In this document: piece after piece, positions 1 through 64,000 of the stretch | Layout: each line of letters begins with the position of its first letter | How positions within the stretch are numbered: the stretch's first letter is position 1 | From: Lachnospiraceae bacterium | Lineage (GTDB): Bacteria; Bacillota; Clostridia; Lachnospirales; Lachnospiraceae | Length of the DNA: 64,000 bases | Reading direction: 5' to 3' | NCBI GenBank assembly: GCA_028693705.1 | Contig: JAQUUX010000001.1 | Span: 19,999 to 83,998 of the forward strand | Notes under the pieces: generated by a model | What the model was told of the DNA's origin: nothing | The model's input: the letters and a program-made list of their open reading frames with translations, nothing else | The model's database searches: none | Translations under genes and position numbers: made by a program

Positions 1-210
1 AATCGGATAGTCATTATCACGAATTTCCAAAGATAAATGATTCTCATTAAAGCTTCCCAAACAATGCCACGGCCAGACTGTCATGTTACTCCTTACTATC
101 TCACGAACCATGCTGCCTCCGCCAATAGCACCTGTGATCAACACCATAATGGCACCTAACAGAAACAGTCCTGCACATACTTTCCAAAATACTGACATAA
201 ATTTCTTCAT
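1..210 (-). CDS. Partial membrane-anchored protein, DUF4097-type (C-terminus outside window)
   Basis: Only the first 70 codons are inside the window; the gene runs off the left edge. The start ATG overlaps the stop of the preceding HAAS gene as ATGA, so the two are translationally coupled. The visible part begins MKKFMSVFWKVCAGLFLLGAI and has one hydrophobic segment at about residues 5-28, consistent with a signal anchor. The order PadR regulator, DUF1700/HAAS protein, then a membrane-anchored DUF4097 protein is a familiar Firmicutes envelope-stress module. The DUF4097 assignment rests on that context, since the beta-solenoid part is not visible. Confidence 0.6.
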   Translation of the reverse strand, partial: MKKFMSVFWKVCAGLFLLGAIMVLITGAIGGGSMVREIVRSNMTVWPWHCLGSFNENHLSLEIRDNDYPI

Positions 211-857
211 GCTGTCTGACCCTCCCTTCTTTCAAATGGCATTCTGCATATCTTAACAATAAGTCGAAAGATTGCCGGTACCACTGTTTTCCACAACCAA
301 ATCGACAAAATGAAAATCGCTGCACCCGCTGTGGCAAGCATCAGTGAAATACCCATAATGAAGATGGCTGCAATCGGTGCTGCAATCAGCTGTGCGAAGG
401 AAACGATCAGCAAACCAACACCAGCAACGAATAGTGCCAGGCCAACGCAGGTAACCGCTAAGAGAATACCAAGACCTGCAAACATAAATCCAAGTACAGT
501 ACCTAGTACAGAGAATAATACCGGTACCCATACAGGGCATAAGATGATACCTACTAAGATCAAAAGTGCTATTTTCAGGTTTCTCTGCGGGTCATCTTTG
601 GCAATGATATGTTTTCCCACTTCCTGGTTTCCAGTCACATTATCATTATTTTCTCCTGCAGGCTTTTGCCCCAAACCTTCCAGAATGGTATCATATACCT
701 CTCTTGGAGATCCCAGAGATGATATAACGTCTGCCTCGTTTTCCTCACCGGCATCATCAAAGTAATCATTATAATAAGCCATTGCCTCTGCTTTTTCACT
801 TTCAGAAACACCTGAGAGCAGTTGTTCTAATTCTTTCATAAATTCGATTCTATTCAT
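207..857 (-). CDS. HAAS/DUF1700 family membrane protein
   Basis: Predicted 216-residue protein starting MNRIEFMKELEQLLSG. An upstream in-frame extension to 920 would overlap the PadR gene extensively, so I chose the ATG at 857, which overlaps the PadR stop by 8 bp. Residues 1-65 form the HAAS helical domain typical of DUF1700, with a YYNDYFDDAG segment. It is followed by a polar linker and four strongly hydrophobic segments (about 90-215). Members are usually co-transcribed with PadR repressors and DUF4097 proteins and are thought to act in the membrane; no enzymatic activity is known. Expression is probably controlled by the upstream PadR protein. Confidence 0.85.
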   Translation of the reverse strand: MNRIEFMKELEQLLSGVSESEKAEAMAYYNDYFDDAGEENEADVISSLGSPREVYDTILEGLGQKPAGENNDNVTGNQEVGKHIIAKDDPQRNLKIALLILVGIILCPVWVPVLFSVLGTVLGFMFAGLGILLAVTCVGLALFVAGVGLLIVSFAQLIAAPIAAIFIMGISLMLATAGAAIFILSIWLWKTVVPAIFRLIVKICRMPFERREGQTA

Positions 858-1176
858 GACTCGTTCCTCCCCTAAACAAAGTAGTAATCTTGTTAGAATA
901 TTGATACCACTCTGATTCATACATATTTAACTGCGCTCTTCCTGCTGCGGATATCCGGTAGTATCTTCGATTTCTGCCTGCGCATTCTTTATCATAGACT
1001 TCTAAGCAGCCATCCTTCTGTAACCTTCTGAGAACCGGATACAGGGTGGACTCGGATATTTCTATCGCCTGCTTCATTTCCTGGGTGATCTTGTAGCCGT
1101 AAGTTCCTTCTGTATCTCTCGATACAATGGCTAATACAATCGCATCCAGTAGTGCTGCACCTGTGTTATAAATCAT
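850..1176 (-). CDS. PadR-family transcriptional repressor
   Basis: A 108-residue winged-helix protein. The N-terminal half (LLDAIVLAIVSRDTEGTYGYKITQEM, then a recognition helix near SESTLYPVLRRLQKDGCLE) is the classic PadR DNA-binding domain, followed by the wing motif GRNRRYYRIS and a short C-terminal dimerisation helix. The length is typical of the short PadR subfamily. It is the first gene of a three-gene operon with the HAAS and DUF4097-type genes. Two near-identical palindromes directly upstream (1201-1255) are likely its own operators, implying negative autoregulation. The inducer cannot be told from the sequence. Confidence 0.93.
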   Translation of the reverse strand: MIYNTGAALLDAIVLAIVSRDTEGTYGYKITQEMKQAIEISESTLYPVLRRLQKDGCLEVYDKECAGRNRRYYRISAAGRAQLNMYESEWYQYSNKITTLFRGGTSHE

Positions 1177-1200
1177 TCGCTCACTCCCTTTTGTTTTTGT

Positions 1201-1255
1201 AATATTATATGACGTATAATATTGTTTATGCTCATACTATATGACGTATAATATT
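1201..1255 (-). promoter_or_regulatory. Two PadR operator palindromes in tandem
   Basis: The first site, 1201-1223, has perfect 9-bp arms AATATTATA and TATAATATT around a TGACG core. The second, 1233-1255, has the same core and right arm, with left arm CATACTATA. Centres (1213 and 1244) are 31 bp apart, about three helical turns, so two dimers would sit on one face of the DNA. They lie 25-79 bp upstream of the padR start codon, where the promoter must be. The assignment to PadR is inferred from position and symmetry. Confidence 0.75.
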
Positions 1256-1300
1256 GTTTGTCAATATAATATTTAAATTTTATCAAAAATATTTTTTTCA

Positions 1301-1329
1301 TTGTATTAGATAAAACTTTCAGATATGAT
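1301..1329 (+). promoter_or_regulatory. Probable promoter of the Crp/Fnr gene
   Basis: TTGTAT (1301-1306) and TATGAT (1324-1329) are separated by 17 bp, and the gene start lies 47 bp downstream. This is a good sigma-A type match judged by eye only. Confidence 0.5.
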
Positions 1330-1376
1330 GACCATAAAGCTAAAACAACAAAATGATCTTCTGAAAGGAATCCACC

Positions 1377-2054
1377 ATGCTATCTTCCGATGACGTAACC
1401 CGCCTAATTGAAAGACTTCCCTTCTGGGCTCATTTATCCGAGCCACAGAAAGATTATTTGCAAAAAAATACTAATACTGCCCATTTCTCTGCCGGCTCTT
1501 TTCTGCACAACAGTGAAACTGATTGTATTGGTATACTATTCTTAAAAACCGGTATGTTGCGAATCTACATTACTTCCGATGTTGGAAAAGAAGTGACTTT
1601 ATATCGTTTAGAAGCCGGGGATGTCTGTGTTCTATCCGCTTCCTGCCTTTTGCAGGGCATTGACTTTGATATATCCATAACAGCTGAAACAGACTGTGAT
1701 ATTTTACAATTACAATCTGCAGCACTTGCAAGGCTCTCTGCTGAAAATGTTTATGTAGAACTATTTACTTATAAAACAACTGCGGAACGTTTTTCTGATG
1801 TGATGTGGACGATGAAGCAAATACTCTTTTCCAGTTTTGATCAAAGACTTGCCGACTTTTTATTGGAAGAATGTACCAGAAACCATACCTGTGAGATCCG
1901 CATGACCCAGGAACAAATCGCCAGGAATCTGGGTTCTGCGAGAGAGGTAGTTTCCAGAATGCTTCGCTACTTTGCAAAAGAGGGACTGGTTACTGTATCC
2001 CGTGGTGAAATCACGATTTTGGATGCAAAAAAACTGCGGGATTTTTGCAAATAA
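1377..2054 (+). CDS. Crp/Fnr family transcriptional regulator
   Basis: A 225-residue protein with an N-terminal cyclic-nucleotide-binding-like beta roll (about 20-130, including a GILFLKTGMLRIYI stretch and RLEAGDVCVLSASCLL) and a C-terminal HTH_Crp domain (about 150-222, MTQEQIARNLGSAREVVSRMLRYFAKEGLV). This matches the Fnr-like regulators common in Clostridia. Four cysteines (residues 50, 87, 94 and 112) lie in the sensor domain, but they do not form the N-terminal Fnr cluster motif, so an Fe-S sensor is not supported. It sits alone, convergent with the lipoprotein gene. An AAAGGAA ribosome site precedes the ATG. The effector is unknown. Confidence 0.9.
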   Translation: MLSSDDVTRLIERLPFWAHLSEPQKDYLQKNTNTAHFSAGSFLHNSETDCIGILFLKTGMLRIYITSDVGKEVTLYRLEAGDVCVLSASCLLQGIDFDISITAETDCDILQLQSAALARLSAENVYVELFTYKTTAERFSDVMWTMKQILFSSFDQRLADFLLEECTRNHTCEIRMTQEQIARNLGSAREVVSRMLRYFAKEGLVTVSRGEITILDAKKLRDFCK

Positions 2055-2092
2055 TCCCACAGCTTTTTTCATCATCATTATATTACGCACAA

Positions 2093-3643
2093 TCAATCAT
2101 AGAATGGCAGATTAGAAAATACAGTTCCTGCATCTTCTACAGCCACATCCAAACCATCCAATACACCATTCTCTACATGAAGAAATCCCTTACTGCCATC
2201 CTTACCCTTTACCTGAAGCCAGCTCTCCCCGTCTGTTAATGTAAAATATACTTCCTTTTGTGCCGGAATCGTAGTCTTCACAGAATCTGTATTCATTTCC
2301 GTATAAACCGGTAAGTCCACATACAATTCATGAGCATCTGTTGGCAGCATCCTGTAATAACCGGTATCCTGAAATTCCAGTTTTTTATTTTCATAATCAT
2401 ACCACCAGCTGGCATAACCATAACAGGTGCAAAGCAAATCAGTTCGAATAACTCCCATTACTGATCCCTCACTTGCAAAACCATCCAAAAAGCCATAATC
2501 CTTAAAAGGAAAACCGCTCACTGCTCCTAAATAATGCAAATCCCCATCATATGTGAAAAAATGTGTCACCGGATCATCACTTGGTCCATAATCCATTACT
2601 GCGATTTCCAGGCCATCAAAATAAGGAGATATGTCTGTCAGATAATAATCTTCCAGTTCCGGATTTTCAAAATATACCTCGTAAGATCCCAGATCAAAAA
2701 CTTTTCCATCAATATTAAAAGAAGCTTCGTATTCTGAATAATCTCCCTTATTTACCTCTGCAATCTGAAATTCCAGCGTATTCTCTGTACCGTTACCTGC
2801 CAGATCGGCCTTTACCGGTTCTCCCGGTTTCTTGGCAATCGGATAAGGATGCTCTGTCTTGAAGCGACTCTCTGCTTCTTTTATGGCATCTAAATTAGCT
2901 TTTTCAGTTTCGGTCAGTACTGCTTCATCAAACTGATCTTTAGTAACTGTTTTTTCATACCAGCTGCAGGCATTAAAATGCTCTGCCAGATATGCATTTT
3001 CAAATTCCATTCCGTGTCGGGCATAAATCTCATTACGCCCGATCCACAGTTCATTGCAATCAAAATTCACCAGATCCTCTACGCTAAACCTCCAGGTATC
3101 ACTCATGGGAATCTCATATTCATCCGGGTTGTATTTAACATCCGCCTTATCTATCACTACAGAATCTGCCATGGCTGTGGTAAACGATACCATTTCCATG
3201 TATTCTGCTGAAATATCTTCATCTTCGTAATAAAAAGAAACATCTGTCGGCAGGATGAGGGCATACATCTGATCCGGTGTAAACGCAATGCCCCGCTCTC
3301 CTGCCAGTTCAAACACCGGCCCGTCATAGCGGTGAAATCCGCATATATATCCCATGCCTTCAACCTTTTCATTAGAAGACTTTTGTATAAAAGAAAAGCC
3401 ATTTTCATTTTCTTCAACCACATATTTATCCTGCCATGCATCCGGTATGGTTACCGTGATCTCATTCCATGTATATTCGGTTCCGGCATAGGATGTTTGT
3501 TCTTCTGTCCCGTTCTCCTCTGCTGTTTCCTCCGATGTTACTTCGGTTTCTGACATATTGCTTTCGTTCGCCTGTTTTCCACATCCTGACAATAAGATCA
3601 TACTCATTAGTAAAAATACATATACAAGATTACCTTTTTTCAT
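2093..3643 (-). CDS. YARHG-domain lipoprotein
   Basis: A 516-residue secreted lipoprotein. The N-terminus MKKGNLVYVFLLMSMILLSGC is a lipoprotein signal with the lipobox LSGC (Cys21). A threonine/glutamate-rich linker follows (about 25-55). The segment around residues 195-265 contains GRNEIYARHGMEF and FNACSWYEKTV, the hallmark of the YARHG domain, an extracellular domain usually attached to lipoproteins or peptidases. The C-terminal part (about 285-516) has acidic beta-rich sequence and ends with an SH3-like stretch (KEVYFTLTDGESWLQVKGKDGSKGFLHVENG). The function of the domain is unknown; binding to the cell wall is plausible. It ends 38 bp from the convergent Crp/Fnr gene. Confidence 0.85.
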   Translation of the reverse strand: MKKGNLVYVFLLMSMILLSGCGKQANESNMSETEVTSEETAEENGTEEQTSYAGTEYTWNEITVTIPDAWQDKYVVEENENGFSFIQKSSNEKVEGMGYICGFHRYDGPVFELAGERGIAFTPDQMYALILPTDVSFYYEDEDISAEYMEMVSFTTAMADSVVIDKADVKYNPDEYEIPMSDTWRFSVEDLVNFDCNELWIGRNEIYARHGMEFENAYLAEHFNACSWYEKTVTKDQFDEAVLTETEKANLDAIKEAESRFKTEHPYPIAKKPGEPVKADLAGNGTENTLEFQIAEVNKGDYSEYEASFNIDGKVFDLGSYEVYFENPELEDYYLTDISPYFDGLEIAVMDYGPSDDPVTHFFTYDGDLHYLGAVSGFPFKDYGFLDGFASEGSVMGVIRTDLLCTCYGYASWWYDYENKKLEFQDTGYYRMLPTDAHELYVDLPVYTEMNTDSVKTTIPAQKEVYFTLTDGESWLQVKGKDGSKGFLHVENGVLDGLDVAVEDAGTVFSNLPFYD

Positions 3644-3667
3644 TCCAATAGCCTTTTCCCCTTCTTA

Positions 3668-5884
3668 CTACCTTTTATTCACTTTTTTATGTTGATACAT
3701 TTCTTTATCAGCCTGACGAATCATGCTTTTCAGTAATTCCGTATCCTTCTTAAAATCTGACGTATAGGAATAGCCAAAATCAGCTCCCATACTCATATGT
3801 TCAGCCGGCAAACTGATCTGGCTAATAGCTTTATCCAGTTCACCTATTTTTCGCTGCACTACCTGTTCTGAACAATTCGTAAAAATAATGATAAATTCAT
3901 CTCCACCATATCGGATAACCGCATCATTTTTTCTGGTATGTGAAAGTAAGATCTTTCCCACTTCTATCAGAATCTCGTCTCCAACCAAATGTCCTTCCAA
4001 ATCATTTACATGCTTGAATGAAGTCAAATCAAGCAGCACAACAGCAAGCGGAAAGTCTTTTTCTTTACTTTCTGCAAGATCCAGAAACAGCCACTCTTTC
4101 AGATAACGTCTATTATAGGCACCGGTCAGATCATCTTTGTATATCTTCTCTTTCAACAGACTTGGAATCATATATTCCTCATCTGCCCTGCTGCTGTATT
4201 TTGCCTCAACAGGCTTACAATCACGGATCAATTCTTCGTATTCATCCAGGCACATCGGTTTTGCAAAATAATACCCCTGAATATATTCACAGCCTATGCT
4301 CTGTAGGAAATGATACTGTTCCTCTGTTTCTACTCCTTCTGTAATAACCGGAATACCCAGCCACTGCGCCATGGTAACTACACTGGCAAGGATTTTCTTG
4401 CTTCTGGTATTATTTTCATCCAATGACAGGAATTTCATATCCACCTTTAGAATATCCACATTGATATCCTTTAGTGTATTTAAGGAAGAATACCCGCTTC
4501 CAAAATCATCCATCAAAATCGTGAATCCTGCTCCATGTAATCTGCTGATCACATCATTCATCAATTCAGGATTATCCATATAGGCACTTTCCGTCAATTC
4601 AAGATGCAATAACCGTGACGGAATACCAATTTTTTTTACCATAGAAATAATCATATCCACCAGATTTGGATTGGTCAGCTCTGCCCTGGACATATTTACT
4701 GAAACAGGAGCAGGTTCTAATCCTTCATCCAGCCACTTCTTCAAATATGAACATGTCTTTTCCCACACATAATAATCCAGTTTACCAATAAAACCATTTC
4801 GCTCAAATACAGGTATAAATGCCCCCGGAGAAATCATTCCCTTTTTGGGGTGTTTCCACCTTACCAGCGCCTCCGCTCCATATGGAGTCTTGGTCTGCGC
4901 ATTATATTTTGGCTGAAAATATACCAGAAACTGCTCATCATCCAATGCCTGTTGCATTTCATGGGTGATCTCACGTTCTAACTGCAGCTGTTCGCTCATC
5001 TTTGCATCATAATAGCAAAGGAACATCATATATTTATTCTTGCATTCTTTGGCCGCCACAGACGCACATAAATACATCTGCTCCGACGAAATCATAGCAT
5101 CGGTTATACAATAGATACCAAAGGATGGCTCTATCAGGTATTCTTTATTGTATTCTGCCAGTTTTTTCGTTAATTCCAGCAGATCCTTTTCACATCGCTC
5201 TTTATCAAAGGGAATGCAGAAAACAAATACATCTGACTCTAACCGGCCATAGCAGCTCCATGGATATCCTTCCGATAATTTCTGAATCTCTCTTGCGCAA
5301 AACTGCAATAAAAGGTTTCCTCCCTTTTCTCCCAAAAAGGAATTTACCAGTCTGAACTGATTGATATCCATCCTGATAAATGCCATAGGCTCTCCTTTAT
5401 GGAGATACTGCATCGTCTCACAGGTTTCAAAGAAATGGCGACGGTTATAAAGACCTGTTAGCTGATCGTGCTCAGCTATATGCTTTACCTGCGCCAGGTA
5501 ATTGATCTGGCTTCTTGCGATCGCATTTTTTAAACGGGTTAACAACACTCTGGGTTTATATGGTTTGGATATAAAATCCCATGCACCCAGATCCAGAGCC
5601 TTTTCCTCTGATCTTTCATCGGATTCTCCGGTCATTACCACGATTGGTATATCTGTAATATCGTGCTGTGCCATATATTGCAGCACATCATATCCTGTTT
5701 TAATGGGCATCACTATATCCAGTAATAAGGCTGAAATATGATCTTTATTAGCCTCAAGCAGAGTAATGGTTTCCTCTCCGTCTCCAGCCTCTAACATCTC
5801 ATAATCCTCACGTAACATATTAACCAATATCCTACGGTTAATATCATTATCCTCCGCTATTAAAACGGTTTGTTTCCTTTCCAT
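3668..5884 (-). CDS. Response regulator with REC-GGDEF-EAL-GGDEF domains
   Basis: A 738-residue cytoplasmic signalling protein. Residues 5-125 form a receiver domain with phospho-acceptor aspartate in LLLDIVMP. Residues about 140-290 are a degenerate GGDEF domain (RLESDVF in place of GGDEF). Residues about 305-545 are an EAL domain with GAEALVRW, SVNMSRAEL, ELTESAY, MDDFGSGYSSL, KVDMKFL and ITEGVET, so the phosphodiesterase residues look intact. Residues about 575-735 are a second GGDEF domain with an intact RYGGDEFIII. It could therefore both make and break cyclic di-GMP. There is no adjacent kinase; the gene lies 24 bp upstream of the YARHG lipoprotein gene on the same strand, so the two may be co-transcribed. 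Confidence 0.95.
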   Translation of the reverse strand: MERKQTVLIAEDNDINRRILVNMLREDYEMLEAGDGEETITLLEANKDHISALLLDIVMPIKTGYDVLQYMAQHDITDIPIVVMTGESDERSEEKALDLGAWDFISKPYKPRVLLTRLKNAIARSQINYLAQVKHIAEHDQLTGLYNRRHFFETCETMQYLHKGEPMAFIRMDINQFRLVNSFLGEKGGNLLLQFCAREIQKLSEGYPWSCYGRLESDVFVFCIPFDKERCEKDLLELTKKLAEYNKEYLIEPSFGIYCITDAMISSEQMYLCASVAAKECKNKYMMFLCYYDAKMSEQLQLEREITHEMQQALDDEQFLVYFQPKYNAQTKTPYGAEALVRWKHPKKGMISPGAFIPVFERNGFIGKLDYYVWEKTCSYLKKWLDEGLEPAPVSVNMSRAELTNPNLVDMIISMVKKIGIPSRLLHLELTESAYMDNPELMNDVISRLHGAGFTILMDDFGSGYSSLNTLKDINVDILKVDMKFLSLDENNTRSKKILASVVTMAQWLGIPVITEGVETEEQYHFLQSIGCEYIQGYYFAKPMCLDEYEELIRDCKPVEAKYSSRADEEYMIPSLLKEKIYKDDLTGAYNRRYLKEWLFLDLAESKEKDFPLAVVLLDLTSFKHVNDLEGHLVGDEILIEVGKILLSHTRKNDAVIRYGGDEFIIIFTNCSEQVVQRKIGELDKAISQISLPAEHMSMGADFGYSYTSDFKKDTELLKSMIRQADKEMYQHKKVNKR

Positions 5885-6018
5885 CCTGTATCCCCTTGTA
5901 TAAACAAATATATTATTTTCCCCTTATTATATACACTATCATTCTATGCTTTCTTCTATATAAAAGCAATTACTCTCATCCTTTTTTACCAAAGGTTTTT
6001 CATTCCCTTCACCTTTAC

Positions 6019-6047
6019 TTGCTTTTCAACGATATTTTGTGTACAAT
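6019..6047 (+). promoter_or_regulatory. Probable promoter of the ABC-F gene
   Basis: TTGCTT (6019-6024) and TACAAT (6042-6047) are 17 bp apart. The leader to the start codon is about 105 nt and begins with a possible small hairpin (GGCG...CGCC, 6055-6076). Leader attenuation is common upstream of ABC-F genes, but no clear terminator is visible here. Confidence 0.55.
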
Positions 6048-6157
6048 ACGGAGTGGCGTATCCCCCGTGAGCGCCTTAAAATAGTAGCTTTGGGATTTGT
6101 ATCATAAGCAATTCCCGTATTTGAAGAAGCCCTATCGCGGCAGATTGAGAGGAAAAC

Positions 6158-7795
6158 ATGATTCAGGCAAACAATGTAACCTTACGTATTGGCAAAAAAG
6201 CCTTATTCGAAGACGTAAACATTAAATTCACAGAGGGTAACTGTTATGGTCTTATCGGTGCCAACGGTGCCGGCAAATCCACCTTCTTAAAAATATTATC
6301 CGGTGTTCTGGAAACAACTAATGGTGACATCAGCATTACCCCCGGACAGCGTTTATCCGTACTGGAACAGGATCATTTCAAATATGATGAATATTCCGTT
6401 ATGGATACCGTTATCATGGGCAATGAACGATTATATAAAATCATGAAAGAAAAAGACGCGATCTATGCCAAAGAAGATTTTACCGATGAAGACGGCATCC
6501 GCGCCAGTGAACTGGAAGGTGAATTTGCAGAAATGGACGGCTGGAACGCAGAGTCCGATGCCGCTACCCTGTTAAACGGTTTGGGTGTGGATACAGAATT
6601 TCACTATAATTCCATGAAAGACCTGGATGGTAGTTTAAAAGTCAAAGTCCTGCTTGCAAAAGCACTGTTTGGTAATCCTGATATCCTGCTCTTAGATGAG
6701 CCTACCAACCATTTGGATCTGGATGCTATTGCATGGCTGGAAGAATTCTTGATTAACTTTGAAAATACTGTCATCGTCGTATCCCATGACCGTTATTTCT
6801 TAAACAAGGTATGTACCCACACCGCTGATATTGATTATGGCAAGATCCAGTTATATGCCGGAAACTATGATTTCTGGTATGAATCCAGCCAGCTGATCCA
6901 GAAACAGCGTAAAGAAGCAAATAAAAAGAAGGAAGAGCAGATCAAGGAATTACAGGAATTCATCTCCCGCTTTGCAGCTAATGCAAGTAAGTCCAAGCAG
7001 GCAACTTCCCGTAAAAAAGCACTTGAAAAAATCGAACTGGATGACATCCGTCCTTCCAGCCGTAAATATCCTTATATTGATTTCCGTCCGGAACGTGAAA
7101 TTGGTAACGAAGTGTTATCCGTGGAAGGTATCTCTAAAACCGTCAATGGTGAAAAGGTTCTGGACAACATCTCCTTCATCGTAAATCATGACGACAAGAT
7201 TGCATTTGTCGGTGGCAACGAATTAGCAAAAACCACCTTATTCCAGATTCTCGCCGGAGAATTAGAACCGGACGAAGGAAGTTTTAAGTGGGGTGTTACT
7301 ACTTCACAGGCATACTTCCCTCGTGATAATACAAAAGAATTTGACAACGATTATACAATTGTAGATTGGCTTACAGGCTATTCCCCGGTAAAAGATGTGA
7401 CCTATGTACGTGGTTTCCTGGGACGTATGCTCTTCGCCGGTGAAGACGGTGTAAAGAAGGTTAAGATTTTATCCGGTGGTGAAAAAGTACGTTGTCTTTT
7501 ATCCAAGATGATGATCAGTGGCGCCAACTGCCTGATCTTTGATGAACCTACCAACCATTTAGATATGGAATCCATCACTGCCCTGAATCAGGGTATGATC
7601 AAATTCTCCGGTGTAGAACTCTTCTCCTGCCATGATCATCAGGTTGTACAGACTACAGCAAACCGTATCATGGAAATCCTGCCAAATGGCAAGATGATTG
7701 ATAAGATCACTACCTACGATGAATATCTCGAAAGTGATGAAATGGCCAGAAAACGTACTGTATATACCAATGCAGATACTGACGATAATGACTAA
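6158..7795 (+). CDS. ABC-F ATPase, YbiT-type
   Basis: A 545-residue protein with two ABC domains and no membrane segments. Domain 1 has Walker A GANGAGKS and Walker B ILLLDEPTNHLDL but a non-canonical signature (LDGSLKVKVL). A charged linker follows (about 240-310, with KKKEEQIKELQEFISRFAANASKSKQATSRKKALEKI). Domain 2 has an altered Walker A (GGNELAKTT), a canonical signature LSGGEKVR and Walker B LIFDEPTNHLDM. The sequence runs parallel to E. coli YbiT throughout, including the DTVIMG and EMDG segments. ABC-F proteins act on the ribosome E site; this clade is not a known antibiotic-resistance group. The AGAGGAAAAC ribosome site supports the start. It overlaps or abuts the PHP gene. Confidence 0.9.
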   Translation: MIQANNVTLRIGKKALFEDVNIKFTEGNCYGLIGANGAGKSTFLKILSGVLETTNGDISITPGQRLSVLEQDHFKYDEYSVMDTVIMGNERLYKIMKEKDAIYAKEDFTDEDGIRASELEGEFAEMDGWNAESDAATLLNGLGVDTEFHYNSMKDLDGSLKVKVLLAKALFGNPDILLLDEPTNHLDLDAIAWLEEFLINFENTVIVVSHDRYFLNKVCTHTADIDYGKIQLYAGNYDFWYESSQLIQKQRKEANKKKEEQIKELQEFISRFAANASKSKQATSRKKALEKIELDDIRPSSRKYPYIDFRPEREIGNEVLSVEGISKTVNGEKVLDNISFIVNHDDKIAFVGGNELAKTTLFQILAGELEPDEGSFKWGVTTSQAYFPRDNTKEFDNDYTIVDWLTGYSPVKDVTYVRGFLGRMLFAGEDGVKKVKILSGGEKVRCLLSKMMISGANCLIFDEPTNHLDMESITALNQGMIKFSGVELFSCHDHQVVQTTANRIMEILPNGKMIDKITTYDEYLESDEMARKRTVYTNADTDDND

Positions 7796-7799
7796 AAAT

Positions 7800-8660
7800 A
7801 TGAAAATAGTAGATTTACATGTTCATTCCAACCGTTCTGACGGGAGTATGACTCCCACAGAACTGGTATATTATGCAAAAGAAAAAGGCTTAAGTTCTTT
7901 CGCTCTCACAGACCATGACTGTGTAGAAGGTATTGATGAAGCCTTTGATGCTGCAAAAAGGCTGAAAGAAGAAACCGGCTATGATCTTGAAGTTATCCCG
8001 GGTATGGAATTCTCTACCGATTATCTGGGAAGTGATGTTCACATCGTGGCTCTGGATATTGATTACCATTCTGACACCTTTGTAAACAATATTTCCCGTT
8101 TCCTGGATTCCAGATCACTCAGGAACGAAAAAATGTGTGAAAAACTAAGAGAACGCGGTATAGACATTTCCATGGAACAACTAACCGATGATTTTCCCGA
8201 TGCAGTAATTACCAGAGCTCATTTCGGAAAATACCTGTATCAAAAAGGCTACTGCTTAAGCGTTTCCGATGCGTTCTCCCAATATATCGGAGACCACGCG
8301 CCCTGTTTTGTCAGTCGTGAAAAGGTAACACCCAAGCAGGCAGTAAAACTAACCCGCCTGTGTGGCGGTATCCCTATACTGGCTCATCCTCTCCTCTATG
8401 GCTTCAGTAAGGAAAAGCTGGACACACTGACCGCAGACTTGACAGAGTCCGGCCTGCTTGGATTAGAATGCCTGTACAGTTCCTATACTTTAGCTGATGA
8501 ACATAATATGCGTAAATTAGCCGCCAAATACGATCTAGCCCCCAGCGGTGGATCCGACTTCCATGGAACCACAAAACCCGGACTGGATATGGCCACCGGG
8601 TATGGAAAGCTGTTTATTCCTTACGAGATTCTGGAGCATTTGCGGCAAAAACTGCTTTAA
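7800..8660 (+). CDS. PHP-domain phosphoesterase, RNase AM/YciV-type
   Basis: A 286-residue protein starting MKIVDLHVHSNRSDGS. PHP metal-binding motifs are visible: DLHVHS, TDHDCVEG, an E in GMEFST, the HP of LAHPLLYG and the C-terminal GSDFHG. The family includes E. coli YciV (RNase AM), a 5'-3' exoribonuclease and nucleoside 3',5'-bisphosphate phosphatase, and the whole length fits. An ATG 12 bp earlier (7788) would overlap the ABC-F gene by 8 bp and is also possible. It is probably co-transcribed with the ABC-F gene. Its stop codon forms the left edge of structured repeat A, so any former terminator has been replaced. Confidence 0.88.
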   Translation: MKIVDLHVHSNRSDGSMTPTELVYYAKEKGLSSFALTDHDCVEGIDEAFDAAKRLKEETGYDLEVIPGMEFSTDYLGSDVHIVALDIDYHSDTFVNNISRFLDSRSLRNEKMCEKLRERGIDISMEQLTDDFPDAVITRAHFGKYLYQKGYCLSVSDAFSQYIGDHAPCFVSREKVTPKQAVKLTRLCGGIPILAHPLLYGFSKEKLDTLTADLTESGLLGLECLYSSYTLADEHNMRKLAAKYDLAPSGGSDFHGTTKPGLDMATGYGKLFIPYEILEHLRQKLL

Positions 8661-8690
8661 ACTGCAGTTTAGCAACTTGCAAATACTAAT

Positions 8691-8902
8691 TATAACGAGA
8701 CGGCAATGGTGTGGGTGTGTATCCTTCCATTGCCGCTCACACGTATAAAAGCCACTAAATCATTCCATTTAGATTGCAGTTGCTTACGCTAACGGAACCA
8801 ATCGCCATCCTGGCTCTGAGGTTCCTTTCCGGGCATCCTTGCCCGGAATAGCTGTGGTAACAGCTGGAATGATTAAGTGGCTTTAATACATGTTCACAGG
8901 CA
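8691..8902 (+). ncRNA. Conserved 212-nt core of module 1, copy A
   Basis: This segment matches 32468-32679 with 4 substitutions and no gaps. Its fold includes hairpin CGGCAATGG/CCATTGCCG (8701-8735) with a 17-nt loop, a 17-bp helix 8751-8767 with 8865-8881 (one mismatch) that encloses TTCCGGGC/GCCCGGAA (8827-8848), GGAACC/GGTTCC (8794-8825) and an AGCT/AGCT hairpin near 8850-8865. Just downstream, hairpin ACAGGCA/TGCCTGT (8896-8934) has a loop that can pair with the entire 17-nt loop of the first hairpin. The + strand is inferred from G.U pairs. The RNA role is inferred, not shown. Confidence 0.7.
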
Positions 8903-9142
8903 CTGAAAGGATACATACCCGCACCACTGCCTGTTCGTTACTATTCATATCTCCAAGTTGCTAATCTGCAGTTGACCTGGTCTGTAGCAAGGCTCAGATT
9001 ACGGCAATTAGATGTTTCTACAACCGCCCTAGGTTGATGCCAGGTGTCGCAAAGACACTAGTTACCGCAAGGAAATAATTGCAATAGTCTGGTCTTGGCT
9101 ACAGACCGGGCAACTGCAGATTAAATTGGAATAAAGTACAAA

Positions 9143-9279
9143 GAATGGGACGGCTATATCACTCTGAGAAGCACTTGAACCCCGTCGGCATTTGGCTTGC
9201 GTAATTTGCAAGCCTATGTGCCGCTACGGGGTTCATGTAGCGAAAGCGCGCTTCGATGAGTGATATAGTCGTCCCATTC
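9143..9279 (+). ncRNA. Module 3 hairpin of copy A, covarying with copy B
   Basis: A 137-nt hairpin: a 22-bp outer helix (one G.U, no mismatch) encloses 93 nt with three stacked helices (8, 6 and 7 bp) capped by a 7-nt loop, and a side hairpin with a GAAA tetraloop at 9242-9245. The matching 137 nt in copy B (32873-33009) align without a gap. About a third of the 93 positions and 13 of 22 outer-stem positions differ, yet all these helices remain paired. This pattern is expected of a structure kept by selection. Confidence 0.8.
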
Positions 9280-9309
9280 GGTATACTTAAATCCAATTTA
9301 ACCTGCAGC

Positions 9310-9573
9310 TTATCCTTCTACTATGAGATATCTTCCATCCCCAACTTCAAAAACTTCTGACGCTTCTAAAATACTCTCTTCGTCAGCATCCTCTACATCA
9401 ATGCCTTCTTCCTCAAAGTATTCCAGCACTTCTTTTACGGAATTCACTACAACTGCCATGCAGTCCTCTAAGAATTCTTCTGCTTCTGCTTCATTTTCTG
9501 CTACCTTCTCTGAAAACAGCTGTCCCTGGTGTTTCAGAAAGCATGCAATTACTGCGTCATCATATTCGCCCAT
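9310..9573 (-). CDS. Small acidic conserved hypothetical protein
   Basis: An 87-residue acidic protein (MGEYDDAVIACFLKHQGQLF...) rich in Glu and Asp, with no signal peptide or membrane segment. A strong AAAGGAG site precedes the ATG. It is the last gene of the pheA-ppx-ppk-maf operon and starts 5 bp after the maf stop codon. I recall similar short proteins beside maf in Lachnospiraceae, but no function is known. Its TAA stop codon is part of the right end of structured repeat A. Confidence 0.75.
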   Translation of the reverse strand: MGEYDDAVIACFLKHQGQLFSEKVAENEAEAEEFLEDCMAVVVNSVKEVLEYFEEEGIDVEDADEESILEASEVFEVGDGRYLIVEG

Positions 9574-9577
9574 TTTT

Positions 9578-10174
9578 CTAGCTCCTTTCTTTGTCTACAA
9601 ACTTTCTTTTGTATAATTCCTGATAGAGTCTGCCAACCGGCAGCCCAACTACATTCGTGTAATCTCCGCATATAGCCTGAATGTATGCGGCAAAGCGTCC
9701 CTGGATACCATAGGCTCCTGCCTTATCCATGGGTTCACCGGACTCTATATAGTCCTGTATCTGTTTCTCTTCCATAGGATATACAGTTACATCTGTACAT
9801 TCGTTAAAAGAAACATGGTGTCTTATTCCATTCTCCAGCCAGAATAGTGTAACACCGGTGTATACCTGATGTGTCTGGTTTTGCAGCAATAACAGCATCC
9901 GCTTTGCATCTGCCTCATCCACCGGCTTTCCCATCACATTTCCCCAATAGGAAACTACGGTGTCCGCGCCGATAATCACTGTATGGTCATCTTTCAGTTT
10001 TCCTTCTGCAATCTCCAATGCTTTCTGGTAGGAAAGCTCCTGTACCAGTTCTGCCGGATTTTCTTTGGTACCTTTTTCTTCTCCCTGTGCGGGTATCACC
10101 TGAAATGCAAGTCCGATCTGTTCTAACAGTTCCTTCCTCCTTGGTGATCCCGAAGCCAATATAATGTCATACAT
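9578..10174 (-). CDS. maf: Maf family nucleotide pyrophosphatase
   Basis: A 198-residue protein beginning MYDIILASGSPRRKELLEQIGL, with the Maf signature ASGSPRR and the later motifs IGADTVV, TGV and DYTNVVGLP. Maf proteins hydrolyse non-canonical or modified nucleoside triphosphates to monophosphates in the cytoplasm, and the family is linked to septum formation. The start at 10174 overlaps the ppk stop by 8 bp; an in-frame ATG at 10192 is possible but lacks a reason to be preferred. It lies between ppk and the small acidic protein gene in the same operon. Confidence 0.94.
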   Translation of the reverse strand: MYDIILASGSPRRKELLEQIGLAFQVIPAQGEEKGTKENPAELVQELSYQKALEIAEGKLKDDHTVIIGADTVVSYWGNVMGKPVDEADAKRMLLLLQNQTHQVYTGVTLFWLENGIRHHVSFNECTDVTVYPMEEKQIQDYIESGEPMDKAGAYGIQGRFAAYIQAICGDYTNVVGLPVGRLYQELYKRKFVDKERS

Positions 10175-12308
10175 GATGTGTCTCCGGTACAAATACCCGA
10201 TCCGGCATGCTTTTCTCTGTCACTCTCGATGCAGATATCGCTTCCTCACAGAAAGCCTTCTGGGAATTGTATTTTTCTTTTCCTCTTAAATCGATTTTCT
10301 CATAATTGCCATCTTTTTGCAGGAGGCTTGCTTTTAAGGTATCCCTTAACTGTCCTTGTAAAATATGCATTAATCTCTCCTGTAATGCCTTTTCCTCCAC
10401 TGGAAACAGAATTTCTACTCTCCGCTCCAGATTTCTAGGCATCCAGTCTGCACTGGAACAATAGTATTCAGGTTTTCCGTCATTATCAAAGTAAAAGATT
10501 CTGGCATGTTCCAGAAATGTCCCAACGATGGAACGAACCGTTATATTCTCACTTATCCCCGGAATACCCACTTTCAGGCAACAGATACCTCTGACGATCA
10601 GGTCTATTTTGACACCTGCCGCACTGGCTTTGTATAATGCTTCCATTACGTCCAGATCACATAAAGAATTCATCTTGGCTATAATCTGTGCCGGCTTGCC
10701 TTCTTCTGCATGCTTTCTCTCTCTGTCAATCAGATACAGAAATCTCTTTTTTAACCATAATGGTGCAATAGATAGTTTATTCCAGGAACGTGGCTCCGAG
10801 TAACCTGACAACATATTAAATACAGCTGTAGCATCTTCTCCAAAGGTTTCCTTACAGGTCAATAAACCAATATCCGTATACAGTTTGGCTGTGGAATCAT
10901 TATAATTACCGGTTCCCAAATGCACATAACGGCGAATACCGTCCTCTTCTCTGCGCACTACCAAAGTGATCTTACTATGTGTTTTTAGGCCCACCAAACC
11001 ATAGATAACGTGACAGCCTGCCTGCTCTAACATCTTAGCCCAGACAATATTGTTTTCCTCGTCAAAACGAGCCTTGAGCTCTACCAGAACCGTAACCTGT
11101 TTTCCATTATCCGCTGCCTGTGCCAACGCCGCAATAATAGGAGAATTTCCACTGACACGGTATAAAGTCTGTTTAATTGCCAATACCTGAGGATCCTTTG
11201 CCGCTTTATGGATAAAGTCCACAACTACTGAAAAAGTTTCATAAGGATGATGCAACAAAATATCCTGCTTGCGAATCTCTTCAAACACATCTGAGTCAAC
11301 CGGAAGTGCCGGTACCGGCTGTGATGTGAACTTCTCCTCTTTCAAGTGTTCAAAACCATCCAATCCATACATTTTCATAAGGAAAGTAAGGTCTAACGGT
11401 CCATCTATCTGATAAATAGCCTGCTTCTGCACAGATAATTCTTCCATGATCATGGATAGTAATCGTTTATCCATGCCTGACTCCACTTCCAGGCGGATTA
11501 TTTCGCCCCACGGTCTGCGCTTTAACTGTTTTTCAATTTCCTTTAAAAGATCCTCTGCCTCATCTTCTTCTATAGTAAGATCTGCATTTCGCATGATTCT
11601 AAAAGGATGTACACAGACAATATCATAGTTTAAGAAAAGCTTATGGATGTTTCTTTCAATAATCTCTTCCAAAAGAATTACTGTTGTCACATTTTCTTTT
11701 TCTGAAGGGATCTTTACAATACGATCCAGCACACTTGGTACCTGGACCATGGCAAATTCCACTTCTGCTTTTTTCTTACCCGCTTCTTCCTTTTTGGTTA
11801 CCAGCGCACCCAGATTCAGACTTTTATTTCTGATCAGCGGGAACGGTCTGGAGGAATCCACTGCCATCGGCGTCAAAACCGGATAGACATTTTCTTCAAA
11901 ATACTGATCCACAAATTCCGCCTGTTTTTTAGTCAGATTCTCATGCTGCTCCACAATTTTTAGTCCATTTTGAGATAGCAGCGGTAAAAGTGATCTTTTA
12001 TAGGTAGTATACTGAAGACCTGCAAAATCATGGGCAGCTTCTCCAAGCTTTTCTAACTGTTCCTCCGGTGTCATACCTGCAAAATCCGCTTTATGATATT
12101 TTGCATTTACCATATCTTTTAAGGATGCCACTCGAACCATAAAAAATTCATCCAGATTAGAAGCGGTTATACTCAAAAATTTAAGTCGCTCAAACAATGG
12201 ATTATTCTTATCTCTGGCTTCGCCTAACACACGATAATCAAATAACAGCCAGCTTAATTCCCTGTTCACAAAATAATCAGGATTTCGAAAATCAATATTC
12301 TGTTCCAT
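10167..12308 (-). CDS. ppk: Polyphosphate kinase 1
   Basis: A 713-residue PPK1 of usual length. The N-terminal domain (NRELSWLLFDYRVLGEA, SNLDEFFMVRVASL) and the catalytic phospholipase-D-like domains are present, with YRVSGNSPI, VELKARFDEENNI, the phospho-histidine in YVHLGTGNYN, and a C-terminal SADWMPRNLERRVE. The enzyme reversibly transfers the gamma phosphate of ATP to polyphosphate. Its neighbours Ppx (upstream) and Maf (downstream) make a polyphosphate and nucleotide-sanitising cluster; having kinase and exopolyphosphatase in one operon suggests coordinated polyphosphate turnover. Confidence 0.97.
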   Translation of the reverse strand: MEQNIDFRNPDYFVNRELSWLLFDYRVLGEARDKNNPLFERLKFLSITASNLDEFFMVRVASLKDMVNAKYHKADFAGMTPEEQLEKLGEAAHDFAGLQYTTYKRSLLPLLSQNGLKIVEQHENLTKKQAEFVDQYFEENVYPVLTPMAVDSSRPFPLIRNKSLNLGALVTKKEEAGKKKAEVEFAMVQVPSVLDRIVKIPSEKENVTTVILLEEIIERNIHKLFLNYDIVCVHPFRIMRNADLTIEEDEAEDLLKEIEKQLKRRPWGEIIRLEVESGMDKRLLSMIMEELSVQKQAIYQIDGPLDLTFLMKMYGLDGFEHLKEEKFTSQPVPALPVDSDVFEEIRKQDILLHHPYETFSVVVDFIHKAAKDPQVLAIKQTLYRVSGNSPIIAALAQAADNGKQVTVLVELKARFDEENNIVWAKMLEQAGCHVIYGLVGLKTHSKITLVVRREEDGIRRYVHLGTGNYNDSTAKLYTDIGLLTCKETFGEDATAVFNMLSGYSEPRSWNKLSIAPLWLKKRFLYLIDRERKHAEEGKPAQIIAKMNSLCDLDVMEALYKASAAGVKIDLIVRGICCLKVGIPGISENITVRSIVGTFLEHARIFYFDNDGKPEYYCSSADWMPRNLERRVEILFPVEEKALQERLMHILQGQLRDTLKASLLQKDGNYEKIDLRGKEKYNSQKAFCEEAISASRVTEKSMPDRVFVPETHHV

Positions 12309-12360
12309 TCTTCAAACCTTTCCAATGTTTGTATGTATGAATAAGTTCTTTTGGATAAAA

Positions 12361-13902
12361 TTACTGCCTGCGCTGTCTGATCACAGGTTTTACACTGAAT
12401 ACCTCTTCAAAAAACGCTGCCCTCTCAGAGAACAAACCTTTTTCCAATGTAATATCTGTATTGGTTCCCACTGTAATAATCAGATCTTTATCTTTTAAAG
12501 CCATTTTTACATCTTTAAATTTCTGTTTATGACTGCGGTCCAATCCATTGGCTATTTTCAGAATAGCAGTCAGCTTTGCTATCTTCAGATACACAGTTTT
12601 ATCCGTCATAATACCGCTGTAAACCGTATCATAATACTCAAAATCATTATAATTATATTTTACAACATTAGCCACGATTTCCCGTTCCTGGTGGGATAGT
12701 CCTATGATCTCCGTGGACATGATAATGTTATAAGAGCACTCTCCCAGATTAGTAAAACTGATATATTTTCCACAGTCGTGAAGGATCGAAGCAATCTGCA
12801 GTAATAAGCGTTCCCTTTTCCCCATACCGTGGATTTTTTTCATACTGTCAAAAATAGTGAGAGAAATCTGCTCCAAAGTCTCTGCTCTCTTGCGGTTTCC
12901 CTGATAACGCTTGCTGATATTATGTGCACTGGCAATGATATCCTGTTCAAAATTATGTGGTGTGGTAACCAGCTTATTATTCTCGGCATATTCGTAAGCA
13001 ATACCATCGCACAGCGTAACACCCGGAATCCAGATTTTGCTGGCAGACATGGAATGAAGCATTTGCTTTAATAAAATTGCTGAGTACAGCATCAGATTAG
13101 CCTGTTCTGTGGAAACATCAAATTTCTGTGCCCGCTCAAAAGCAGATCTATGCCGCAGCGCATTTAGTAATTCATCAAACTGTTTTTCTGTTACATATTC
13201 AGAAGGTGCCATCACCCCTTCCACACCCTTATACATAATAGGTGCCAAATAATCATCCACCAGGATAATATTCTCAATTTCTCTATCCTTCAGATATAAT
13301 TTCTTAAATACTGCAATCTGTGATTCTGCAATTTCATCCAGCAGATTTTCCACCTGTTCCGGTCTGGCATCCAAACGCTTAATGGATTCCTGCAGACGAA
13401 GTACACCCAATCGAAGGTTCTGGGTTGTAACCAATGAGTCCTTATCAAAAAGAGAAATCTGTATACTACCGCCACCAATATCCAGAATGGCTGTACCACT
13501 GTCAATGATTTTATTAAAAGCCGTTCCTTTTGATGCAACAGACTTATAATCCAGGAAACGCTGTTCAGAATTACTCAGTACCGATAACTGTAACCCTGTT
13601 CTTTGATGGATCTGATCCAATAATATCATAGTGTTTTCTGTTTCACGAATGGCACTGGTACCATATGCCTTATAATCATCCGCATGATAAGAATCCATGA
13701 TCTTATGAAATTCATTTAACACACGGCATAGATCATCCACCTTTTCCTGACTGATTTTACCGGTACCATAGCTGTCCGTTCCCAGATCAATACTGTGACG
13801 AACCAGATCTATTTCCTTCATCTCATTTTTTCCGGAAAATTCAAACAATTTCATGGAAAGCTCATAAGAGCCAACATCAATTGCTGCGAAGATTTTCATC
13901 AT
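12361..13902 (-). CDS. ppx: Ppx/GppA exopolyphosphatase with C-terminal HD domain
   Basis: A 513-residue protein. The N-terminal two-thirds (about 1-310) belong to the actin-like Ppx/GppA fold: AAIDVGSYELSMKLFE, YGTSAIRETEN and the phosphate loop ILDIGGGSIQISLF. The C-terminal part (about 320-510) is an HD-type domain with LLQIASILHDCGKYIS. Ppx/GppA enzymes release phosphate from polyphosphate or hydrolyse pppGpp; which substrate is used here cannot be told. The start overlaps the end of the DUF815 ATPase gene by 26 bp, suggesting translational coupling. It lies 52 bp upstream of ppk. Confidence 0.93.
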   Translation of the reverse strand: MMKIFAAIDVGSYELSMKLFEFSGKNEMKEIDLVRHSIDLGTDSYGTGKISQEKVDDLCRVLNEFHKIMDSYHADDYKAYGTSAIRETENTMILLDQIHQRTGLQLSVLSNSEQRFLDYKSVASKGTAFNKIIDSGTAILDIGGGSIQISLFDKDSLVTTQNLRLGVLRLQESIKRLDARPEQVENLLDEIAESQIAVFKKLYLKDREIENIILVDDYLAPIMYKGVEGVMAPSEYVTEKQFDELLNALRHRSAFERAQKFDVSTEQANLMLYSAILLKQMLHSMSASKIWIPGVTLCDGIAYEYAENNKLVTTPHNFEQDIIASAHNISKRYQGNRKRAETLEQISLTIFDSMKKIHGMGKRERLLLQIASILHDCGKYISFTNLGECSYNIIMSTEIIGLSHQEREIVANVVKYNYNDFEYYDTVYSGIMTDKTVYLKIAKLTAILKIANGLDRSHKQKFKDVKMALKDKDLIITVGTNTDITLEKGLFSERAAFFEEVFSVKPVIRQRRQ

Positions 13903-15202
13903 TTTCCCCCTGTTGTCCCAACAGATAATCTACAAACTGCTGTGCTGTCCTGCCTGATAGACCTCCATGTGACAATTCCCATTTGTTAGCTGCTAAGAAC
14001 AATTCTTTCTCCGGCATAGTAATCTGATAACGTTCTGCCAGTTCTTTTACAATATGCTGAAACTCCTTTTTGTCCGGAGATCCAAAATAAACTGTTACAC
14101 CAAATCTGGCAACCAAAGATAATTTTTCCTGCACCGTATCATTGGTATGCATATCCTCATCACGATCCTGTTTATCCTTGAAGGTTTCACGGATCAGATG
14201 TCTTCTGTTGGAGGTGGCATAGATCAGAACATTTTCCGGTTTCTTCTCAAGTCCGCCTTCAATAACAGCCTTTAAGTATTTATATTCAATTTCAAATTCT
14301 TCAAAACTCAAATCATCCATATAGATCAAAAATCTGTAATTACGATTCTTAATCTGTGCGATCACATCATTCAAATCCTTAAACTGGTGCTTGTACACTT
14401 CAATAATACGCAGCCCTCTGTCATAATATTCGTTGGCAACCGCTTTGATACTGGAGGACTTTCCGGTTCCGGCATCACCGAACAGCAGGCAGTTGTTAGC
14501 CTTTCGGCCTTCTACAAAAGCATCCGTATTGTCTCTGATTTTTTTCTTCTGTAATTCATAACCGACAATATCATCAAAATGTACATGGGCAATATTAAGA
14601 ATCGGTACGATTTTCACGCCCTCTTCATCATGTTCAATTCTAAATGATTTATGTAAACCAAATTTTCCAACACCGTATTCTTTATAGAACTGGGTTAAAG
14701 TATCCTTCATGTCCTCAGGGGTATCATTCTGATTGAATTTCACTGCCAGCTCACAGATACGGTCGCGAATTCTGGTATTGTACACTTTACTGTTGCCGGA
14801 CGCATTTTCATAAGCCGTTACAAGCGAAAATGCATCTGCATGAAGGGTTTCTATCATATCGGTAAAATCATAATCATAAAATTCCTTAAAAATCTGAATG
14901 TCATGGAGTGCCGCCTTATTGATAGTACCCTCAATTGTGCCTACAATTTCACAGGCTGTACTATAGCTGTTTTCATTATTTACTAACAGATTCGTCAGAT
15001 AACAGTGCCACAGATTTCCATAGAAGCCATGATTACCTGCAAGTTCTACCAGTCTGTGGATACATTCAAATAATAAGGCTGACTTATCCTCATCATTGTA
15101 AAATTCATCCTTATAGAAATCCATCAGCCATGCCATATCAAACAGCAGACTGCCTTCCTCTTCCTCAAAATCCTTATATAAGATCAGTTCTCTTTCCCGC
15201 AT
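13877..15202 (-). CDS. DUF815-family AAA ATPase
   Basis: A 441-residue protein starting MRERELILYKDF. I prefer the ATG at 15202 over a TTG at 15217 because the AGGAG that would be coding in the longer form is an ideally placed ribosome site. The C-terminal half (about 190-430) is a DUF815 P-loop domain: Walker A LFGDAGTGKSSS, Walker B FLIYMDDLSFE, sensor-like YATSNRRHLI and an arginine-finger-like stretch. The N-terminal half is helical and unassigned. DUF815 proteins are widespread, with unknown substrate. It lies between pheA and ppx with short gaps or overlaps. Confidence 0.88.
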   Translation of the reverse strand: MRERELILYKDFEEEEGSLLFDMAWLMDFYKDEFYNDEDKSALLFECIHRLVELAGNHGFYGNLWHCYLTNLLVNNENSYSTACEIVGTIEGTINKAALHDIQIFKEFYDYDFTDMIETLHADAFSLVTAYENASGNSKVYNTRIRDRICELAVKFNQNDTPEDMKDTLTQFYKEYGVGKFGLHKSFRIEHDEEGVKIVPILNIAHVHFDDIVGYELQKKKIRDNTDAFVEGRKANNCLLFGDAGTGKSSSIKAVANEYYDRGLRIIEVYKHQFKDLNDVIAQIKNRNYRFLIYMDDLSFEEFEIEYKYLKAVIEGGLEKKPENVLIYATSNRRHLIRETFKDKQDRDEDMHTNDTVQEKLSLVARFGVTVYFGSPDKKEFQHIVKELAERYQITMPEKELFLAANKWELSHGGLSGRTAQQFVDYLLGQQGENDENLRSN

Positions 15203-15213
15203 TGGTTTTCTCC

Positions 15214-16341
15214 TCAATAATTTCCCAGAATTCTAAGATTCTTGGCTTCTTCCCTAAGTCCTCTCAGTGCATTTTTCACAGAGCTGTCTGACAGATTGCC
15301 ATCAAAATCAATGAAAAATCTATATTCCCAACTTCTATCCTCTATCGGTCTGCTTTCGATTTTATTCATATTCAGATTATTATAAATAAAATGAGACAGC
15401 ATATGATACAATGATCCGCTTTCATTAGGAATCTCAAAGCAAATGCTGATCTTCCCTGCATCTGCCTTAAATAGCTTCTGGTTGGTTACAATAATAAATC
15501 TGGTGGAATTATTGCTTGCCTGATTAACGCCCTGTTCCAACACCTCCAGACCATAAATCTTGCCTGCATGAGCTCCTGCAATGGCTGCCTGGGTCTTATC
15601 CTGTTCCTCTGCAACCTTCTGTGCAGCAAAAGCATTATTTTTCATACTGATCTGCTGCCAGTCCGGATGCTCTTTTAGATACCTTGCACTCTGCATCAAA
15701 GACTGGGGATGTGAATATACGGTTTTAATATCTTCCTTTGAGGCTCCCGGCACGCCCAGCAGGCAGTGCTCGATCTTAATAATCTGTTCCCCAACAATAT
15801 AATTTTCAAATTCTGCCAACAGATCATAAATCTCACTGACAATACCTGCTGTGGAATTCTCAATTGGAAGCACTGCAAAATCTGCAGAGCCTTCATCAAT
15901 AGCACTCATGGCATCTCTGAAAGTATCTACGTGGAAGCTGTTGATCTGCTCCCCGAAATACTGCTCCATAGCGGCCTGGGAATAAGCTCCATCCGCACCC
16001 TGGAACACGACTCTTGCTTTTTTGGTATCCAGTTCATTTACTGCGATAAAAGGAAGTTTTCCCAGTGCTCCTTTTTCCTCTAATATCTGATACTGCAGCT
16101 TTCTGCTGATCGCCATGATCTGTTCAAACAGTTCCTCAATTCCATGGCTGTTAAAATCGTTATGGGTTAGAGATTTTACCTTTGCAATTTTCTCAAGTTC
16201 CCGTCCTTTATCCAGAACACGTTTCCCGTTTTCTATCTTAAACTCTGCTACCTGGCGAGAAATATCCATTCGCTTCTCATATAAGGCCACCAGTTCAGAA
16301 TCTATCTGATCAATTTTTTCCCTTAATTCCAGTAAATCCAT
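15214..16341 (-). CDS. pheA: Bifunctional chorismate mutase/prephenate dehydratase
   Basis: A 375-residue P-protein. Residues 1-85 are an AroQ chorismate mutase domain (MDLLELREKIDQIDSELVALYEKRMDISRQVAEFK). Residues about 105-285 are prephenate dehydratase (VVFQGADGAYSQAAMEQYFG, the PIENSTAG motif, and NNSTRFIIV with the catalytic Thr-Arg-Phe). Residues about 295-372 are the regulatory ACT domain with the phenylalanine-binding ESRP motif. It converts chorismate to phenylpyruvate. The start at 16341 has a GAGAGG site; MRGKM at 16353 is an alternative. It is the first gene of the operon continuing to maf, a mixed grouping with no obvious pathway logic. Confidence 0.95.
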   Translation of the reverse strand: MDLLELREKIDQIDSELVALYEKRMDISRQVAEFKIENGKRVLDKGRELEKIAKVKSLTHNDFNSHGIEELFEQIMAISRKLQYQILEEKGALGKLPFIAVNELDTKKARVVFQGADGAYSQAAMEQYFGEQINSFHVDTFRDAMSAIDEGSADFAVLPIENSTAGIVSEIYDLLAEFENYIVGEQIIKIEHCLLGVPGASKEDIKTVYSHPQSLMQSARYLKEHPDWQQISMKNNAFAAQKVAEEQDKTQAAIAGAHAGKIYGLEVLEQGVNQASNNSTRFIIVTNQKLFKADAGKISICFEIPNESGSLYHMLSHFIYNNLNMNKIESRPIEDRSWEYRFFIDFDGNLSDSSVKNALRGLREEAKNLRILGNY

Positions 16342-16519
16342 TTTTCCTCTCATTCTGCGTCCTCTTTTTTTCAGAGAACTGCCCCTGATTTTATGCCTCT
16401 TACGAGTTTTCATTTTATCAGTATTTAAAATATTTTATCGCATAACACCCTTGATAGCAAGAGATGTACAGGCTATAATTTATTGTAACAAATAAAACCA
16501 GAAAAATGGAGTGTGCCCG

Positions 16520-17539
16520 ATGCAAAAAATAAGAAATATACTGATTCCGGCAGGTGTTTTAGCTGCCCTCGCCGTGATCATTGCCGGATATTATCTGTTC
16601 AACCGGATGCCCTCCAACCCGGAAGGCACTGTAGGAAATACGGCAGGTAATCTAAACAATAATGGTCTGTTCTGCGAATATAATGAAAAAATTTATTTTT
16701 CCAACGCTTATGATAATAATGCCCTGTATGTCATGAACAATGATTTCTCAAAGGTCAAGAAACTAAGTGATGCACAGGTGTCTTTTTTAAATGCCGGCGG
16801 GAAAAATCTCTACTATTATCAGTATGGCAGCGGCGGTAATGCAGGTCTTGGTTATGTACGTTCTGTAAAGGGTCTGTTTCGTTCAAATTTAAGTGGAAAG
16901 CGAACAGAATGTCTCTGTGACGATGCCATGACAAAAGCACAGCTTGTCGGTGACTATGTATACTTTGAAAATTATCAGGAAAATTCAAAAATGTCCTTAC
17001 ATAAGGTAAAAATTGACGAGTCGGAGGAAATCGTTGTTTCACCTGATTGGATCAACCCGGCTAGTGTATTAAACGGTGTAATCTACTATAATGGAACCGG
17101 CACCAATCATTTTCTGTATGCCTTGGACACCAGAACTGATCTGAGTACAACCGTTTATGAAGGAGATGTCTGGTATCCCATTGCAGACAATGGTTATGTC
17201 TATTACCTGAATGTTGCTGATAATTATAAGCTTTGCCGGTATTCTTTGTCTGACAGTTCTGTCGAGACACTGACCGAGGATCGGGTGGATCTGTTTAATC
17301 TTTCAGGCGATATGATTTATTATTCCAGAAACTCTATTACAGAACCGGCTCTGATGCGAATGCGGATCGATGGTTCGAATCCCGAAAAAGTGGCAGATGG
17401 TGTCTATGAAAACTTGAATATTGCAGGCGGCACCCTCTTCTATAATGAATATGATAAACCGATCCCTGTCTATACCCAGAATGTAACGGGTCCTGTTCAG
17501 CAGTTTACATTTGATACAGCAGCACAGGCTGTCAAGTAA
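16520..17539 (+). CDS. DUF5050-type membrane-anchored protein
   Basis: A 339-residue protein starting MQKIRNILIPAGVLAALAVIIAGYYLF, a single N-terminal membrane anchor. A GTG nine bases earlier is also in frame, but the GGAG site fits the ATG at 16520. The extracellular part consists of repeated beta-strand motifs (KIYFSNAYDNNALYVMN, NLYYYQYG, GVIYYNG, YVYYLNVADNYKLCRYS, MIYYSRNS), the pattern of the DUF5050 beta-propeller-like domain. No catalytic motif is visible. It stands alone, with a bidirectional terminator after it. Confidence 0.8.
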   Translation: MQKIRNILIPAGVLAALAVIIAGYYLFNRMPSNPEGTVGNTAGNLNNNGLFCEYNEKIYFSNAYDNNALYVMNNDFSKVKKLSDAQVSFLNAGGKNLYYYQYGSGGNAGLGYVRSVKGLFRSNLSGKRTECLCDDAMTKAQLVGDYVYFENYQENSKMSLHKVKIDESEEIVVSPDWINPASVLNGVIYYNGTGTNHFLYALDTRTDLSTTVYEGDVWYPIADNGYVYYLNVADNYKLCRYSLSDSSVETLTEDRVDLFNLSGDMIYYSRNSITEPALMRMRIDGSNPEKVADGVYENLNIAGGTLFYNEYDKPIPVYTQNVTGPVQQFTFDTAAQAVK

Positions 17540-17590
17540 TCGCCTACCGACAACATGATATATCAACTACAATGACATATTTGTAAGCAC

Positions 17591-17634
17591 AAAAAATGCA
17601 AAGACATATATAAAAACACGCCTTTGCATTTTTT
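17591..17634. terminator. Bidirectional intrinsic terminator
   Basis: A perfect 13-bp inverted repeat (AAAAAATGCAAAG at 17591-17603, CTTTGCATTTTTT at 17622-17634) lies between the convergent DUF5050 and brnQ genes. It ends in a T-run when read from either strand. Confidence 0.88.
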
Positions 17635-17669
17635 CATCAGGTAAAAATATAGCCTTCAAAAAATGGTTG

Positions 17670-19016
17670 TCAAGTTGAGGAAACCATCTTTCTCCACAAA
17701 AGTCCAATTACAGCACCAATTACTGCCGGCACAATCCAACCCAGTCCAATATTAAAAAGAGGCAGCCTGTCAACAGCAAAATCAACCAATCCGTTTACAT
17801 GCAGAATGTTTCTCGCCCCTTCCGGCAATGCCTTCATGAAATCGAATACCGCTGCCATAAAGGTCAGTATCGTTACCGATTGAAACACCTCCCTGGAATA
17901 ACCAAAACATTTTCCAAAGATACTTAATAAAATAAGCGTAATTGCCAACGGATACAGTAACATCAAAACAGGAATAGAGTATGCCACGATCTTATTCAAT
18001 CCCAAATTCGCAATAAGGAAAGAAACTAGACTGAATCCAATTGCCCACCAGGAATAAATAATCTTTCCACTGGTAAGAGATACAAATGTTTCACTAATAG
18101 AAGTGACAAGTCCAATTGCAGTTTTCAAACAGGCAAGTGTAATCATAATTGCCAGCAGAATCTGCCCTACAGGGCCGAAGTATTCCCTTGCAACCAGTGC
18201 AAGCACCTCTCCACCATTATTACATACAGGCAGTACGCCTCTGCTCTGCGCCCCTACCACGATAATGGAAATATAGATAACCGCCATTAAAAGCATACTG
18301 AAAAATCCGGATTTTACCATATCTGCCGCAACCTGTCCCGGCTCTTCAATCCCTTTTCTTCGCAATACATTAATGACAACAATTCCAAAGGCCAGAGCTG
18401 CCAGTACATCCATGGTATTATAGCCTTCCATGAGCCCTGTAAAAAAGCTGCCGGTATGATAAGCGCTTTCCGGTACAACGGTTGTCACACTTCCCAAAGG
18501 ATGAGTCAGTGCAGTAATAATCAAAATCGCCAGTACCGCCAAAAACATAGGATTCAAAATCTTCCCCACCCAGGTCAGAATGCCGGTTGGATTCAAAGAA
18601 AAGAATAAAACAATAGCAAAAAAACAAACAGAGAATACTGCCAGCCAGATTGCAGTCCCACCCTCTCCCAGCAAAGGCTCCAATCCAACAGAAAATGAAA
18701 CGGTTGCTGTTCTCGGAATCGCAAAGAAAGGTCCTATGGTAAGATACAGGCATATGGTAAACAGCAGACTATAGCCCTTTGATACCCTGTTCCCCATTTC
18801 CAGAAGTCCGTTACTCCTGGACATTCCCATGCCAATAATCGCCAGTAAAGGAAGTCCGACACCGGTTACTATGAAACCCGCAGCAGCACTCCACATATTA
18901 GCACCTGCCAGCTGCCCCATCTGTGCCGGAAAGATCAGATTTCCGGCTCCAAAGAACAGCCCAAACAACATGGATGAAATTGCAATGTATTCCGTATATT
19001 TAAGCTTCTGTTTCAT
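17670..19016 (-). CDS. brnQ: Branched-chain amino acid:cation symporter, LIVCS family
   Basis: A 448-residue integral membrane protein with about 12 hydrophobic segments. The N-terminus (YTEYIAISSMLFGLFFGAGNLIFPAQMGQLAG) carries the GAGNLIFP motif diagnostic of BrnQ carriers, and length is typical. It imports leucine, isoleucine and valine with Na+ or H+. Its promoter region is a 45-bp gap before the nucleoside permease gene, so it may be transcribed with the upstream ABC transporter operon. No T-box or leader control is visible directly upstream. Confidence 0.95.
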   Translation of the reverse strand: MKQKLKYTEYIAISSMLFGLFFGAGNLIFPAQMGQLAGANMWSAAAGFIVTGVGLPLLAIIGMGMSRSNGLLEMGNRVSKGYSLLFTICLYLTIGPFFAIPRTATVSFSVGLEPLLGEGGTAIWLAVFSVCFFAIVLFFSLNPTGILTWVGKILNPMFLAVLAILIITALTHPLGSVTTVVPESAYHTGSFFTGLMEGYNTMDVLAALAFGIVVINVLRRKGIEEPGQVAADMVKSGFFSMLLMAVIYISIIVVGAQSRGVLPVCNNGGEVLALVAREYFGPVGQILLAIMITLACLKTAIGLVTSISETFVSLTSGKIIYSWWAIGFSLVSFLIANLGLNKIVAYSIPVLMLLYPLAITLILLSIFGKCFGYSREVFQSVTILTFMAAVFDFMKALPEGARNILHVNGLVDFAVDRLPLFNIGLGWIVPAVIGAVIGLLWRKMVSST

Positions 19017-19060
19017 TCAGTTTCCCCCCTGAAGATATAACAGTTTATATGCCGATACTA

Positions 19061-20041
19061 TTATCTTTCTTCCCTGAAATACGCCACACCCAGACTGGCC
19101 GGTGGCTGCGTTTCTCTCTTATTTCTAAAGCTTGTAAAGATCAGCACCAAGATGGTTACCAGATAAGGTAACATTTTAAACAATTCCTGTGAACCCCTGT
19201 TTAATCCCGGTACATATAGATACAGAATAGAAAGTGCACCAAACAGGAAGGATCCCCAGATTACATTAATCGGATTCCATACCGCAAAGATAACAATTGC
19301 AATGGCCAGCCAGCCTCTGTCACCGATACAGTCATTGGTCCAGGTTCCACCCAGGTATTCCATGACGAAATTAAGTCCTCCAAGTCCTGCAATGGCAGCA
19401 CCCAGAACAGTTGCCACATATTTATACCGGTTTACATTAATACCTGCTGCATCTGCGGTAGCAGGACTCTCGCCAACGGCTCTCAGATTTAAACCAGTCC
19501 TTGTTTTCTTTAAAAAATAGGCCAGGGAAATGGCAAGTGCTACTGCCACATAGGTCAGCACACCGTTTGAAAATAATACCGGTCCGATAAAAGGAATCTC
19601 GGAAATCAACGGTACTTTTGCCTGGTATGCACTTGCGGTGGTTGCAACAGATATCTGTCCAACACCACCAGCCAGCTTGGAAACGGAACCACCAAAGAAG
19701 TTACCAAAGCCCACACCAAATGTTGTCAACGCAAGACCTACCACATTCTGATTTGCTCTAAGCGTAACTGTTAAGACACTGTAGATCAAACCGCCCAATC
19801 CTGCGCAGAGAATTGCGCAAATTGCCGAAACAATCAAACCAATTACCGGACTGGGATTTTCTACTGCACCTTCATAAAAGAAAGCTCCCATCAGACCGGC
19901 GATACCGCCCATATACATGATGCCCGGGATACCCAGATTTAAGTTACCGGACTTCTCAGTCATAATCTCTCCTGATGCACCGAATAGCATACACACACCC
20001 TGTGCAATTGCTTTTTGTAAAAATACCAGAATCACGCTCAT
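19061..20041 (-). CDS. Nucleoside ABC transporter permease 2 (YufQ/NupQ-type)
   Basis: A 326-residue polytopic membrane protein of the BPD_transp_2 family: MLFGASGEIMTEKSGNLNLGIPGIMYMGG at residues 17-45 and GLNLRAVGESPATADAAGINVNRYKY at the cytoplasmic coupling loop. Together with the next permease and the duplicated ATPase it forms the membrane channel of a BMP-dependent importer, known in Bacillus and streptococci to take up purine and pyrimidine nucleosides. Its start overlaps the upstream permease stop by 4 bp. The adjacent xpt gene supports a purine substrate. Confidence 0.92.
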   Translation of the reverse strand: MSVILVFLQKAIAQGVCMLFGASGEIMTEKSGNLNLGIPGIMYMGGIAGLMGAFFYEGAVENPSPVIGLIVSAICAILCAGLGGLIYSVLTVTLRANQNVVGLALTTFGVGFGNFFGGSVSKLAGGVGQISVATTASAYQAKVPLISEIPFIGPVLFSNGVLTYVAVALAISLAYFLKKTRTGLNLRAVGESPATADAAGINVNRYKYVATVLGAAIAGLGGLNFVMEYLGGTWTNDCIGDRGWLAIAIVIFAVWNPINVIWGSFLFGALSILYLYVPGLNRGSQELFKMLPYLVTILVLIFTSFRNKRETQPPASLGVAYFREER

Positions 20042-21156
20042 GCCTGTACCTCCTCTTCATGCTTCTTGCGGAATTTCAATTCATAATTGATAAAGAATTC
20101 ACAGCCAATCAGGAAAAACAGGATGATACCGGTTATGATATCAGAAGCATTTTTATTCAAACCAAACTGTGTTGCAATTTCAATGGAACCCTCCTGCATA
20201 AATACCAGAAATGCCGATACCAGGATCATGGCAAGAGGATTAAATTTGGACATCCATGCAACGATAATCGCTGTAAAGCCTCTGCCGCCTGCAGTAGATG
20301 TTGAAATAGTATGACTGGCACCACTGACAATGATACTTCCTGCCACACCACAGATCGCTCCGGAAAGTGCCATGGTACGGATAATAACCTTTTTCACATT
20401 AATACCCGCATATCTGGCTGTACTTTCACTTTCGCCTACAACTGCAATTTCATAACCCTGTTTGGAATATTTCATATAAATAGACATCACAACAGTGATC
20501 AACAACACCACAATCAGATTCAGTACATAAGCATTTCCAAAGATAGAAGGAAACCAGCCTGCCTGAGTCTTGCTGTTAATAATACCAACAGTATTAGATC
20601 CCTTAGGATTCTCCCAAAACACGATACAGAATGTAATAATCTGCATGGCAACATAGTTCATCATCAACGTAAATAGTGTTTCATTTGTCTTAAAATATGC
20701 CTTAAAAATAGCAGGGATAATACCCCAGATCAAACCTGCTGCTGCACTGGCAATGAAGATCACAATCAGTAACAGCCAGTTAGGCATTGCATTTCCTGCA
20801 TAGATCATTAAAGCAGCTGATGCCAGACCACCCATCAGGATCTGTCCTTCCGCACCAACATTCCAGAACTTCATCTTAAAAGCCGGTGTCAGACCTACAG
20901 CAATGGTTAACAGCATGAGAAGTTCCCTGATGGATACCCAGATTCTTCTGGAATTTCCTACCGCACCGCTTACAATACCAGCATAAATCTCCACGGGATT
21001 CTGGTGTGTAATCGGAACAATTGCGATTGCACATACGATTAGGGAAAGTAAAACTGCAATCAGTCGGATTGCCCATGCCTTCTGCATGGAAATGGTATCC
21101 CGCTTGACCATACGGACAAATGGTTCCTGTACTTTTGTCATATTAGCCTGTGCCAT
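20038..21156 (-). CDS. Nucleoside ABC transporter permease 1 (YufP/NupP-type)
   Basis: A 372-residue membrane protein. A 30-residue cytoplasmic N-terminus precedes about 9-10 hydrophobic segments. Family motifs include FKMKFWNVGAEGQILMGGLASA and the coupling loop EIAVVGESESTARYAGINVKKVIIR. It starts immediately after the ATPase stop codon (21157), so it is tightly coupled in translation. It pairs with the second permease of the same BPD_transp_2 family to form a heterodimeric channel. Confidence 0.92.
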   Translation of the reverse strand: MAQANMTKVQEPFVRMVKRDTISMQKAWAIRLIAVLLSLIVCAIAIVPITHQNPVEIYAGIVSGAVGNSRRIWVSIRELLMLLTIAVGLTPAFKMKFWNVGAEGQILMGGLASAALMIYAGNAMPNWLLLIVIFIASAAAGLIWGIIPAIFKAYFKTNETLFTLMMNYVAMQIITFCIVFWENPKGSNTVGIINSKTQAGWFPSIFGNAYVLNLIVVLLITVVMSIYMKYSKQGYEIAVVGESESTARYAGINVKKVIIRTMALSGAICGVAGSIIVSGASHTISTSTAGGRGFTAIIVAWMSKFNPLAMILVSAFLVFMQEGSIEIATQFGLNKNASDIITGIILFFLIGCEFFINYELKFRKKHEEEVQA

Positions 21157-22689
21157 TTACTTCTCCTCCTCTGTATTTTTTGTCATCAGCATGCCGATTT
21201 CTTCTTTTGTTGTCTTTCTGGCGTCACGAATACCTGTAATATGTCCGTTGTTCATAACCAGGATACGATCACATAATTCCAGAATAACATCCAGATCTTC
21301 TATCACACAGATCAGGGCAACACCCTTTTCTTTTTGTTCATTTAACAGATTATAAATCGTATAAGAAGAATTGATATCCAAACCTCTTACCGGATAAGCT
21401 ACCATCAGTACTTCCGGATCAGATGCTATCTCTCGTCCCACTAATACCTTCTGTACATTTCCACCGGACAGACGACCTACCGGTGTGGAAATACTCGGGG
21501 TCACAACATCCAGCTTTTCTACGATTTCCTTTGCCAGATTCTTTGGTGTTTCACGATCCAGGAACGGATTTGAGCCCTCCTGATAGCTTCGAAGCATCAT
21601 ATTATCAGTCAGATCCATCTTACCTACCAGACCCATGCCCAGACGATCTTCCGGTACAAAAGACATATGCACGCCCAGATTTCTGATCTGTGAAGCTTTC
21701 ATATCTGAAAGTGTATGGGTACTTCCATCCTGCGGATAATAGGAAATCTTTCCGCTTCTGATATGCTGTAAGCCTGCAATCGCTTCCAGTAATTCCTTCT
21801 GTCCGCTTCCTGCAATACCTGCAATTCCCAGTATCTCTCCACTATTCGCTTCAAAAGAGACATGATTCAGTATTTTTAAGCCTTCATGATTGACACAGGT
21901 AGCATCTTCAATTTTCAAACGGCACTCCGGATCTACCGGATCAGCTCTGTGAATATCCAGACTGACCTTACCGCCTACCATCATCTCTGTAAGAGATTCT
22001 ACTGTTGCTTCACTGGTTTCTACGGTGCCAATATATTTACCCTTTCGCAGAACCGTTACACGGTCTGACAGCGCCAGTACCTCCTGGAGCTTATGTGTAA
22101 TGATAATAATGGACTTTCCTGCATTTTTCATATTCCTGAGAACGGCAAAGAGCTTGTCTGCCTCCTGAGGTGTCAGAACTGCGGTAGGCTCATCCAAAAT
22201 CAGAAGATTCGCACCACGGTATAGTACTTTTACAATCTCAACAGTCTGCTTCTGTGAAACAGACATATCATAAATCTTCTGTGCCGGATTTAAGTCAAAG
22301 CCATACTTCTCTGTCAGTTCCTTAATATCCTTTTCCACCTGTGCCATATTGAGCGCGCCTTTTCCCGGAAGCCCCAGAATAATATTCTCTGCTGCTGTCA
22401 ATACATCAACCAGTTTAAAATGCTGATGAATCATACCAATTCCCAGATCAAAAGCATCTTTTGGTGACTGGATGGTTACTTCTTTTCCCTCCACCAGAAT
22501 ATGTCCCTCATCTGGAAAATAGATGCCGGAAAGCATGTTCATCAGGGTTGTTTTGCCACTGCCGTTTTCTCCCAGTATAGACAGGATCTCTCCTTTTTTT
22601 ACTGTCAGGTAAACACTGTCATTGGCAATTACTTTTCCGAAACGCTTTGTTACATTTTTCAATTCAATCGCATTTTCAAGCTGTTCCAC
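21157..22689 (-). CDS. Nucleoside ABC transporter ATPase with two ABC domains (YufO/NupO-type)
   Basis: A 510-residue protein beginning at GTG (VEQLENAIELKNVTKRFGK). The GGAGGAC site 6 bases upstream supports this start over a longer in-frame extension. Domain 1 (about 8-245) has Walker A GENGSGKTT, signature MSVSQKQ and Walker B LLILDEPTAVL. Domain 2 (about 258-505) has GIAGSGQKELLEAI, LSGGNVQK and VLMVAYPVRGLD. The AYPVRGLD variation in the second Walker B is typical of sugar/nucleoside importers of this class. It is separated from the BMP lipoprotein gene by a terminator, so the binding protein is probably made in excess. Confidence 0.94.
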   Translation of the reverse strand: MEQLENAIELKNVTKRFGKVIANDSVYLTVKKGEILSILGENGSGKTTLMNMLSGIYFPDEGHILVEGKEVTIQSPKDAFDLGIGMIHQHFKLVDVLTAAENIILGLPGKGALNMAQVEKDIKELTEKYGFDLNPAQKIYDMSVSQKQTVEIVKVLYRGANLLILDEPTAVLTPQEADKLFAVLRNMKNAGKSIIIITHKLQEVLALSDRVTVLRKGKYIGTVETSEATVESLTEMMVGGKVSLDIHRADPVDPECRLKIEDATCVNHEGLKILNHVSFEANSGEILGIAGIAGSGQKELLEAIAGLQHIRSGKISYYPQDGSTHTLSDMKASQIRNLGVHMSFVPEDRLGMGLVGKMDLTDNMMLRSYQEGSNPFLDRETPKNLAKEIVEKLDVVTPSISTPVGRLSGGNVQKVLVGREIASDPEVLMVAYPVRGLDINSSYTIYNLLNEQKEKGVALICVIEDLDVILELCDRILVMNNGHITGIRDARKTTKEEIGMLMTKNTEEEK

Positions 22690-22763
22690 AGATAGTCCTC
22701 CGTTCGTTCTTTTGTTTCCCGGGTAAAAAAACACCCACTTTTCTATCATACATCGAAAAACAA

Positions 22764-22797
22764 AATTGCGGAACCACTTTTCGGCAGTCCCGCAATT
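22764..22797 (-). terminator. Intrinsic terminator between bmp and the ATPase gene
   Basis: A hairpin with arms AATTGCGG and CCGCAATT and an extended inner helix is followed on the minus strand by TTTTGTTTTT. It lies just after the BMP gene and probably lets only part of the transcripts continue into the transporter genes, as is common after binding-protein genes. Confidence 0.85.
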
Positions 22798-22825
22798 ATT
22801 TTTTGTTTTTTTATTGCATAAAAAA

Positions 22826-24100
22826 CTAGTTGGTTGTTAATTCTGTAATACCATCGATTCTAAGATCAAAAGAAGGTGCAGATGTTAATTCTGACTCATG
22901 GAAATATCCGTCAGATACACGATCAGCATAAGCTGCAAAGTCTCCGCCTGCTGCGATCTGGTCTTCTAAAGATTTACCATCGATAGTAAAGGTAGTGGTA
23001 TCAAATACATGAAGGGAACCGTCTGTTAATGCTGCAATTGCCGCATCAACTGCTTCCTGTGTTCCTTCTGCAACTGCATTTGTATTGATAGGAGTGATTG
23101 CAACTGCGCCGTCATCATAACCATGGCACCAGTCAACATCAAAGCTTTCACCATTTAATACAGCCTGTACTGCATAAGTATAGTAGATACCCCAGTTATT
23201 GGTAGAAGAAGTTAAAGCTGTGTTAGGAGCAACAGATGTCATATCAACATTGTAGCCTACACATGGAACACCTTCTGCTTCACAAGCAGTAGGAGCACCT
23301 GTGGTATCAGCATGCTGGCTGATCAGTACACAGCCGTCTGCGATCAATGCAGATGCGGTTTCTTTTTCCAGAGCCATATCAGCCCAGCTGTTTGTATACT
23401 GTACTTCCATAGTTGCGCTTTCGCAAACGCTCTTTACGCCAAGATAGAAAGCGGTATAACCACTTACAACTTCTGCGTATGGGTAAGCACCAACGTAACC
23501 AATCTTAGCCTGATCTGCTGTGATGTCACCAGCTTCAATCATTTCGTTTAATTTCATACCTGCTACGATACCTGTTACGTAACGTGCCTGATAGATAGCA
23601 TCAAAATAGTTGTGCATGTTAGCCAGTCCACTGGAAGCTGCCTGATAACCGGTTGCATGTGCAAACTGGATTTCAGGATATTCCTGTGCTGCCTGAAGCA
23701 AATAATCTTCATGTCCAAAGCTTGTTCCAAAAATAATGTTACAGCCCTGTTCTGCTAAATCTGTTGCAGCATCCAGACATGTTTCATCTTCCGGAATGTT
23801 AGTTTTTTCAATAATCTGATCTGCGGATAAACCAAGTGCAGTTGCCATCTCCTGAACACCTGCCATATGAGCTGCTGTATAGCCTTCGTTCTCATCACCA
23901 ATGTAGATCACACCAACCTTGATTGCAGATGCATCCAATGCTGTGCCTGCTGCTTCTGTAGCTGCTTCAGTTGTTGCTGCTGCATCAGCGGCTGTGGTCT
24001 CTGCTGTTGTTTCTGCTGTAGAAGCGGAAGAACCGCATCCAGCCAGTACACTTACGGATAATGCAAGAACTGCGAGTAAACTTACTGCTTTCTTTTTCAT
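22826..24100 (-). CDS. BMP-family nucleoside-binding lipoprotein
   Basis: A 424-residue lipoprotein. The signal MKKKAVSLLAVLALSVSVLAGC has lipobox LAGC (Cys22), followed by a low-complexity Ala/Thr/Glu linker (about 26-55). The rest matches the BMP/PnrA/Med family: KVGVIYIGDENEGYTAAHMAGVQEM, IIFGTSFGHEDYLLQAAQEYP, ARYVTGIVAGM, KIGYVGAYPYAEVVSGYTAFYLG. PnrA-type proteins bind purine nucleosides on the cell surface. It is the first gene of the transporter unit, has its own promoter and leader terminator, and sits downstream of xpt. Confidence 0.94.
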   Translation of the reverse strand: MKKKAVSLLAVLALSVSVLAGCGSSASTAETTAETTAADAAATTEAATEAAGTALDASAIKVGVIYIGDENEGYTAAHMAGVQEMATALGLSADQIIEKTNIPEDETCLDAATDLAEQGCNIIFGTSFGHEDYLLQAAQEYPEIQFAHATGYQAASSGLANMHNYFDAIYQARYVTGIVAGMKLNEMIEAGDITADQAKIGYVGAYPYAEVVSGYTAFYLGVKSVCESATMEVQYTNSWADMALEKETASALIADGCVLISQHADTTGAPTACEAEGVPCVGYNVDMTSVAPNTALTSSTNNWGIYYTYAVQAVLNGESFDVDWCHGYDDGAVAITPINTNAVAEGTQEAVDAAIAALTDGSLHVFDTTTFTIDGKSLEDQIAAGGDFAAYADRVSDGYFHESELTSAPSFDLRIDGITELTTN

Positions 24101-24156
24101 GTTTAAAACTCCTCCTGTTAATGACTCACTTTTGTGTAGTAACGCGGGCTTTATCT

Positions 24157-24188
24157 AAAAAAGGGTAGTATGCAACCACATACAACCC
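24157..24188 (-). terminator. Leader terminator (attenuator) upstream of the BMP gene
   Basis: Read on the minus strand, a GGGTTGTATG/GCATACTACCC hairpin (24163-24188) is followed by six Ts (24157-24162). It lies between the promoter at 24212-24241 and the start codon at 24100, so it can stop transcription before the gene. I could not recognise the upstream 20-25 nt as a known riboswitch; it does not match the purine aptamer. Confidence 0.7.
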
Positions 24189-24211
24189 CTTTGTTCGCCC
24201 TCAACACTCCA

Positions 24212-24241
24212 AGTATAGTCATCGAAAATATTGTTTGTCAA
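24212..24241 (-). promoter_or_regulatory. Promoter of the nucleoside transporter operon
   Basis: On the minus strand TTGACA (24241-24236) and TATACT (24217-24212) are 18 bp apart. A near-consensus -35 box makes this a convincing sigma-A promoter. It lies between xpt and the BMP gene. Confidence 0.75.
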
Positions 24242-24274
24242 GATAATTTTACATTTCTAAATATTTTATAAACT

Positions 24275-24853
24275 TTAATGCCGGAAAGTGATCTCTCCGG
24301 TCTTTGCATCCATGCTTTCCACAATAGCCAGCGACTCCAGACGGATGCCTCTTTGTCTGATCAGATCGCCACCCTGCTGAAAACCTTTTTCCACGGCAAT
24401 ACCTATGCCTTCCACTGTTGCTCCGGCTTTTTTTGTAATATCCAGAAGTCCTTCCAGTGCACATCCGTTTGCCAGGAAATCATCAATAATCAGAATATGA
24501 TCATCCGGGCTTAAAAATTTCTTTGATACAATAACATCATAGATTTTCTTATGGGTAAAGGATTCGATTTTGGTAGAATACACCTCGCCATCGATGTTCA
24601 AAGACTGTGTCTTCTTTGCAAAAACCACCGGTGCATAAAAATGCTGAGCCACTACGCAGGCAATACCTATACCGGAAGCTTCCACTGTCAGAATCTTATT
24701 GATGGGACAATCAGCGAACAGCCGTTTCCATTCTTTTCCCATCTCATTAAATAAATCAATATCCATTTGATGGTTCAAAAAGATATCTACTTTCAACACA
24801 TTTCCTTCTTTTACAGTTCCATCTTTTCTGATGCGCTCTTCCAATAGCTCCAT
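24275..24853 (-). CDS. xpt: Xanthine phosphoribosyltransferase
   Basis: A 192-residue enzyme of the usual Xpt length. It begins [31 protein letters not shown] and contains VEASGIGIA, the Xpt segment [12 protein letters not shown], and the PRPP-binding loop [11 protein letters not shown]. It converts xanthine and PRPP to XMP in purine salvage. It is followed at 174 bp by the BMP nucleoside uptake operon on the same strand, giving a salvage cluster. No purine riboswitch is visible in the 112 bp upstream, which differs from the Bacillus xpt arrangement. Confidence 0.95.
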
Positions 24854-24965
24854 GGTTATGGTTTCCTTCCTATGTATAAGTTCTTATTATATTCAAATAA
24901 AAGTTATTTTCTATTTTCCTTACTTATATGTCATTTGTCAATGTAAACTTGTTTGTAACTTTTTG

Positions 24966-25793
24966 TTATTTTTTTTGTAATTGTTCCCAAAGTTCCTGCA
25001 TGGATTTATGCAGTACCGGATGCTCCAGAAACGGTGCTATCTGGCACATGGGTTTTAACACAAAGTCACGGTTTTGCAGATCAGGATGTGGCACGGTAAG
25101 TTCTTCCGTTCGAATAATTCCTTTTTCATAATCATCGTAAAATAAAAGATCAAGGTCAAGAGTTCTCGGTCCCCAATGAACTTCCCGTTTTCTCTTAGCC
25201 AGGTTTTCTTCCGTCTGCAAACGATGCAATAGTTCTTCCGGATCATACAACGTGACCAATTCCATGACTCCATTCAAAAAATCCGGCTGTTCCACACCAC
25301 CGTATGGCTTCGTTTCTATAAAATCAGAAATCTTACGAACTTTAATTTTAGGATCTTCTTTCAGATACTTCACAGCTTCCTCTAAAAAGTTTTCCCTGTC
25401 TCCCATATTAGATCCCAATGCTACATATGCACTGTGCCAGCCTCTGAAAACCTCTACCGAAACTGTCTCAAAAGGAAGACCAATCGGAGCCTCAGGCTTA
25501 CAGATTTCCAGTCGAATCTTTTCAACCAATGGAAACGCCAGCAATATCTGCTCAGCAAGATTTTCTGCTACAGCTTCTAATAATTTACAGGTATGCTCTG
25601 TCATATATCTGGTAATAAAATGACATACCACGCCATAATTAGTGGACTGCTCCAGTTCATCGGTAAGACCGGCTGTTCTCGTGCCGGTGTACAGATCTGC
25701 ATCCACGAAAAAGTTCTGTCCTTTTTTTGTTTCCTCTGCATATACACCATGATGGGCAAATACCTTTAAACCTTTGATTTTGATTTTATCCAT
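24966..25793 (-). CDS. folBK: Fused dihydroneopterin aldolase and HPPK
   Basis: A 275-residue fusion. Residues 1-117 are FolB (IKIKGLKVFAHHGVYAEETKKGQNFFVDADL, and the catalytic-lysine segment IRLEICKPEAPI). Residues 120-275 are FolK (AYVALGSNMGDRENFLEEAV, ETKPYGGVEQPDFLNGV, GPRTLDLDLLFYDD, TVPHPDLQNRDFVLKPM). The two steps convert dihydroneopterin to 6-hydroxymethyl-dihydropterin diphosphate. The fusion is common in Clostridia. It is the last gene of the folC-folE-HD-folP-folBK operon, 27 bp after folP. Confidence 0.96.
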   Translation of the reverse strand: MDKIKIKGLKVFAHHGVYAEETKKGQNFFVDADLYTGTRTAGLTDELEQSTNYGVVCHFITRYMTEHTCKLLEAVAENLAEQILLAFPLVEKIRLEICKPEAPIGLPFETVSVEVFRGWHSAYVALGSNMGDRENFLEEAVKYLKEDPKIKVRKISDFIETKPYGGVEQPDFLNGVMELVTLYDPEELLHRLQTEENLAKRKREVHWGPRTLDLDLLFYDDYEKGIIRTEELTVPHPDLQNRDFVLKPMCQIAPFLEHPVLHKSMQELWEQLQKK

Positions 25794-25820
25794 TGTAGCG
25801 ATTCCTTTCTCTTATGCTTT

Positions 25821-26684
25821 CTATCTTACTTCCAGCATTTTCTCCAGCATTTTAACAAACCGGACATTTTCTTTCACATCATGGACTCTGACAAAAGCAG
25901 CACCTCTGAGAACTCCCATTGCGGTAGTCGCTAAAGTTCCTTCCAATCTTTCAGTAACCGGCAAGTCCAAAGTAAGTCCAATCACTGATTTGCGACTGCA
26001 CCCCAATAATACCGGATATCCTAAGTCACAGATCTGATCCAGCTTCTGAATGACCTCCAGATTCTGTTCATAGCTTTTGGCAAAACCCACACCCGGATCC
26101 AGAATAATGCTGTCCTTTTCAATACCCGCCCGCTTCGCAATTTCCAAAGTCCGCTTCAGATCACAACAAACATCTTCCATGTAATTCTGATACACTGCTT
26201 CTTTTCTGTTGTGCATCAGACAACTTGGAACTTTATGCCTGGCAATCAATGCGGCCATTTCGCCCTGGTCATATTGTAATCCCCAGATATCGTTTACCAG
26301 ATCAATGCCTGCTGCCAGACCGGCTTCTGCCACCTTCCATTTATAAGTATCAAGAGAGACCGGAATATCAAATCTGGATTTGATTTTTTCTATATAAGGT
26401 AATACTCTGTTGATTTCTTCTTCCTCTGATAACAAAGTATATCCCGGTCTGGTGGACTCTCCACCCAGGTCCACGATATCAGCCCCCTCTTTTACCATTT
26501 CTTCCACATGAAATAATGCCTTATCCAGTTCATTAAAGGAACCGCCATCAGAAAAAGAATCCGGTGTCACATTCAGAATACCCATTATACAGGTATGACC
26601 TTTATAAAAACTTCTGTTTCCTATTTGAATCGTCTGCCAATCTGTTTTTTTCATAGATACGTCTTCCCCAACCGCCTTTTCCAT
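25821..26684 (-). CDS. folP: Dihydropteroate synthase
   Basis: A 287-residue enzyme with the DHPS signatures MGILNVTPDSFSDGG, DLGGESTRPGY, DTYKWKVAEA, NDIWGLQYD, ILDPGVGFAKSYEQN and LLGCSRKSVIG. It joins p-aminobenzoate to hydroxymethyl-dihydropterin diphosphate and is the target of sulfonamides. An AGGAAAA site supports the ATG at 26684; MKKTDW at 26654 is a less well supported alternative. It lies 16 bp after the HD gene in the folate operon. Confidence 0.96.
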   Translation of the reverse strand: MEKAVGEDVSMKKTDWQTIQIGNRSFYKGHTCIMGILNVTPDSFSDGGSFNELDKALFHVEEMVKEGADIVDLGGESTRPGYTLLSEEEEINRVLPYIEKIKSRFDIPVSLDTYKWKVAEAGLAAGIDLVNDIWGLQYDQGEMAALIARHKVPSCLMHNRKEAVYQNYMEDVCCDLKRTLEIAKRAGIEKDSIILDPGVGFAKSYEQNLEVIQKLDQICDLGYPVLLGCSRKSVIGLTLDLPVTERLEGTLATTAMGVLRGAAFVRVHDVKENVRFVKMLEKMLEVR

Positions 26685-26700
26685 GCACTTTTCCTAACTG

Positions 26701-27201
26701 TTATGCCTGTAGCCTTTTCACCTTTCGATCTTCTTTCCAGTTACATTCTGACTCAACAGGACAATAAAAACATTCCCTGCTCATTTTATCTGCCCGATAC
26801 AAAAGTCCGTTTAAATTTCGATTTTCTTTGATACTGCTATCCCTGTGAGATAGAATTGCACTGATAATCAGATCTGTTTCTTCTGTTGTAAAGTGACACT
26901 GTTTTAAAATCTCCGGCGCCAGACTGGCACTTGCCTCTTCGTGCGGTGTCCCATTCTCATATTGTCTGAATCTGCCTATATCATGCAGTAATCCTGCTGC
27001 ATAGATCAATTCCTTTGCAATCCCATACTGCTCCTCCAAATCCAAAATATACGCAATTCGGGATACATGCAAGAAATGGGTTATATTATGACAGCAGAAG
27101 CGTCTGTCTGCCTCTGCTGCCCTGTTTAAGTCCATATATTGTAAAAACAGATCATTTACCAGTATTTCATTTACCCGGTTCATTTCAGTCTTTTTTATCA
27201 T
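26701..27201 (-). CDS. HD-domain phosphohydrolase in the folate operon
   Basis: A 166-residue HD-superfamily protein starting [17 protein letters not shown]. The start overlaps the folE stop by one base (TAATG), so a longer reading frame into folE is not needed. Metal-binding motifs are present: H in CCHNITHFLHVSRIAY, HD in LLHDIGRFRQY, and a further SHRD. A Cys-rich C-terminus (RECFYCPVESECNW) is unusual. Position between folE and folP suggests it acts on the triphosphate or phosphate of dihydroneopterin, the step done elsewhere by a Nudix enzyme. This is inferred from context only. Confidence 0.85.
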   Translation of the reverse strand: MIKKTEMNRVNEILVNDLFLQYMDLNRAAEADRRFCCHNITHFLHVSRIAYILDLEEQYGIAKELIYAAGLLHDIGRFRQYENGTPHEEASASLAPEILKQCHFTTEETDLIISAILSHRDSSIKENRNLNGLLYRADKMSRECFYCPVESECNWKEDRKVKRLQA

Positions 27202-27755
27202 TATTTTGCAAGCCTCAAAAATGTATCCTGTAGTTCTCTGTTCTCTGCAAAAGCACCTCTTGTTACCATGGTAACGGTCTGGCTTCCGGGTTTTCTCACC
27301 CCACGCATGGTCATGCACATATGCTCTGCCTCTATCATTACCATTACACCCTGCGGTTTTAAATATTCCATAATTGCATCAGCAATCTGAGCTGTGAGCT
27401 GCTCCTGGATCTGTGGACGTCTGGCATATACCTCCACGGTTCTGGCAAGCTTGCTAATACCCACGACTTTGCCATTTGGAATATAGGCTACATGTGCTTT
27501 TCCATAAAAAGGCAATAAATGATGTTCACAGGTGGAATAAAAAGTAATGTCCTTTTCCAGTACCATTTCATTATTGGCAGCTGTAAAGGTTTTGCTTAAA
27601 ATTTCCTCCGGTGTCATCTCCAGTCCACCATATATCTCATGATACATTCTGGCAATCCGTTCCGGAGTTTCCCTTAACCCTTCTCTATTTACATCCTCGC
27701 CCATGCCTTCTAACAGCAAACGAATTCCTGCTTCTATTTTTTCATCATCAAACAT
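27201..27755 (-). CDS. folE: GTP cyclohydrolase I
   Basis: A 184-residue type IA enzyme of normal length. Zinc and catalytic motifs are visible: [20 protein letters not shown] (Cys and His ligands), [26 protein letters not shown], and [16 protein letters not shown] with the third ligand Cys. It converts GTP to dihydroneopterin triphosphate, the first committed step of folate synthesis. It lies 18 bp after folC and overlaps the HD gene by one base. Confidence 0.97.
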
Positions 27756-27773
27756 GACATATCTCCTGTCACT

Positions 27774-29087
27774 TTATTTATTTCTCTTGCTATGCTTTTC
27801 CACCAGAGTAATCATCTGACCCAGATATGACAATGATCCAAACGCCAGGATCACGCTGTCCGGATCCGCCATAAGATAGCTCATCTCCACAGCTTCCTCC
27901 AGACTATCCACTGCTGTTACATTAGGCTGATATGCTCTGACCTCTTTTGCCAGTTCATAGGCATCCATAGCGCGTGGATTATCCGGTGTCTTTACCGTGA
28001 TAACTGCACTGGATAAGGGCACTGTTTCCTGTATGATTTTCTCATACTCCTTGTCCCTTAATATTCCCATTATATAGATTATCTTTTTATTTGTAAAATA
28101 AAAACGAATGGTCTCTGCCAGCTTACCTGCCGCATCTTCATTATGAGCCCCATCCACAATAAAATAAGGCTTTTTGGACAGCACCTGAAAGCGTCCCGGC
28201 CAGCTCGTCTCAAGAAAACCTTTTCGAAGTGCTTTTTCAGTTATGCTAAACCCTTTTTTATTTAATACCCTGATCACTTCATATGCAAGTACTGCATTGG
28301 TAATCTGATAATGACCGGCAAGTGTTATTGTAATTGCTTTTAAACTATCATAATCAAAGCGTTGTTTTTCCAATCCGTATTTAATCTTTTTGGCTGTTTC
28401 CGGATCTGCAATGGAAATCTCGCAGTCCATTGATTTTGCCACACGCCTGATAACCGCTTCAGCTTCCGAAGCTTGTTTCATACTCACAACCTGACAGCCT
28501 CTTTTAATAATACCTGCTTTTTGTTCTGCAATCTCAGTAAGTGTCTTTCCCAGAAACTTCATATGGTCCATACTAATAGAAGTCAGTACTGCCACTAATG
28601 TATTTTTGATTAAATTGGTGGCATCCATTTTTCCGCCCATACCGGTTTCCAATACTACAACGTCACATTCTTTTTTCTGAAAATATAAAAAGGCCATAGC
28701 GGTATCCAATTCAAAAGGCGTAGGATGCGGCAGTCCACGTTCCACCATACGATCCACGGCTTCCTTGACCTGCCCGGACAGTTCGGTAAAATCCTTCTGT
28801 GAAATCATTCTCCCGTTTACCTGTATTCGCTCTCTGTATTCAAAAATCGTGGGAGAAATATATCGTCCCACCTTGTACCCTGCTGCTTTTAATATAGTAG
28901 ATACATAGGCCAACACCGATCCTTTTCCATTTGTACCCGCAATATGCACAAATTGCAAAGCATCCTGTGGATTATCCAGTTCTGCGCATAACGCCCTGAT
29001 ACTGTCAAGTCCCGGCACGATTCCATATTTTCCTGCATCTTCCAAATACTCCAGAACTGTTTTATAATTCCATTTTTCCTGTTCCAT
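27774..29087 (-). CDS. folC: Folylpolyglutamate synthase / dihydrofolate synthase
   Basis: A 437-residue Mur-ligase-fold enzyme. The P-loop HIAGTNGKGSVLAYVSTIL, the SPTIFEYRERIQVNG segment, ETGMGGKMDATNLI, and the ITSISMDHMKFLG region identify FolC; FIVDGAHNEDA marks the C-terminal domain. It adds glutamate to dihydropteroate and folates. It is the first gene of the folate operon and is divergent from a PF06541 gene only 36 bp away, so its promoter must overlap that gene or lie in the very short gap. Confidence 0.96.
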   Translation of the reverse strand: MEQEKWNYKTVLEYLEDAGKYGIVPGLDSIRALCAELDNPQDALQFVHIAGTNGKGSVLAYVSTILKAAGYKVGRYISPTIFEYRERIQVNGRMISQKDFTELSGQVKEAVDRMVERGLPHPTPFELDTAMAFLYFQKKECDVVVLETGMGGKMDATNLIKNTLVAVLTSISMDHMKFLGKTLTEIAEQKAGIIKRGCQVVSMKQASEAEAVIRRVAKSMDCEISIADPETAKKIKYGLEKQRFDYDSLKAITITLAGHYQITNAVLAYEVIRVLNKKGFSITEKALRKGFLETSWPGRFQVLSKKPYFIVDGAHNEDAAGKLAETIRFYFTNKKIIYIMGILRDKEYEKIIQETVPLSSAVITVKTPDNPRAMDAYELAKEVRAYQPNVTAVDSLEEAVEMSYLMADPDSVILAFGSLSYLGQMITLVEKHSKRNK

Positions 29088-29123
29088 CTGTATATTTTCC
29101 TTATTTCGGTTGATACTATTTTC

Positions 29124-29522
29124 ATGAAAAAATTTATTGTAAACTTCATTCGATGCGGCACCATTGGCTGGTGTCTGGAAATCATATTTACAGCACTCTA
29201 CTCATTCAGGCGACGGGATATGACACTAAAAGGCTTTACCTCTCTCTGGATGTTTCCCATCTATGGCATGGGTGCTTTCATCACCCCACTATATCACAAA
29301 CTCCATAAAAAAAGCACCCCGGAAAGAGGTGTTTTTTTTATGTGTGGTATTTTTGCTGTTGAATACGTTACCGGACGAATACTTCAGGCTAAATCCATGT
29401 GTCCCTGGAATTACCACCGTTGCCGCTGGCAGGTACATGATTTGATTCGTCTGGATTATGCACCCTGTTGGTTTTTCACGGGGTTATTGTTTGAGAAAAT
29501 ATTGTGTAAAAATAAAATGTAA
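29124..29522 (+). CDS. PF06541 (CmpB-like) membrane protein, short form
   Basis: A 132-residue protein with three to four hydrophobic segments: FIRCGTIGWCLEIIFTAL, SLWMFPIYGMGAFITPLYH, FFMCGIFAVEYVTGRIL and DYAPCWFFTGLLFEKIL. The GWCLE, FPIYG and the WNY/DYAPCWFF features fit the putative ABC-transporter type IV family PF06541. The role is unknown. A longer member of the same family is at 43085-43993. The start has a weak ribosome site. Confidence 0.8.
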   Translation: MKKFIVNFIRCGTIGWCLEIIFTALYSFRRRDMTLKGFTSLWMFPIYGMGAFITPLYHKLHKKSTPERGVFFMCGIFAVEYVTGRILQAKSMCPWNYHRCRWQVHDLIRLDYAPCWFFTGLLFEKILCKNKM

Positions 29523-29540
29523 AGCATATTATCGCCCCGT

Positions 29541-29756
29541 TCAGCGTTCATTTTGCTCATATTCTTCCATGAAAAGGCCAAAAATATATAATGGTGATTG
29601 TCCGTAAAGCCCCGTCTCATCATCGGCCAAAGACGCTCCCACTGAAGATTCATAAAAAGCTTTCATGGCTTCTTCACTGGTCATGCTATATTTTTCCATT
29701 ATTTTCTTAATAATTTCAGGAATAATAGTAGCTCGCGTTACATAATGTTCCATCAT
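29541..29756 (-). CDS. DUF3791 protein, downstream partner of the DUF3990 gene
   Basis: A 71-residue protein (MMEHYVTRATIIPEIIKKIMEKYSMTSEEAMKAFYESSVGASLADDETGLYGQ) with the helix-rich DUF3791 pattern, in which a short domain ends in an acidic GLYGQSPLYI-type stretch. It starts one base after the stop of the DUF3990 gene, showing co-translation. DUF3791 genes regularly accompany DUF3990 genes, which suggests a partner or antitoxin role, not proven. Confidence 0.8.
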   Translation of the reverse strand: MMEHYVTRATIIPEIIKKIMEKYSMTSEEAMKAFYESSVGASLADDETGLYGQSPLYIFGLFMEEYEQNER

Positions 29757-30254
29757 TTATACCTCCACCGTTTCCACATATTTCAGATACTGTAAAGACT
29801 TCTGAGAACAAAATGCAATCTGATTGTTAATTTTCTCAAATTTCAGTCTTTCAATTGCATCCTCTCTTCTCATAATTCCCTGCATAACATAAGAAACTGT
29901 CTCTCCAACATTATCATTGGCAATATTACCAATAACAATATCATACTGGTGCTTATATAAAATATCACTTCTGCATTGTAGAACCATATCCAGCCATTGC
30001 GCTGATGGACCGGAAAATCTCATCACACGCAATTCCTTACTGGCAGCTTTTTCGTCCCAATCATATCTATTTATGACAGCTCTGCAAACAGCCTTTTCAC
30101 GCCTTTCAGCAATTTTGGCTCTGCGAACAGCCCATCGCCTCGCCTGGTCTTCAATATCTGTCGTGTAAAAGGCAAAACCAAAATCCCGACCAATTTCACT
30201 GATTCTTATTTCTGGATTTTCTACTCTTTCAGTAGAACCATGATATACAATCAT
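29757..30254 (-). CDS. DUF3990 protein, ADP-ribosyltransferase fold
   Basis: A 165-residue cytoplasmic protein. It has motifs of the ART superfamily: an initial IVYHGSTE (likely NAD-binding His), DFGFAFYTTDIEDQARRWA (central aromatic motif FYTT), and a C-terminal NQIAFCSQKSLQYL with the Q residue that aligns with the third catalytic position. These fit DUF3990, predicted to be ADP-ribosyltransferase-like. It sits between two DUF3791 genes in an overlapping three-gene operon (ATGA overlap with the gene upstream), a layout like a toxin-antitoxin system. Confidence 0.85.
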   Translation of the reverse strand: MIVYHGSTERVENPEIRISEIGRDFGFAFYTTDIEDQARRWAVRRAKIAERREKAVCRAVINRYDWDEKAASKELRVMRFSGPSAQWLDMVLQCRSDILYKHQYDIVIGNIANDNVGETVSYVMQGIMRREDAIERLKFEKINNQIAFCSQKSLQYLKYVETVEV

Positions 30255-30451
30255 CCTTTATTCCTTCCTAAATATTCATCACAAAACTGCATCATATATT
30301 CCATGCTCATACCATGAAGATCCTCATAATCCTCTCGCAACATGTTCAGGAGCCCTTCCTTTTCAAAAAGAGCATAAACTTCATTACTTGGCATATTTAT
30401 ATGTTTGCTGTAATATTCAACGCAAAATGTTTCAAATGACAATTGACTCAT
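30251..30451 (-). CDS. DUF3791-like protein, upstream partner of the DUF3990 gene
   Basis: A 66-residue protein (MSQLSFETFCVEYYSKHINMPSNEVYALFEKEGLLNMLREDYEDLHGMSMEYMMQFCDEYLGRNKG) with the F-E/Y-x-S architecture of DUF3791. An AAAGGTGG site precedes the ATG. Its stop overlaps the DUF3990 start by 4 bp (ATGA). It is distinct in sequence from the downstream DUF3791 protein, so the module has two different small partners. Confidence 0.75.
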   Translation of the reverse strand: MSQLSFETFCVEYYSKHINMPSNEVYALFEKEGLLNMLREDYEDLHGMSMEYMMQFCDEYLGRNKG

Positions 30452-30498
30452 GATCCACCTTTCCCCTAAGTATTATCCCACGCATTTGTCATATTACG

Positions 30499-30879
30499 TC
30501 AGTCTAAATCTGCCGAATCCAGATCATTCATTTCCCCTGCATTGATGTTCAGAGTATTTAATGTTCTGCGCTTGATTCTGGCCTTCTCAGAAGCATCCAA
30601 AATAAAATCCTTTACTTCCTTTGCATTTCTAATATGTTCTAATAAAAGCTTTGGATTGGTAGTATCACCGGTATAGCAGACTACAGTCCCCAGACCAAAG
30701 ATACGCTCCATTAAAGAACGTTCTAACTCCACATCCTGGATTTTATACATGTAGCAATCGTTTTCTCGCTTATTCAAAAATCCGCTATCCACTGTCAGTA
30801 TGTCTTCCTTTATATAATAATCCGTGAATGTAAGTGGCAGACCTAAGAACAACCAGCGTTTCTTTTCCTGATATTCCAT
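30499..30879 (-). CDS. Bacterial PH-domain protein
   Basis: A 126-residue soluble protein starting MEYQEKKRWLFLGLPLTFTDYYIKEDILTVDSGFLNKRENDCYMYKIQDVELERSLMERIFGLGTV. This is the pattern of the YdbT/DUF304 type bacterial PH domain (TVDSGFLNKRE..., IQDVELERS, GLGTV). The ATG at 30879 is preceded by GGAGGG; the in-frame ATG at 30894 lacks such a site. It lies 48 bp upstream of the DUF3791/DUF3990 module on the same strand but need not be related. No membrane segment is visible. Confidence 0.8.
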   Translation of the reverse strand: MEYQEKKRWLFLGLPLTFTDYYIKEDILTVDSGFLNKRENDCYMYKIQDVELERSLMERIFGLGTVVCYTGDTTNPKLLLEHIRNAKEVKDFILDASEKARIKRRTLNTLNINAGEMNDLDSADLD

Positions 30880-30979
30880 TATGTTTCCCTCCATATTTTA
30901 CATAAAAAATTTTTCATATAAATTCATTTTCAACCATGACCGGAATAATGTCAAATGATTATTTTTTAATGAAATAATC

Positions 30980-31008
30980 TTGAATCCCTACCCCCGTTAT
31001 GCTATCAT
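30980..31008 (+). promoter_or_regulatory. Promoter of pyrBI
   Basis: TTGAAT (30980-30985) and TATCAT (31003-31008) are 17 bp apart. The leader to the pyrB ATG is only about 37 nt with an AAAGGAGA site, too short for a PyrR-type attenuator, so pyrimidine control by that route is unlikely at this promoter. Confidence 0.65.
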
Positions 31009-31051
31009 TTCTTGAACCATAAAATCATAAAAAAATAAAGGAGACGAATGT

Positions 31052-31963
31052 ATGCGACATTTAATGAGTCCTCTTGATTTCTCTGCCGAAGAACTGGAAA
31101 AGCTGTTCGATCTGGCAAATGATATCGAGAATAATCCGGCAAAATATGCACATATCTGTGCCGGCAAGAAATTAGCTACCTGTTTCTATGAACCAAGCAC
31201 ACGAACCCGTTTAAGTTTTGAGTCCGCAATGTTAAATCTGGGAGGGAACGTGATTGGTTTTTCAGATGCCAATTCTTCTTCCGCATCCAAAGGTGAAAGT
31301 GTTTCCGACACCATCCGCGTCATCTCCTGTTTTGCAGATATATGCGCTATGCGTCATCCAAAAGAAGGTGCTCCTATGGTAGCTGCCAGTAAATCCAAGA
31401 TTCCGGTCATTAACGCCGGTGATGGTGGACATCAGCATCCTACCCAGACACTTACCGATCTGTTAACCATCCGTTCCTTAAAAGGACGTCTTAATCATTT
31501 TACCATTGGTCTTTGTGGTGATTTGAAATTCGGCAGAACTGTTCATTCTCTTATCAATGCCCTTTCCCGTTACGAGGATATTTCCTTTATTTTCATTTCC
31601 CCGGAGGAATTGCGCGTACCGGACTACATCATTGATATGTTAAAGGAGAAAAATCTCTCCTATAAAGAAGTCATCAGCTTAGATGATGTTATGCCTGAAC
31701 TGGATCTGCTTTATATGACACGTGTACAGAAAGAACGTTTCTTTAATGAAGAAGACTACATCCGCTTAAAGGATTTTTATATTTTGACCAAAGCAAAAAT
31801 GGAACTCGCTAAACCGGACATGCTGGTCTTACATCCACTCCCACGTGTAAACGAGATTTCTGTAGAGGTTGACGATGACCCAAGAGCAGCATACTTTAAG
31901 CAGGTACAATACGGTGTCTATGTCCGCATGGCACTGATCCTCACTTTATTGGAACTGGCATAA
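31052..31963 (+). CDS. pyrB: Aspartate carbamoyltransferase, catalytic subunit
   Basis: A 303-residue catalytic chain of normal length. Carbamoyl-phosphate motif [37 protein letters not shown], and the aspartate-binding MTRVQKERF and HPLPRVNEI are all present. It condenses carbamoyl phosphate with aspartate in pyrimidine synthesis. With pyrI it forms the allosteric class-B complex known from enterobacteria and many Clostridia. Confidence 0.97.
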
Positions 31964-32002
31964 TGTATCTACTGACATATTATTAAAGAATGGAGATCTG
32001 CT

Positions 32003-32431
32003 ATGTTAAATGTAGGAAAAATTGAAGAAGGATTCGTCCTGGATCATATTAAAGCAGGCGCAAGCCTTACCATATACCATCAGTTAGGTTTAGACAAACT
32101 CGACTGTACCGTTGCCATCATCAAAAATGCCCGCAGTAACAAGATGGGCCGAAAAGATATTTTAAAAGTAGAATGTGACATCGACACCCTGGACCTGGAT
32201 ATCTTAGCATTCATCGACCACAACATTACCGTTAATGTAATCAAAAACGGAGAAATTGTTCGCAAAAAAGATCTGGTAATGCCAAAAGAAATTGTAAATA
32301 TCCTGAAATGCAAAAATCCCCGCTGTATTACTTCTATTGAACAGGAATTATCGCATATTTTCGTGTTGTCCAGCGATGGAGAGTCTTATCATTGCAAGTA
32401 TTGTGAGGAGAAGTACGGAAAGCTTATGTAG
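32003..32431 (+). CDS. pyrI: Aspartate carbamoyltransferase, regulatory subunit
   Basis: A 142-residue regulatory chain. The N-terminal allosteric domain begins MLNVGKIEEGFVLDHIKAGASLTIY; the C-terminal zinc domain has four cysteines in CKNPRC and CKYC spacing. It transmits CTP/ATP control to PyrB. It follows pyrB by 39 bp with a GGAGAT site. It ends in TAG; structured repeat B begins three bases later, so the operon has no ordinary terminator hairpin after it. Confidence 0.96.
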   Translation: MLNVGKIEEGFVLDHIKAGASLTIYHQLGLDKLDCTVAIIKNARSNKMGRKDILKVECDIDTLDLDILAFIDHNITVNVIKNGEIVRKKDLVMPKEIVNILKCKNPRCITSIEQELSHIFVLSSDGESYHCKYCEEKYGKLM

Positions 32432-32467
32432 GTTAAACTGCAGTTTAGCAACTTAAAAAATAATGTT

Positions 32468-32679
32468 TATAATGAGACGGCAATGGTGTGGGTGTGTATC
32501 CTTCCATTGCCGCTCACACGTATAAAAGCCACTAAATCATTCCATTTAGATTGCAGCTACTTACGCTAACGGAACCAATCGCCATCCTGGCTCTGAGGTT
32601 CCTTTCCGGGCATCCTTGCCCGGAATAGCTGTGGTAACAGTTGGAATGATTAAGTGGCTTTAATACATGTTCACAGGCA
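32468..32679 (+). ncRNA. Conserved 212-nt core of module 1, copy B
   Basis: Ungapped match to 8691-8902 with 4 substitutions. The first hairpin (CGGCAATGG/CCATTGCCG) and its loop are identical. The later ACAGGCA/TGCCTGT hairpin has a changed loop (ATAGAAGAATACACACCCGC start), which still pairs with the first loop using two G.U pairs and one mismatch. Confidence 0.7.
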
Positions 32680-32872
32680 ATAGAAGAATACACACCCGCA
32701 TCACTGCCTGTTCGTTACATTCATTATTCTTTTCAAGTTGCCAATCTGCAGTTAACCCAGTCTGTAGCCAAGGCCAGACTATTGCAACTATTCATTTGCC
32801 GTAACTGGGGTCTATGCATCACCGGGCATCATAAACTGCAGATTGAAGGAAATACAGATTGCCGTAAAACGA

Positions 32873-33009
32873 GGTTCAGCCGTGTATCGTATGCGAACAA
32901 GCACTGTAAACACGTCTGTACTTAGTTCGCGTCTTATGCGAACTTATGTACAGCTACGTGTTTACCGTAGTGAAAACGGGCTTGTGAGCATATGATACAC
33001 GGCTGAACC
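32873..33009 (+). ncRNA. Module 3 hairpin of copy B, covarying with copy A
   Basis: A 137-nt hairpin of exactly the same length and helix plan as 9143-9279. It has a 22-bp outer stem with one G.U, inner helices of 8, 6 and 7 bp with the 7-nt loop, the conserved AAGC/GCTT pairing and the GAAA tetraloop (32972-32975). Compensatory changes against copy A occur at inner positions 13/70, 16/67, 18/65, 23/58, 25/56, 30/50, 32/48, 34/46 and 77/82 (numbered from 9165 and 32895). Confidence 0.8.
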
Positions 33010-33047
33010 GTCCCTTTACATCAATCCTTATTTCTTTAACCTTCAGT

Positions 33048-33857
33048 TTACTTCTCTTTGGAGAACAGTATCCTATCATTATCCAACTGCGCTCCCACAT
33101 TTTCCTTAAACTTCGTCAGCAGATCATCTACTGTCATCTTTGTTCTTTCTTCTCCATAGATATCCGATACGATCCTTCCGGAATCCATCATCAGTGTTCT
33201 GTTTCCCAGTTCCAGTGCCTGGTGCATGTTATGGGTTACCATAAGGCAGGTAATGCCTCGTTCTGCAATGATATCCTTAGTCAGTTTCAGAACTTTTTCA
33301 GCCGTTGCAGGATCCAATGCTGCGGTATGTTCATCCAGTAACAGGATCTTTGGCGTTACCATAGTTGCCATGAGAAGTGTCAGTGCCTGTCTCTGACCTC
33401 CGGATAATAATCCAACCGGCTGTTTTAACCGGTCTTCCAGCCCCATATCCAATAGTGCCAGCTGTTCTCTGAACTTTTCCTTATCCTTCTTGGACAAACG
33501 GCTGAAGAACTGATGACTCTTTGTTGATGCTCTAAGGTATGCCAGGGTAAGATTTTCTTCTATCGTCATATGCGGAGCAGTTCCCAGTAATGGATCCTGG
33601 AATAAGTGTCCGATCATTTTGCTTCGTTTATATTCCGGTACATAGGTGATATTCTCGTCATCCAGGATAATATCTCCTTCATCTACATAAAAGGAGCCGG
33701 TAATAGCATTAAACATAGTGGATTTTCCTGCACCATTACTACCGATAATGGTTGCAAAATCCCCATTATCCAAATGAAGATTTACGTGACTCAAAGCAGA
33801 TTTTTCATTTACTGTACCCGGATTAAAGGTCTTGGATATATTTTTTAATTCTAACAT
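33048..33857 (-). CDS. ABC transporter ATPase, TrpZ-like
   Basis: A 269-residue single ABC domain: Walker A IGSNGAGKST, Q-loop HLFQDPLLGTAP, signature LLSGGQRQAL, Walker B KILLLDEHTAALDP and H-loop VTHNM. It starts one base after the permease stop side and is the third gene of a binding-protein-permease-ATPase operon. The TrpXYZ assignment follows from the tryptophan T-box upstream and from the partner families. Its TAA stop lies in the right end of structured repeat B. Confidence 0.92.
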   Translation of the reverse strand: MLELKNISKTFNPGTVNEKSALSHVNLHLDNGDFATIIGSNGAGKSTMFNAITGSFYVDEGDIILDDENITYVPEYKRSKMIGHLFQDPLLGTAPHMTIEENLTLAYLRASTKSHQFFSRLSKKDKEKFREQLALLDMGLEDRLKQPVGLLSGGQRQALTLLMATMVTPKILLLDEHTAALDPATAEKVLKLTKDIIAERGITCLMVTHNMHQALELGNRTLMMDSGRIVSDIYGEERTKMTVDDLLTKFKENVGAQLDNDRILFSKEK

Positions 33858-33858
33858 G

Positions 33859-34794
33859 TTATCTACCCATCCTTTCTCTTCTGGCTGCGTGAATCTGTTT
33901 AAATAACGCCAACTTATTTTTCATATAAGGAAATGAAATTGCAATGGCTACAATCAGAGCAGAAACCAGTTTCAGACTTTCTGCAGGAATATTCAGTCTA
34001 AGAGCAATTGCCACAAAGAAACGATACAGACAGCTGCCCAGGATAACACCCAGCACTCGTCTTAACATGCTTCCTTTTCCAATCAAAGTCTCTCCAATAA
34101 TTAAACTGGCAAGAGCAATGGTTACCATACCGGTACCAAAGTTAATATCACAGGATTTTTGATACTGTGCCAGTACTGCTCCGGATAATGCAGTAAGTGA
34201 ATTGGCTACACATAATCCAACAGTAATGGTAAATGCCGGATTGATGCTGGATGCTCTTACCATATGAGGATTATCACCGGTAGCCCGGATAGACAGACCA
34301 ATTCTGGTATTTAAGAAAATGGATATCAGAATGCCGATGATGATTACAATCACCAGCACGATAATCATTTTATACCAAGAGGCAAGGAATGGAATTCCTT
34401 CTACTTTTGCTTTTACCATGGAAAAAATCGTATCGCATTTAAAAAGATTGATATTAGAAGAAAAGCCCATGACCATAATGTTGATGGTATATAAACCGGT
34501 ATTTACAATAATACCTGCCAGAATCGATTCCACACCCATCTTCGTCTGAAGAAATGCTGTAATAAATCCGGAAAGCACACCTGTGCCCATGGCAGCCAGC
34601 AGTCCCAGAATCGGATGTCCCGTAAGCGTTACCACTGCACCTACTGCGCACCCCAGGGTAAAGCAACCGTCAGTGGATAAATCTGCTATATTCAGGATTG
34701 TAAAAGAAATAAAGAGTGCCATAGCAACCAAAGCGTAAATACACCCCAGTTCCATTGCACTTTGAATAATCGAAGCGGTAAATATTGTTTCCAT
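33859..34794 (-). CDS. ABC transporter permease, TrpY-like
   Basis: A 311-residue membrane protein with 8-9 hydrophobic segments, starting METIFTASIIQSAMELGCIYALVAMALFISFTILNIADLSTDGCF. The STDG segment and the coupling loop GLSIRATGDNPHMVRASSINP mark the BPD_transp_2 family partner of ABC_sub_bind proteins. An upstream in-frame extension to 34872 would translate through a strong hairpin and is unlikely. It probably forms a homodimeric channel for tryptophan import. Confidence 0.9.
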   Translation of the reverse strand: METIFTASIIQSAMELGCIYALVAMALFISFTILNIADLSTDGCFTLGCAVGAVVTLTGHPILGLLAAMGTGVLSGFITAFLQTKMGVESILAGIIVNTGLYTINIMVMGFSSNINLFKCDTIFSMVKAKVEGIPFLASWYKMIIVLVIVIIIGILISIFLNTRIGLSIRATGDNPHMVRASSINPAFTITVGLCVANSLTALSGAVLAQYQKSCDINFGTGMVTIALASLIIGETLIGKGSMLRRVLGVILGSCLYRFFVAIALRLNIPAESLKLVSALIVAIAISFPYMKNKLALFKQIHAARRERMGR

Positions 34795-34824
34795 ATCGTT
34801 TCCAAACCTCTCTCCTGTAACCGT

Positions 34825-34869
34825 TATCGGAAACATCCGGCCAAAAAATTCAGCCGGATGTTTCCGATA
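34825..34869. other. Long perfect hairpin between binding-protein and permease genes
   Basis: Arms at 34825-34841 and 34853-34869 are a perfect 17-bp inverted repeat (TATCGGAAACATCCGGC and its complement) with an 11-nt loop. No T-run follows on the minus strand, so it is more likely an RNA-stabilising structure at the 3' end of the binding-protein message than a terminator. Confidence 0.7.
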
Positions 34870-34956
34870 CATATGATACGTTACATATTTTTTATCTTAT
34901 CTGTATATTTTACTTTTCAAAACTGCTTTCATCAATCTTTGATTTAATCATTTGCT

Positions 34957-36066
34957 TTACTCAAATTCTTCTGCAGTTGTGATCTCAACAACATCTGAGC
35001 AGGAATCCTTAAACATACTGTAATCCAGCCCCAATGCAGTTGCTGTCTCTGTGTTAACAGTTGCAATACCATTATCCTGTGTCTGAATAGCTGTAGCCGC
35101 TGGATCTGCACCATTTACAAGAATATCAACTACCATATCTGCTGTCAAAGTACCAAGTTCTGCATAATTTACACCATATCCCATAAATGCACCATTAAGT
35201 GCAAAGGAATCAGCACCACAATACTGTGGAATACCGGCTTCAACGAATTTCTCATAAATGGAAAGCTGAGCTTTCATAACTGTATTATCCTGTGGTGTAA
35301 AGGTTGCATCCACGCCTTCAGCGATAAGTGCATCTGCTGCCATGGAAATTTCATCATTAGTGGTACCGGTTTTCTCTACTACTTCAATACCGTTTGCTTC
35401 ACAGAATGCTTTTGCTTCTGCAATTGCTGCTGTGGAAGAATCCTGACCTTTGTCATATAACAATCCTAATTTCTTGGTATCAGGGTTAACGCCCATCATC
35501 AGATTCATGATTGCTGTAGTATCCAGTGCATCACTGGTTCCTGTAATGTTTGAGCCGGGAGCTTCCATAGATTCTGCCAGACCTGCTCCAACCGGATCAG
35601 ATACTGCTGAGAATACTACAGGAATCTGATTATCTTCTGTTGCTGCCTGCATAATACATGCGGTAGGTGTTGCAATTGGTACAATAATATCTACTTCATC
35701 TGCAATTAAGTCAGCTGCAATCTGATTTAATACAGTGGAGTCAGCCTGACCATTCTTGGAATAATCTGCATAATCAAAAGTTACGTTTAATTCAGCACCT
35801 TTAGCATCTAACTCTGTCTGAATAGCTTCCTGAATCTGATTTAAAGAAGCATCATCCACATACTGTACAATGCCAACCTTATAAGTTGTGCCTGCTGCAC
35901 CGGCTGCTTCTGTTCCTGTCTCTGTACCGGCCGCTTCTGTTGTAGCTGCCTCTGTCTGCGCTGTAGTTTCTGCGCTGCCTGCTGTCTCTGCGCTGCTGCC
36001 GCATCCTGTCATCACCATTGCTGTCATTGCTGCTGTTAAAACCATTGCCATCATTTTCTTTTTCAT
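34957..36066 (-). CDS. ABC substrate-binding lipoprotein, TrpX-like
   Basis: A 369-residue lipoprotein starting MKKKMMAMVLTAAMTAMVMTGC (lipobox MTGC, Cys22) after an AAGGAGG site; the reading frame open further upstream lies in the leader and is not used. An Ala/Thr/Glu linker precedes the ABC_sub_bind (PF04392) domain: YKVGIVQYVDDASLNQIQEAIQTEL, VDIIVPIATPTACIM, PVVFSAVSDPVGAGL, GLLYDKGQDSS, FTPQDNTVM and YCGADSFALNGAFMGYGVNY. The T-box with a UGG specifier supports tryptophan as substrate. Confidence 0.93.
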   Translation of the reverse strand: MKKKMMAMVLTAAMTAMVMTGCGSSAETAGSAETTAQTEAATTEAAGTETGTEAAGAAGTTYKVGIVQYVDDASLNQIQEAIQTELDAKGAELNVTFDYADYSKNGQADSTVLNQIAADLIADEVDIIVPIATPTACIMQAATEDNQIPVVFSAVSDPVGAGLAESMEAPGSNITGTSDALDTTAIMNLMMGVNPDTKKLGLLYDKGQDSSTAAIAEAKAFCEANGIEVVEKTGTTNDEISMAADALIAEGVDATFTPQDNTVMKAQLSIYEKFVEAGIPQYCGADSFALNGAFMGYGVNYAELGTLTADMVVDILVNGADPAATAIQTQDNGIATVNTETATALGLDYSMFKDSCSDVVEITTAEEFE

Positions 36067-36173
36067 GTTTATAATCCTCCTTGTTTTGCGAAGCAAAATC
36101 CGAGTCTCCAGACGAGGAGAGGATTTGCCGCCTTTTTTTGTTTGAATTGAAAACAATAAAAAGATTCGAAACA

Positions 36174-36466
36174 ATAAAAAAACCGTCTCAGAACATCTTT
36201 CGATGCTTGAGACGGTAATAAACATTATTATGTCATTATCGCGGTACCACTCAAATTGATTCCAAAGGAATCCACTCTGTCATGTACTACATACACGCCG
36301 GATTGATAACGGGTCCGTACCCGCCAGCTCCTACTATCATCTTCAGGCCAGCCTCAAAAGTCCATTCAACATTATTCCACTGTACTGCATTCCACCAGCC
36401 GCAGCTCTCTGAACAGCTTCACCAATGTCTACTACTCTTTCTCATCGGTTTATCTTTTCAATTCAT
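36174..36466 (-). promoter_or_regulatory. Tryptophan T-box leader
   Basis: On the minus strand the leader has a stem I with AGTAG on the 5' side of the specifier loop and GAA-TGG-A on the 3' side (specifier TGG at 36364-36362), flanked by the helix ACATT/AATGT and the basal AAAG(A)GT/ACTTTT pairing. The T-box sequence GAGTGGTACCGCG is at 36252-36240 and is followed by terminator arms CCGTCTCA/TGAGACGG (36183-36216) and a T-run (36182-36175). Uncharged tRNA-Trp would stabilise the antiterminator and switch on the TrpXYZ-like genes. Confidence 0.93.
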
Positions 36467-36472
36467 ATTGAA

Positions 36473-36501
36473 ACAATACTGCTAATTTTTCCTTTTGTCA
36501 A
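36473..36501 (-). promoter_or_regulatory. Promoter of the T-box/TrpXYZ operon
   Basis: On the minus strand TTGACA (36501-36496) and TATTGT (36478-36473) are 17 bp apart, directly before the T-box leader. Confidence 0.75.
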
Positions 36502-36574
36502 CACAAATCAATCAGATTTTTTATTTTATTTTTGTTATCTGGTTTGCTGTATATTTTTAGTATTGATTCAGAAT

Positions 36575-37135
36575 CTACACATACCACATCTTTTGGTTTG
36601 TGGTAGAAATGGCATCTGCACCGGCCTCAAAAGCTGCCATGACATCCTTTTTATCAGAAAGCAGACCACCTGCAATAATCGGAATATTGGCATACTCCCG
36701 AAATTCTTTAATAACTTTTGGAATGATACCCGGCATAACTTCTATCGCATCCGGTCTGAAAGAATCAATCTGTTTTTTCGTATTATCAACTGCCATGGAG
36801 TCGATCACAAATGTTCGCTGCACACCGATTAGCCCCAGTTTAATCGCATAATGTACAAGTGGCGGCTTTGTGCTGATGATACCATCTGCCTTGGTATGTT
36901 TTTTGATAAAGTCAATGACTATTTCCTTAGAGCTAAGTCCCTGGATCAGATCCACATGTACAATGGCCGTTTTACCGGACGCCTTTACCTTGTCTACAAT
37001 ATCCGCAATATTTATAATATTTCCAAACAAAATAAAAATCACATCACAATCTGTCTGCAGACATTTCTCCAGTCCGTTTTCATCTTTAATTGCAGCAATA
37101 ACAGGTGATGATTCTAATAGGTCTACTACTCTCAT
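36575..37135 (-). CDS. glpP: GlpP-family glycerol-3-phosphate-responsive antiterminator
   Basis: A 186-residue TIM-barrel-like protein starting MRVVDLLESSPVIAAIKDENGLEKCLQTDCDVIFILFGNI, with HVDLIQGLSSKEIVIDF, DGIISTKPPLVHYAIKLG, QRTFVIDSMAV, EVMPGIIPKVIKEF and PIIAGGLLSDKKDV, all features of GlpP. In Bacillus, GlpP with glycerol-3-phosphate binds the glp leader and prevents termination. The start at 37135 has GGAG six bases upstream. It is the last gene of the mgtC-glp operon, whose leader has a strong terminator, so autogenous control is plausible. Confidence 0.93.
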   Translation of the reverse strand: MRVVDLLESSPVIAAIKDENGLEKCLQTDCDVIFILFGNIINIADIVDKVKASGKTAIVHVDLIQGLSSKEIVIDFIKKHTKADGIISTKPPLVHYAIKLGLIGVQRTFVIDSMAVDNTKKQIDSFRPDAIEVMPGIIPKVIKEFREYANIPIIAGGLLSDKKDVMAAFEAGADAISTTNQKMWYV

Positions 37136-37176
37136 ATTTGTCTCCATGGCTTTACGTTTTTACCCCTTCTATCCTA

Positions 37177-37974
37177 TCACAATTCTTTCAACAATTCTCC
37201 CATTTCCTGCAAAGAATCATATATGGCATCCGGTTTGACCTCTGAAGTTTCTACATCTTCAAGCTTCGTTTCACCGGATAATACCAGAATCCCTCTGGCG
37301 CCATTCCTTACTCCGGTTGCCACATCGGTATAAATACGATCCCCTACAAAAGCCACCTGTTCTCTTTCGGCTCCCGTTGCCTGTAATACCATATCCACAG
37401 TCTCCCGAAACGGTTTCCCCAAAAACTTAGGTTGTTTTCCTGTAGATAGAGAAATCGCTGCACAAATAGCTCCTGAATCCGGGATGAAACCTGTTTCTGT
37501 AGGACAGTTAATATCTAAATGGGTAGAAAGAAAAACAGCTCCTTCCCTGATAAAAGTACAGGCTCTTTCTAATTTTTCATAAGTCAGAGTGGTATCAAAA
37601 CCAACCACTACCAGATCGGGATTTTCTTTTACCAGCACAATTCCCTGTTCCGTAAAACTTTCCTCCAATGCCGGCGTTCCCACCAAATATACGCGTTTTC
37701 CCGGATATTCAGTTTTCAAGTATTGAATTGTCACATCTCCAGATGTCATAATCTGATCTCTTGTAATATGACAGTTCATCCGCTCCAGCTTTTCCATATA
37801 TACCTTAGGAGACTTTGATGAATTATTCGTAAAGAACAGATACCGTTTTCCCTGTTTTTTTACTTCTTCCAAAAATTCCAATGCACCCTCCAGAATCTGT
37901 TCTCCCAGATAAAACGTGCCGTCCATATCCAGAACAAACAATTCTGTGGTCTTTAGTAATTCTTTTCTATCCAT
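37177..37974 (-). CDS. HAD-IIA family phosphatase, possible glycerol-3-phosphate phosphatase
   Basis: A 265-residue NagD/PGP-type HAD hydrolase: motif I LFVLDMDGTFYLG, motif II YLFFTNNSSKSP, the C2-cap (EKLERACTFI), and motif III/IV FLGKPFRETVDMV and VAFVGDRIYTDVATG. Family members dephosphorylate small phosphates such as glycerol phosphate, phosphoglycolate or nucleotides. Its place between the glp oxidoreductase genes and glpP favours glycerol-3-phosphate, by context only. Confidence 0.88.
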   Translation of the reverse strand: MDRKELLKTTELFVLDMDGTFYLGEQILEGALEFLEEVKKQGKRYLFFTNNSSKSPKVYMEKLERMNCHITRDQIMTSGDVTIQYLKTEYPGKRVYLVGTPALEESFTEQGIVLVKENPDLVVVGFDTTLTYEKLERACTFIREGAVFLSTHLDINCPTETGFIPDSGAICAAISLSTGKQPKFLGKPFRETVDMVLQATGAEREQVAFVGDRIYTDVATGVRNGARGILVLSGETKLEDVETSEVKPDAIYDSLQEMGELLKEL

Positions 37975-38057
37975 CTGATACTCTCTCCTCAATAAACATA
38001 TAAGGTTATGGCTGTATAACCGTTTACATCGATTATACAGCCATAATCACAATACGT

Positions 38058-38423
38058 CTATGATACACGTTCAGCATTTTTGGTAATGATAACAGGTACT
38101 CCTGTTCCCGCCACATCTGCTATAACCACATCCCCAATTGCTACCGGTGCTTCTATTACAGTTTCTCGGATTTCTTTCATTACATCAAATATTTTTCCTT
38201 TTGGAATATCATTTGCAGTTTTTACAGAAACTCTCGCTAACGGGCCGTGTTTGATCACTACACTGGAAGTTACAATTCTTGTTGGATTAGTCACTTCTTT
38301 TTTGGCATATGCCTCGCCTCTTGGGCAGGTATTTCCTGTTACGGTAATATCATCTGCATTCATAGTAACGGTGAGCTGGCATCCCAAAGGACAGCCGATA
38401 CATGTAAATTCTCTAGTTTCCAT
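38058..38423 (-). CDS. DUF1667 protein, Cys-motif partner of the glp oxidoreductase
   Basis: A 121-residue protein with an N-terminal cysteine cluster FTCIGCPLGCQL and a later NTCPRGEAYAKKEV; four cysteines suggest an Fe-S or zinc site. DUF1667 genes are found directly after glpA/glpB-like genes in anaerobes, so it probably carries electrons or forms part of the anaerobic glycerol-3-phosphate dehydrogenase complex. The start overlaps the stop of the FAD oxidoreductase gene by one base (TAATG). Confidence 0.88.
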   Translation of the reverse strand: METREFTCIGCPLGCQLTVTMNADDITVTGNTCPRGEAYAKKEVTNPTRIVTSSVVIKHGPLARVSVKTANDIPKGKIFDVMKEIRETVIEAPVAIGDVVIADVAGTGVPVIITKNAERVS

Positions 38424-39688
38424 TATTTTTCTTCCTCCGTACGGATTACGATTTCTTTTAATTCCGGATATTCTTCAAAGCTTTCCTTCTTTAAAATAAC
38501 CTGTTCCATTTCACCTGGAGCCAACACTTTTTTCTTCATTTTGGAGATGAGTTTTCCATCATAGTATACACAGATGGATCGATCCTTATATACGTCACCC
38601 ACACGGAACCGAACTGTTACCAATGGATTCATATTATCAATATCCATACTCTGTGGAACGGTATAACGAACACCGTTTTCACCCGTTAATGTAACTACTC
38701 TGCCGGCAACTTTCTCTGTCTGATTTACAAAAGCTGCTGCATCCTTTCCTGCCAGAGTTGCTTCTTCAGAAACATAATCTACCAGATCATGTACATGGAG
38801 TACATTACCGCAGGCAAAAACACCTTCCGTACCTGTTTCCAGTTTATCATTTACCATAGGTCCGGAAGTAACAGGGTTCATAGCTACTCCCATACCTCTT
38901 GTCAGTTCATTTTCAGGAATCAAACCACAGGATAATAATAAGGTATCACAGGAATAATATTCTTCCGTTCCCGGAACCGGTTTTCTGTCCGGTCCAACCT
39001 CCGCAATCGTGATACCGGTAACTCTTTCTTTTCCGTGAATATTTACTACAGTATGGCTTAATTTCAATGGAATATTAAAATCATCCAGACACTGTACAAT
39101 ATTTCTCTTTAAACCACCGGAATAAGGCATTAACTCGGCTACAACTTTAACAGTTGCCCCCTCTAAGGTCATACGTCTGGCCATGATCAGTCCGATATCA
39201 CCGGAACCTAAGATGACTACTTCCTTACCAACCATGTAACCTTCCATGTTCATCAGACGCTGTGCGGTACCTGCTGAATAAATACCTGCCGGACGATAAC
39301 CGGGGATATTCAGGGCACCTCTTGGACGTTCTCTGCAACCCATAGCCAGGATAACAGCACCGGCCTTGATAACCTGTAATCCTTCTTCTTTGTTGATAAA
39401 GGCAACTTCTCTATCCTTGGAAATATCTATAACCATGGTGTTTAACTTATAAGGAATATTTTCTTCCTTTGCCATTTCTATAAAACGAGCAGCATATTCC
39501 GGACCTGTCAGTTCTTCCTTAAAAGTATGAAGGCCAAAACCATTGTGGATACACTGATTTAAAATACCACCTAATACGCCGTCTCTTTCCAGGATCAAAA
39601 TGTCCTGAACGCCTGCTTTTCTGGCTGCCACTGCAGCTGCCAGTCCGGCCGGGCCACCACCTATAATCACAATATCATGCTGTATCAT
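38423..39688 (-). CDS. FAD/NAD(P)-dependent oxidoreductase of the glp operon
   Basis: A 421-residue pyridine-nucleotide-disulfide-type flavoprotein. The FAD motif IIGGGPAGLAAAVAARKAG is at residues 8-26, a second dinucleotide motif VVILGSGDIGLIMARRMTLEGA near 160, and the C-terminal FAD loop GVFACGNVLHVHDLVDYV near 290. A CGLIPENELT segment is typical of the relatives seen with GlpA-like dehydrogenases. It likely passes electrons from glycerol-3-phosphate oxidation to NAD(P)+ or another carrier. It lies 11 bp after the dehydrogenase gene. Confidence 0.9.
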   Translation of the reverse strand: MIQHDIVIIGGGPAGLAAAVAARKAGVQDILILERDGVLGGILNQCIHNGFGLHTFKEELTGPEYAARFIEMAKEENIPYKLNTMVIDISKDREVAFINKEEGLQVIKAGAVILAMGCRERPRGALNIPGYRPAGIYSAGTAQRLMNMEGYMVGKEVVILGSGDIGLIMARRMTLEGATVKVVAELMPYSGGLKRNIVQCLDDFNIPLKLSHTVVNIHGKERVTGITIAEVGPDRKPVPGTEEYYSCDTLLLSCGLIPENELTRGMGVAMNPVTSGPMVNDKLETGTEGVFACGNVLHVHDLVDYVSEEATLAGKDAAAFVNQTEKVAGRVVTLTGENGVRYTVPQSMDIDNMNPLVTVRFRVGDVYKDRSICVYYDGKLISKMKKKVLAPGEMEQVILKKESFEEYPELKEIVIRTEEEK

Positions 39689-39699
39689 ATTCAGTCCCC

Positions 39700-41136
39700 C
39701 TACTCCTCACCTTTAATAAGTTCAGAACCTTTGCGGTTCTTGCAGATTTCTTCCATTTTGATACCGGTTTCTCTGGACAGTATTTCCATCGCTTTTGGTG
39801 TACAGAAGCCTCCCTGGCATCTGCCCATGCCCTGTCTCACACGTCTCTTAATGGCGTCCATGGATCGTGCTCCGAGAGGTCTGTTAATGGCATCCACGAT
39901 TTCACCCTCACTGATATTCTCGCAACGGCAGATAATAGTACCATAATCCGGACGTTCCTTGATCAGTTCTGCTCTTTCTTCCACCGGAAGGCTTGCAGCT
40001 TTTACAAAACCTTTTCTGGTTGCCTTAAATTCTGCTTTCTTAGATACTACGGCTTTATTGGCAATCATTTCTGCCAGATACACGCCAATAGCAGGTGCAC
40101 TGGAAAGTCCGGGAGATTCAATACCTGCTGCATCGAAAAATCCCGGTGCATCTTCTGCCTCTCCAATAATAAATTCATCTCCATCTTCATGTGCACGTAA
40201 ACCACTGAAGGAAGTAATAACCTGTCTGAATGGAACGCCGTCTACACTTAAGGTTGCCTTTTCGCAAGCTTCTGCAAGTCCCTCGGCTGTAGTTGCCGTA
40301 TTCTCTTTATCGTCCTGGTCTACTGCAGTAGGTCCTACTAACAGATTTCCATGAACGGTAGGTGTTACCAGAATTCCTTTTCCGTATTTACCCGGCAGCT
40401 GGAAGATTGTAGCACTTACATGCTTTCCGGCTTCTTTGTCTAACAGGCAATATTCACCACGTCTTGGTACGATATGTAACTTCTTGCTGCTTACCATGTT
40501 ATGCATAACATCTGCATAGACACCGGCTGCATTTACAATATATTTACTCCGGATAGTACCCTGATTGGTTTCTACGCTAAAGCCTTCATCCGTTTTTGCA
40601 ATGTTCTTTACTTCTGTATTGAATTTGAATTCCACACCATTCTCACAGGCATTCTCTGCCAGTGCAATGGTCAGGCCAAACGGACATACAATACCTCCTG
40701 TCGGTGCCAGTAATGCAGCTACAACTGTTTTGCTGACATTAGGCTCAAGCTCTCTTACTTCATCCCCGTTTAAAATCTTCACACCGGGAACGCCGTTTGC
40801 TACGCCTCTTTCATATAATTTTACAAGATTAGGACGATCTTCTTCTGAAAAACAAAGTACAATAGAAGTATTTCTCTTAAAATCAAATTCCAGATCTTTT
40901 GACAGCTGATCCATCATGGCATTGCCTTCTACATTCAGCTTTGCTTTAAGCGTACCGGGCATGGCATCATAACCCGCATGCACAATAGCGCTGTTTGCTT
41001 TACTAGTGCCGGAGCAGACATCTTCTTCCTTTTCCAGTACACAGATATTCATCTGATACTTTGAGAGTTCTCTGGCAATTGCACTGCCAATTACGCCTCC
41101 GCCGATTACGGTTACATCATACATATTTCCTATCAT
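39700..41136 (-). CDS. FAD-dependent glycerol-3-phosphate dehydrogenase with BFD [2Fe-2S] domain (GlpA-like)
   Basis: A 478-residue protein. Residues about 5-360 form a DAO-type flavoprotein (DVTVIGGGVIGSAIARELSKYQ, KANSAIVHAGYDA, VNAAGVYAD, TPTVHGNLLVGPTA). The C-terminal part has a BFD-like [2Fe-2S] domain with CRCENISEGEI and GRCQGGFC cysteine pairs. This matches the anaerobic GlpA-like enzymes of Clostridia that oxidise glycerol-3-phosphate to dihydroxyacetone phosphate. MYDVTV at 41124 is an alternative start. It follows mgtC by 34 bp without a terminator. Confidence 0.92.
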   Translation of the reverse strand: MIGNMYDVTVIGGGVIGSAIARELSKYQMNICVLEKEEDVCSGTSKANSAIVHAGYDAMPGTLKAKLNVEGNAMMDQLSKDLEFDFKRNTSIVLCFSEEDRPNLVKLYERGVANGVPGVKILNGDEVRELEPNVSKTVVAALLAPTGGIVCPFGLTIALAENACENGVEFKFNTEVKNIAKTDEGFSVETNQGTIRSKYIVNAAGVYADVMHNMVSSKKLHIVPRRGEYCLLDKEAGKHVSATIFQLPGKYGKGILVTPTVHGNLLVGPTAVDQDDKENTATTAEGLAEACEKATLSVDGVPFRQVITSFSGLRAHEDGDEFIIGEAEDAPGFFDAAGIESPGLSSAPAIGVYLAEMIANKAVVSKKAEFKATRKGFVKAASLPVEERAELIKERPDYGTIICRCENISEGEIVDAINRPLGARSMDAIKRRVRQGMGRCQGGFCTPKAMEILSRETGIKMEEICKNRKGSELIKGEE

Positions 41137-41170
41137 GTTCTCCTCACATTCTGCCGGGTTAACGGCATTT

Positions 41171-41872
41171 TTATATTTCTTCTACAAAATGGACATATTT
41201 ATTACTTTGTAAATCTTCAAGAATGGTAAGACGTTTATTCTTATCCATGATTTCCAGAGACATGACCGCATTTGGGCCTTCTCCCTTGATCTTACTCTTA
41301 TTGATCTCAACATTGCTGACCTTAACGCCCTCGCCTCGTAACTCTTTTACCAGACTGGCAACATCCCGGTAGTTATCAAATTCCAGATATAATTGAAATA
41401 CCCTGGCATGTTTATTGATCCACATATCTACTCTGGTAAGTATTTTCAGTGTAAACATAATTAAAGCAAGTGTGTAAACAGTTCCTTCAATAAATCCAAT
41501 TCCCACTGCCAAACCAAGGCACGCACATGCCCATAAACCTGCAGCGGTTGTCAAACCCCTTACCTGATTTTTACCGGTTACCATAATGGTTCCTACTCCT
41601 AGGAAACCAACACCACTGATAACCTGGGCTCCCATACGAGCCATATCCGCTTTTGCATCAGGAAACTGCAACATCATATACTGGCTGGTTACCATAACAA
41701 TGGCCGCCCCCAGACAAACCAAAGCATGGGTTTTGATACCGGCTCCCCGCCTTTTCATACCACGGTCGATACCAACCATGATTCCTATGATCAGAGCAAA
41801 TACCAGTCGGATCATAATAGCTAATGAACTCCATCCTGCTGCTGTGTCTAACAGCCATCTCCAAACATTCAT
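41171..41872 (-). CDS. MgtC/SapB family membrane protein
   Basis: A 233-residue protein with four to five N-terminal hydrophobic segments and a soluble C-terminal domain (about 150-233). Family motifs are present: IGIMVGIDRGMKRRGAGIKTHALVCLGAAIVMV and GVGFLGVGTIMV followed by VRGLTTAAGLWACACLGLAVG. MgtC proteins are linked to growth in low magnesium or to control of ATP synthase in pathogens; the role in commensal Firmicutes is unclear. It is the first gene of the glp operon and is preceded by a leader terminator. Confidence 0.93.
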   Translation of the reverse strand: MNVWRWLLDTAAGWSSLAIMIRLVFALIIGIMVGIDRGMKRRGAGIKTHALVCLGAAIVMVTSQYMMLQFPDAKADMARMGAQVISGVGFLGVGTIMVTGKNQVRGLTTAAGLWACACLGLAVGIGFIEGTVYTLALIMFTLKILTRVDMWINKHARVFQLYLEFDNYRDVASLVKELRGEGVKVSNVEINKSKIKGEGPNAVMSLEIMDKNKRLTILEDLQSNKYVHFVEEI

Positions 41873-41976
41873 ATCTTCTCTCCCATGTTATGTATTTCCC
41901 TTTTGAAAAATGCAAGACAACCAAGACAACTTTGTAATTCCCCAACCACATTGTTTTTGTCACATCTGTAAAGGAA

Positions 41977-42029
41977 TAAAAAAAGAGCAAGGGAAAAATA
42001 GGCTTCGTGCCTTTTTATCCTTTACTCTT
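41977..42029 (-). terminator. Leader terminator upstream of mgtC-glp operon
   Basis: On the minus strand arms from 42029-42009 and 42004-41983 form a long hairpin (AAGAGTAAAGG... with ...CCCTTGCTCTT, tip GGC-acgaa-GCC), followed by a T-run at 41984-41978. It lies between the promoter at 42062-42090 and mgtC. It is a candidate target for GlpP antitermination. Confidence 0.85.
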
Positions 42030-42061
42030 GTCTTCTCAAAGGGATTATTAAATTTAAGTTA

Positions 42062-42090
42062 ATATTACCATGAGATATATCCTATGTCAA
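42062..42090 (-). promoter_or_regulatory. Promoter of mgtC-glp operon
   Basis: On the minus strand TTGACA (42090-42085) and TAATAT (42067-42062) are separated by 17 bp. The rest of the 370-bp gap to the divergent PHP gene has no further feature that I can recognise. Confidence 0.8.
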
Positions 42091-42243
42091 TTGTTTTTCA
42101 GCATTATAGACAGTGTCTTAGGACGCTATTTCTGTTATAGTAAAAAAAATGATCCTGACTAATTATTTCCATTTTTTAATAATTTATTTATCAAACGAAG
42201 CCTCTGGTGTTATACTATTCGGTAGAAAGGACATCAAACCCAC

Positions 42244-43056
42244 ATGAAAATTGATTTACATTGTCATACCAAAGAAGGCTCCCTGGATGGGAAACTGCCT
42301 TTGGCCGAAAACGTCCGTCTCTTAAAAGAAAGAGGCTATCAGGGCATGGTGCTGACAGACCATAACTCCTATCAGGCCTACCGTTATTACAAGAAGCATA
42401 AAGAAGAAGCTATTTACCGGGACTTTGTTGTATTAAAAGGTATCGAATATGACAGCTTTGATTGTGGTCATTTTCTGATCATTTTACCTACCGGTGTGAA
42501 AATTCCCATTATTGAATTAAGGGGATTACCGATTTCCCTCTTAATCGAAATCGTACATCACTATGGGGGTATCATCGGTCCCGCTCATCCATGCGGCGAG
42601 AGATATCTTAGTATTACCAATACCAGGCTGGGTAAAAAGAAAACCGAGTTGCTGTCCAAATTTGACTTTTTTGAAACTTTCAATGCCTGTGAATCAGATG
42701 AATCCAATGATAAAGCGATGGCGCTGGCCAAAATGTTTGATAAACCCGGCACAGGTGGCAGTGATTCCCATAGGGAAGACTGTGCGGGACTAGGGTATAC
42801 CGAGTTTAATGCCGAGATCAATAATGAATCTGATTTAATCAATGCCATTCGTCTCGGACAAGGTATTACCGCCTCCGGTGAGTCTTATCATAAAACCTTG
42901 AAGCAAAAGCTTGGACCAGTCAATAAGGTTTTAGTTTATTCTTTCTTTATTTACAATAAATGGGGCGCTCTTGTGCGTTCAGGAAAACGTCATACTGAAC
43001 TGACACAATATGCGATCCACAAAAATTATACCAATACAACATCAAATGCCAGCTGA
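42244..43056 (+). CDS. PHP-domain phosphoesterase
   Basis: A 270-residue protein with PHP motifs MKIDLHCHTKEGS, VLTDHNSYQAY, E in LKGIEYDSFDCGHFLII, GPAHPCGERY and GTGGSDSHREDC. It lacks the polymerase domains of DNA polymerase X and belongs to the stand-alone PHP group, whose members act on phosphate esters of sugars, histidinol or nucleotides; the substrate cannot be told. It stands alone between the divergent mgtC operon and a convergent gene, with its terminator overlapping the end of the coding region. Confidence 0.85.
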   Translation: MKIDLHCHTKEGSLDGKLPLAENVRLLKERGYQGMVLTDHNSYQAYRYYKKHKEEAIYRDFVVLKGIEYDSFDCGHFLIILPTGVKIPIIELRGLPISLLIEIVHHYGGIIGPAHPCGERYLSITNTRLGKKKTELLSKFDFFETFNACESDESNDKAMALAKMFDKPGTGGSDSHREDCAGLGYTEFNAEINNESDLINAIRLGQGITASGESYHKTLKQKLGPVNKVLVYSFFIYNKWGALVRSGKRHTELTQYAIHKNYTNTTSNAS

Positions 43057-43075
43057 AATCCAGCTGGCATTTTTT
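43044..43075 (+). terminator. Intrinsic terminator overlapping the PHP stop codon
   Basis: AAATGCCAGCTG (43044-43055) and CAGCTGGCATTT (43061-43072) form a perfect 12-bp stem with a 5-nt loop, then a T-run. The stop TGA at 43054-43056 lies within the hairpin. Confidence 0.88.
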
Positions 43076-43084
43076 CGTTCTTCA

Positions 43085-43993
43085 TTATTTATTCCGTTTC
43101 TTTCTGGCTGCTTCCTTCATATCCTCCAATGTATCCCTGAATTTTTCAGAAACCATATAGGGATTTCCCTGCAGCATGGCACGCTGAAAACTGTCTTTAA
43201 TATTAAGCAGTCTGCTTCTAATCTCCAAATTGATATGATATTTTTCCTTCAGATCATTGAATTCTTCTATTGCACTTTCCAGTAATTCAGAATTGGATGC
43301 CTTTGCACGCAACTGTTCCAAGCGTTCTTCAATCAACAGACGTAACTCATCTGTTTTAATTTCTAAATCCAGTTTGAACATCTGTCTGTCTTCTCCATTT
43401 ACAGCAACGAGAACATCCAGACGTTTCTTGATACGAAGCATATCCGCCTTTGCCTGACTTACTTTCAACAGTATATTGCGCAGATCCAGAGCCGTTTTAA
43501 AGGAAAGCGTAAAGTCGATTACCAGTATCAGTGTCACAACAGAAACCATTGGATCCATAACTTTTGCCGGAACCGCCAAGGCAAAACGCTCGATCGGTTT
43601 ATGCCAGTACTGAGTCATGAATATAGTGAGGAATCCCCACAGAAGTGTTGCCTGCAGGAAAATATATCCGTTACAGTTAAAATACTGTTTGGAATAATCC
43701 CAATACCGCATACGAAATAATCGTTCCATCACAAAGCCGGTCAAAAATTCCAACGTAGTAGCGCCAACGCAGCCGGCAATATAGATCATCATCAGGTTCC
43801 CCTTAAAAGGCAGGGAAACAATTAACATGATAATCGCTCCACTTCCATACAATGGTAGAAATGGTCCCCTCATAAAGCCTCTATTTACAAAATGTTGCTG
43901 TCTGATAGAAACATAAGTGGATTCATAGCACCATCCAATAAAACAATAAAAGTAGAAAAAGAACAGCCATTGGCTGATGGTATATTCCGACAT
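43085..43993 (-). CDS. PF06541 (CmpB-like) membrane protein, long form
   Basis: A 302-residue protein beginning MSEYTISQWLFFFYFYCFIGWCYESTYVS after an AAAGGA site; an ATG at 43993+24 is in frame but less likely. Four to five hydrophobic segments cover about 8-165, including FIGWCYES, FMRGPFLPLYGSGAI, TTLEFLTGFVMERLF and RYWDYSKQYFNCNGYI, typical of PF06541. The C-terminal 130 residues form a charged coiled coil. The domain is annotated as a putative ABC-transporter type IV component; function is unknown. A short homolog is at 29124-29522. Confidence 0.85.
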   Translation of the reverse strand: MSEYTISQWLFFFYFYCFIGWCYESTYVSIRQQHFVNRGFMRGPFLPLYGSGAIIMLIVSLPFKGNLMMIYIAGCVGATTLEFLTGFVMERLFRMRYWDYSKQYFNCNGYIFLQATLLWGFLTIFMTQYWHKPIERFALAVPAKVMDPMVSVVTLILVIDFTLSFKTALDLRNILLKVSQAKADMLRIKKRLDVLVAVNGEDRQMFKLDLEIKTDELRLLIEERLEQLRAKASNSELLESAIEEFNDLKEKYHINLEIRSRLLNIKDSFQRAMLQGNPYMVSEKFRDTLEDMKEAARKKRNK

Positions 43994-44072
43994 GGGAACC
44001 ATTCCTTTCGTATTCATAACAGGCGTTATCTATGTGAAATCAATCGGCTTACGTAAAGTCAATTGATTCCAC

Positions 44073-45002
44073 TTACGTGAAATCAATGACTTCCTTTTTA
44101 GGTTTCTTTGCTTCTTTCACACTTACAGCTTCCAGAACCGGACCCTCGCCCTTATACTCTGCAAAATACTGTTTGTGGACAATAGCAGTTACTTCCACCC
44201 ATTGCTTTTCCTTTAACTGTTCGGCATCTTCATATTCACAGGCAAAACCCAGGAATGCCATATCCTCTGCACAGCAGGTCATAGCCATTCTTCCCGGAAT
44301 GAAATAACCCTTAGGAAATTTCTTCGGACGCATAACCATTGCGACAAAATGAATCTTCTTATTCTCATATCGTTCCAGATGATCCAGTGAATCCAGATAC
44401 CAGATTCCATAACTACTGTCATCCAAATCAATCACATCAGCTTTCAGATCATAGGGAAGTTCTTCTTCCATAATCTCATTGACTTCTCCATTTGCATCTT
44501 CAAAAATAATATCCGCATTTTGATTGATAGCCTTTATATTTCTCTTATAATTGCTCAGATCCTTATTACCATCACAACGATTAAAAATAATCATCTCAGA
44601 TTTACGGACCATCTCGGCCAGCAACGATTTCATATTGGTAAAGTACATTGGAAATGTGGCTGCATTAATGATAGTAATCTGCTGTTCGATTCCCCATGCA
44701 ATGGGTAATCTCATGTTCTTAAAATTCCACATACCATTGTATTCAATGATGATTCGTTCCGGTCTGTGCTTTTTATCAAGTTCCAGCAGATGATCTGCTG
44801 TAAATTCTTCTTCCTCATCAATAAGCTCTACAACAGTTTTGCTTTTCTTCAAAAGGGTTTCATCGTACTCCGTTTCACCCTCTTCACATAACAACAGTAA
44901 AGTTTTTCCTTTAATCTGAAAATATGGCTGTGACAATGTATAGGTGATAAACTCTGTCTTTCCACTTTCCAGGAATCCATTAATAACATAAACCGGTTTC
45001 AT
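44073..45002 (-). CDS. CobW/G3E GTPase fused to a TIGR03943-like domain
   Basis: A 309-residue protein starting MKPVYVINGFLESGKTEFITYTL with a P-loop ESGKTE. The G3E domain spans about 1-175 with RCDG in place of NKxD. The CxCC metal motif typical of COG0523 is absent. The C-terminal part (about 200-290) with FIPGRMAMTCCAEDMAFLGFACEY and VTAIVHKQYFAEYKGEGPVLEA resembles the YcgQ/TIGR03943 domain found with a permease YcgR in zinc-related operons. It is 51 bp downstream of the His-rich GTPase gene; together they suggest metal trafficking. GGAGG precedes the start. Confidence 0.82.
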   Translation of the reverse strand: MKPVYVINGFLESGKTEFITYTLSQPYFQIKGKTLLLLCEEGETEYDETLLKKSKTVVELIDEEEEFTADHLLELDKKHRPERIIIEYNGMWNFKNMRLPIAWGIEQQITIINAATFPMYFTNMKSLLAEMVRKSEMIIFNRCDGNKDLSNYKRNIKAINQNADIIFEDANGEVNEIMEEELPYDLKADVIDLDDSSYGIWYLDSLDHLERYENKKIHFVAMVMRPKKFPKGYFIPGRMAMTCCAEDMAFLGFACEYEDAEQLKEKQWVEVTAIVHKQYFAEYKGEGPVLEAVSVKEAKKPKKEVIDFT

Positions 45003-45053
45003 ACTTTCCTCCATGTCCAAACTATTCGTTAAAGACTTCTGCCTTACGGGTCA

Positions 45054-46181
45054 TTATTTCTGGAATAGCTTCGCCAGATTGTCTTCCTGCAGTTTAGAAC
45101 CAATCACACAGAATTTGCCCGTAATATCAGCAGAGCCATCTCTCACATCGGTTTCTCCCGGTGTGTAATCGAAATATACCCACGAACCATTTCCAGATGG
45201 CACCATTCCCTTTGCACGTAAGATCAAACCGTACTCTGCCTCATTCTCTAATTTTGTACAAATTGCAGTGATCTCATCCTTTGTATAGGAAGCCGGTGTT
45301 TCCATACCCCAGCTGGTAAAAATTTCATCAGCGTGGTGGTGGTGTTCATGTCCTTCGTGCTCGTGGTGGTGTTCATGTTCCTCATGATCATGGTGATGTT
45401 CGTGCTCCTCATGGTCATGATGGTGTTCATGTTCCTCATGGTCATGATGGTGTTCATGTTCCTCATGGTCATCATCATGATGATGATCATGACAGTGGCA
45501 CTCCTCACCATCTGCATGATGATGGTGGTGATGCTCCTCTTCCTTTAATTTCATAGCTTCTTCCATCAATTCCTTTTCCAAATCCTTTGCACCCTCAATG
45601 GTTTCCAGAATCATGGTGCCGTCCAGTTCCGGCCATGGAGTAGTGATAATCGTAGCCTTTGCATTATGCTCACGAATCATGTTAACACATTCCTTTAATT
45701 TATCTTCGCTCATGGAATCTGTTCTGCTTAAGATAATGGTTCCTGCATGGGCAATCTGATTGATAAAGAATTCACCAAAGTTCTTAATATACATTTTGCA
45801 TTTCTTAGCATCTACAACTGCAACAGCACTATTTAACTGTACGCCGGCATCTGTCGTTGCATTCTGAACTGCCTTCATAACATCTGACAGCTTTCCAACA
45901 CCTGATGGCTCAATAATGATTCTCTCCGGTGCATATTTAGACAAAACATCTTTTAAAGATGCCCCAAAATCTCCTACCAGTGAACAGCAGATACAGCCTG
46001 AATTCATTTCCTTTATTTCTATCCCGGCATCCTTTAAAAATCCGCCATCAATACCGATCTCACCAAATTCGTTTTCAATTAAAACTACCTTTGTTCCATC
46101 TAATGCTTCCTTTAAAAGCTTCTGGATCAATGTTGTTTTTCCGGCTCCTAAAAAGCCCGAAACTATATCAATTTTTGTCAT
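45054..46181 (-). CDS. COG0523 metallochaperone GTPase with long His-rich insert
   Basis: A 375-residue G3E GTPase. It has Walker A GFLGAGKTT, the metal-binding MNSGCICCSL, and SRTDS at the base-recognition site. Residues about 214-284 form a His/Asp/Glu tract including repeated DHEEHEHHH units, flanked by ECHCH, and separate the GTPase core from the C-terminal CobW_C domain (about 300-375). COG0523 proteins deliver zinc, cobalt or other metals to target enzymes; the tract should bind several Zn or Ni ions. It is upstream of the TIGR03943-fused GTPase gene, suggesting a two-protein metal module. Confidence 0.93.
   Translation of the reverse strand: MTKIDIVSGFLGAGKTTLIQKLLKEALDGTKVVLIENEFGEIGIDGGFLKDAGIEIKEMNSGCICCSLVGDFGASLKDVLSKYAPERIIIEPSGVGKLSDVMKAVQNATTDAGVQLNSAVAVVDAKKCKMYIKNFGEFFINQIAHAGTIILSRTDSMSEDKLKECVNMIREHNAKATIITTPWPELDGTMILETIEGAKDLEKELMEEAMKLKEEEHHHHHHADGEECHCHDHHHDDDHEEHEHHHDHEEHEHHHDHEEHEHHHDHEEHEHHHEHEGHEHHHHADEIFTSWGMETPASYTKDEITAICTKLENEAEYGLILRAKGMVPSGNGSWVYFDYTPGETDVRDGSADITGKFCVIGSKLQEDNLAKLFQK
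45330..45540. repeat. Imperfect 27-bp tandem repeat encoding the His-rich tract
   Basis: Units of 27 bp, each encoding DHEEHEHHH, recur four times between about 45373 and 45483, flanked by looser His-rich sequence. The units differ by scattered synonymous substitutions, so they are not freshly duplicated. Such tracts can change copy number by slippage. Confidence 0.85.
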
Positions 46182-46262
46182 CTTAAACCTTCCTTTCCTT
46201 TGTCCCTTTTACTCCTCATTTAGTCCGGAACAAGCTCACTAAAACTATATTTTGCGCCATTT

Positions 46263-46952
46263 TTATGATGATGTCAATATCTGCGCCAATACCTCCTGCA
46301 GATCAATCAGTGGCAGGCTGACGGCCTCACCTGCCTGATTACCGCCCACCAGCATTCCTATCAGATTTCCATCCTCATCAAAGGTTCCACAGCCTGACAT
46401 TCCCGGAACAGCCTCACAATTACTCAACAACATAATTTCAGGAAAATCCGGTACCGTACACCATGTATTCTCTATCGTTCCTGTATAAAAATCTTCAGCC
46501 GGGTTTTCTGCTGATCCCAGTAAAAACATCGAATCTCCCGTCTCTGCTCTCGCATACGCTTCCGGATCCATCTTCGCACAAAGATAGGCTGCTGTACCTT
46601 CAACTCCGATTTCTTCTATTGGAACGCTGATGATTCCCAGATCGTATTCATTGCTTTCGTATTCCATTGTGCCGTTTGCTTCCACACCATCCCAGAATGT
46701 TACCAGTGGCTCCTGACATACTTCCAGAAAATGCATCGTCGTTGCAATCCAGATTTTGTTCTCCTCCATACTTAGGATAATACCACTTCCATAGATATCA
46801 TTTCCCTCAACTCTTACAATTGCAGGGCGTACCGAGTCTACAGTATTCTCGAAAGAATCAGAGCTTGTCCCGGCACCGGAAAGTGCCACTTTTATGCATG
46901 CTATCATTGCAATTGTAATAAATATAATCTGGATTAAACTTTTCTTTTTCAA
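46263..46952 (-). CDS. Membrane-anchored trypsin-like serine protease
   Basis: A 229-residue protein. I propose a TTG start at 46952 (MKKKSLIQIIFITIAMIACIKVALS) because the longer form beginning at 46985 starts within the rnpB terminator hairpin, and a GAGG site lies six bases before the TTG. Residues 5-25 are a membrane anchor. A trypsin-like triad is visible: His in ATTMHFLE, Asp in NEYDLGIISV, Ser in GMSGCG. There is no PDZ domain, so it resembles a reduced HtrA-type enzyme acting outside the membrane. Substrate unknown. Confidence 0.8.
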   Translation of the reverse strand: MKKKSLIQIIFITIAMIACIKVALSGAGTSSDSFENTVDSVRPAIVRVEGNDIYGSGIILSMEENKIWIATTMHFLEVCQEPLVTFWDGVEANGTMEYESNEYDLGIISVPIEEIGVEGTAAYLCAKMDPEAYARAETGDSMFLLGSAENPAEDFYTGTIENTWCTVPDFPEIMLLSNCEAVPGMSGCGTFDEDGNLIGMLVGGNQAGEAVSLPLIDLQEVLAQILTSS

Positions 46953-46969
46953 TTGATACCTCTGATGAT

Positions 46970-46996
46970 AAAAAATCTCTCCCATAAGGGAGAGAT
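46970..46996 (-). terminator. Intrinsic terminator of rnpB
   Basis: ATCTCTCCC and GGGAGAGAT form a 9-bp hairpin with loop TTAT (46975-46996), followed on the minus strand by a T-run. It lies just after the RNase P RNA and overlaps the nominal upstream reading of the protease gene. Confidence 0.88.
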
Positions 46997-47006
46997 CTCA
47001 TGTTCA

Positions 47007-47358
47007 AAATTAAGCAGATACGTAAGCCGGGTTATGTCGTGAATGATCATCTATCTAGAGCTGTTGTTACCAGCAGCTTCAAGCGACCCACCTGAAAGCA
47101 GGCCGGACAAGCCTATTGCTTTCTTTTTGGTCTTGCTTCGGATGGGGTTTACATGGCTTTGCCTGTTACCAGGCAAACGGTAGTCTCTTACACTGCCTTT
47201 CCACCCTTGCCATTAAAATGGCGGTTTATTTCTGTTGCACTTTCCTTGGAGTCACCTCCACCGGACGTTATCCGGCATCCTGTCCTATGAAGCCCGGACT
47301 TTCCTCACCTGCAGCCTTTCGGCATTCGCAGCCGCGATCATTTGACCTACTTAATTTT
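47007..47358 (-). ncRNA. rnpB: RNase P RNA
   Basis: On the minus strand the conserved GAGGAAAGTCCGGGC element (P4 5' strand region, near 47310), the AGTGCAACAGAAA segment, and the 3' CATAACCCGGCTTACG end are present. The ends AATTAAGTAG and CTGCTTAATT pair as helix P1. Size (about 350 nt) and motifs fit the bacterial RNA component of RNase P, which matures tRNA 5' ends. Exact termini are approximate. Confidence 0.95.
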
Positions 47359-47415
47359 TTACAAGCTAATAACATTTCAATGTTCTCAGCAATTTCTATA
47401 TAATATCATAATTTT

Positions 47416-49074
47416 TTAAACATGGAAACAACTTCCGCCAATAAATTCTCTGCAAATGGAGTTGTTTGGCACATTTTCAGAGCTGATACCCAGGAAGTAA
47501 CCTAAAAACTTCAATAGTCTTTTAGCTTCCAAATACTCCGGCTCTCCCTTTTGGATTCCAAATAGCAACGGTTCCGCATATTGCTTTAAAATAGACAGCT
47601 CATAAATTAAAGCTGAATTAAACATTACATCAGCACTTTCCTGGAATGGAAAGATATTTAACTCCTCCCCTTTTCTTACGGAAGACCACATGGAAATAGT
47701 TTTCTGGGCAGACGCACCTCTGGTTCTGTAATCTCTTACCATACGTCGAAGCATTCTGGCATCAGCAGTAGGAATCCTGTTATGTCCATCCACATTCAGA
47801 CTGGTAAGCGCACTGATATAAATTCTAAATTTACTTTCTTCCGGTAATGCATAGGTCATACGGCTATCCAACCCATGAATACCTTCAATAACCAGCACAT
47901 CTTCTTTTCCGAGTGTAAGCATGTTACCATTATATTCTCTTAAACCGGTCTTAAAATTAAAGACCGGCATATCTACAGTCTTGCCAGATAATAAATCACA
48001 CATGTTATTATTAAACAACTGGATATCCATGGCTTCCAAACACTCAAAATCATAGTTTCCGTCTTTATCCCTTGGTGTATTTACACGTTCTACAAAATAG
48101 TCATCAAGAGCAATCGGATGTGGAACCAGTCCCTGGGTTCTAAGCTGCATGGACAGTCTATGGGAAAATGTTGTTTTTCCGGAAGATGAAGGGCCTGCAA
48201 TCATAACAAATTTCACACCCTTACGAGCCGCAATCTGCTTTGCAATCTCACCGATTCTTCTCTCCTGCTCTGCTTCCTGGATCAAAATCAGGTCATTTAA
48301 TTTACCCTGACATATCTGATTGTTCAAGTCTCCTACTGTGGAAATTCCAAAATACTGATTCCAGTTCGTAGCTTCCATCAGTGTCTGGAACAATTTTTCA
48401 CGTGAATCATATTCTCCAAGTTCTTTTGTATTCTCCTGAGTTGGTAACACCAGCATCAGCCCCTGCTTATAAGCAGTTACCTTAAACAGCTTTATATATC
48501 CTGCATTAGGCATCATAAAGCCATAAAAATAATCATAATAACCATCCATGCAATATACATTTACTGCTGAACTTCGTCTGAACCGGAATAAATTAATCTT
48601 ATCTTCCATGTGCTGTGCACTGAAGATTGCCATAGCATCTTCGATTGGATAAGACTTTTTGATAATTGGTGTTTTTGCGTCCACCAACTCCTGCATTCTT
48701 TTATTTACTTTGGAAACCAGCTCATCATCCACAGTTACATCTCCATGAATGCTGCAATATAAACCTGCTCCAATGGAAAATTCGATCACGGCTCTGTCAA
48801 GCTTCTCTCCCAGTACATCATGCAGTGCCTTCAGTAACAGCATAGTAGCCGTTCTTTCATAGGTCTTATGACCGATAGAATCCCCTTCTGTGCAAAAGGA
48901 TAATACGCAGTCTTTTTCCAGACGCTTAGACAGTTCCCTGATTCTTCCATTTACAATAACATCTGCTATTTTATCCTCATAACGAGATTGGAACTCCTCT
49001 GCGATACTTTCGTAACAAATGCCTTTTTCATATTCATATGTTTCCTGATCAATGGTAACTTTTACCTTACTCAT
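47416..49074 (-). CDS. Uridine kinase-like protein with TGS/SAD-like N-terminus
   Basis: A 552-residue protein. Residues 1-60 look like a TGS-type ubiquitin-like domain, residues about 65-215 resemble the second additional domain of threonyl-tRNA synthetase, and residues about 285-480 are a phosphoribulokinase/uridine kinase domain with FVMIAGPSSSGKTTFSHRL, ALDDYFVERVNTPRD and VLVIEGIHGLD. The catalytic substrate is not certain despite frequent annotation as uridine kinase. It is the last gene of the dgt-dnaG-rpoD-trmK cluster and adjoins the trmK stop. Confidence 0.88.
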   Translation of the reverse strand: MSKVKVTIDQETYEYEKGICYESIAEEFQSRYEDKIADVIVNGRIRELSKRLEKDCVLSFCTEGDSIGHKTYERTATMLLLKALHDVLGEKLDRAVIEFSIGAGLYCSIHGDVTVDDELVSKVNKRMQELVDAKTPIIKKSYPIEDAMAIFSAQHMEDKINLFRFRRSSAVNVYCMDGYYDYFYGFMMPNAGYIKLFKVTAYKQGLMLVLPTQENTKELGEYDSREKLFQTLMEATNWNQYFGISTVGDLNNQICQGKLNDLILIQEAEQERRIGEIAKQIAARKGVKFVMIAGPSSSGKTTFSHRLSMQLRTQGLVPHPIALDDYFVERVNTPRDKDGNYDFECLEAMDIQLFNNNMCDLLSGKTVDMPVFNFKTGLREYNGNMLTLGKEDVLVIEGIHGLDSRMTYALPEESKFRIYISALTSLNVDGHNRIPTADARMLRRMVRDYRTRGASAQKTISMWSSVRKGEELNIFPFQESADVMFNSALIYELSILKQYAEPLLFGIQKGEPEYLEAKRLLKFLGYFLGISSENVPNNSICREFIGGSCFHV

Positions 49075-49856
49075 TATACATAACCCCTTATTGTTTGAAT
49101 GTCTGACAGGCGCCTTGTGATATCCTCATACTTTTCGTTCTTCCGGTTTGCCTTCTCCAACTGTTTCAATATCAACTGATAGTTTTCTGCTTCTTTATCC
49201 ATGAATTTATATAAAACAGGATGTTTCTTTTCTACCAATATCGGACCATAAGTATCTGATACCGTAATCCCCTGTTTTATAACCGTTTCCGACAAAGCAT
49301 CTATTTCCTTCTGGTGCATGCAACCATTTATCCTGAACTGCTCTGCTGTTCTTTGTAACTTTCCGGGCTCTATGACCTGTACTCTCATCATTGGATAATA
49401 CTTTTCATCCTCTAATATCATATTCTCTTCTACAATCTGCATTCCTGCAAATCGCATAAAAGCCCGAACTAAAAAGATATCCGACTGTGGCTGCAACACA
49501 AGTTCCTGCATACCAAGCACCTTTTCCATTCCTTCTAAGAGTATCCGCAATACCAGCTTGCCCCCCATACCGGCACAGATCACAGTATCAGCTTCTCCCT
49601 CTTGTAATGCCTTCAAACCATCAGAAAGCCTTAGTTCTATGTACTCCTGCATCTGGTATTGCAGGATATTCTCCTTAGCCCGCATTAATGGTCCTTTATT
49701 TACATCCATGGCTATTACCCGTTTACTGATTCCCTGCTCCACCAGGTAAATCGGCACATATCCATGGTCACAGCCCACATCGCATACTCTGCTTTTTTGA
49801 CTTACCAGAGCGGCAACTGCCTGTAATCGTTTTGATATAACTACCTGATTAGTCAA
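49074..49856 (-). CDS. trmK: tRNA (adenine(22)-N1)-methyltransferase
   Basis: A 260-residue class I SAM methyltransferase of the TrmK family: [12 protein letters not shown], the SAM loop [36 protein letters not shown] and [15 protein letters not shown], with [13 protein letters not shown]. It methylates A22 of certain tRNAs. The gene overlaps rpoD by 8 bp, which is a common arrangement in Firmicutes. Confidence 0.94.
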
Positions 49857-51078
49857 GATAATCCTTTAATTTACGGCTTCTGCTCGGATGACGTAACTTG
49901 CGCAGGGCTTTTGCTTCAATCTGACGGATTCTTTCACGGGTAACGTTGAATTCCTTACCAACTTCTTCCAGCGTACGGGCACGTCCATCTTCCAGACCAA
50001 AACGAAGTGTTAATACCTTCTGCTCTCTGTCTGTCAAGGTTCCAAGCACTTCCTCTAACTGTTCTTTTAATAAAGTGAAAGCGGCTGCATCAGCCGGAAC
50101 AGGTACATTATCATCCTGAATGAAATCTCCCAGATGAGAATCTTCTTCTTCACCAATTGGAGTTTCCAGAGAAACCGGCTCCTGGCTGATCTTTAAGATC
50201 TCACGAACTCGTTCAACCGGCATATTCATTTCTTCTGCAATTTCTTCCGGAGCAGGCTCGCGTCCAAGTTCCTGTAACAGCTGTCTGCTGACACGGATTA
50301 ATTTATTAATAGTCTCTACCATATGAACCGGAATACGGATGGTTCTGGCCTGATCAGCAATTGCTCTTGTAATTGCCTGACGAATCCACCATGTTGCATA
50401 GGTGGAAAATTTAAATCCTTTGCCGTAATCGAATTTTTCTACAGCTTTAATAAGACCTAGGTTACCTTCCTGGATCAGATCCAGAAACAGCATGCCACGG
50501 CCAACATATCTCTTTGCAATAGAAACTACCAGACGAAGGTTTGCTTCTGCCAGTTTCTTCTTGGCATCTTCTCCATCTAACATAATTTCTTTCTGTTCTT
50601 TCAGTTCTTTTAAAACATCATCTTTTTCAGCAGGATCACAATTCACAAGCTTTTTCTGTAATTCTATTACATTCTTTTCAGCCTCTGCACCATTTTCCAT
50701 CTTCTGCGCCAGCGTGATTTCTTCATCCGCACTTAAAAGCGGAACCTTACCGATTTCCTTTAAATACATACGGACAGGATCTTCTATGCTGATACCATCA
50801 GGAACAGAAAGGTCAATATTTTCCACATCAACCTCATCCTCTTCTGTCAGGATGATCTCATCCTCTTCAATTTCGTCATCCTCTTCAACTGTTTTCAGGA
50901 CGTCAATATTGCTCTTCTCCAAGGCCTCCAGAACCTTTCCGAAATCTTCATCATCCAGCTGTAATTCGCTGAAATGATCAACGATTTCCTGATACTCCAG
51001 AACATTTTTCTTTTTCTCCGCAATCCTCAGCAGTTCTTTTACCTTTTCTACGAACCGTTCCTGTGTATTTTCTTCCAT
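49849..51078 (-). CDS. rpoD: Primary sigma factor (sigma-A)
   Basis: A 409-residue sigma-70 factor. Region 1.2 begins at [21 protein letters not shown]; region 2 has [54 protein letters not shown]; region 3 and region 4 follow, ending [30 protein letters not shown]. The acidic N-terminal region (about 60-85) is usual. It lies 30 bp after dnaG, the classic macromolecular-synthesis arrangement. Confidence 0.98.
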
Positions 51079-51108
51079 TCTATTCCATCCTCCATATGTG
51101 TCATTATT

Positions 51109-52890
51109 TTACCCCAGATCCAGGGAAATATGCGTTTTACCAAGTTCTTCCAGAGCTTTTTTGCCCTCAATTACCTTGTTTAGTGCTGCGACATCCGATC
51201 CCATCTTACCGGAATAGAACTCGTAGCTGTTTCTTTTCACATTATATACAATGTCATGAAATGCTTTTTCTTTTTCCTGCTTATTCTCTAATTCTGTCAT
51301 CTTCGTATGAAACAGAGAGGCGGCAGTCTGTTGCTCTTCTTCATCTTCGAACTGGCTGATAATAGATGCCGGATTGAACTGTCCCTGCTCTATTTCTGTA
51401 AATAACAGATCTGCCACTCTTCTATATAACTCGTCCGTAAAGTCTTCCGGTGAAATATACTTCCGGATTTTCGTCAAAAGACCGGGTTCATCCGACAGCC
51501 ATGTGATCAGCAGTCGTTCTGATTTTTTAACATTTTCCTCCGGCGAAACCTTCTTGGACTGTATGCCGGATTTTGGTCTCTCCATTGGTTTTGCCAATCC
51601 AGTCTGGGTAGCAACTGATGCCACCAGCTTTCTTAAATTTTCAAAACCAAGATGATATTTTTCGGCAACTGCTTCTATATAATTTTCCCGTTCCATATCT
51701 TCCGGGAAATTGCATAGTCTTCTGGCAATCTCACGATGAAACTTCGTCTTTTGCTCCGGATCCTTCTGGTCGTAATCCCGCTCCAGGATACGAATCTCAA
51801 ACAGGAAAGCATTTTCGGCTTCATCCAGTCTTTGCTGATATGCTTCTGCTCCCAGATTTTTGATGAATTCATCCGGATCTTTATATGGCTGCATGTTAAT
51901 GACCTTGCCGGTAAGGCCAACCTCCCGCAAGATACCAATTGCTCTGAGGGCTGCCTTTACTCCTGCACCATCACTGTCATATGCCAGCAGGATATTCTCT
52001 GTATAACGTCTCAGCAAATTAGCCTGTCCCGCTGTAAATGCAGTTCCCAGGGACGCCACAGCCTCCGTGAAGCCTGCCTGATGCTGTGAAATTACATCCA
52101 TATAACCTTCACATAATATGATGTGATTTTTTCTGGAGGTTCTTGCAAAATTCAATCCGTACAGATTCCTGCTCTTATCAAAGACCGGTGTCTCCGGTGA
52201 ATTCAGATACTTTGGCTCTCCGTCTCCCATAACACGACCGCCAAAGCCGATAACTCTGTGATTGATATCCTGAATAGGAAACATAACTCTGTTCCAGAAT
52301 TTATCGTGCATGCCCCACTTTTCGTCGAAACTGGCAAGACCTGCCTCCCTGATCACTTCATCTGTATACCCCTTACTTTTTAAATACTTTGTTAAATCAT
52401 CACTGGTCTTGTTTGCAAAACCAAGTCCAAACTTTTTCAAGGTCTCATCACTTAACTGTCTGCCTGTTAAGTATTGATATCCCAGTTCTCCTCGTGGTGT
52501 TCTGAGCTGATAATAAAAATATTTGGCCGCTTCCTTATTTACTTCCAGTAACAGGCTTCTCCTGTTTTCCCGTTTTCGCATTTCATCAGAATATTCCAGT
52601 TCCGGAAGTGCCACTCCCACTCGTTCTGCCTGCATCTTCACAGCTTCCGGAAATGTCAGATTTTCATATTTCATCAGAAAGGTGAAAACATTTCCTCCTG
52701 CACCGCAGCCAAAACAGTAAAACATCTGTTTCCCTCCGGAAACAGAAAATGAGGGGGATTTTTCATTATGAAAAGGACACAATCCAAAATAACTTGCACC
52801 CTTTTTTTGCAGCTTAACATACCCAGAGACAACATCCACGATATCGCTTTTTGTTCTGATCTCTTCCACCAGCTCATCCGGATAATACAT
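51109..52890 (-). CDS. dnaG: DNA primase
   Basis: A 593-residue primase. The CHC2 zinc domain is at about 35-65 (LCPFHNEKSPSFSV and FYCFGCGAGG), the TOPRIM core at about 255-345 (CEGYMDVISQHQAGF and LAYDSDGAGVKAALRA), and a DnaB-binding helical region at the C-terminus. It makes RNA primers for replication. The order dgt-dnaG-rpoD is common in Clostridia. Confidence 0.98.
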   Translation of the reverse strand: MYYPDELVEEIRTKSDIVDVVSGYVKLQKKGASYFGLCPFHNEKSPSFSVSGGKQMFYCFGCGAGGNVFTFLMKYENLTFPEAVKMQAERVGVALPELEYSDEMRKRENRRSLLLEVNKEAAKYFYYQLRTPRGELGYQYLTGRQLSDETLKKFGLGFANKTSDDLTKYLKSKGYTDEVIREAGLASFDEKWGMHDKFWNRVMFPIQDINHRVIGFGGRVMGDGEPKYLNSPETPVFDKSRNLYGLNFARTSRKNHIILCEGYMDVISQHQAGFTEAVASLGTAFTAGQANLLRRYTENILLAYDSDGAGVKAALRAIGILREVGLTGKVINMQPYKDPDEFIKNLGAEAYQQRLDEAENAFLFEIRILERDYDQKDPEQKTKFHREIARRLCNFPEDMERENYIEAVAEKYHLGFENLRKLVASVATQTGLAKPMERPKSGIQSKKVSPEENVKKSERLLITWLSDEPGLLTKIRKYISPEDFTDELYRRVADLLFTEIEQGQFNPASIISQFEDEEEQQTAASLFHTKMTELENKQEKEKAFHDIVYNVKRNSYEFYSGKMGSDVAALNKVIEGKKALEELGKTHISLDLG

Positions 52891-52929
52891 TCTTCTCCTC
52901 GTTTCTGCTCATCGTAATCTCCTGAAAGG

Positions 52930-53934
52930 TTACCAAATCCAGGATTTTGGTACAAAAATATTGTCATAATTGGAGATGGCAAAACGATCCGTCATAGATG
53001 CCACATAATCACACACTACCCGTTCCTTTGCTTCTCCTCTTTCTAACAGCCGCAGATAATCCTGTGGCATCAGATCAATATGTACCATATAATATTCATA
53101 CAGCGTTTTCATCAGTGTTTCTGCCTTTCCCTCTTCGCTTTTAGCTATGGGATTGGTATACACCTGTTCAAACATAAATTTACGAAGATCCTTCATAATC
53201 TTTGCAATCGGTTCTGACATTCTGATGTCATTGGTTCCCAGGCTGTTCATCACAATGTCATGAATAAAATGATCCAGTCTCTGGTTGCATGTATGTCCGA
53301 TCACATCTGTAATTTCTGATGGTAGTTCTTCTTCCTTTAATATTCCTGCACGCAGGGCGTCATCCATATCATGATGGATATAGGCAATTTTGTCTGATAA
53401 TCGTACTATTTTTCCTTCTAAAGTACTGGGCATGCTGGAAGTCTGATGATTCAAAATACCATCTCTTACCTCCCAGGTCAGATTCAGTCCCTGTCCATGC
53501 TTTTCCAATATATCAATGGTTCTCACACTCTGTTCATTATGCTTAAAACCAAGAGGACAAATTTCATCCAGCGCCCTTTCACCGGCGTGGCCAAAAGGTG
53601 TATGTCCCAGATCATGTCCAAGTGCAATTGCTTCCACAAGTTCTTCATTCATCTGCAGTGCTTTGGCAATTGTTCGAGCATTCTGTGATACCTCAAGTGT
53701 ATGAGTCAGACGTGTCCTGTAATGATCACCTTCCGGTGACAGAAATACCTGCGTTTTATCCTTCAGCCTTCTAAAAGATTTACAGTGCATGATTCGATCC
53801 CTGTCTCTTTGAAAAACAGGACGAATATCACATTGTTCTTCCGCATTTCGTCTACCTTTGGAATTCATACTTAATGTGGCATAAGGGCTTAAATATTCTT
53901 TTTCCCACTGCTCCATTTTTTCCCGTATCAGCAT
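52930..53934 (-). CDS. dgt: dGTP triphosphohydrolase
   Basis: A 334-residue HD-superfamily enzyme starting MLIREKMEQWEKEYLSPYATLSMNSKGR after a GGAGGG site. Motifs include RDRDRIMHCKSFRRLKDKTQVF, RTRLTHTLEVSQNARTIA, GHDLGHTPFGHAGERAL and SDKIAYIHHDMDDAL, typical of dGTPases. It removes triphosphate from dGTP and so shapes dNTP pools; its place in the replication cluster is fitting. Confidence 0.95.
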   Translation of the reverse strand: MLIREKMEQWEKEYLSPYATLSMNSKGRRNAEEQCDIRPVFQRDRDRIMHCKSFRRLKDKTQVFLSPEGDHYRTRLTHTLEVSQNARTIAKALQMNEELVEAIALGHDLGHTPFGHAGERALDEICPLGFKHNEQSVRTIDILEKHGQGLNLTWEVRDGILNHQTSSMPSTLEGKIVRLSDKIAYIHHDMDDALRAGILKEEELPSEITDVIGHTCNQRLDHFIHDIVMNSLGTNDIRMSEPIAKIMKDLRKFMFEQVYTNPIAKSEEGKAETLMKTLYEYYMVHIDLMPQDYLRLLERGEAKERVVCDYVASMTDRFAISNYDNIFVPKSWIW

Positions 53935-53958
53935 ATATGTTCCCTCCATGGGCACTCA

Positions 53959-53996
53959 TAAAAAAACCGTACATAATATATATTCTACGTACGGTT
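53959..53996 (-). terminator. Intrinsic terminator after the amber-interrupted gene
   Basis: AACCGTAC and GTACGGTT arms (53965-53972, 53989-53996) form a stem with a 16-nt loop, followed on the minus strand by a T-run. It lies between the coiled-coil gene and dgt, ending the former transcription unit. Confidence 0.85.
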
Positions 53997-54054
53997 CCTT
54001 AATTCCTTTTTTTATTTTCAAAAAAGTCAATCAAATTTTTAATCAGGTTTTGAA

Positions 54055-55068
54055 CTACAGCTTTTCATCCACTACAGAGCCCTTAATATCTTCTATTACC
54101 AGCTTCATGTTATCCACGATTTTCTCAACTTCTGCCTTCACATCCTGTTGCAGAGCATCCAGCTGTAATAAATTTTCTGTTGGCAATTCCGCCGACACAG
54201 CAGTATCTGCATTATCCTGATTTTCATCTTTACCGGACAGTTTATCCATTTCATCCAGATGTTCCTGTAATTTTTCCTGTTGTTCTTCTTTTTCAGCTTT
54301 TTCTTCCTGCAGTTTATCCGTTTTTTCTTCAGCTTTCTCCTGCAGTTCATCCTGGTGTTTTTTACCTTCATCCACCAGCATGCCCAGTATTTCTTTTCCG
54401 GCAGCTTCTAAAATATCCTCTGACTCCTGTATAGCATCCACCATCGGACTGGATTTTAACCGTTCCAGCTTTACCCCACGGATAACAGCATTTTCCTCCA
54501 AAATAGTCTGCTTTGCAGCATCAATTTCTTTACGGTAAACACCTCCGTAGGAATCCTGCTCCAAAGCACGTTTCTGATATTCTGTACGTTCTGTAGCATC
54601 CAGTTCCTCAAGGCGGCTCTTTTCCTCTTCTGTCAATGTAACATTAGAATTCGGTCTGACTGATTCTTTTCTCTTTTCCAAAAGTTCCAGATCCTTTTGT
54701 TCCTGTGAATCCGGCGCAACACCATAGGTCTCCTGCAGTTCTGCTTTTTTTTGATCTATTACAGCCAAACCTTCCATGGCTTTATCAATCGTATCGTTCA
54801 ATTCATTAATATAGTTTCTCCGGTTTTGAAGATCATCATCTATTTTTTTCTCAGACGCAAAGGTATCTGTTACCACCTTCATCGCTTTTTTCTATGCTTC
54901 TTTGCGTTTCTGGGCAATGGGATCCGGCTGCTGATTTACGGTGTTTTCCGACTTTCCTTTTACCCCCGACACTCCGGTTGCGTGAAACTGTCCGACCACT
55001 GTCTGCCCGTTTTTTTCATTCTGCATATTTCCCATAAATATGGACATCAACTGCCGTTCTACCTGCAT
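54055..55068 (-). pseudogene. Coiled-coil protein gene split by an in-frame amber codon
   Basis: Two adjacent reading frames, 54892-55068 (58 codons, MQVERQLMSIFMGNMQNEKNGQ...PDPIAQKRKEA) and 54055-54882 (275 codons, MKVVTDTFASEKK...), are in the same frame, separated only by TAG-AAA-AAA-GCG. Read through, they give one protein of about 337 residues with a Ser/Gly/Asn-rich start and long Glu/Lys-rich coiled coils (about 230-290 of the fused protein). Similar uninterrupted proteins with QKRE-A--KAMK at this point exist in related species as far as I recall. The first part has GGGGG as a ribosome site; the second has only a weak one. The function is unknown. Confidence 0.7.
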
Positions 55069-55135
55069 ACTGCACCCCCGTATCTTCGTTACAGTATATA
55101 TCGGATCTTCCTGCAAAACAGATTAGGTAATATCA

Positions 55136-57433
55136 TTACAAATACAGGTAGTTTTTTTGTGCCTCAAGTTCCTCCGGCAGCTTTGCACCTGCTTTTTCTA
55201 TTTTCTGGCATAGAATATCATACATATGTTGTTTCTGACCTGCCTTAATGTTGTATCTGTCGATCAGTTCCGTATACATAGGATTCTTATAATATTCTTT
55301 TCTGATATCCTTCGCAAACGGACAATATGAAAACAGAATGCTACGTACAAACTTGTTGACTCTTGGCGATCCGTTTCCTTCATATTTTACCCATAGAATA
55401 TAGTCCTGTACAAATACTTCACGGTAACTGTTCTTAGCACGCTGAAGCGCTATCTTAATATGCTCCTTGGCATCTGCAGAGAGCTCATGATTTTTACGAT
55501 AGAACTGAATATAATCACAATATTCAGACGTTAGGGATCTGTCTGTCACATCGTTCCAGAAAACACCCTGGATTCTCTTGCACAGTTCCCACCTGAATTC
55601 GCCTGCCATATGTAACATCATATCTTTTTCATTTGCCATACAGAACAAAGGCATCAACATTCTGGCCGGAGTATCACGCTTAGCACCGGCAATTTCCTGC
55701 CATAAGGAAGCTCTGGAGCCGATATTAGGCAACAGGATCACATATGGCAGCACTTCTTTTTGCACATATTCCTGCTTAATCCCCAATTGGGGGTTTGTAT
55801 AAACAGTTTCTCTGTAAAAGCAGGCGTAATCCACCTTACGTACTGCTTCTATGCTTTCTCTGACCTTTTCCGGTGTCAGCAGACAAGATGGCAGGGAACG
55901 GAGAACAGCTTCCTGTGTAAATACCGGACAGAAGGTGGAAATACTGCCTGATGTAATCCTATTGGCCAGTTGGAATAAATTCTGTATTTCAAAGTGAAGT
56001 TTCGCTTTGTTATCCTGCAGCAGCTTCTGTTCTTCTTCCTGCGTTATCTCACCTTTCATGCGCCGTTCATGAAGATCGGCTGCATAATCCGTGTCAAATT
56101 CATTTTTAGAGGGTACTTCTTCTCCACAGTATATCTTTTCCAGCCAGTCAGCCATTAATAGTACTCTGTTCTCTTCATCCGGTTTCCATTCCTGCACCAG
56201 ATGATACAAATAAGCGGCATTTTCTTCTCCTGCCAGCTCTCTATCCATATATCCGAAGTCCAGGAACATTTTAATAACTGTCGGAACTTCCTCATCCTCC
56301 ATTGCATGTAGAAATACTTTTTCATATACATCATAGAAATTTGATGCCAGCTCTCTTCGCAACAATCTGGCATTATCTTCAGTACTGCTATGATCTTCCA
56401 ATTCATAAAAACGCTGAAACAGCTCCCTGAAGCTTCTATCTTCAGCTTCATCCAGATTCGCATAGACCATGATCTGATCCAGTGAATCCTTCAGCATATC
56501 CTTTATATCTTCCTGCTTCTGGCTTTCTTCCATGCTCTCATCCATATAGGCATTCAAACCACATTCATTGATGGATCTGATATAGGCACGATACGTCTTC
56601 AACCGTGCAGAGAGCAGATTCTTATCAACAAAGGAACTGTCTTCCAAAACATTGCATAATTCTCCCATGGCATTTTCCAACGCACTTGCATCACACAAAG
56701 GATCCTGTGCAAAAGACAGTACCAGCTCAGAAAAATACTGAAACAGATCTGTTTCTGACTCCCCCAGCACTGAAGGCAGCATTTCTTCCACCACATCTGT
56801 CACTTCCGATATCTGCCACAAAATCATTTTCATAAAATTAGAAGCTTCCAGAATATTTCCAATAATCAGGCTAACGCTATAGGCATTATATTTCTGTTTT
56901 AATTCTGTTGGCATCTCATGAAGTGCCTTAAAATATTCATAGCTCCATTTTTTTGCTTCATCCACTTTCATGTTAATTGTCAGATTGGCAAGTCCCGGCA
57001 AATCCTCCGCCGGATAATCATAGTCCTGACAAAGCTGATTGTAATTATTATAAATCTCCAGGATCTTATCTCCGAACCCGGATAATTCTTCATACAGTTC
57101 TGCATACTTACCATAGATCTGTAAAACACTGTTTTCCACACCGGCTGCCAGTACATTCCGAATCTTGGGATCACTATTTCTAAGCAGCTGTACCAGATCT
57201 TCCTGGCTTTCATATGCATAGGTCAGCAAAATCACCTTTCCCGCAGCTATATACTCACACCTGCCGGGAGCCCCGGGATTTTCCTGCAATCCCAGAATCG
57301 CACCATTGGTTTCCACGTAAGAAAAGAAAGCATTGGTAACGCGAACCTCTCCCGCCAGTACAATTGCCAGCTCTGTAACCGGTTCTCCCTGTTTATGTAT
57401 GATCTGCCCACGTTCAAATTCCTGTTTTGCCAT
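55136..57433 (-). CDS. Large protein with N-terminal cyclic-nucleotide-binding-like domain
   Basis: A 765-residue protein. Residues 1-100 form a cNMP-type beta roll (MAKQEFERGQIIHKQGEPVTELAIVLAGEVRVT... GAILGLQENPGAPGRCEYIAAGKVILLTY). The rest (about 110-765) is helical, charged and has no motif known to me; there are no membrane segments. It lies between the amber-interrupted coiled-coil gene and a hybrid histidine kinase, all on the minus strand with short gaps, so these three may act together in a signalling process. Family unknown beyond the N-terminal domain. Confidence 0.75.
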   Translation of the reverse strand: MAKQEFERGQIIHKQGEPVTELAIVLAGEVRVTNAFFSYVETNGAILGLQENPGAPGRCEYIAAGKVILLTYAYESQEDLVQLLRNSDPKIRNVLAAGVENSVLQIYGKYAELYEELSGFGDKILEIYNNYNQLCQDYDYPAEDLPGLANLTINMKVDEAKKWSYEYFKALHEMPTELKQKYNAYSVSLIIGNILEASNFMKMILWQISEVTDVVEEMLPSVLGESETDLFQYFSELVLSFAQDPLCDASALENAMGELCNVLEDSSFVDKNLLSARLKTYRAYIRSINECGLNAYMDESMEESQKQEDIKDMLKDSLDQIMVYANLDEAEDRSFRELFQRFYELEDHSSTEDNARLLRRELASNFYDVYEKVFLHAMEDEEVPTVIKMFLDFGYMDRELAGEENAAYLYHLVQEWKPDEENRVLLMADWLEKIYCGEEVPSKNEFDTDYAADLHERRMKGEITQEEEQKLLQDNKAKLHFEIQNLFQLANRITSGSISTFCPVFTQEAVLRSLPSCLLTPEKVRESIEAVRKVDYACFYRETVYTNPQLGIKQEYVQKEVLPYVILLPNIGSRASLWQEIAGAKRDTPARMLMPLFCMANEKDMMLHMAGEFRWELCKRIQGVFWNDVTDRSLTSEYCDYIQFYRKNHELSADAKEHIKIALQRAKNSYREVFVQDYILWVKYEGNGSPRVNKFVRSILFSYCPFAKDIRKEYYKNPMYTELIDRYNIKAGQKQHMYDILCQKIEKAGAKLPEELEAQKNYLYL

Positions 57434-57467
57434 AATGACTTTCCTTTCTTTTTAAACCAGAGACGCT

Positions 57468-59270
57468 TTATGCCCACTTCTTCAACACAGATATCAAAGC
57501 CTTTGGATCAATAGGCTTTGAAACAAAATCAACCAATCCGGCTTCCTTGAAAAGCTCATCTGTTCCCTTAATTGCATTTGCAGAAAGTGCTACAACCGGT
57601 ATCCGGCATCCCTTTTTCTGCAGTTCTTTTGTCACCTCAATACCATCCATTTCCGGCATCAGGTGATCCATAAAGATCAGATCAGCTCTGCCGCCCTGTT
57701 CATACCAATTCAAAGCTTCTGCTCCGCTTTGGAGCATGGTAACCACACAGCCAAGCTTCTCCAGTAATGCTTTTGCCACTTGAAGATTCACACGATTATC
57801 GTCTACTACCACAATATTGGCCTGTATGTTTAATTTCCTGTTATCTTCTTTCTTATCAGGAATACCTTTATATGTAGTATAACTTCCCGGTGTCCGGTCA
57901 ACTACAGTCTGGGGAATTCGCAAATCAAAGCGGCTGCCTTTTCCATATTCAGATGTCACGCGGATACTTCCACCCATCAGCTCTAACAGTTTCTTTACAA
58001 TGGACAGTCCAAGACCGGTTCCTTCTATGGAAGCATTCTGTTTTAGGTCAACTCTGTGGAATGCGTCAAAAATGGCATCCAGATTTTCTTCTTTTATGCC
58101 AATTCCAGTATCCTCCACGCTGGCATACAGATATCCGTTATCAGCCTCTTCATACTGCCAGGAAATCACCATTTTCACCGTTCCCTGTTTTGTATATTTA
58201 ATTGCATTATTCAAAACATTAATCAAAATCTGATTTACTCTTCCCTGATCACCATGTAAAACAGACGGAATCTGATCACTTATCTCTGCTACAAAATGCA
58301 CATCTTTATTTTCCAAACGATACTGACAAACCTTTATCAGATTGCGGAAAAGCATATTGCTTTCATAATCCTGCATGACAATATCGTATTTACCAGCCTC
58401 GATCTTGGAAAAATCCAGAATATCGTTGATCACTGTGAGCAGATTACGGCTACTCTCCTGAATGGTCTCCACATACTCCAGGCACTTTGGAGACATATCC
58501 TTTTCATCAGACAGTAATTCTGCCATACCGCATATGGCATTCATAGGTGTACGAATCTCATGGGACATATTTGCCAGAAAAACTGACTTCGTCCGATTTG
58601 CCTGTTCTGCTTCTTCCTCTGCTTTCCTGGCTCGTTCCAGCATGGCTGCCAGCTCTTCAGTACTTTTCCTGGCCTTATCCCGTTCTCTGATGTAAGTGTC
58701 TCTTGTCAGTTTTGCCACTGAATAAAGTACGATAGAACCGCTGATCAAAGCCAGAATGTTATCTCCATAGTAGTAAAATCTGCTGTACTCCCGAATCGTC
58801 TCCGGCAACAGATATTCAGCAGCAATACAAGCGCAAAACAGAGTCACCATTGCCGCCAGCAACAAATAGGATCGTCTGCCGGTTGCCACGAAAATCGTCA
58901 TCATAATATCTAACAGCATCCAGATTACAATACCGCTTTTTACTCCACCGGTTGTAAAATAGCCGATAACCACCAGAGATGTGTAGCTTACTGCACACAG
59001 AATAACCGCCATTGGCTCGTAATACTGTTTTTTCTTATTAACCCATCTGGCAACAAAAATTATAGCAATGGCAATCAATCCCATAAACCAATGTAACCAG
59101 ACACTTAATCCCAGCATTATATTCCCTGCAATACAATAAATACAGCTCAAAATTCCGAGACCGGCCACAAGGTTAAACATTTTTCTGTCTAATCCATATT
59201 CATCGTCTCTCAAATATTGCATGATTTTCCTGATTTGAAGCAAATCCGCATATGAATGTTTCTTCTCCAT
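57468..59270 (-). CDS. Membrane-bound hybrid sensor histidine kinase
   Basis: A 600-residue protein. About six hydrophobic segments occupy residues 30-190, with little extracellular sequence, suggesting an integral-membrane sensor. A coiled linker leads to HisKA ([10 protein letters not shown], His237), HATPase (N box [11 protein letters not shown] box [24 protein letters not shown]) and a C-terminal receiver domain (about 475-598, phospho-acceptor Asp in [13 protein letters not shown]). The target is unknown. It is upstream of the cNMP-domain gene by 34 bp. Confidence 0.95.
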
Positions 59271-59489
59271 TTCAAGCCCTCACTTATGCCTATTATTATA
59301 GCAAACTACAAGCTATCTTACAAAAAAAGTTGTTCTTTTTTCTAATTGTGCAATGTTTACAAACTATTCATACTTTGCTTTTATTTTCAACATATTTACT
59401 GGTTATAGTAATACTTGTAAGAAAGCATTACACATGTTATATCAAAAATGCTTTTAACTTTTTCTTTTTCATAAAATAATACTCCCTAT

Positions 59490-59520
59490 AAAAAATTCCC
59501 TGATGAAAATCAGGGAATTT
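59490..59520 (-). terminator. Intrinsic terminator of the broken GGDEF-EAL gene
   Basis: AATTCCCTGA and TCAGGGAATT arms (59494-59519) are followed by a T-run on the minus strand. It lies directly after the GGDEF-EAL stop codon. Confidence 0.88.
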
Positions 59521-59525
59521 TGCAT

Positions 59526-61258
59526 TTACAACGTCAAGGCATCATGCTCTGCTGCAGGTGCCAGATATTTTTCAAACTCAGATACCGGAACAGGATGATC
59601 CAATAAATACCCCTGGTAATAATCACATCCCATATCTGTCAAAATAGCAGCCTGTTCCAAATCTTCAACGCCTTCAGCGATACATTTTTTACCTATCTCA
59701 TGGCAAAGTGCGATAATGTAGCGAATCAGTGCAGCACCTTCACTATCATGAATCTGTACCACCAGTCCACGGTCTATTTTCACCATGTCAACGCCTCTTA
59801 AAGTAAGCATTTTCACAGACGAATAATCACTTCCCATGTCATCAAGTGCCACGCCAAAGCCTAATTCGTATAAAGTTGATACGATTTCAGGCAGTTTTCT
59901 ATCATCCTTAGTTTCAATGGATTCTGTTATTTCAAACTCCAAATACTTATTTTCAATTTCATATTTATTGCAAATCGCCATTATATGTTCCAGAAAATCA
60001 GTTTCTGCAATGGATACTCTTGACATGTTCACAGAAATTCTGATCAACTGTTTTCCTCTTCTTTTCCAGTCCTGCAACATCTTGCAGACCTCTTCCAGTA
60101 CAAAGAAGTCAATCCTGGATATTAAAAATTCTTTCTCCAGAACAGGAACAAATTCAAAAGGCGGGATAACCTGTCCATTTTCTCCGATTTTCCTGATCAA
60201 TGCCTCTGCGCCAATTACTTTTGTAGAACCCAGAACTGCTTTGGGCTGCAGATAAACAAGGAATTTTTTCGATTCCAGTTCCTCTATCAATCCTTTTAAA
60301 ATCTTAGGTCTATGTTTGGAAACCACATTGCTGTTTTCCACATAATATTTCTGCTTCTGAATCATCATCAGCTGTTCAGTCTGGTAAATCGTCTGCTTTA
60401 AATCAACAACTGTAGTTTCCCACTTATATCCTACAGCCGCCATACTGTTCTCTTCTACTTCATGTTCAAATTCTCGAACTTTATTTTCAAAATCCACCAC
60501 ATTAATGTCTTCTAAAATAACAACAAATTCATCTCCACTGATGCGGAAAATTTTATCTCTATCAAAATGTTTCAACAAAACATCTGCAAAACCGATAATT
60601 ATACTGTCCCCAAAAAGATGACCAAATTCGTCATTCGCTGCTTTCAAACCATTCATGTCATCAAAAATAATTCCAGTCTGACGCTTCATGGAGAATTTAT
60701 TATTTTCCACGAATTGATTGTAGGAATATCTGTTACGCAGATTGGTCAATGTATCGTACTGACTGATATGCTCTAATTCTTTCTGCTTATTTAAAAGCTG
60801 TTTTTCATATAGTACCTGATTAGTATTATCCAAAAAACCACATAATATATTTTGGACTAATCTTTCAAATGCTTGCAGGAACACATGGCATTGATCCACT
60901 TTGTGCCCTCTCCTGCAGTTCCTCTAAGCCTGAATACTCTCTGTGCATACCCGTCAGCAGTAGCATCTTCTACAAGTTTTCTGACAATGGGCATATCCTC
61001 ATCTATTGCAAAAGCATAAATATCAGTTGCAAATGCCTTATATAATTCTTCTTTATTCCAGGATTCCTGCTGTCTGGTCTCGACATAAGCATGCACCAGA
61101 TTGGCAAACTGCAGGAGTCTGTCATTTATAGTGATAATCTGTGTCTTATCACCCACTATTCTAAAAACCAGCGTTCCAATCGGCAATGCTTCCACGATTC
61201 CCTCTGCGGAAGAGTCATATATACCATCTAAATTAGTAATTTTATCTTTTGGGTCCAT
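59526..61258 (-). pseudogene. PAS-GGDEF-EAL gene broken by a stop and a frameshift
   Basis: The first frame (61258-60857) encodes a PAS-like domain ending ...FRLRGTAGEGTKWINAMCSCKHLKD and TAG at 60859-60857. Past the TAG, the same frame reads SKIYYVVF, and then the other frame continues LDNTNQVLYEKQLLNKQKELEHISQYDTLTNLRNRYSY into GGDEF (ISGDEFVVIL) and EAL (GAEALIRK, NMSRVSI, FEITESIE, LDDMGSDYSSV, KIDRGL, AEGVEDLEQ). Adding one A to the A6 run at 60832-60837 restores YYVVFLDNTNQ, a normal end of a PAS domain. So the ancestral gene was one PAS-GGDEF-EAL protein, now with two lesions 20 bp apart. The downstream part (60899-59526) could still be made. Confidence 0.85.
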
Positions 61259-61394
61259 AAAGGAATCATCCTTTAAATTACTCTTGTATTATATCATATT
61301 CTATTTGGAGTTGGGAAAGGAAAATACTATGATGTAAAGATCAGTAACTGGGTGAAATGAAACAAGTCTATCCACTTATTGCTTATAAGACAGC

Positions 61395-61434
61395 AAAAAA
61401 GCCCTAATCACTTTTAAATAAGAGATTAGGGCTT
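61395..61434 (-). terminator. Intrinsic terminator of the tRNA-Leu(AAG) gene
   Basis: AAGCCCTAATC and GATTAGGGCTT form an 11-bp stem (61399-61409, 61424-61434), followed by a T-run on the minus strand, just past the tRNA. Confidence 0.88.
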
Positions 61435-61440
61435 CTGTAA

Positions 61441-61525
61441 TGCGGAAGATGGGACTTGAACCCACACGCTCGCAATGAGCACAAGATCCTTAGTCTTGCT
61501 CGTCTGCCAGTTCCGACACTTCCGC
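61441..61525 (-). tRNA. tRNA-Leu (anticodon AAG)
   Basis: On the minus strand the 85-nt gene begins GCGGAAGTGTCGGAACTGG and ends CTTCCGCA without an encoded CCA. Anticodon arm CAAGA-CTAAGGA-TCTTG gives anticodon AAG. The long variable arm (TGCTCATTGCGAGCG) is that of a class II leucine tRNA, and GGTTCAAGTCC is the T arm. Confidence 0.95.
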
Positions 61526-61638
61526 ATGTCTCACGACGAAAATCATAGTAACATTTCCGATGTGAAAAGTCAATCCTTTTTTGGAACAATTTGCACGATT
61601 TCTTCACACAATTATAACTTACTTTTCTTAAATAGTAT

Positions 61639-62241
61639 CTATTTCTTTAATAAGAACTTTAAATTTGCAATCTGCATAGTTATTCCTTTACTTGCTGCAG
61701 ATTGCTCTAAATCCTGCATTACCATGGTCTTCTGACTGCTCATCAGCTTCAGGCAGTAAAACAGTCTATCTTCTTCTGTTGCATTTTTCATATAATTCAA
61801 ACAATTTTCCTTAGAAAAAGGAGTTTCATAATGATCTCCCAGCAAAGTTCCTGCATTTTCTTCATGCAGATAACGATCTGACAGGTAATCCAGTGCTTGC
61901 ATGGTATCCATTCGTTCCACACTGACTGACATTCTTAATATACCCTCTGTTCCCTGTATGGCCTCCATGGTATAGTCCTGAATTTTAACCTGACCGAATA
62001 CCCTTTGCAGCAGTTGCTCCAGCATGGGAATGGTACGCCCCTTCTCCATGGTCATCGCTTTTGTCAGCATTTCTATTTTCATCTGCTGTGGTAAATTCTT
62101 CATATAATCAGCATTGAAAAATGGTGGGATTTTCATGCCTCCTATCATACCATTTGGTGCATACTGTCTGATCATAGTCATCATGGTATCTATCATTTGA
62201 TCCATATCAATGGACGCCAGTTCCATAATAATTTTAAACAT
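61639..62241 (-). CDS. Hypothetical protein between two leucine tRNA genes
   Basis: A 200-residue protein (MFKIIMELASIDMDQMIDTMMTMIRQYAPNGMIGGMKIPPFFNADYMKNLPQQMKIEML...) rich in methionine, with no clear signal peptide or membrane segment, probably mostly helical. I do not recognise the family. It lies between tRNA-Leu(AAG) and tRNA-Leu(CAG); the base composition looks like its neighbours. Confidence 0.65.
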   Translation of the reverse strand: MFKIIMELASIDMDQMIDTMMTMIRQYAPNGMIGGMKIPPFFNADYMKNLPQQMKIEMLTKAMTMEKGRTIPMLEQLLQRVFGQVKIQDYTMEAIQGTEGILRMSVSVERMDTMQALDYLSDRYLHEENAGTLLGDHYETPFSKENCLNYMKNATEEDRLFYCLKLMSSQKTMVMQDLEQSAASKGITMQIANLKFLLKK

Positions 62242-62424
62242 GTTACTTTACCTCGTGTTATTCTTTTTTTAAGCCAAAATAAATTTTCAATATTTTGCTT
62301 AAAACTATGGTAACATATTTGAAAAAGAAAACGAACACTCTATTCCAAAGTTTTATTCTCTTTTTAGATAATAAATCACAGCTATAGTTGTTTTAATTTT
62401 TTATACAATTTTTCATTTTTCATA

Positions 62425-62453
62425 TTGACAAACAAGCCAAAACCAGTTAATAT
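62425..62453 (+). promoter_or_regulatory. Promoter of tRNA-Leu(CAG)
   Basis: TTGACA (62425-62430) and TAATAT (62448-62453) are 17 bp apart, 12 bp before the tRNA 5' end. This is a near-perfect stable-RNA promoter. Confidence 0.85.
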
Positions 62454-62464
62454 AAATCTTGCTT

Positions 62465-62548
62465 GCAGAAATGGCGGAATTGGCAGACGCGCAGGCTTCA
62501 GGTGCCTGTTGTAGCAATACAGTGAGGGTTCAAGTCCCTTTTTCTGCA
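62465..62548 (+). tRNA. tRNA-Leu (anticodon CAG)
   Basis: The 84-nt gene begins GCAGAAATGGCGGAATTGG and ends TTTCTGCA. The anticodon arm CAGGC-TTCAGGT-GCCTG gives CAG. The long variable arm is that of a leucine tRNA; CCA is not encoded. Confidence 0.95.
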
Positions 62549-62554
62549 CTGCTA

Positions 62555-62604
62555 AAAAGCCAGTACTTACTGAGTAATCAGTAAATACTGGCTTTTCTTT
62601 TTTT
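62555..62604 (+). terminator. Intrinsic terminator of tRNA-Leu(CAG)
   Basis: AAAAGCCAGTA and TACTGGCTTTT with an inner TTACTG/CAGTAA helix form a long stem, followed by a T-rich run. Confidence 0.9.
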
Positions 62605-62759
62605 CTATTCTTAAATTTATATTCTCTTCCCATTCCTATTTTTCATTTCTTCTTACGTTTTTCAATTTGCACACTTTAATCTAATATCTTCTCTCGAAAC
62701 ATCTTTCCACACTTTATCAATCAAAATTAAATGTTTTATATCATGCTTTCAAATTTTAT

Positions 62760-62793
62760 ACGTGTAGAATTTATAGGTATTGAAATTACACGT
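62760..62793. promoter_or_regulatory. Inverted repeat, candidate HicB operator
   Basis: ACGTGTA (62760-62766) and TACACGT (62787-62793) are inverted around 20 bp, upstream of the hicA remnant and hicB. HicB proteins often repress their own operon through such sites; this is inferred from position. Confidence 0.45.
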
Positions 62794-62825
62794 GTTTCAT
62801 ATTATTATATAAGGAGTATTTAGAA

Positions 62826-62873
62826 ACGCCCATAAAACCAAAAGAAATGGAAAATAACTGTTCCATAAATTAA
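62826..62873 (+). pseudogene. Remnant of hicA (first few codons only)
   Basis: After an AAGGAG site (62811-62816) the frame ACG-CCC-ATA-AAA... encodes TPIKPKEMENNCSIN and a stop. MPIKPKEMEK-type starts are typical of HicA toxins, so the original ATG appears changed to ACG and nearly the whole coding region is deleted. The hicB ribosome site follows at once. The identification rests on about nine residues and is tentative. Confidence 0.55.
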
Positions 62874-62886
62874 AGGAGGTTTTCGT

Positions 62887-63309
62887 ATGCTATCTGCTTA
62901 TCCTGCTTGTTTTTTCAAAGAAGAAAATGGATATTCAGTTGTTTTTCCGGATTTAAATTATCTCTCTACCTGTGGAGATTCCCTCGATCAAGCTCTTTCC
63001 ATGGCAGTGGATTGCCTGGTCGGTTATCTGTTTGAGGCTCAAAAAGATGGAAATACCATTCCTTCCCCAAGCACATTACAATCAATATCTATAGAGAGAG
63101 TTGCTGATGCTTTAGGCCTCATTATTTCCGAGAACTCTTTTGCTAATATAGTAACAGTGGATGTTGAATCTTATGCAAAAACCCATTTTTTAAAATCAGT
63201 AAAAAAAACACTTACCATTCCTTCCTGGCTAAACGATGCTGCGATGGCGATGAATATTAATTTTTCAAAAGTCCTGCAAGAGGCCTTGATACAAAAAGTA
63301 TCAAAATAA
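62887..63309 (+). CDS. hicB: HicB-family antitoxin, orphan
   Basis: A 140-residue protein. The N-terminal HicB_lk domain (about 1-70: YPACFFKEENGYSVVFPDLNYLSTCGDSLDQALSMAVDCLVGYL) is clear, and the C-terminus (IPSWLNDAAMAMNINFSKVLQEALIQKV) is a ribbon-helix-helix-like DNA-binding segment. HicB normally neutralises HicA, an mRNA-cleaving toxin; here the toxin gene is reduced to a remnant upstream. It has a strong AAAGGAGG site and could still act as a repressor of its own promoter. Confidence 0.9.
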   Translation: MLSAYPACFFKEENGYSVVFPDLNYLSTCGDSLDQALSMAVDCLVGYLFEAQKDGNTIPSPSTLQSISIERVADALGLIISENSFANIVTVDVESYAKTHFLKSVKKTLTIPSWLNDAAMAMNINFSKVLQEALIQKVSK

Positions 63310-63374
63310 TCCTTTTCCTGCATCAGCTAACCAATCCAACCCATACCGCATACACTATACCAAGAGGTGATCTC

Positions 63375-63425
63375 ATGCTTGCCTGGTTTGTGTATCTGAT
63401 ACGATGGTTCAAAAAATCGTTTTAG
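63375..63425 (+). CDS. Possible 16-residue hydrophobic/basic peptide
   Basis: ATG at 63375 is preceded by AGAGGTGA at a workable distance and encodes MLAWFVYLIRWFKKSF, then TAG. The aromatic, hydrophobic sequence with a basic end resembles small membrane-active peptides. No promoter is obvious and such short frames arise by chance, so this is tentative. Confidence 0.25.
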   Translation: MLAWFVYLIRWFKKSF

Positions 63426-63494
63426 TAACTGAATAAATACTAATTTTATTTTCTTCGGCATACACTCTATTATAATATTTCCGGAGTATATGCC

Positions 63495-63929
63495 ATGATC
63501 TCTTTAAAGTTATTGGAAATAATTGGTGTCCTGTTTACTTTTTTCGTCGGTTCCTTTTTCCATTTTACCTATGATCTGTCAGGTGAGAATTATTTTGTGG
63601 CACTTTTTAGTGCCGTCAATGAATCTACCTGGGAGCATATGAAGTTGTTTTTCTACCCTTATCTGCTCTATGCTGTCATGGAGTACACGCTGGTCGGAAA
63701 ATCCTATCCGTGTTATCTGACAGCCAAATGCGCCGGTACTATCGTGGGATTATGTGCTATCCCTTTGATTTTTTATCTTTATACCGCAGCACTGGGCTAT
63801 AATTATTTTGTATTTGATATTCTGCTGTTTCTCATTGCTGTTATATTCGCATACATCACGAGCTATCAATTGCTAAATGTCACGCGGCAAATTATAGTTC
63901 CTACCTACTGCAGTTTTGCCGCAAACTAA
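63495..63929 (+). CDS. DUF6512-like membrane protein, possibly shortened at its C-terminus
   Basis: A 144-residue protein with four hydrophobic segments. The segments FFVGSFFHFTYDLSGENYFVALFSAVNESTWEHMKLFFYPYLLYAVMEY and AKCAGTIVGLCAIPLIFYLYTAALG fit the family. Members known to me have a further transmembrane segment and a C-terminal tail; here the frame ends at 63929 with VPTYCSFAAN. A shift of frame may have occurred near 63890, but the window ends too soon to settle it. A GGAG site precedes the start. Confidence 0.7.
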   Translation: MISLKLLEIIGVLFTFFVGSFFHFTYDLSGENYFVALFSAVNESTWEHMKLFFYPYLLYAVMEYTLVGKSYPCYLTAKCAGTIVGLCAIPLIFYLYTAALGYNYFVFDILLFLIAVIFAYITSYQLLNVTRQIIVPTYCSFAAN

Positions 63930-64000
63930 ATTCGTATATTTATTTTTATATCTACTACAGCGTGCCGTGTATGACTGCATGCTTTTTTCGTTGCTGATAT

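What the first reader, a model, noticed from the sequence alone, without database searches (positions are those of the whole stretch)
9143..9279. Covarying RNA hairpin: module 3 of copy A and copy B has different sequence, same length and structure
Seen directly: 9143-9279 and 32873-33009 are each 137 nt and align without a gap. The 22-bp outer helix differs at 13 of 22 positions between copies, yet pairs fully in both (one G.U each). Inside, about a third of 93 positions differ, but helices of 8, 6 and 7 bp all remain paired, with compensatory changes at inner pairs 13/70, 16/67, 18/65, 23/58, 25/56, 30/50, 32/48, 34/46 and 77/82. A GAAA tetraloop, AAGC/GCTT helix, a bulged T and the CTA bulge opposite it are unchanged. 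Neutral repeats would not keep pairing this way. Inference: a selected structured RNA, of a family I do not recognise.
Basis: partly seen in the sequence, partly recalled or inferred. Interest (0 to 1): 0.93.

Follow-up and report, generated by a model that had tools for sequence, protein, structure and literature searches.

The report
Scattered bacterial repeats, conserved fold
A repeat of about 137 letters, found at least 77 times in this bacterial genome and in many relatives, keeps the pairing pattern of one branched predicted fold although the letters of its stems change almost freely; it is probably part of a mobile element, and its fold, rather than its sequence, is likely what is recognised when it spreads.

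Summary
The two 137-nt hairpins differ at 57 positions; 12 (not 13) of 22 outer pairs differ, all on both sides. They are two of at least 77 copies in this genome. A model from seven copies finds the fold in 22 of 59 other genomes of the family and 0 of 38 other-family genomes of the order. Over 108 distinct matches 96.2% of cells pair; 46 of 54 pairs covary against a tree-aware null. Rfam has no match; the neighbouring module is Rfam's TwoAYGGAY.

An RNA gene with its own promoter is not supported: promoter-like sites upstream in 9 of 133 copies, against 18 of 66 genes. Copies are intergenic, and close pairs are head-to-head in 39 of 40 cases. In one relative they are 258-bp elements with 8-base target duplications (8 of 28, control 1 of 756), and their ends also bound an IS66-family transposase.

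Best reading: a new REP/BIME/MITE-like mobile repeat family with an elaborate, strand-specific fold, probably selected for propagation. Mobiliser and mechanism are not shown.

The parts
9143..9279 (+). M3 hairpin, copy A: 22-bp outer helix, three-way junction, long arm with CU bulge and UU/UAU internal loop, GNRA (GAAA) hairpin (predicted fold)
32873..33009 (+). M3 hairpin, copy B, same predicted fold, different helices
9114..9308 (.). M3 of copy A with its extended inverted-repeat arms (59 nt each, 83% complementary), ending in CTGCAG
32832..33049 (.). M3 unit of copy B between two TAAACTGCAGATT-like short repeats
8655..9310 (.). composite element A: modules M1-M2-M3, separated by TAAACTGCAGTTTA-like short palindromes
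   Evidence: boundaries read by eye
32434..33049 (.). composite element B: M1, shortened M2, M3
   Evidence: boundaries read by eye
8733..8899 (-). M1 core = Rfam RF01731 TwoAYGGAY (99.6 bits)
32510..32676 (-). M1 core of element B = Rfam RF01731 TwoAYGGAY (99.6 bits)
8976..9110 (.). M2: inverted-repeat module (35-nt arms, 77% complementary)

Best explanation
M3 is the conserved hairpin body of a family of scattered intergenic repeats in bacteria that named relatives place in the Lachnospiraceae; these repeats are likely non-autonomous mobile elements, their plus strand is predicted to fold into a three-way junction with a GNRA loop, and this fold, as single-stranded DNA or RNA, is likely what a still unidentified mobilising enzyme or host factor recognises when copies are propagated. 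Shown here: copy number, conserved pairing with near-random stem letters, fixed loop letters, plus-strand preference, intergenic position, head-to-head pairing, and in one relative 8-base target duplications and ends shared with an IS66-family transposase. Inferred: that the fold is selected during propagation rather than for a service to the host, and that a protein reads the apical core and the GNRA loop. The enzyme that moves the copies in the window's own genome is unknown; by eye no target duplication was seen there.
For: Copies: 77 in the own genome (99 rows, 150 of 209 candidates scored; 22 rows, opposite-strand shadows and short partials, left out; list); several M3 copies are letter-identical between differing flanks. 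Fold. Plus-strand folding: G.T 72 v A.C 21 in the outer helix, 54 v 3 and 85 v 2 in two inner helix groups (104 distinct rows, 4 rows dropped); the two neighbour-direction groups do not differ. Mobility: G050 copies share 258-bp boundaries, 8 of 28 have a flanking direct repeat of 8 or more bases against 1 of 756 mismatched flanks, and the same terminal repeats bound a 2.3-kb unit with an IS66-family transposase (PF03050, 64.4 bits). G056 shows 10-base duplications at near-symmetric distances at two copies. Selection on propagated lineages: among 27 G050 copies one-sided changes in the outer helix are rare (12 kinds in 13 cells, each in 1 or 2 copies), double changes are shared (7 kinds in 47 cells). 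Opposed pairs: 39 of 40.
Against: By eye no target duplication at the 12 own-genome copies. In G025, 23 copies have unrelated outer helices (mean arm identity 0.33) yet at most 1 of 21 pairs broken each: selection only at spreading would leave old copies decaying, so a resident function is possible; but these are the best-scoring copies plus neighbours (G025 had 35 matches), so decayed ones are under-seen. In G050 about half of the copies share one-sided mismatches at the base of the long arm (36 cells, 3 kinds), so not every pair is needed to spread. In the divergent class G.T and A.C are equal in the outer helix (7 v 7), and two parts of the long arm show no G.T excess (15 v 9, 13 v 22). IS66 and Y1 transposases do not track the element: PF03050 in 8 of 23 genomes with M3 and 22 of 75 without; PF01797 in 12 of 23 and 46 of 75. 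The G050 IS66 unit carries no M3. Ends differ between genomes, so one transposase cannot explain all.
Confidence: 0.5

Rival explanations
1. M3 is a functional structured RNA that serves the host, made by read-through transcription, and its copies are kept in place for that service.
For: Covariation with fixed loop letters and GNRA loops; unrelated copies in G025 intact among those sampled; more room on the 5' side (5' gap larger in 63 of 80, median 198.5 v 56).
Against: No promoter signal in the 200 nt upstream: 9 of 133 at p<0.05 (5 of 117 without the divergent class, 4 of 16 in it), against 18 of 66 upstream of ORFs; no U-run after the outermost helix; orientation towards genes free; strand bias also in copies antisense to both neighbours.
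Confidence: 0.3
2. The helices are kept perfect by DNA repair: mismatches in long palindromes are copied from the other arm, so pairing needs no selection.
For: Outer-helix letters are near random with few G.T pairs (3.3% of cells; G025 both-sided 3318 v one-sided 64 v one unpaired 128).
Against: Bulge, internal-loop and GNRA letters, which such repair would erase or leave free, are conserved: seven of the nine positions named in the full report at 94-100%, the others at 92.5% and 80%; G.T exceeds A.C on one strand; one-sided mismatches persist among G050 copies.
Confidence: 0.1
3. M3 is passive cargo carried by unrelated MITEs and has no role in their movement.
For: In G050 it sits inside ends shared with an IS66 unit, and short copies without M3 exist; ends differ between genomes.
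Against: The fold is conserved over the 13 genera of the alignment, which passive cargo would not be. The M3-less copies may be deletions made after insertion.
Confidence: 0.1

Closest known systems
REP/BIME elements (GTAG- and CGTC-tagged palindromic repeats; PMC3733652: abstract, passages, first part of the text and the sections on CGTC families and REP dimers seen)
   Same: High-copy, intergenic, between unidirectional or convergent genes, pairs in opposite orientation, hairpins, no coding capacity
   Different: REPs are 20-40 bp with an unpaired GTAG or CGTC tag; M3 is about 137-150 nt with a three-way junction and GNRA loop; the CGTC of the M3 core is paired; no tracking of Y1 transposases
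Bacterial MITEs (RUP, NEMIS, Bcr1, ERIC as listed in PMC3733652)
   Same: In G050: terminal inverted repeats, 8-base target duplication, no ORF, ends shared with a transposase gene
   Different: The covarying core is shared by elements whose ends differ between genomes; no target duplication seen in the own genome
BOX elements of Streptococcus pneumoniae (recalled; PMC3049150 seen only as a search listing)
   Same: Modular, intergenic, structured repeats
   Different: Sequence and fold not compared here
Rfam RF01731 TwoAYGGAY
   Same: Adjacent module M1 of the same composite elements; also multi-copy
   Different: M3 does not match it

Membership tests
MITE | terminal inverted repeats, no coding capacity | tested here: met
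MITE | target-site duplication | tested here: inconclusive
   met in relative G050 (8 of 28 v 1 of 756) and at two G056 copies; not seen by eye in the own genome
MITE | ends shared with an autonomous element | tested here: inconclusive
   met in G050 (IS66-family); no partner known for the own genome, which has no PF03050 hit
REP (GTAG/CGTC) | 20-40 bp palindrome | tested here: not met
   137-150 nt with a branch
REP (GTAG/CGTC) | unpaired GTAG or CGTC tag at one end | tested here: not met
   CGTC in the core is paired in the consensus; a 3' GTCC tail was seen by eye only
REP (GTAG/CGTC) | RAYT (Y1) transposase association | tested here: not met
   Y1 hit in 12 of 23 genomes with M3 and 46 of 75 without; none in G000. 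By the cited paper this association is a mark of GTAG, not of CGTC repeats
REP (GTAG/CGTC) | opposed dimers, intergenic | tested here: met
   39 of 40 adjacent pairs head-to-head; 1 of 105 inside an ORF, 0 of 56
structured non-coding RNA | covarying secondary structure | tested here: met
structured non-coding RNA | transcribed | not testable with these tools
   only indirect: no promoter signal
any Rfam 15 family | covariance-model match | tested here: not met
   no match for M3 copy A up to E=10, none for either window copy at gathering scores, none at the M3 places of 13 loci from 12 other genomes at E<=1

The most novel reading that the evidence does not exclude
M3 defines a new class of mobile element in which a strand-specific, GNRA-capped three-way-junction fold, and not an end sequence, is the signal for spreading; the fold passes between elements with unrelated ends and different transposases and has reached hundreds of copies in some bacteria.
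Probability: 0.2. Interest if true: 0.88.

Novelty: new variant of a known kind. Interest (0 to 1): 0.68.

Why it matters
It is a high-copy element without a match in Rfam and not seen in my paper searches; its covariation is strong enough to fix a secondary structure from sequence alone. Because some genomes carry many unrelated, intact copies and another a burst with target duplications, it can test whether bacterial repeats keep a fold for their own spread or for the host. It also shows that the Rfam motif TwoAYGGAY is a multi-copy module of such composites in this genome, so its listing as cis-regulatory deserves review.

Tried and rejected
Known RNA: Rfam at gathering scores on the window, at E<=10 on element A, at E<=1 on 13 loci of other genomes: only TwoAYGGAY (M1) in the elements, nothing for M3. 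Phage-borne element: exact core patterns in viral contigs, 0 hits twice; exact patterns miss most copies, so this is weak evidence. Archaeal copies: two exact pattern hits in a Desulfurococcales MAG have no model match at E<=0.001, so probably chance. Own-promoter RNA: not supported at this sensitivity. A conserved 20-nt leader in G016 first looked like a -10 box but shows no -35 and no fixed last T. Intrinsic terminator: no U-run. IS66 or Y1 transposase as the general mobiliser: no co-occurrence. General direct-repeat scan of 91 flank pairs from 12 other genomes: 36 of 91 reach 8 bases, against 32% of 540 mismatched pairs; 11 of 91 reach 10, against about 3%; but only a few, in G056 and G050, lie at matching distances on both sides, and I took only those. 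Arms made afresh at each insertion: rejected for G050, where copies share arms.

Full report
Observation. The two 137-nt stretches are as described, with one correction: 12, not 13, of the 22 outer pairs differ; all 12 are changed on both sides and each copy has one G.T pair. Overall 57 of 137 positions differ, 33 of the inner 93. RNA folds have z-scores of -14.4 and -12.1; 0 of 200 shuffles fold as well in either case; the plus strand folds better than the minus strand (-90.7 v -81.4 and -82.1 v -73.9 kcal/mol).

Setting. M3 is the third module of a composite element. Module 1 is Rfam's TwoAYGGAY on the minus strand (99.6 bits in both elements); module 2 is another inverted repeat; the modules are separated by TAAACTGCAGTTTA-like short palindromes. 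Both window copies lie between convergent ORFs.

Copies. DNA searches of the own genome found many partial and full copies of M1 and M3. A covariance model from seven copies (R1) gave 99 rows in the own genome, with 150 of 209 candidates scored. I left out 22 rows (opposite-strand shadows and short partials) and kept 77 (one of them is cut by a contig end). Among 98 genomes of the relatives set, 23 have a match, the own genome included: 22 of 59 other genomes of the same family and 0 of 38 from other families of the order (stricter filters, at most 33 candidates scored per genome). In a draw of 398 genomes of the phylum with a second model (R2), 5 match: 4 in the family, own included, and one outside the class (only 8 candidates scored per genome, so copies may be missed). 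Among named records, model matches lie in four Lachnospiraceae MAGs (L061, L063, L065, L066); I call the family Lachnospiraceae on that basis. G016 is extreme: 131 matches, with 150 of 1111 candidates scored. In the first 20 kb of ten G016 contigs not chosen for M3 there are 25 matches in 200 kb (counted), which would extrapolate to roughly 400 copies.

Structure. A3 holds 109 matches (108 distinct) from 13 genomes. 96.2% of 5662 cells form standard pairs (shuffles 58.3%, slid structures 32.0-40.1%); 53 of 54 pairs have double changes; covariation score 0.924 v 0.217; the number of further pair types is not above shuffles. A3 is fitted to the model, which leans towards the structure, and contains three opposite-strand shadows; later counts on A3 drop these and one more row (L206 minus), which turned out to be a real copy. 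A null built on a FastTree tree with Fitch substitutions, after the R-scape idea, on 97 distinct rows and 20 simulations gives 46 of 54 pairs at E<=0.05; of 51 significant column pairs 46 are proposed pairs, 3 lie next to one and 2 do not. Most of the eight that fail lie in the long arm's conserved part. Fixed letters: internal loop T 107 of 108, T 104 of 106, T 104 of 107, A 99 of 107; bulge C 85 of 106, T 104 of 106; GNRA G 99 of 105 and final A 105 of 105; junction T 103 of 108. The outer helix has no fixed letters and pairs in 97.7% of cells.

Which strand, RNA or DNA. G.T exceeds A.C on the plus strand: 72 v 21 in the outer helix, 54 v 3 and 85 v 2 in two inner groups; two parts of the long arm show no such excess (15 v 9, 13 v 22). 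The 85 include a conserved G.T pair that closes the apical loop. In the outer helix the counts are 32 v 11 in copies antisense to both neighbours, 27 v 4 in copies sense to both, 16 v 6 convergent and 7 v 7 divergent; antisense against sense right-hand neighbours, Fisher p 1.0. So the plus strand folds, and this is not set by the direction in which neighbours are transcribed. Promoter-like pairs were scored against shuffles: M3 upstream 9 of 133 at p<0.05 (antisense strand 10 of 133), ORF upstream 18 of 66 (antisense 5 of 66); the divergent class alone is higher (4 of 16 sense, 5 of 16 antisense). No U-run follows the outermost helix. An own-promoter RNA is therefore unlikely; read-through RNA and single-stranded DNA remain. 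That GNRA-type loops are also stable in DNA is recalled, not tested.

Position. In 105 copies of 13 genomes the gene configurations are mixed (tandem opposite 33, tandem same 27, convergent 17, divergent 15, edge 13; one copy inside an ORF). Without the own genome, the 5' side has more room than the 3' side in 63 of 80 copies (median 198.5 v 56); G016 shows the same trend. I have no firm explanation for this polarity. Neighbouring copies less than 900 bp apart are head-to-head in 39 of 40 cases: own genome 16 of 17 (one tandem), other genomes 9 of 9, G016 14 of 14. Several own-genome pairs are copies of one composite, so the events are fewer.

Mobility. In G050 a 258-bp element with ends GTTACT...AGTAAC recurs at about 40 places (40 of 108 candidates scored). 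Of 28 copies examined, 8 have a shared flank word of 8 or more bases and 12 of 7 or more, against 1 and 3 of 756 mismatched pairs (flanks). A pattern search for the terminal repeat found 110 matches and none for the reversed control. One pair of repeats, 2.3 kb apart, bounds a 581-aa IS66-family transposase (PF03050, 64.4 bits) and a 100-aa ORF; this unit has no M3 (best 18.9 bits, on a 52-nt hairpin). That IS66-family elements make 8-bp duplications is recalled. Short copies without M3 exist, one with CTCAGACC on both sides; they may be deletions after insertion. In G056 two copies show 10-base duplications at near-symmetric distances, and a third less symmetrically. In the own genome the 12 copies show no duplication by eye, although M3 letters are identical at several loci with different flanks. 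Across genomes IS66 and Y1 genes do not track M3.

What keeps the fold. In G050, 27 copies (one of 28 dropped) show one-sided changes in the outer helix in 1 or 2 copies each (13 cells, 12 kinds) and double changes shared by more (47 cells, 7 kinds). Mismatched copies seem not to become parents there, and mismatches are not quickly corrected, which speaks against repair as the sole cause. Against this, about half of the copies share one-sided mismatches at three pairs at the base of the long arm (36 cells). In G025 23 copies share only 0.33 of outer-arm letters, near random, yet none has more than one broken pair of 21; they are the best-scoring places plus neighbours of 35 matches, so decayed copies are under-seen. 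This favours either a resident function or slow conservative movement.

Literature. Searches: TwoAYGGAY, Lachnospiraceae with repeat terms, IS66/MITE terms, BOX/bcr1 terms. None of the titles and abstracts listed described this element; the library lacks most subscription papers. PMC2864571 was seen in two passages: TwoAYGGAY is listed for human gut, gamma-Proteobacteria and Clostridiales. PMC3733652 was seen in abstract, passages, the first of eight parts and two sections.

Noticed in passing
8733-8899 and 32510-32676 (minus): TwoAYGGAY (RF01731) is multi-copy: all 25 scored of 93 candidates in the own genome match, and 10 of 96 genomes (own included) have a match, 9 over the cut-off, with up to 25 scored copies each. 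It looks like a mobile-repeat module rather than a cis-regulator.
   Followed up: partly
L042 around 1355-1491 (G000:C160) and the matching region about 19.2 kb away: An M3 hairpin nested inside another M3-type outer helix, present twice on one contig (the second read from coordinates only).
   Followed up: partly
L032-L038: A composite (M3, M2, M3 head-to-head) recurs at several loci; L035 has a different M3 core inside the same outer helix, and L033 lost most of one core, so cores seem exchangeable.
   Followed up: partly
L290-L309 (G016): A conserved leader of about 20 nt (near TAGAACAGCCAACAAACTA) directly 5' of M3.
   Followed up: partly
L162-L215: By eye, M3 is often bounded by ...CA before the outer helix and GTCC(G/C) after it, in several genera.
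   Followed up: no
L227 (G050): One element is flanked by a direct repeat of about 16 bases instead of 8.
   Followed up: no
L313, L317 (G457): M3 matches in a genome outside the class; possible horizontal transfer.
   Followed up: no
36205-36454 (minus) and 47007-47353 (minus): T-box leader (117.9 bits) and RNase P RNA class A (313 bits).
   Followed up: no
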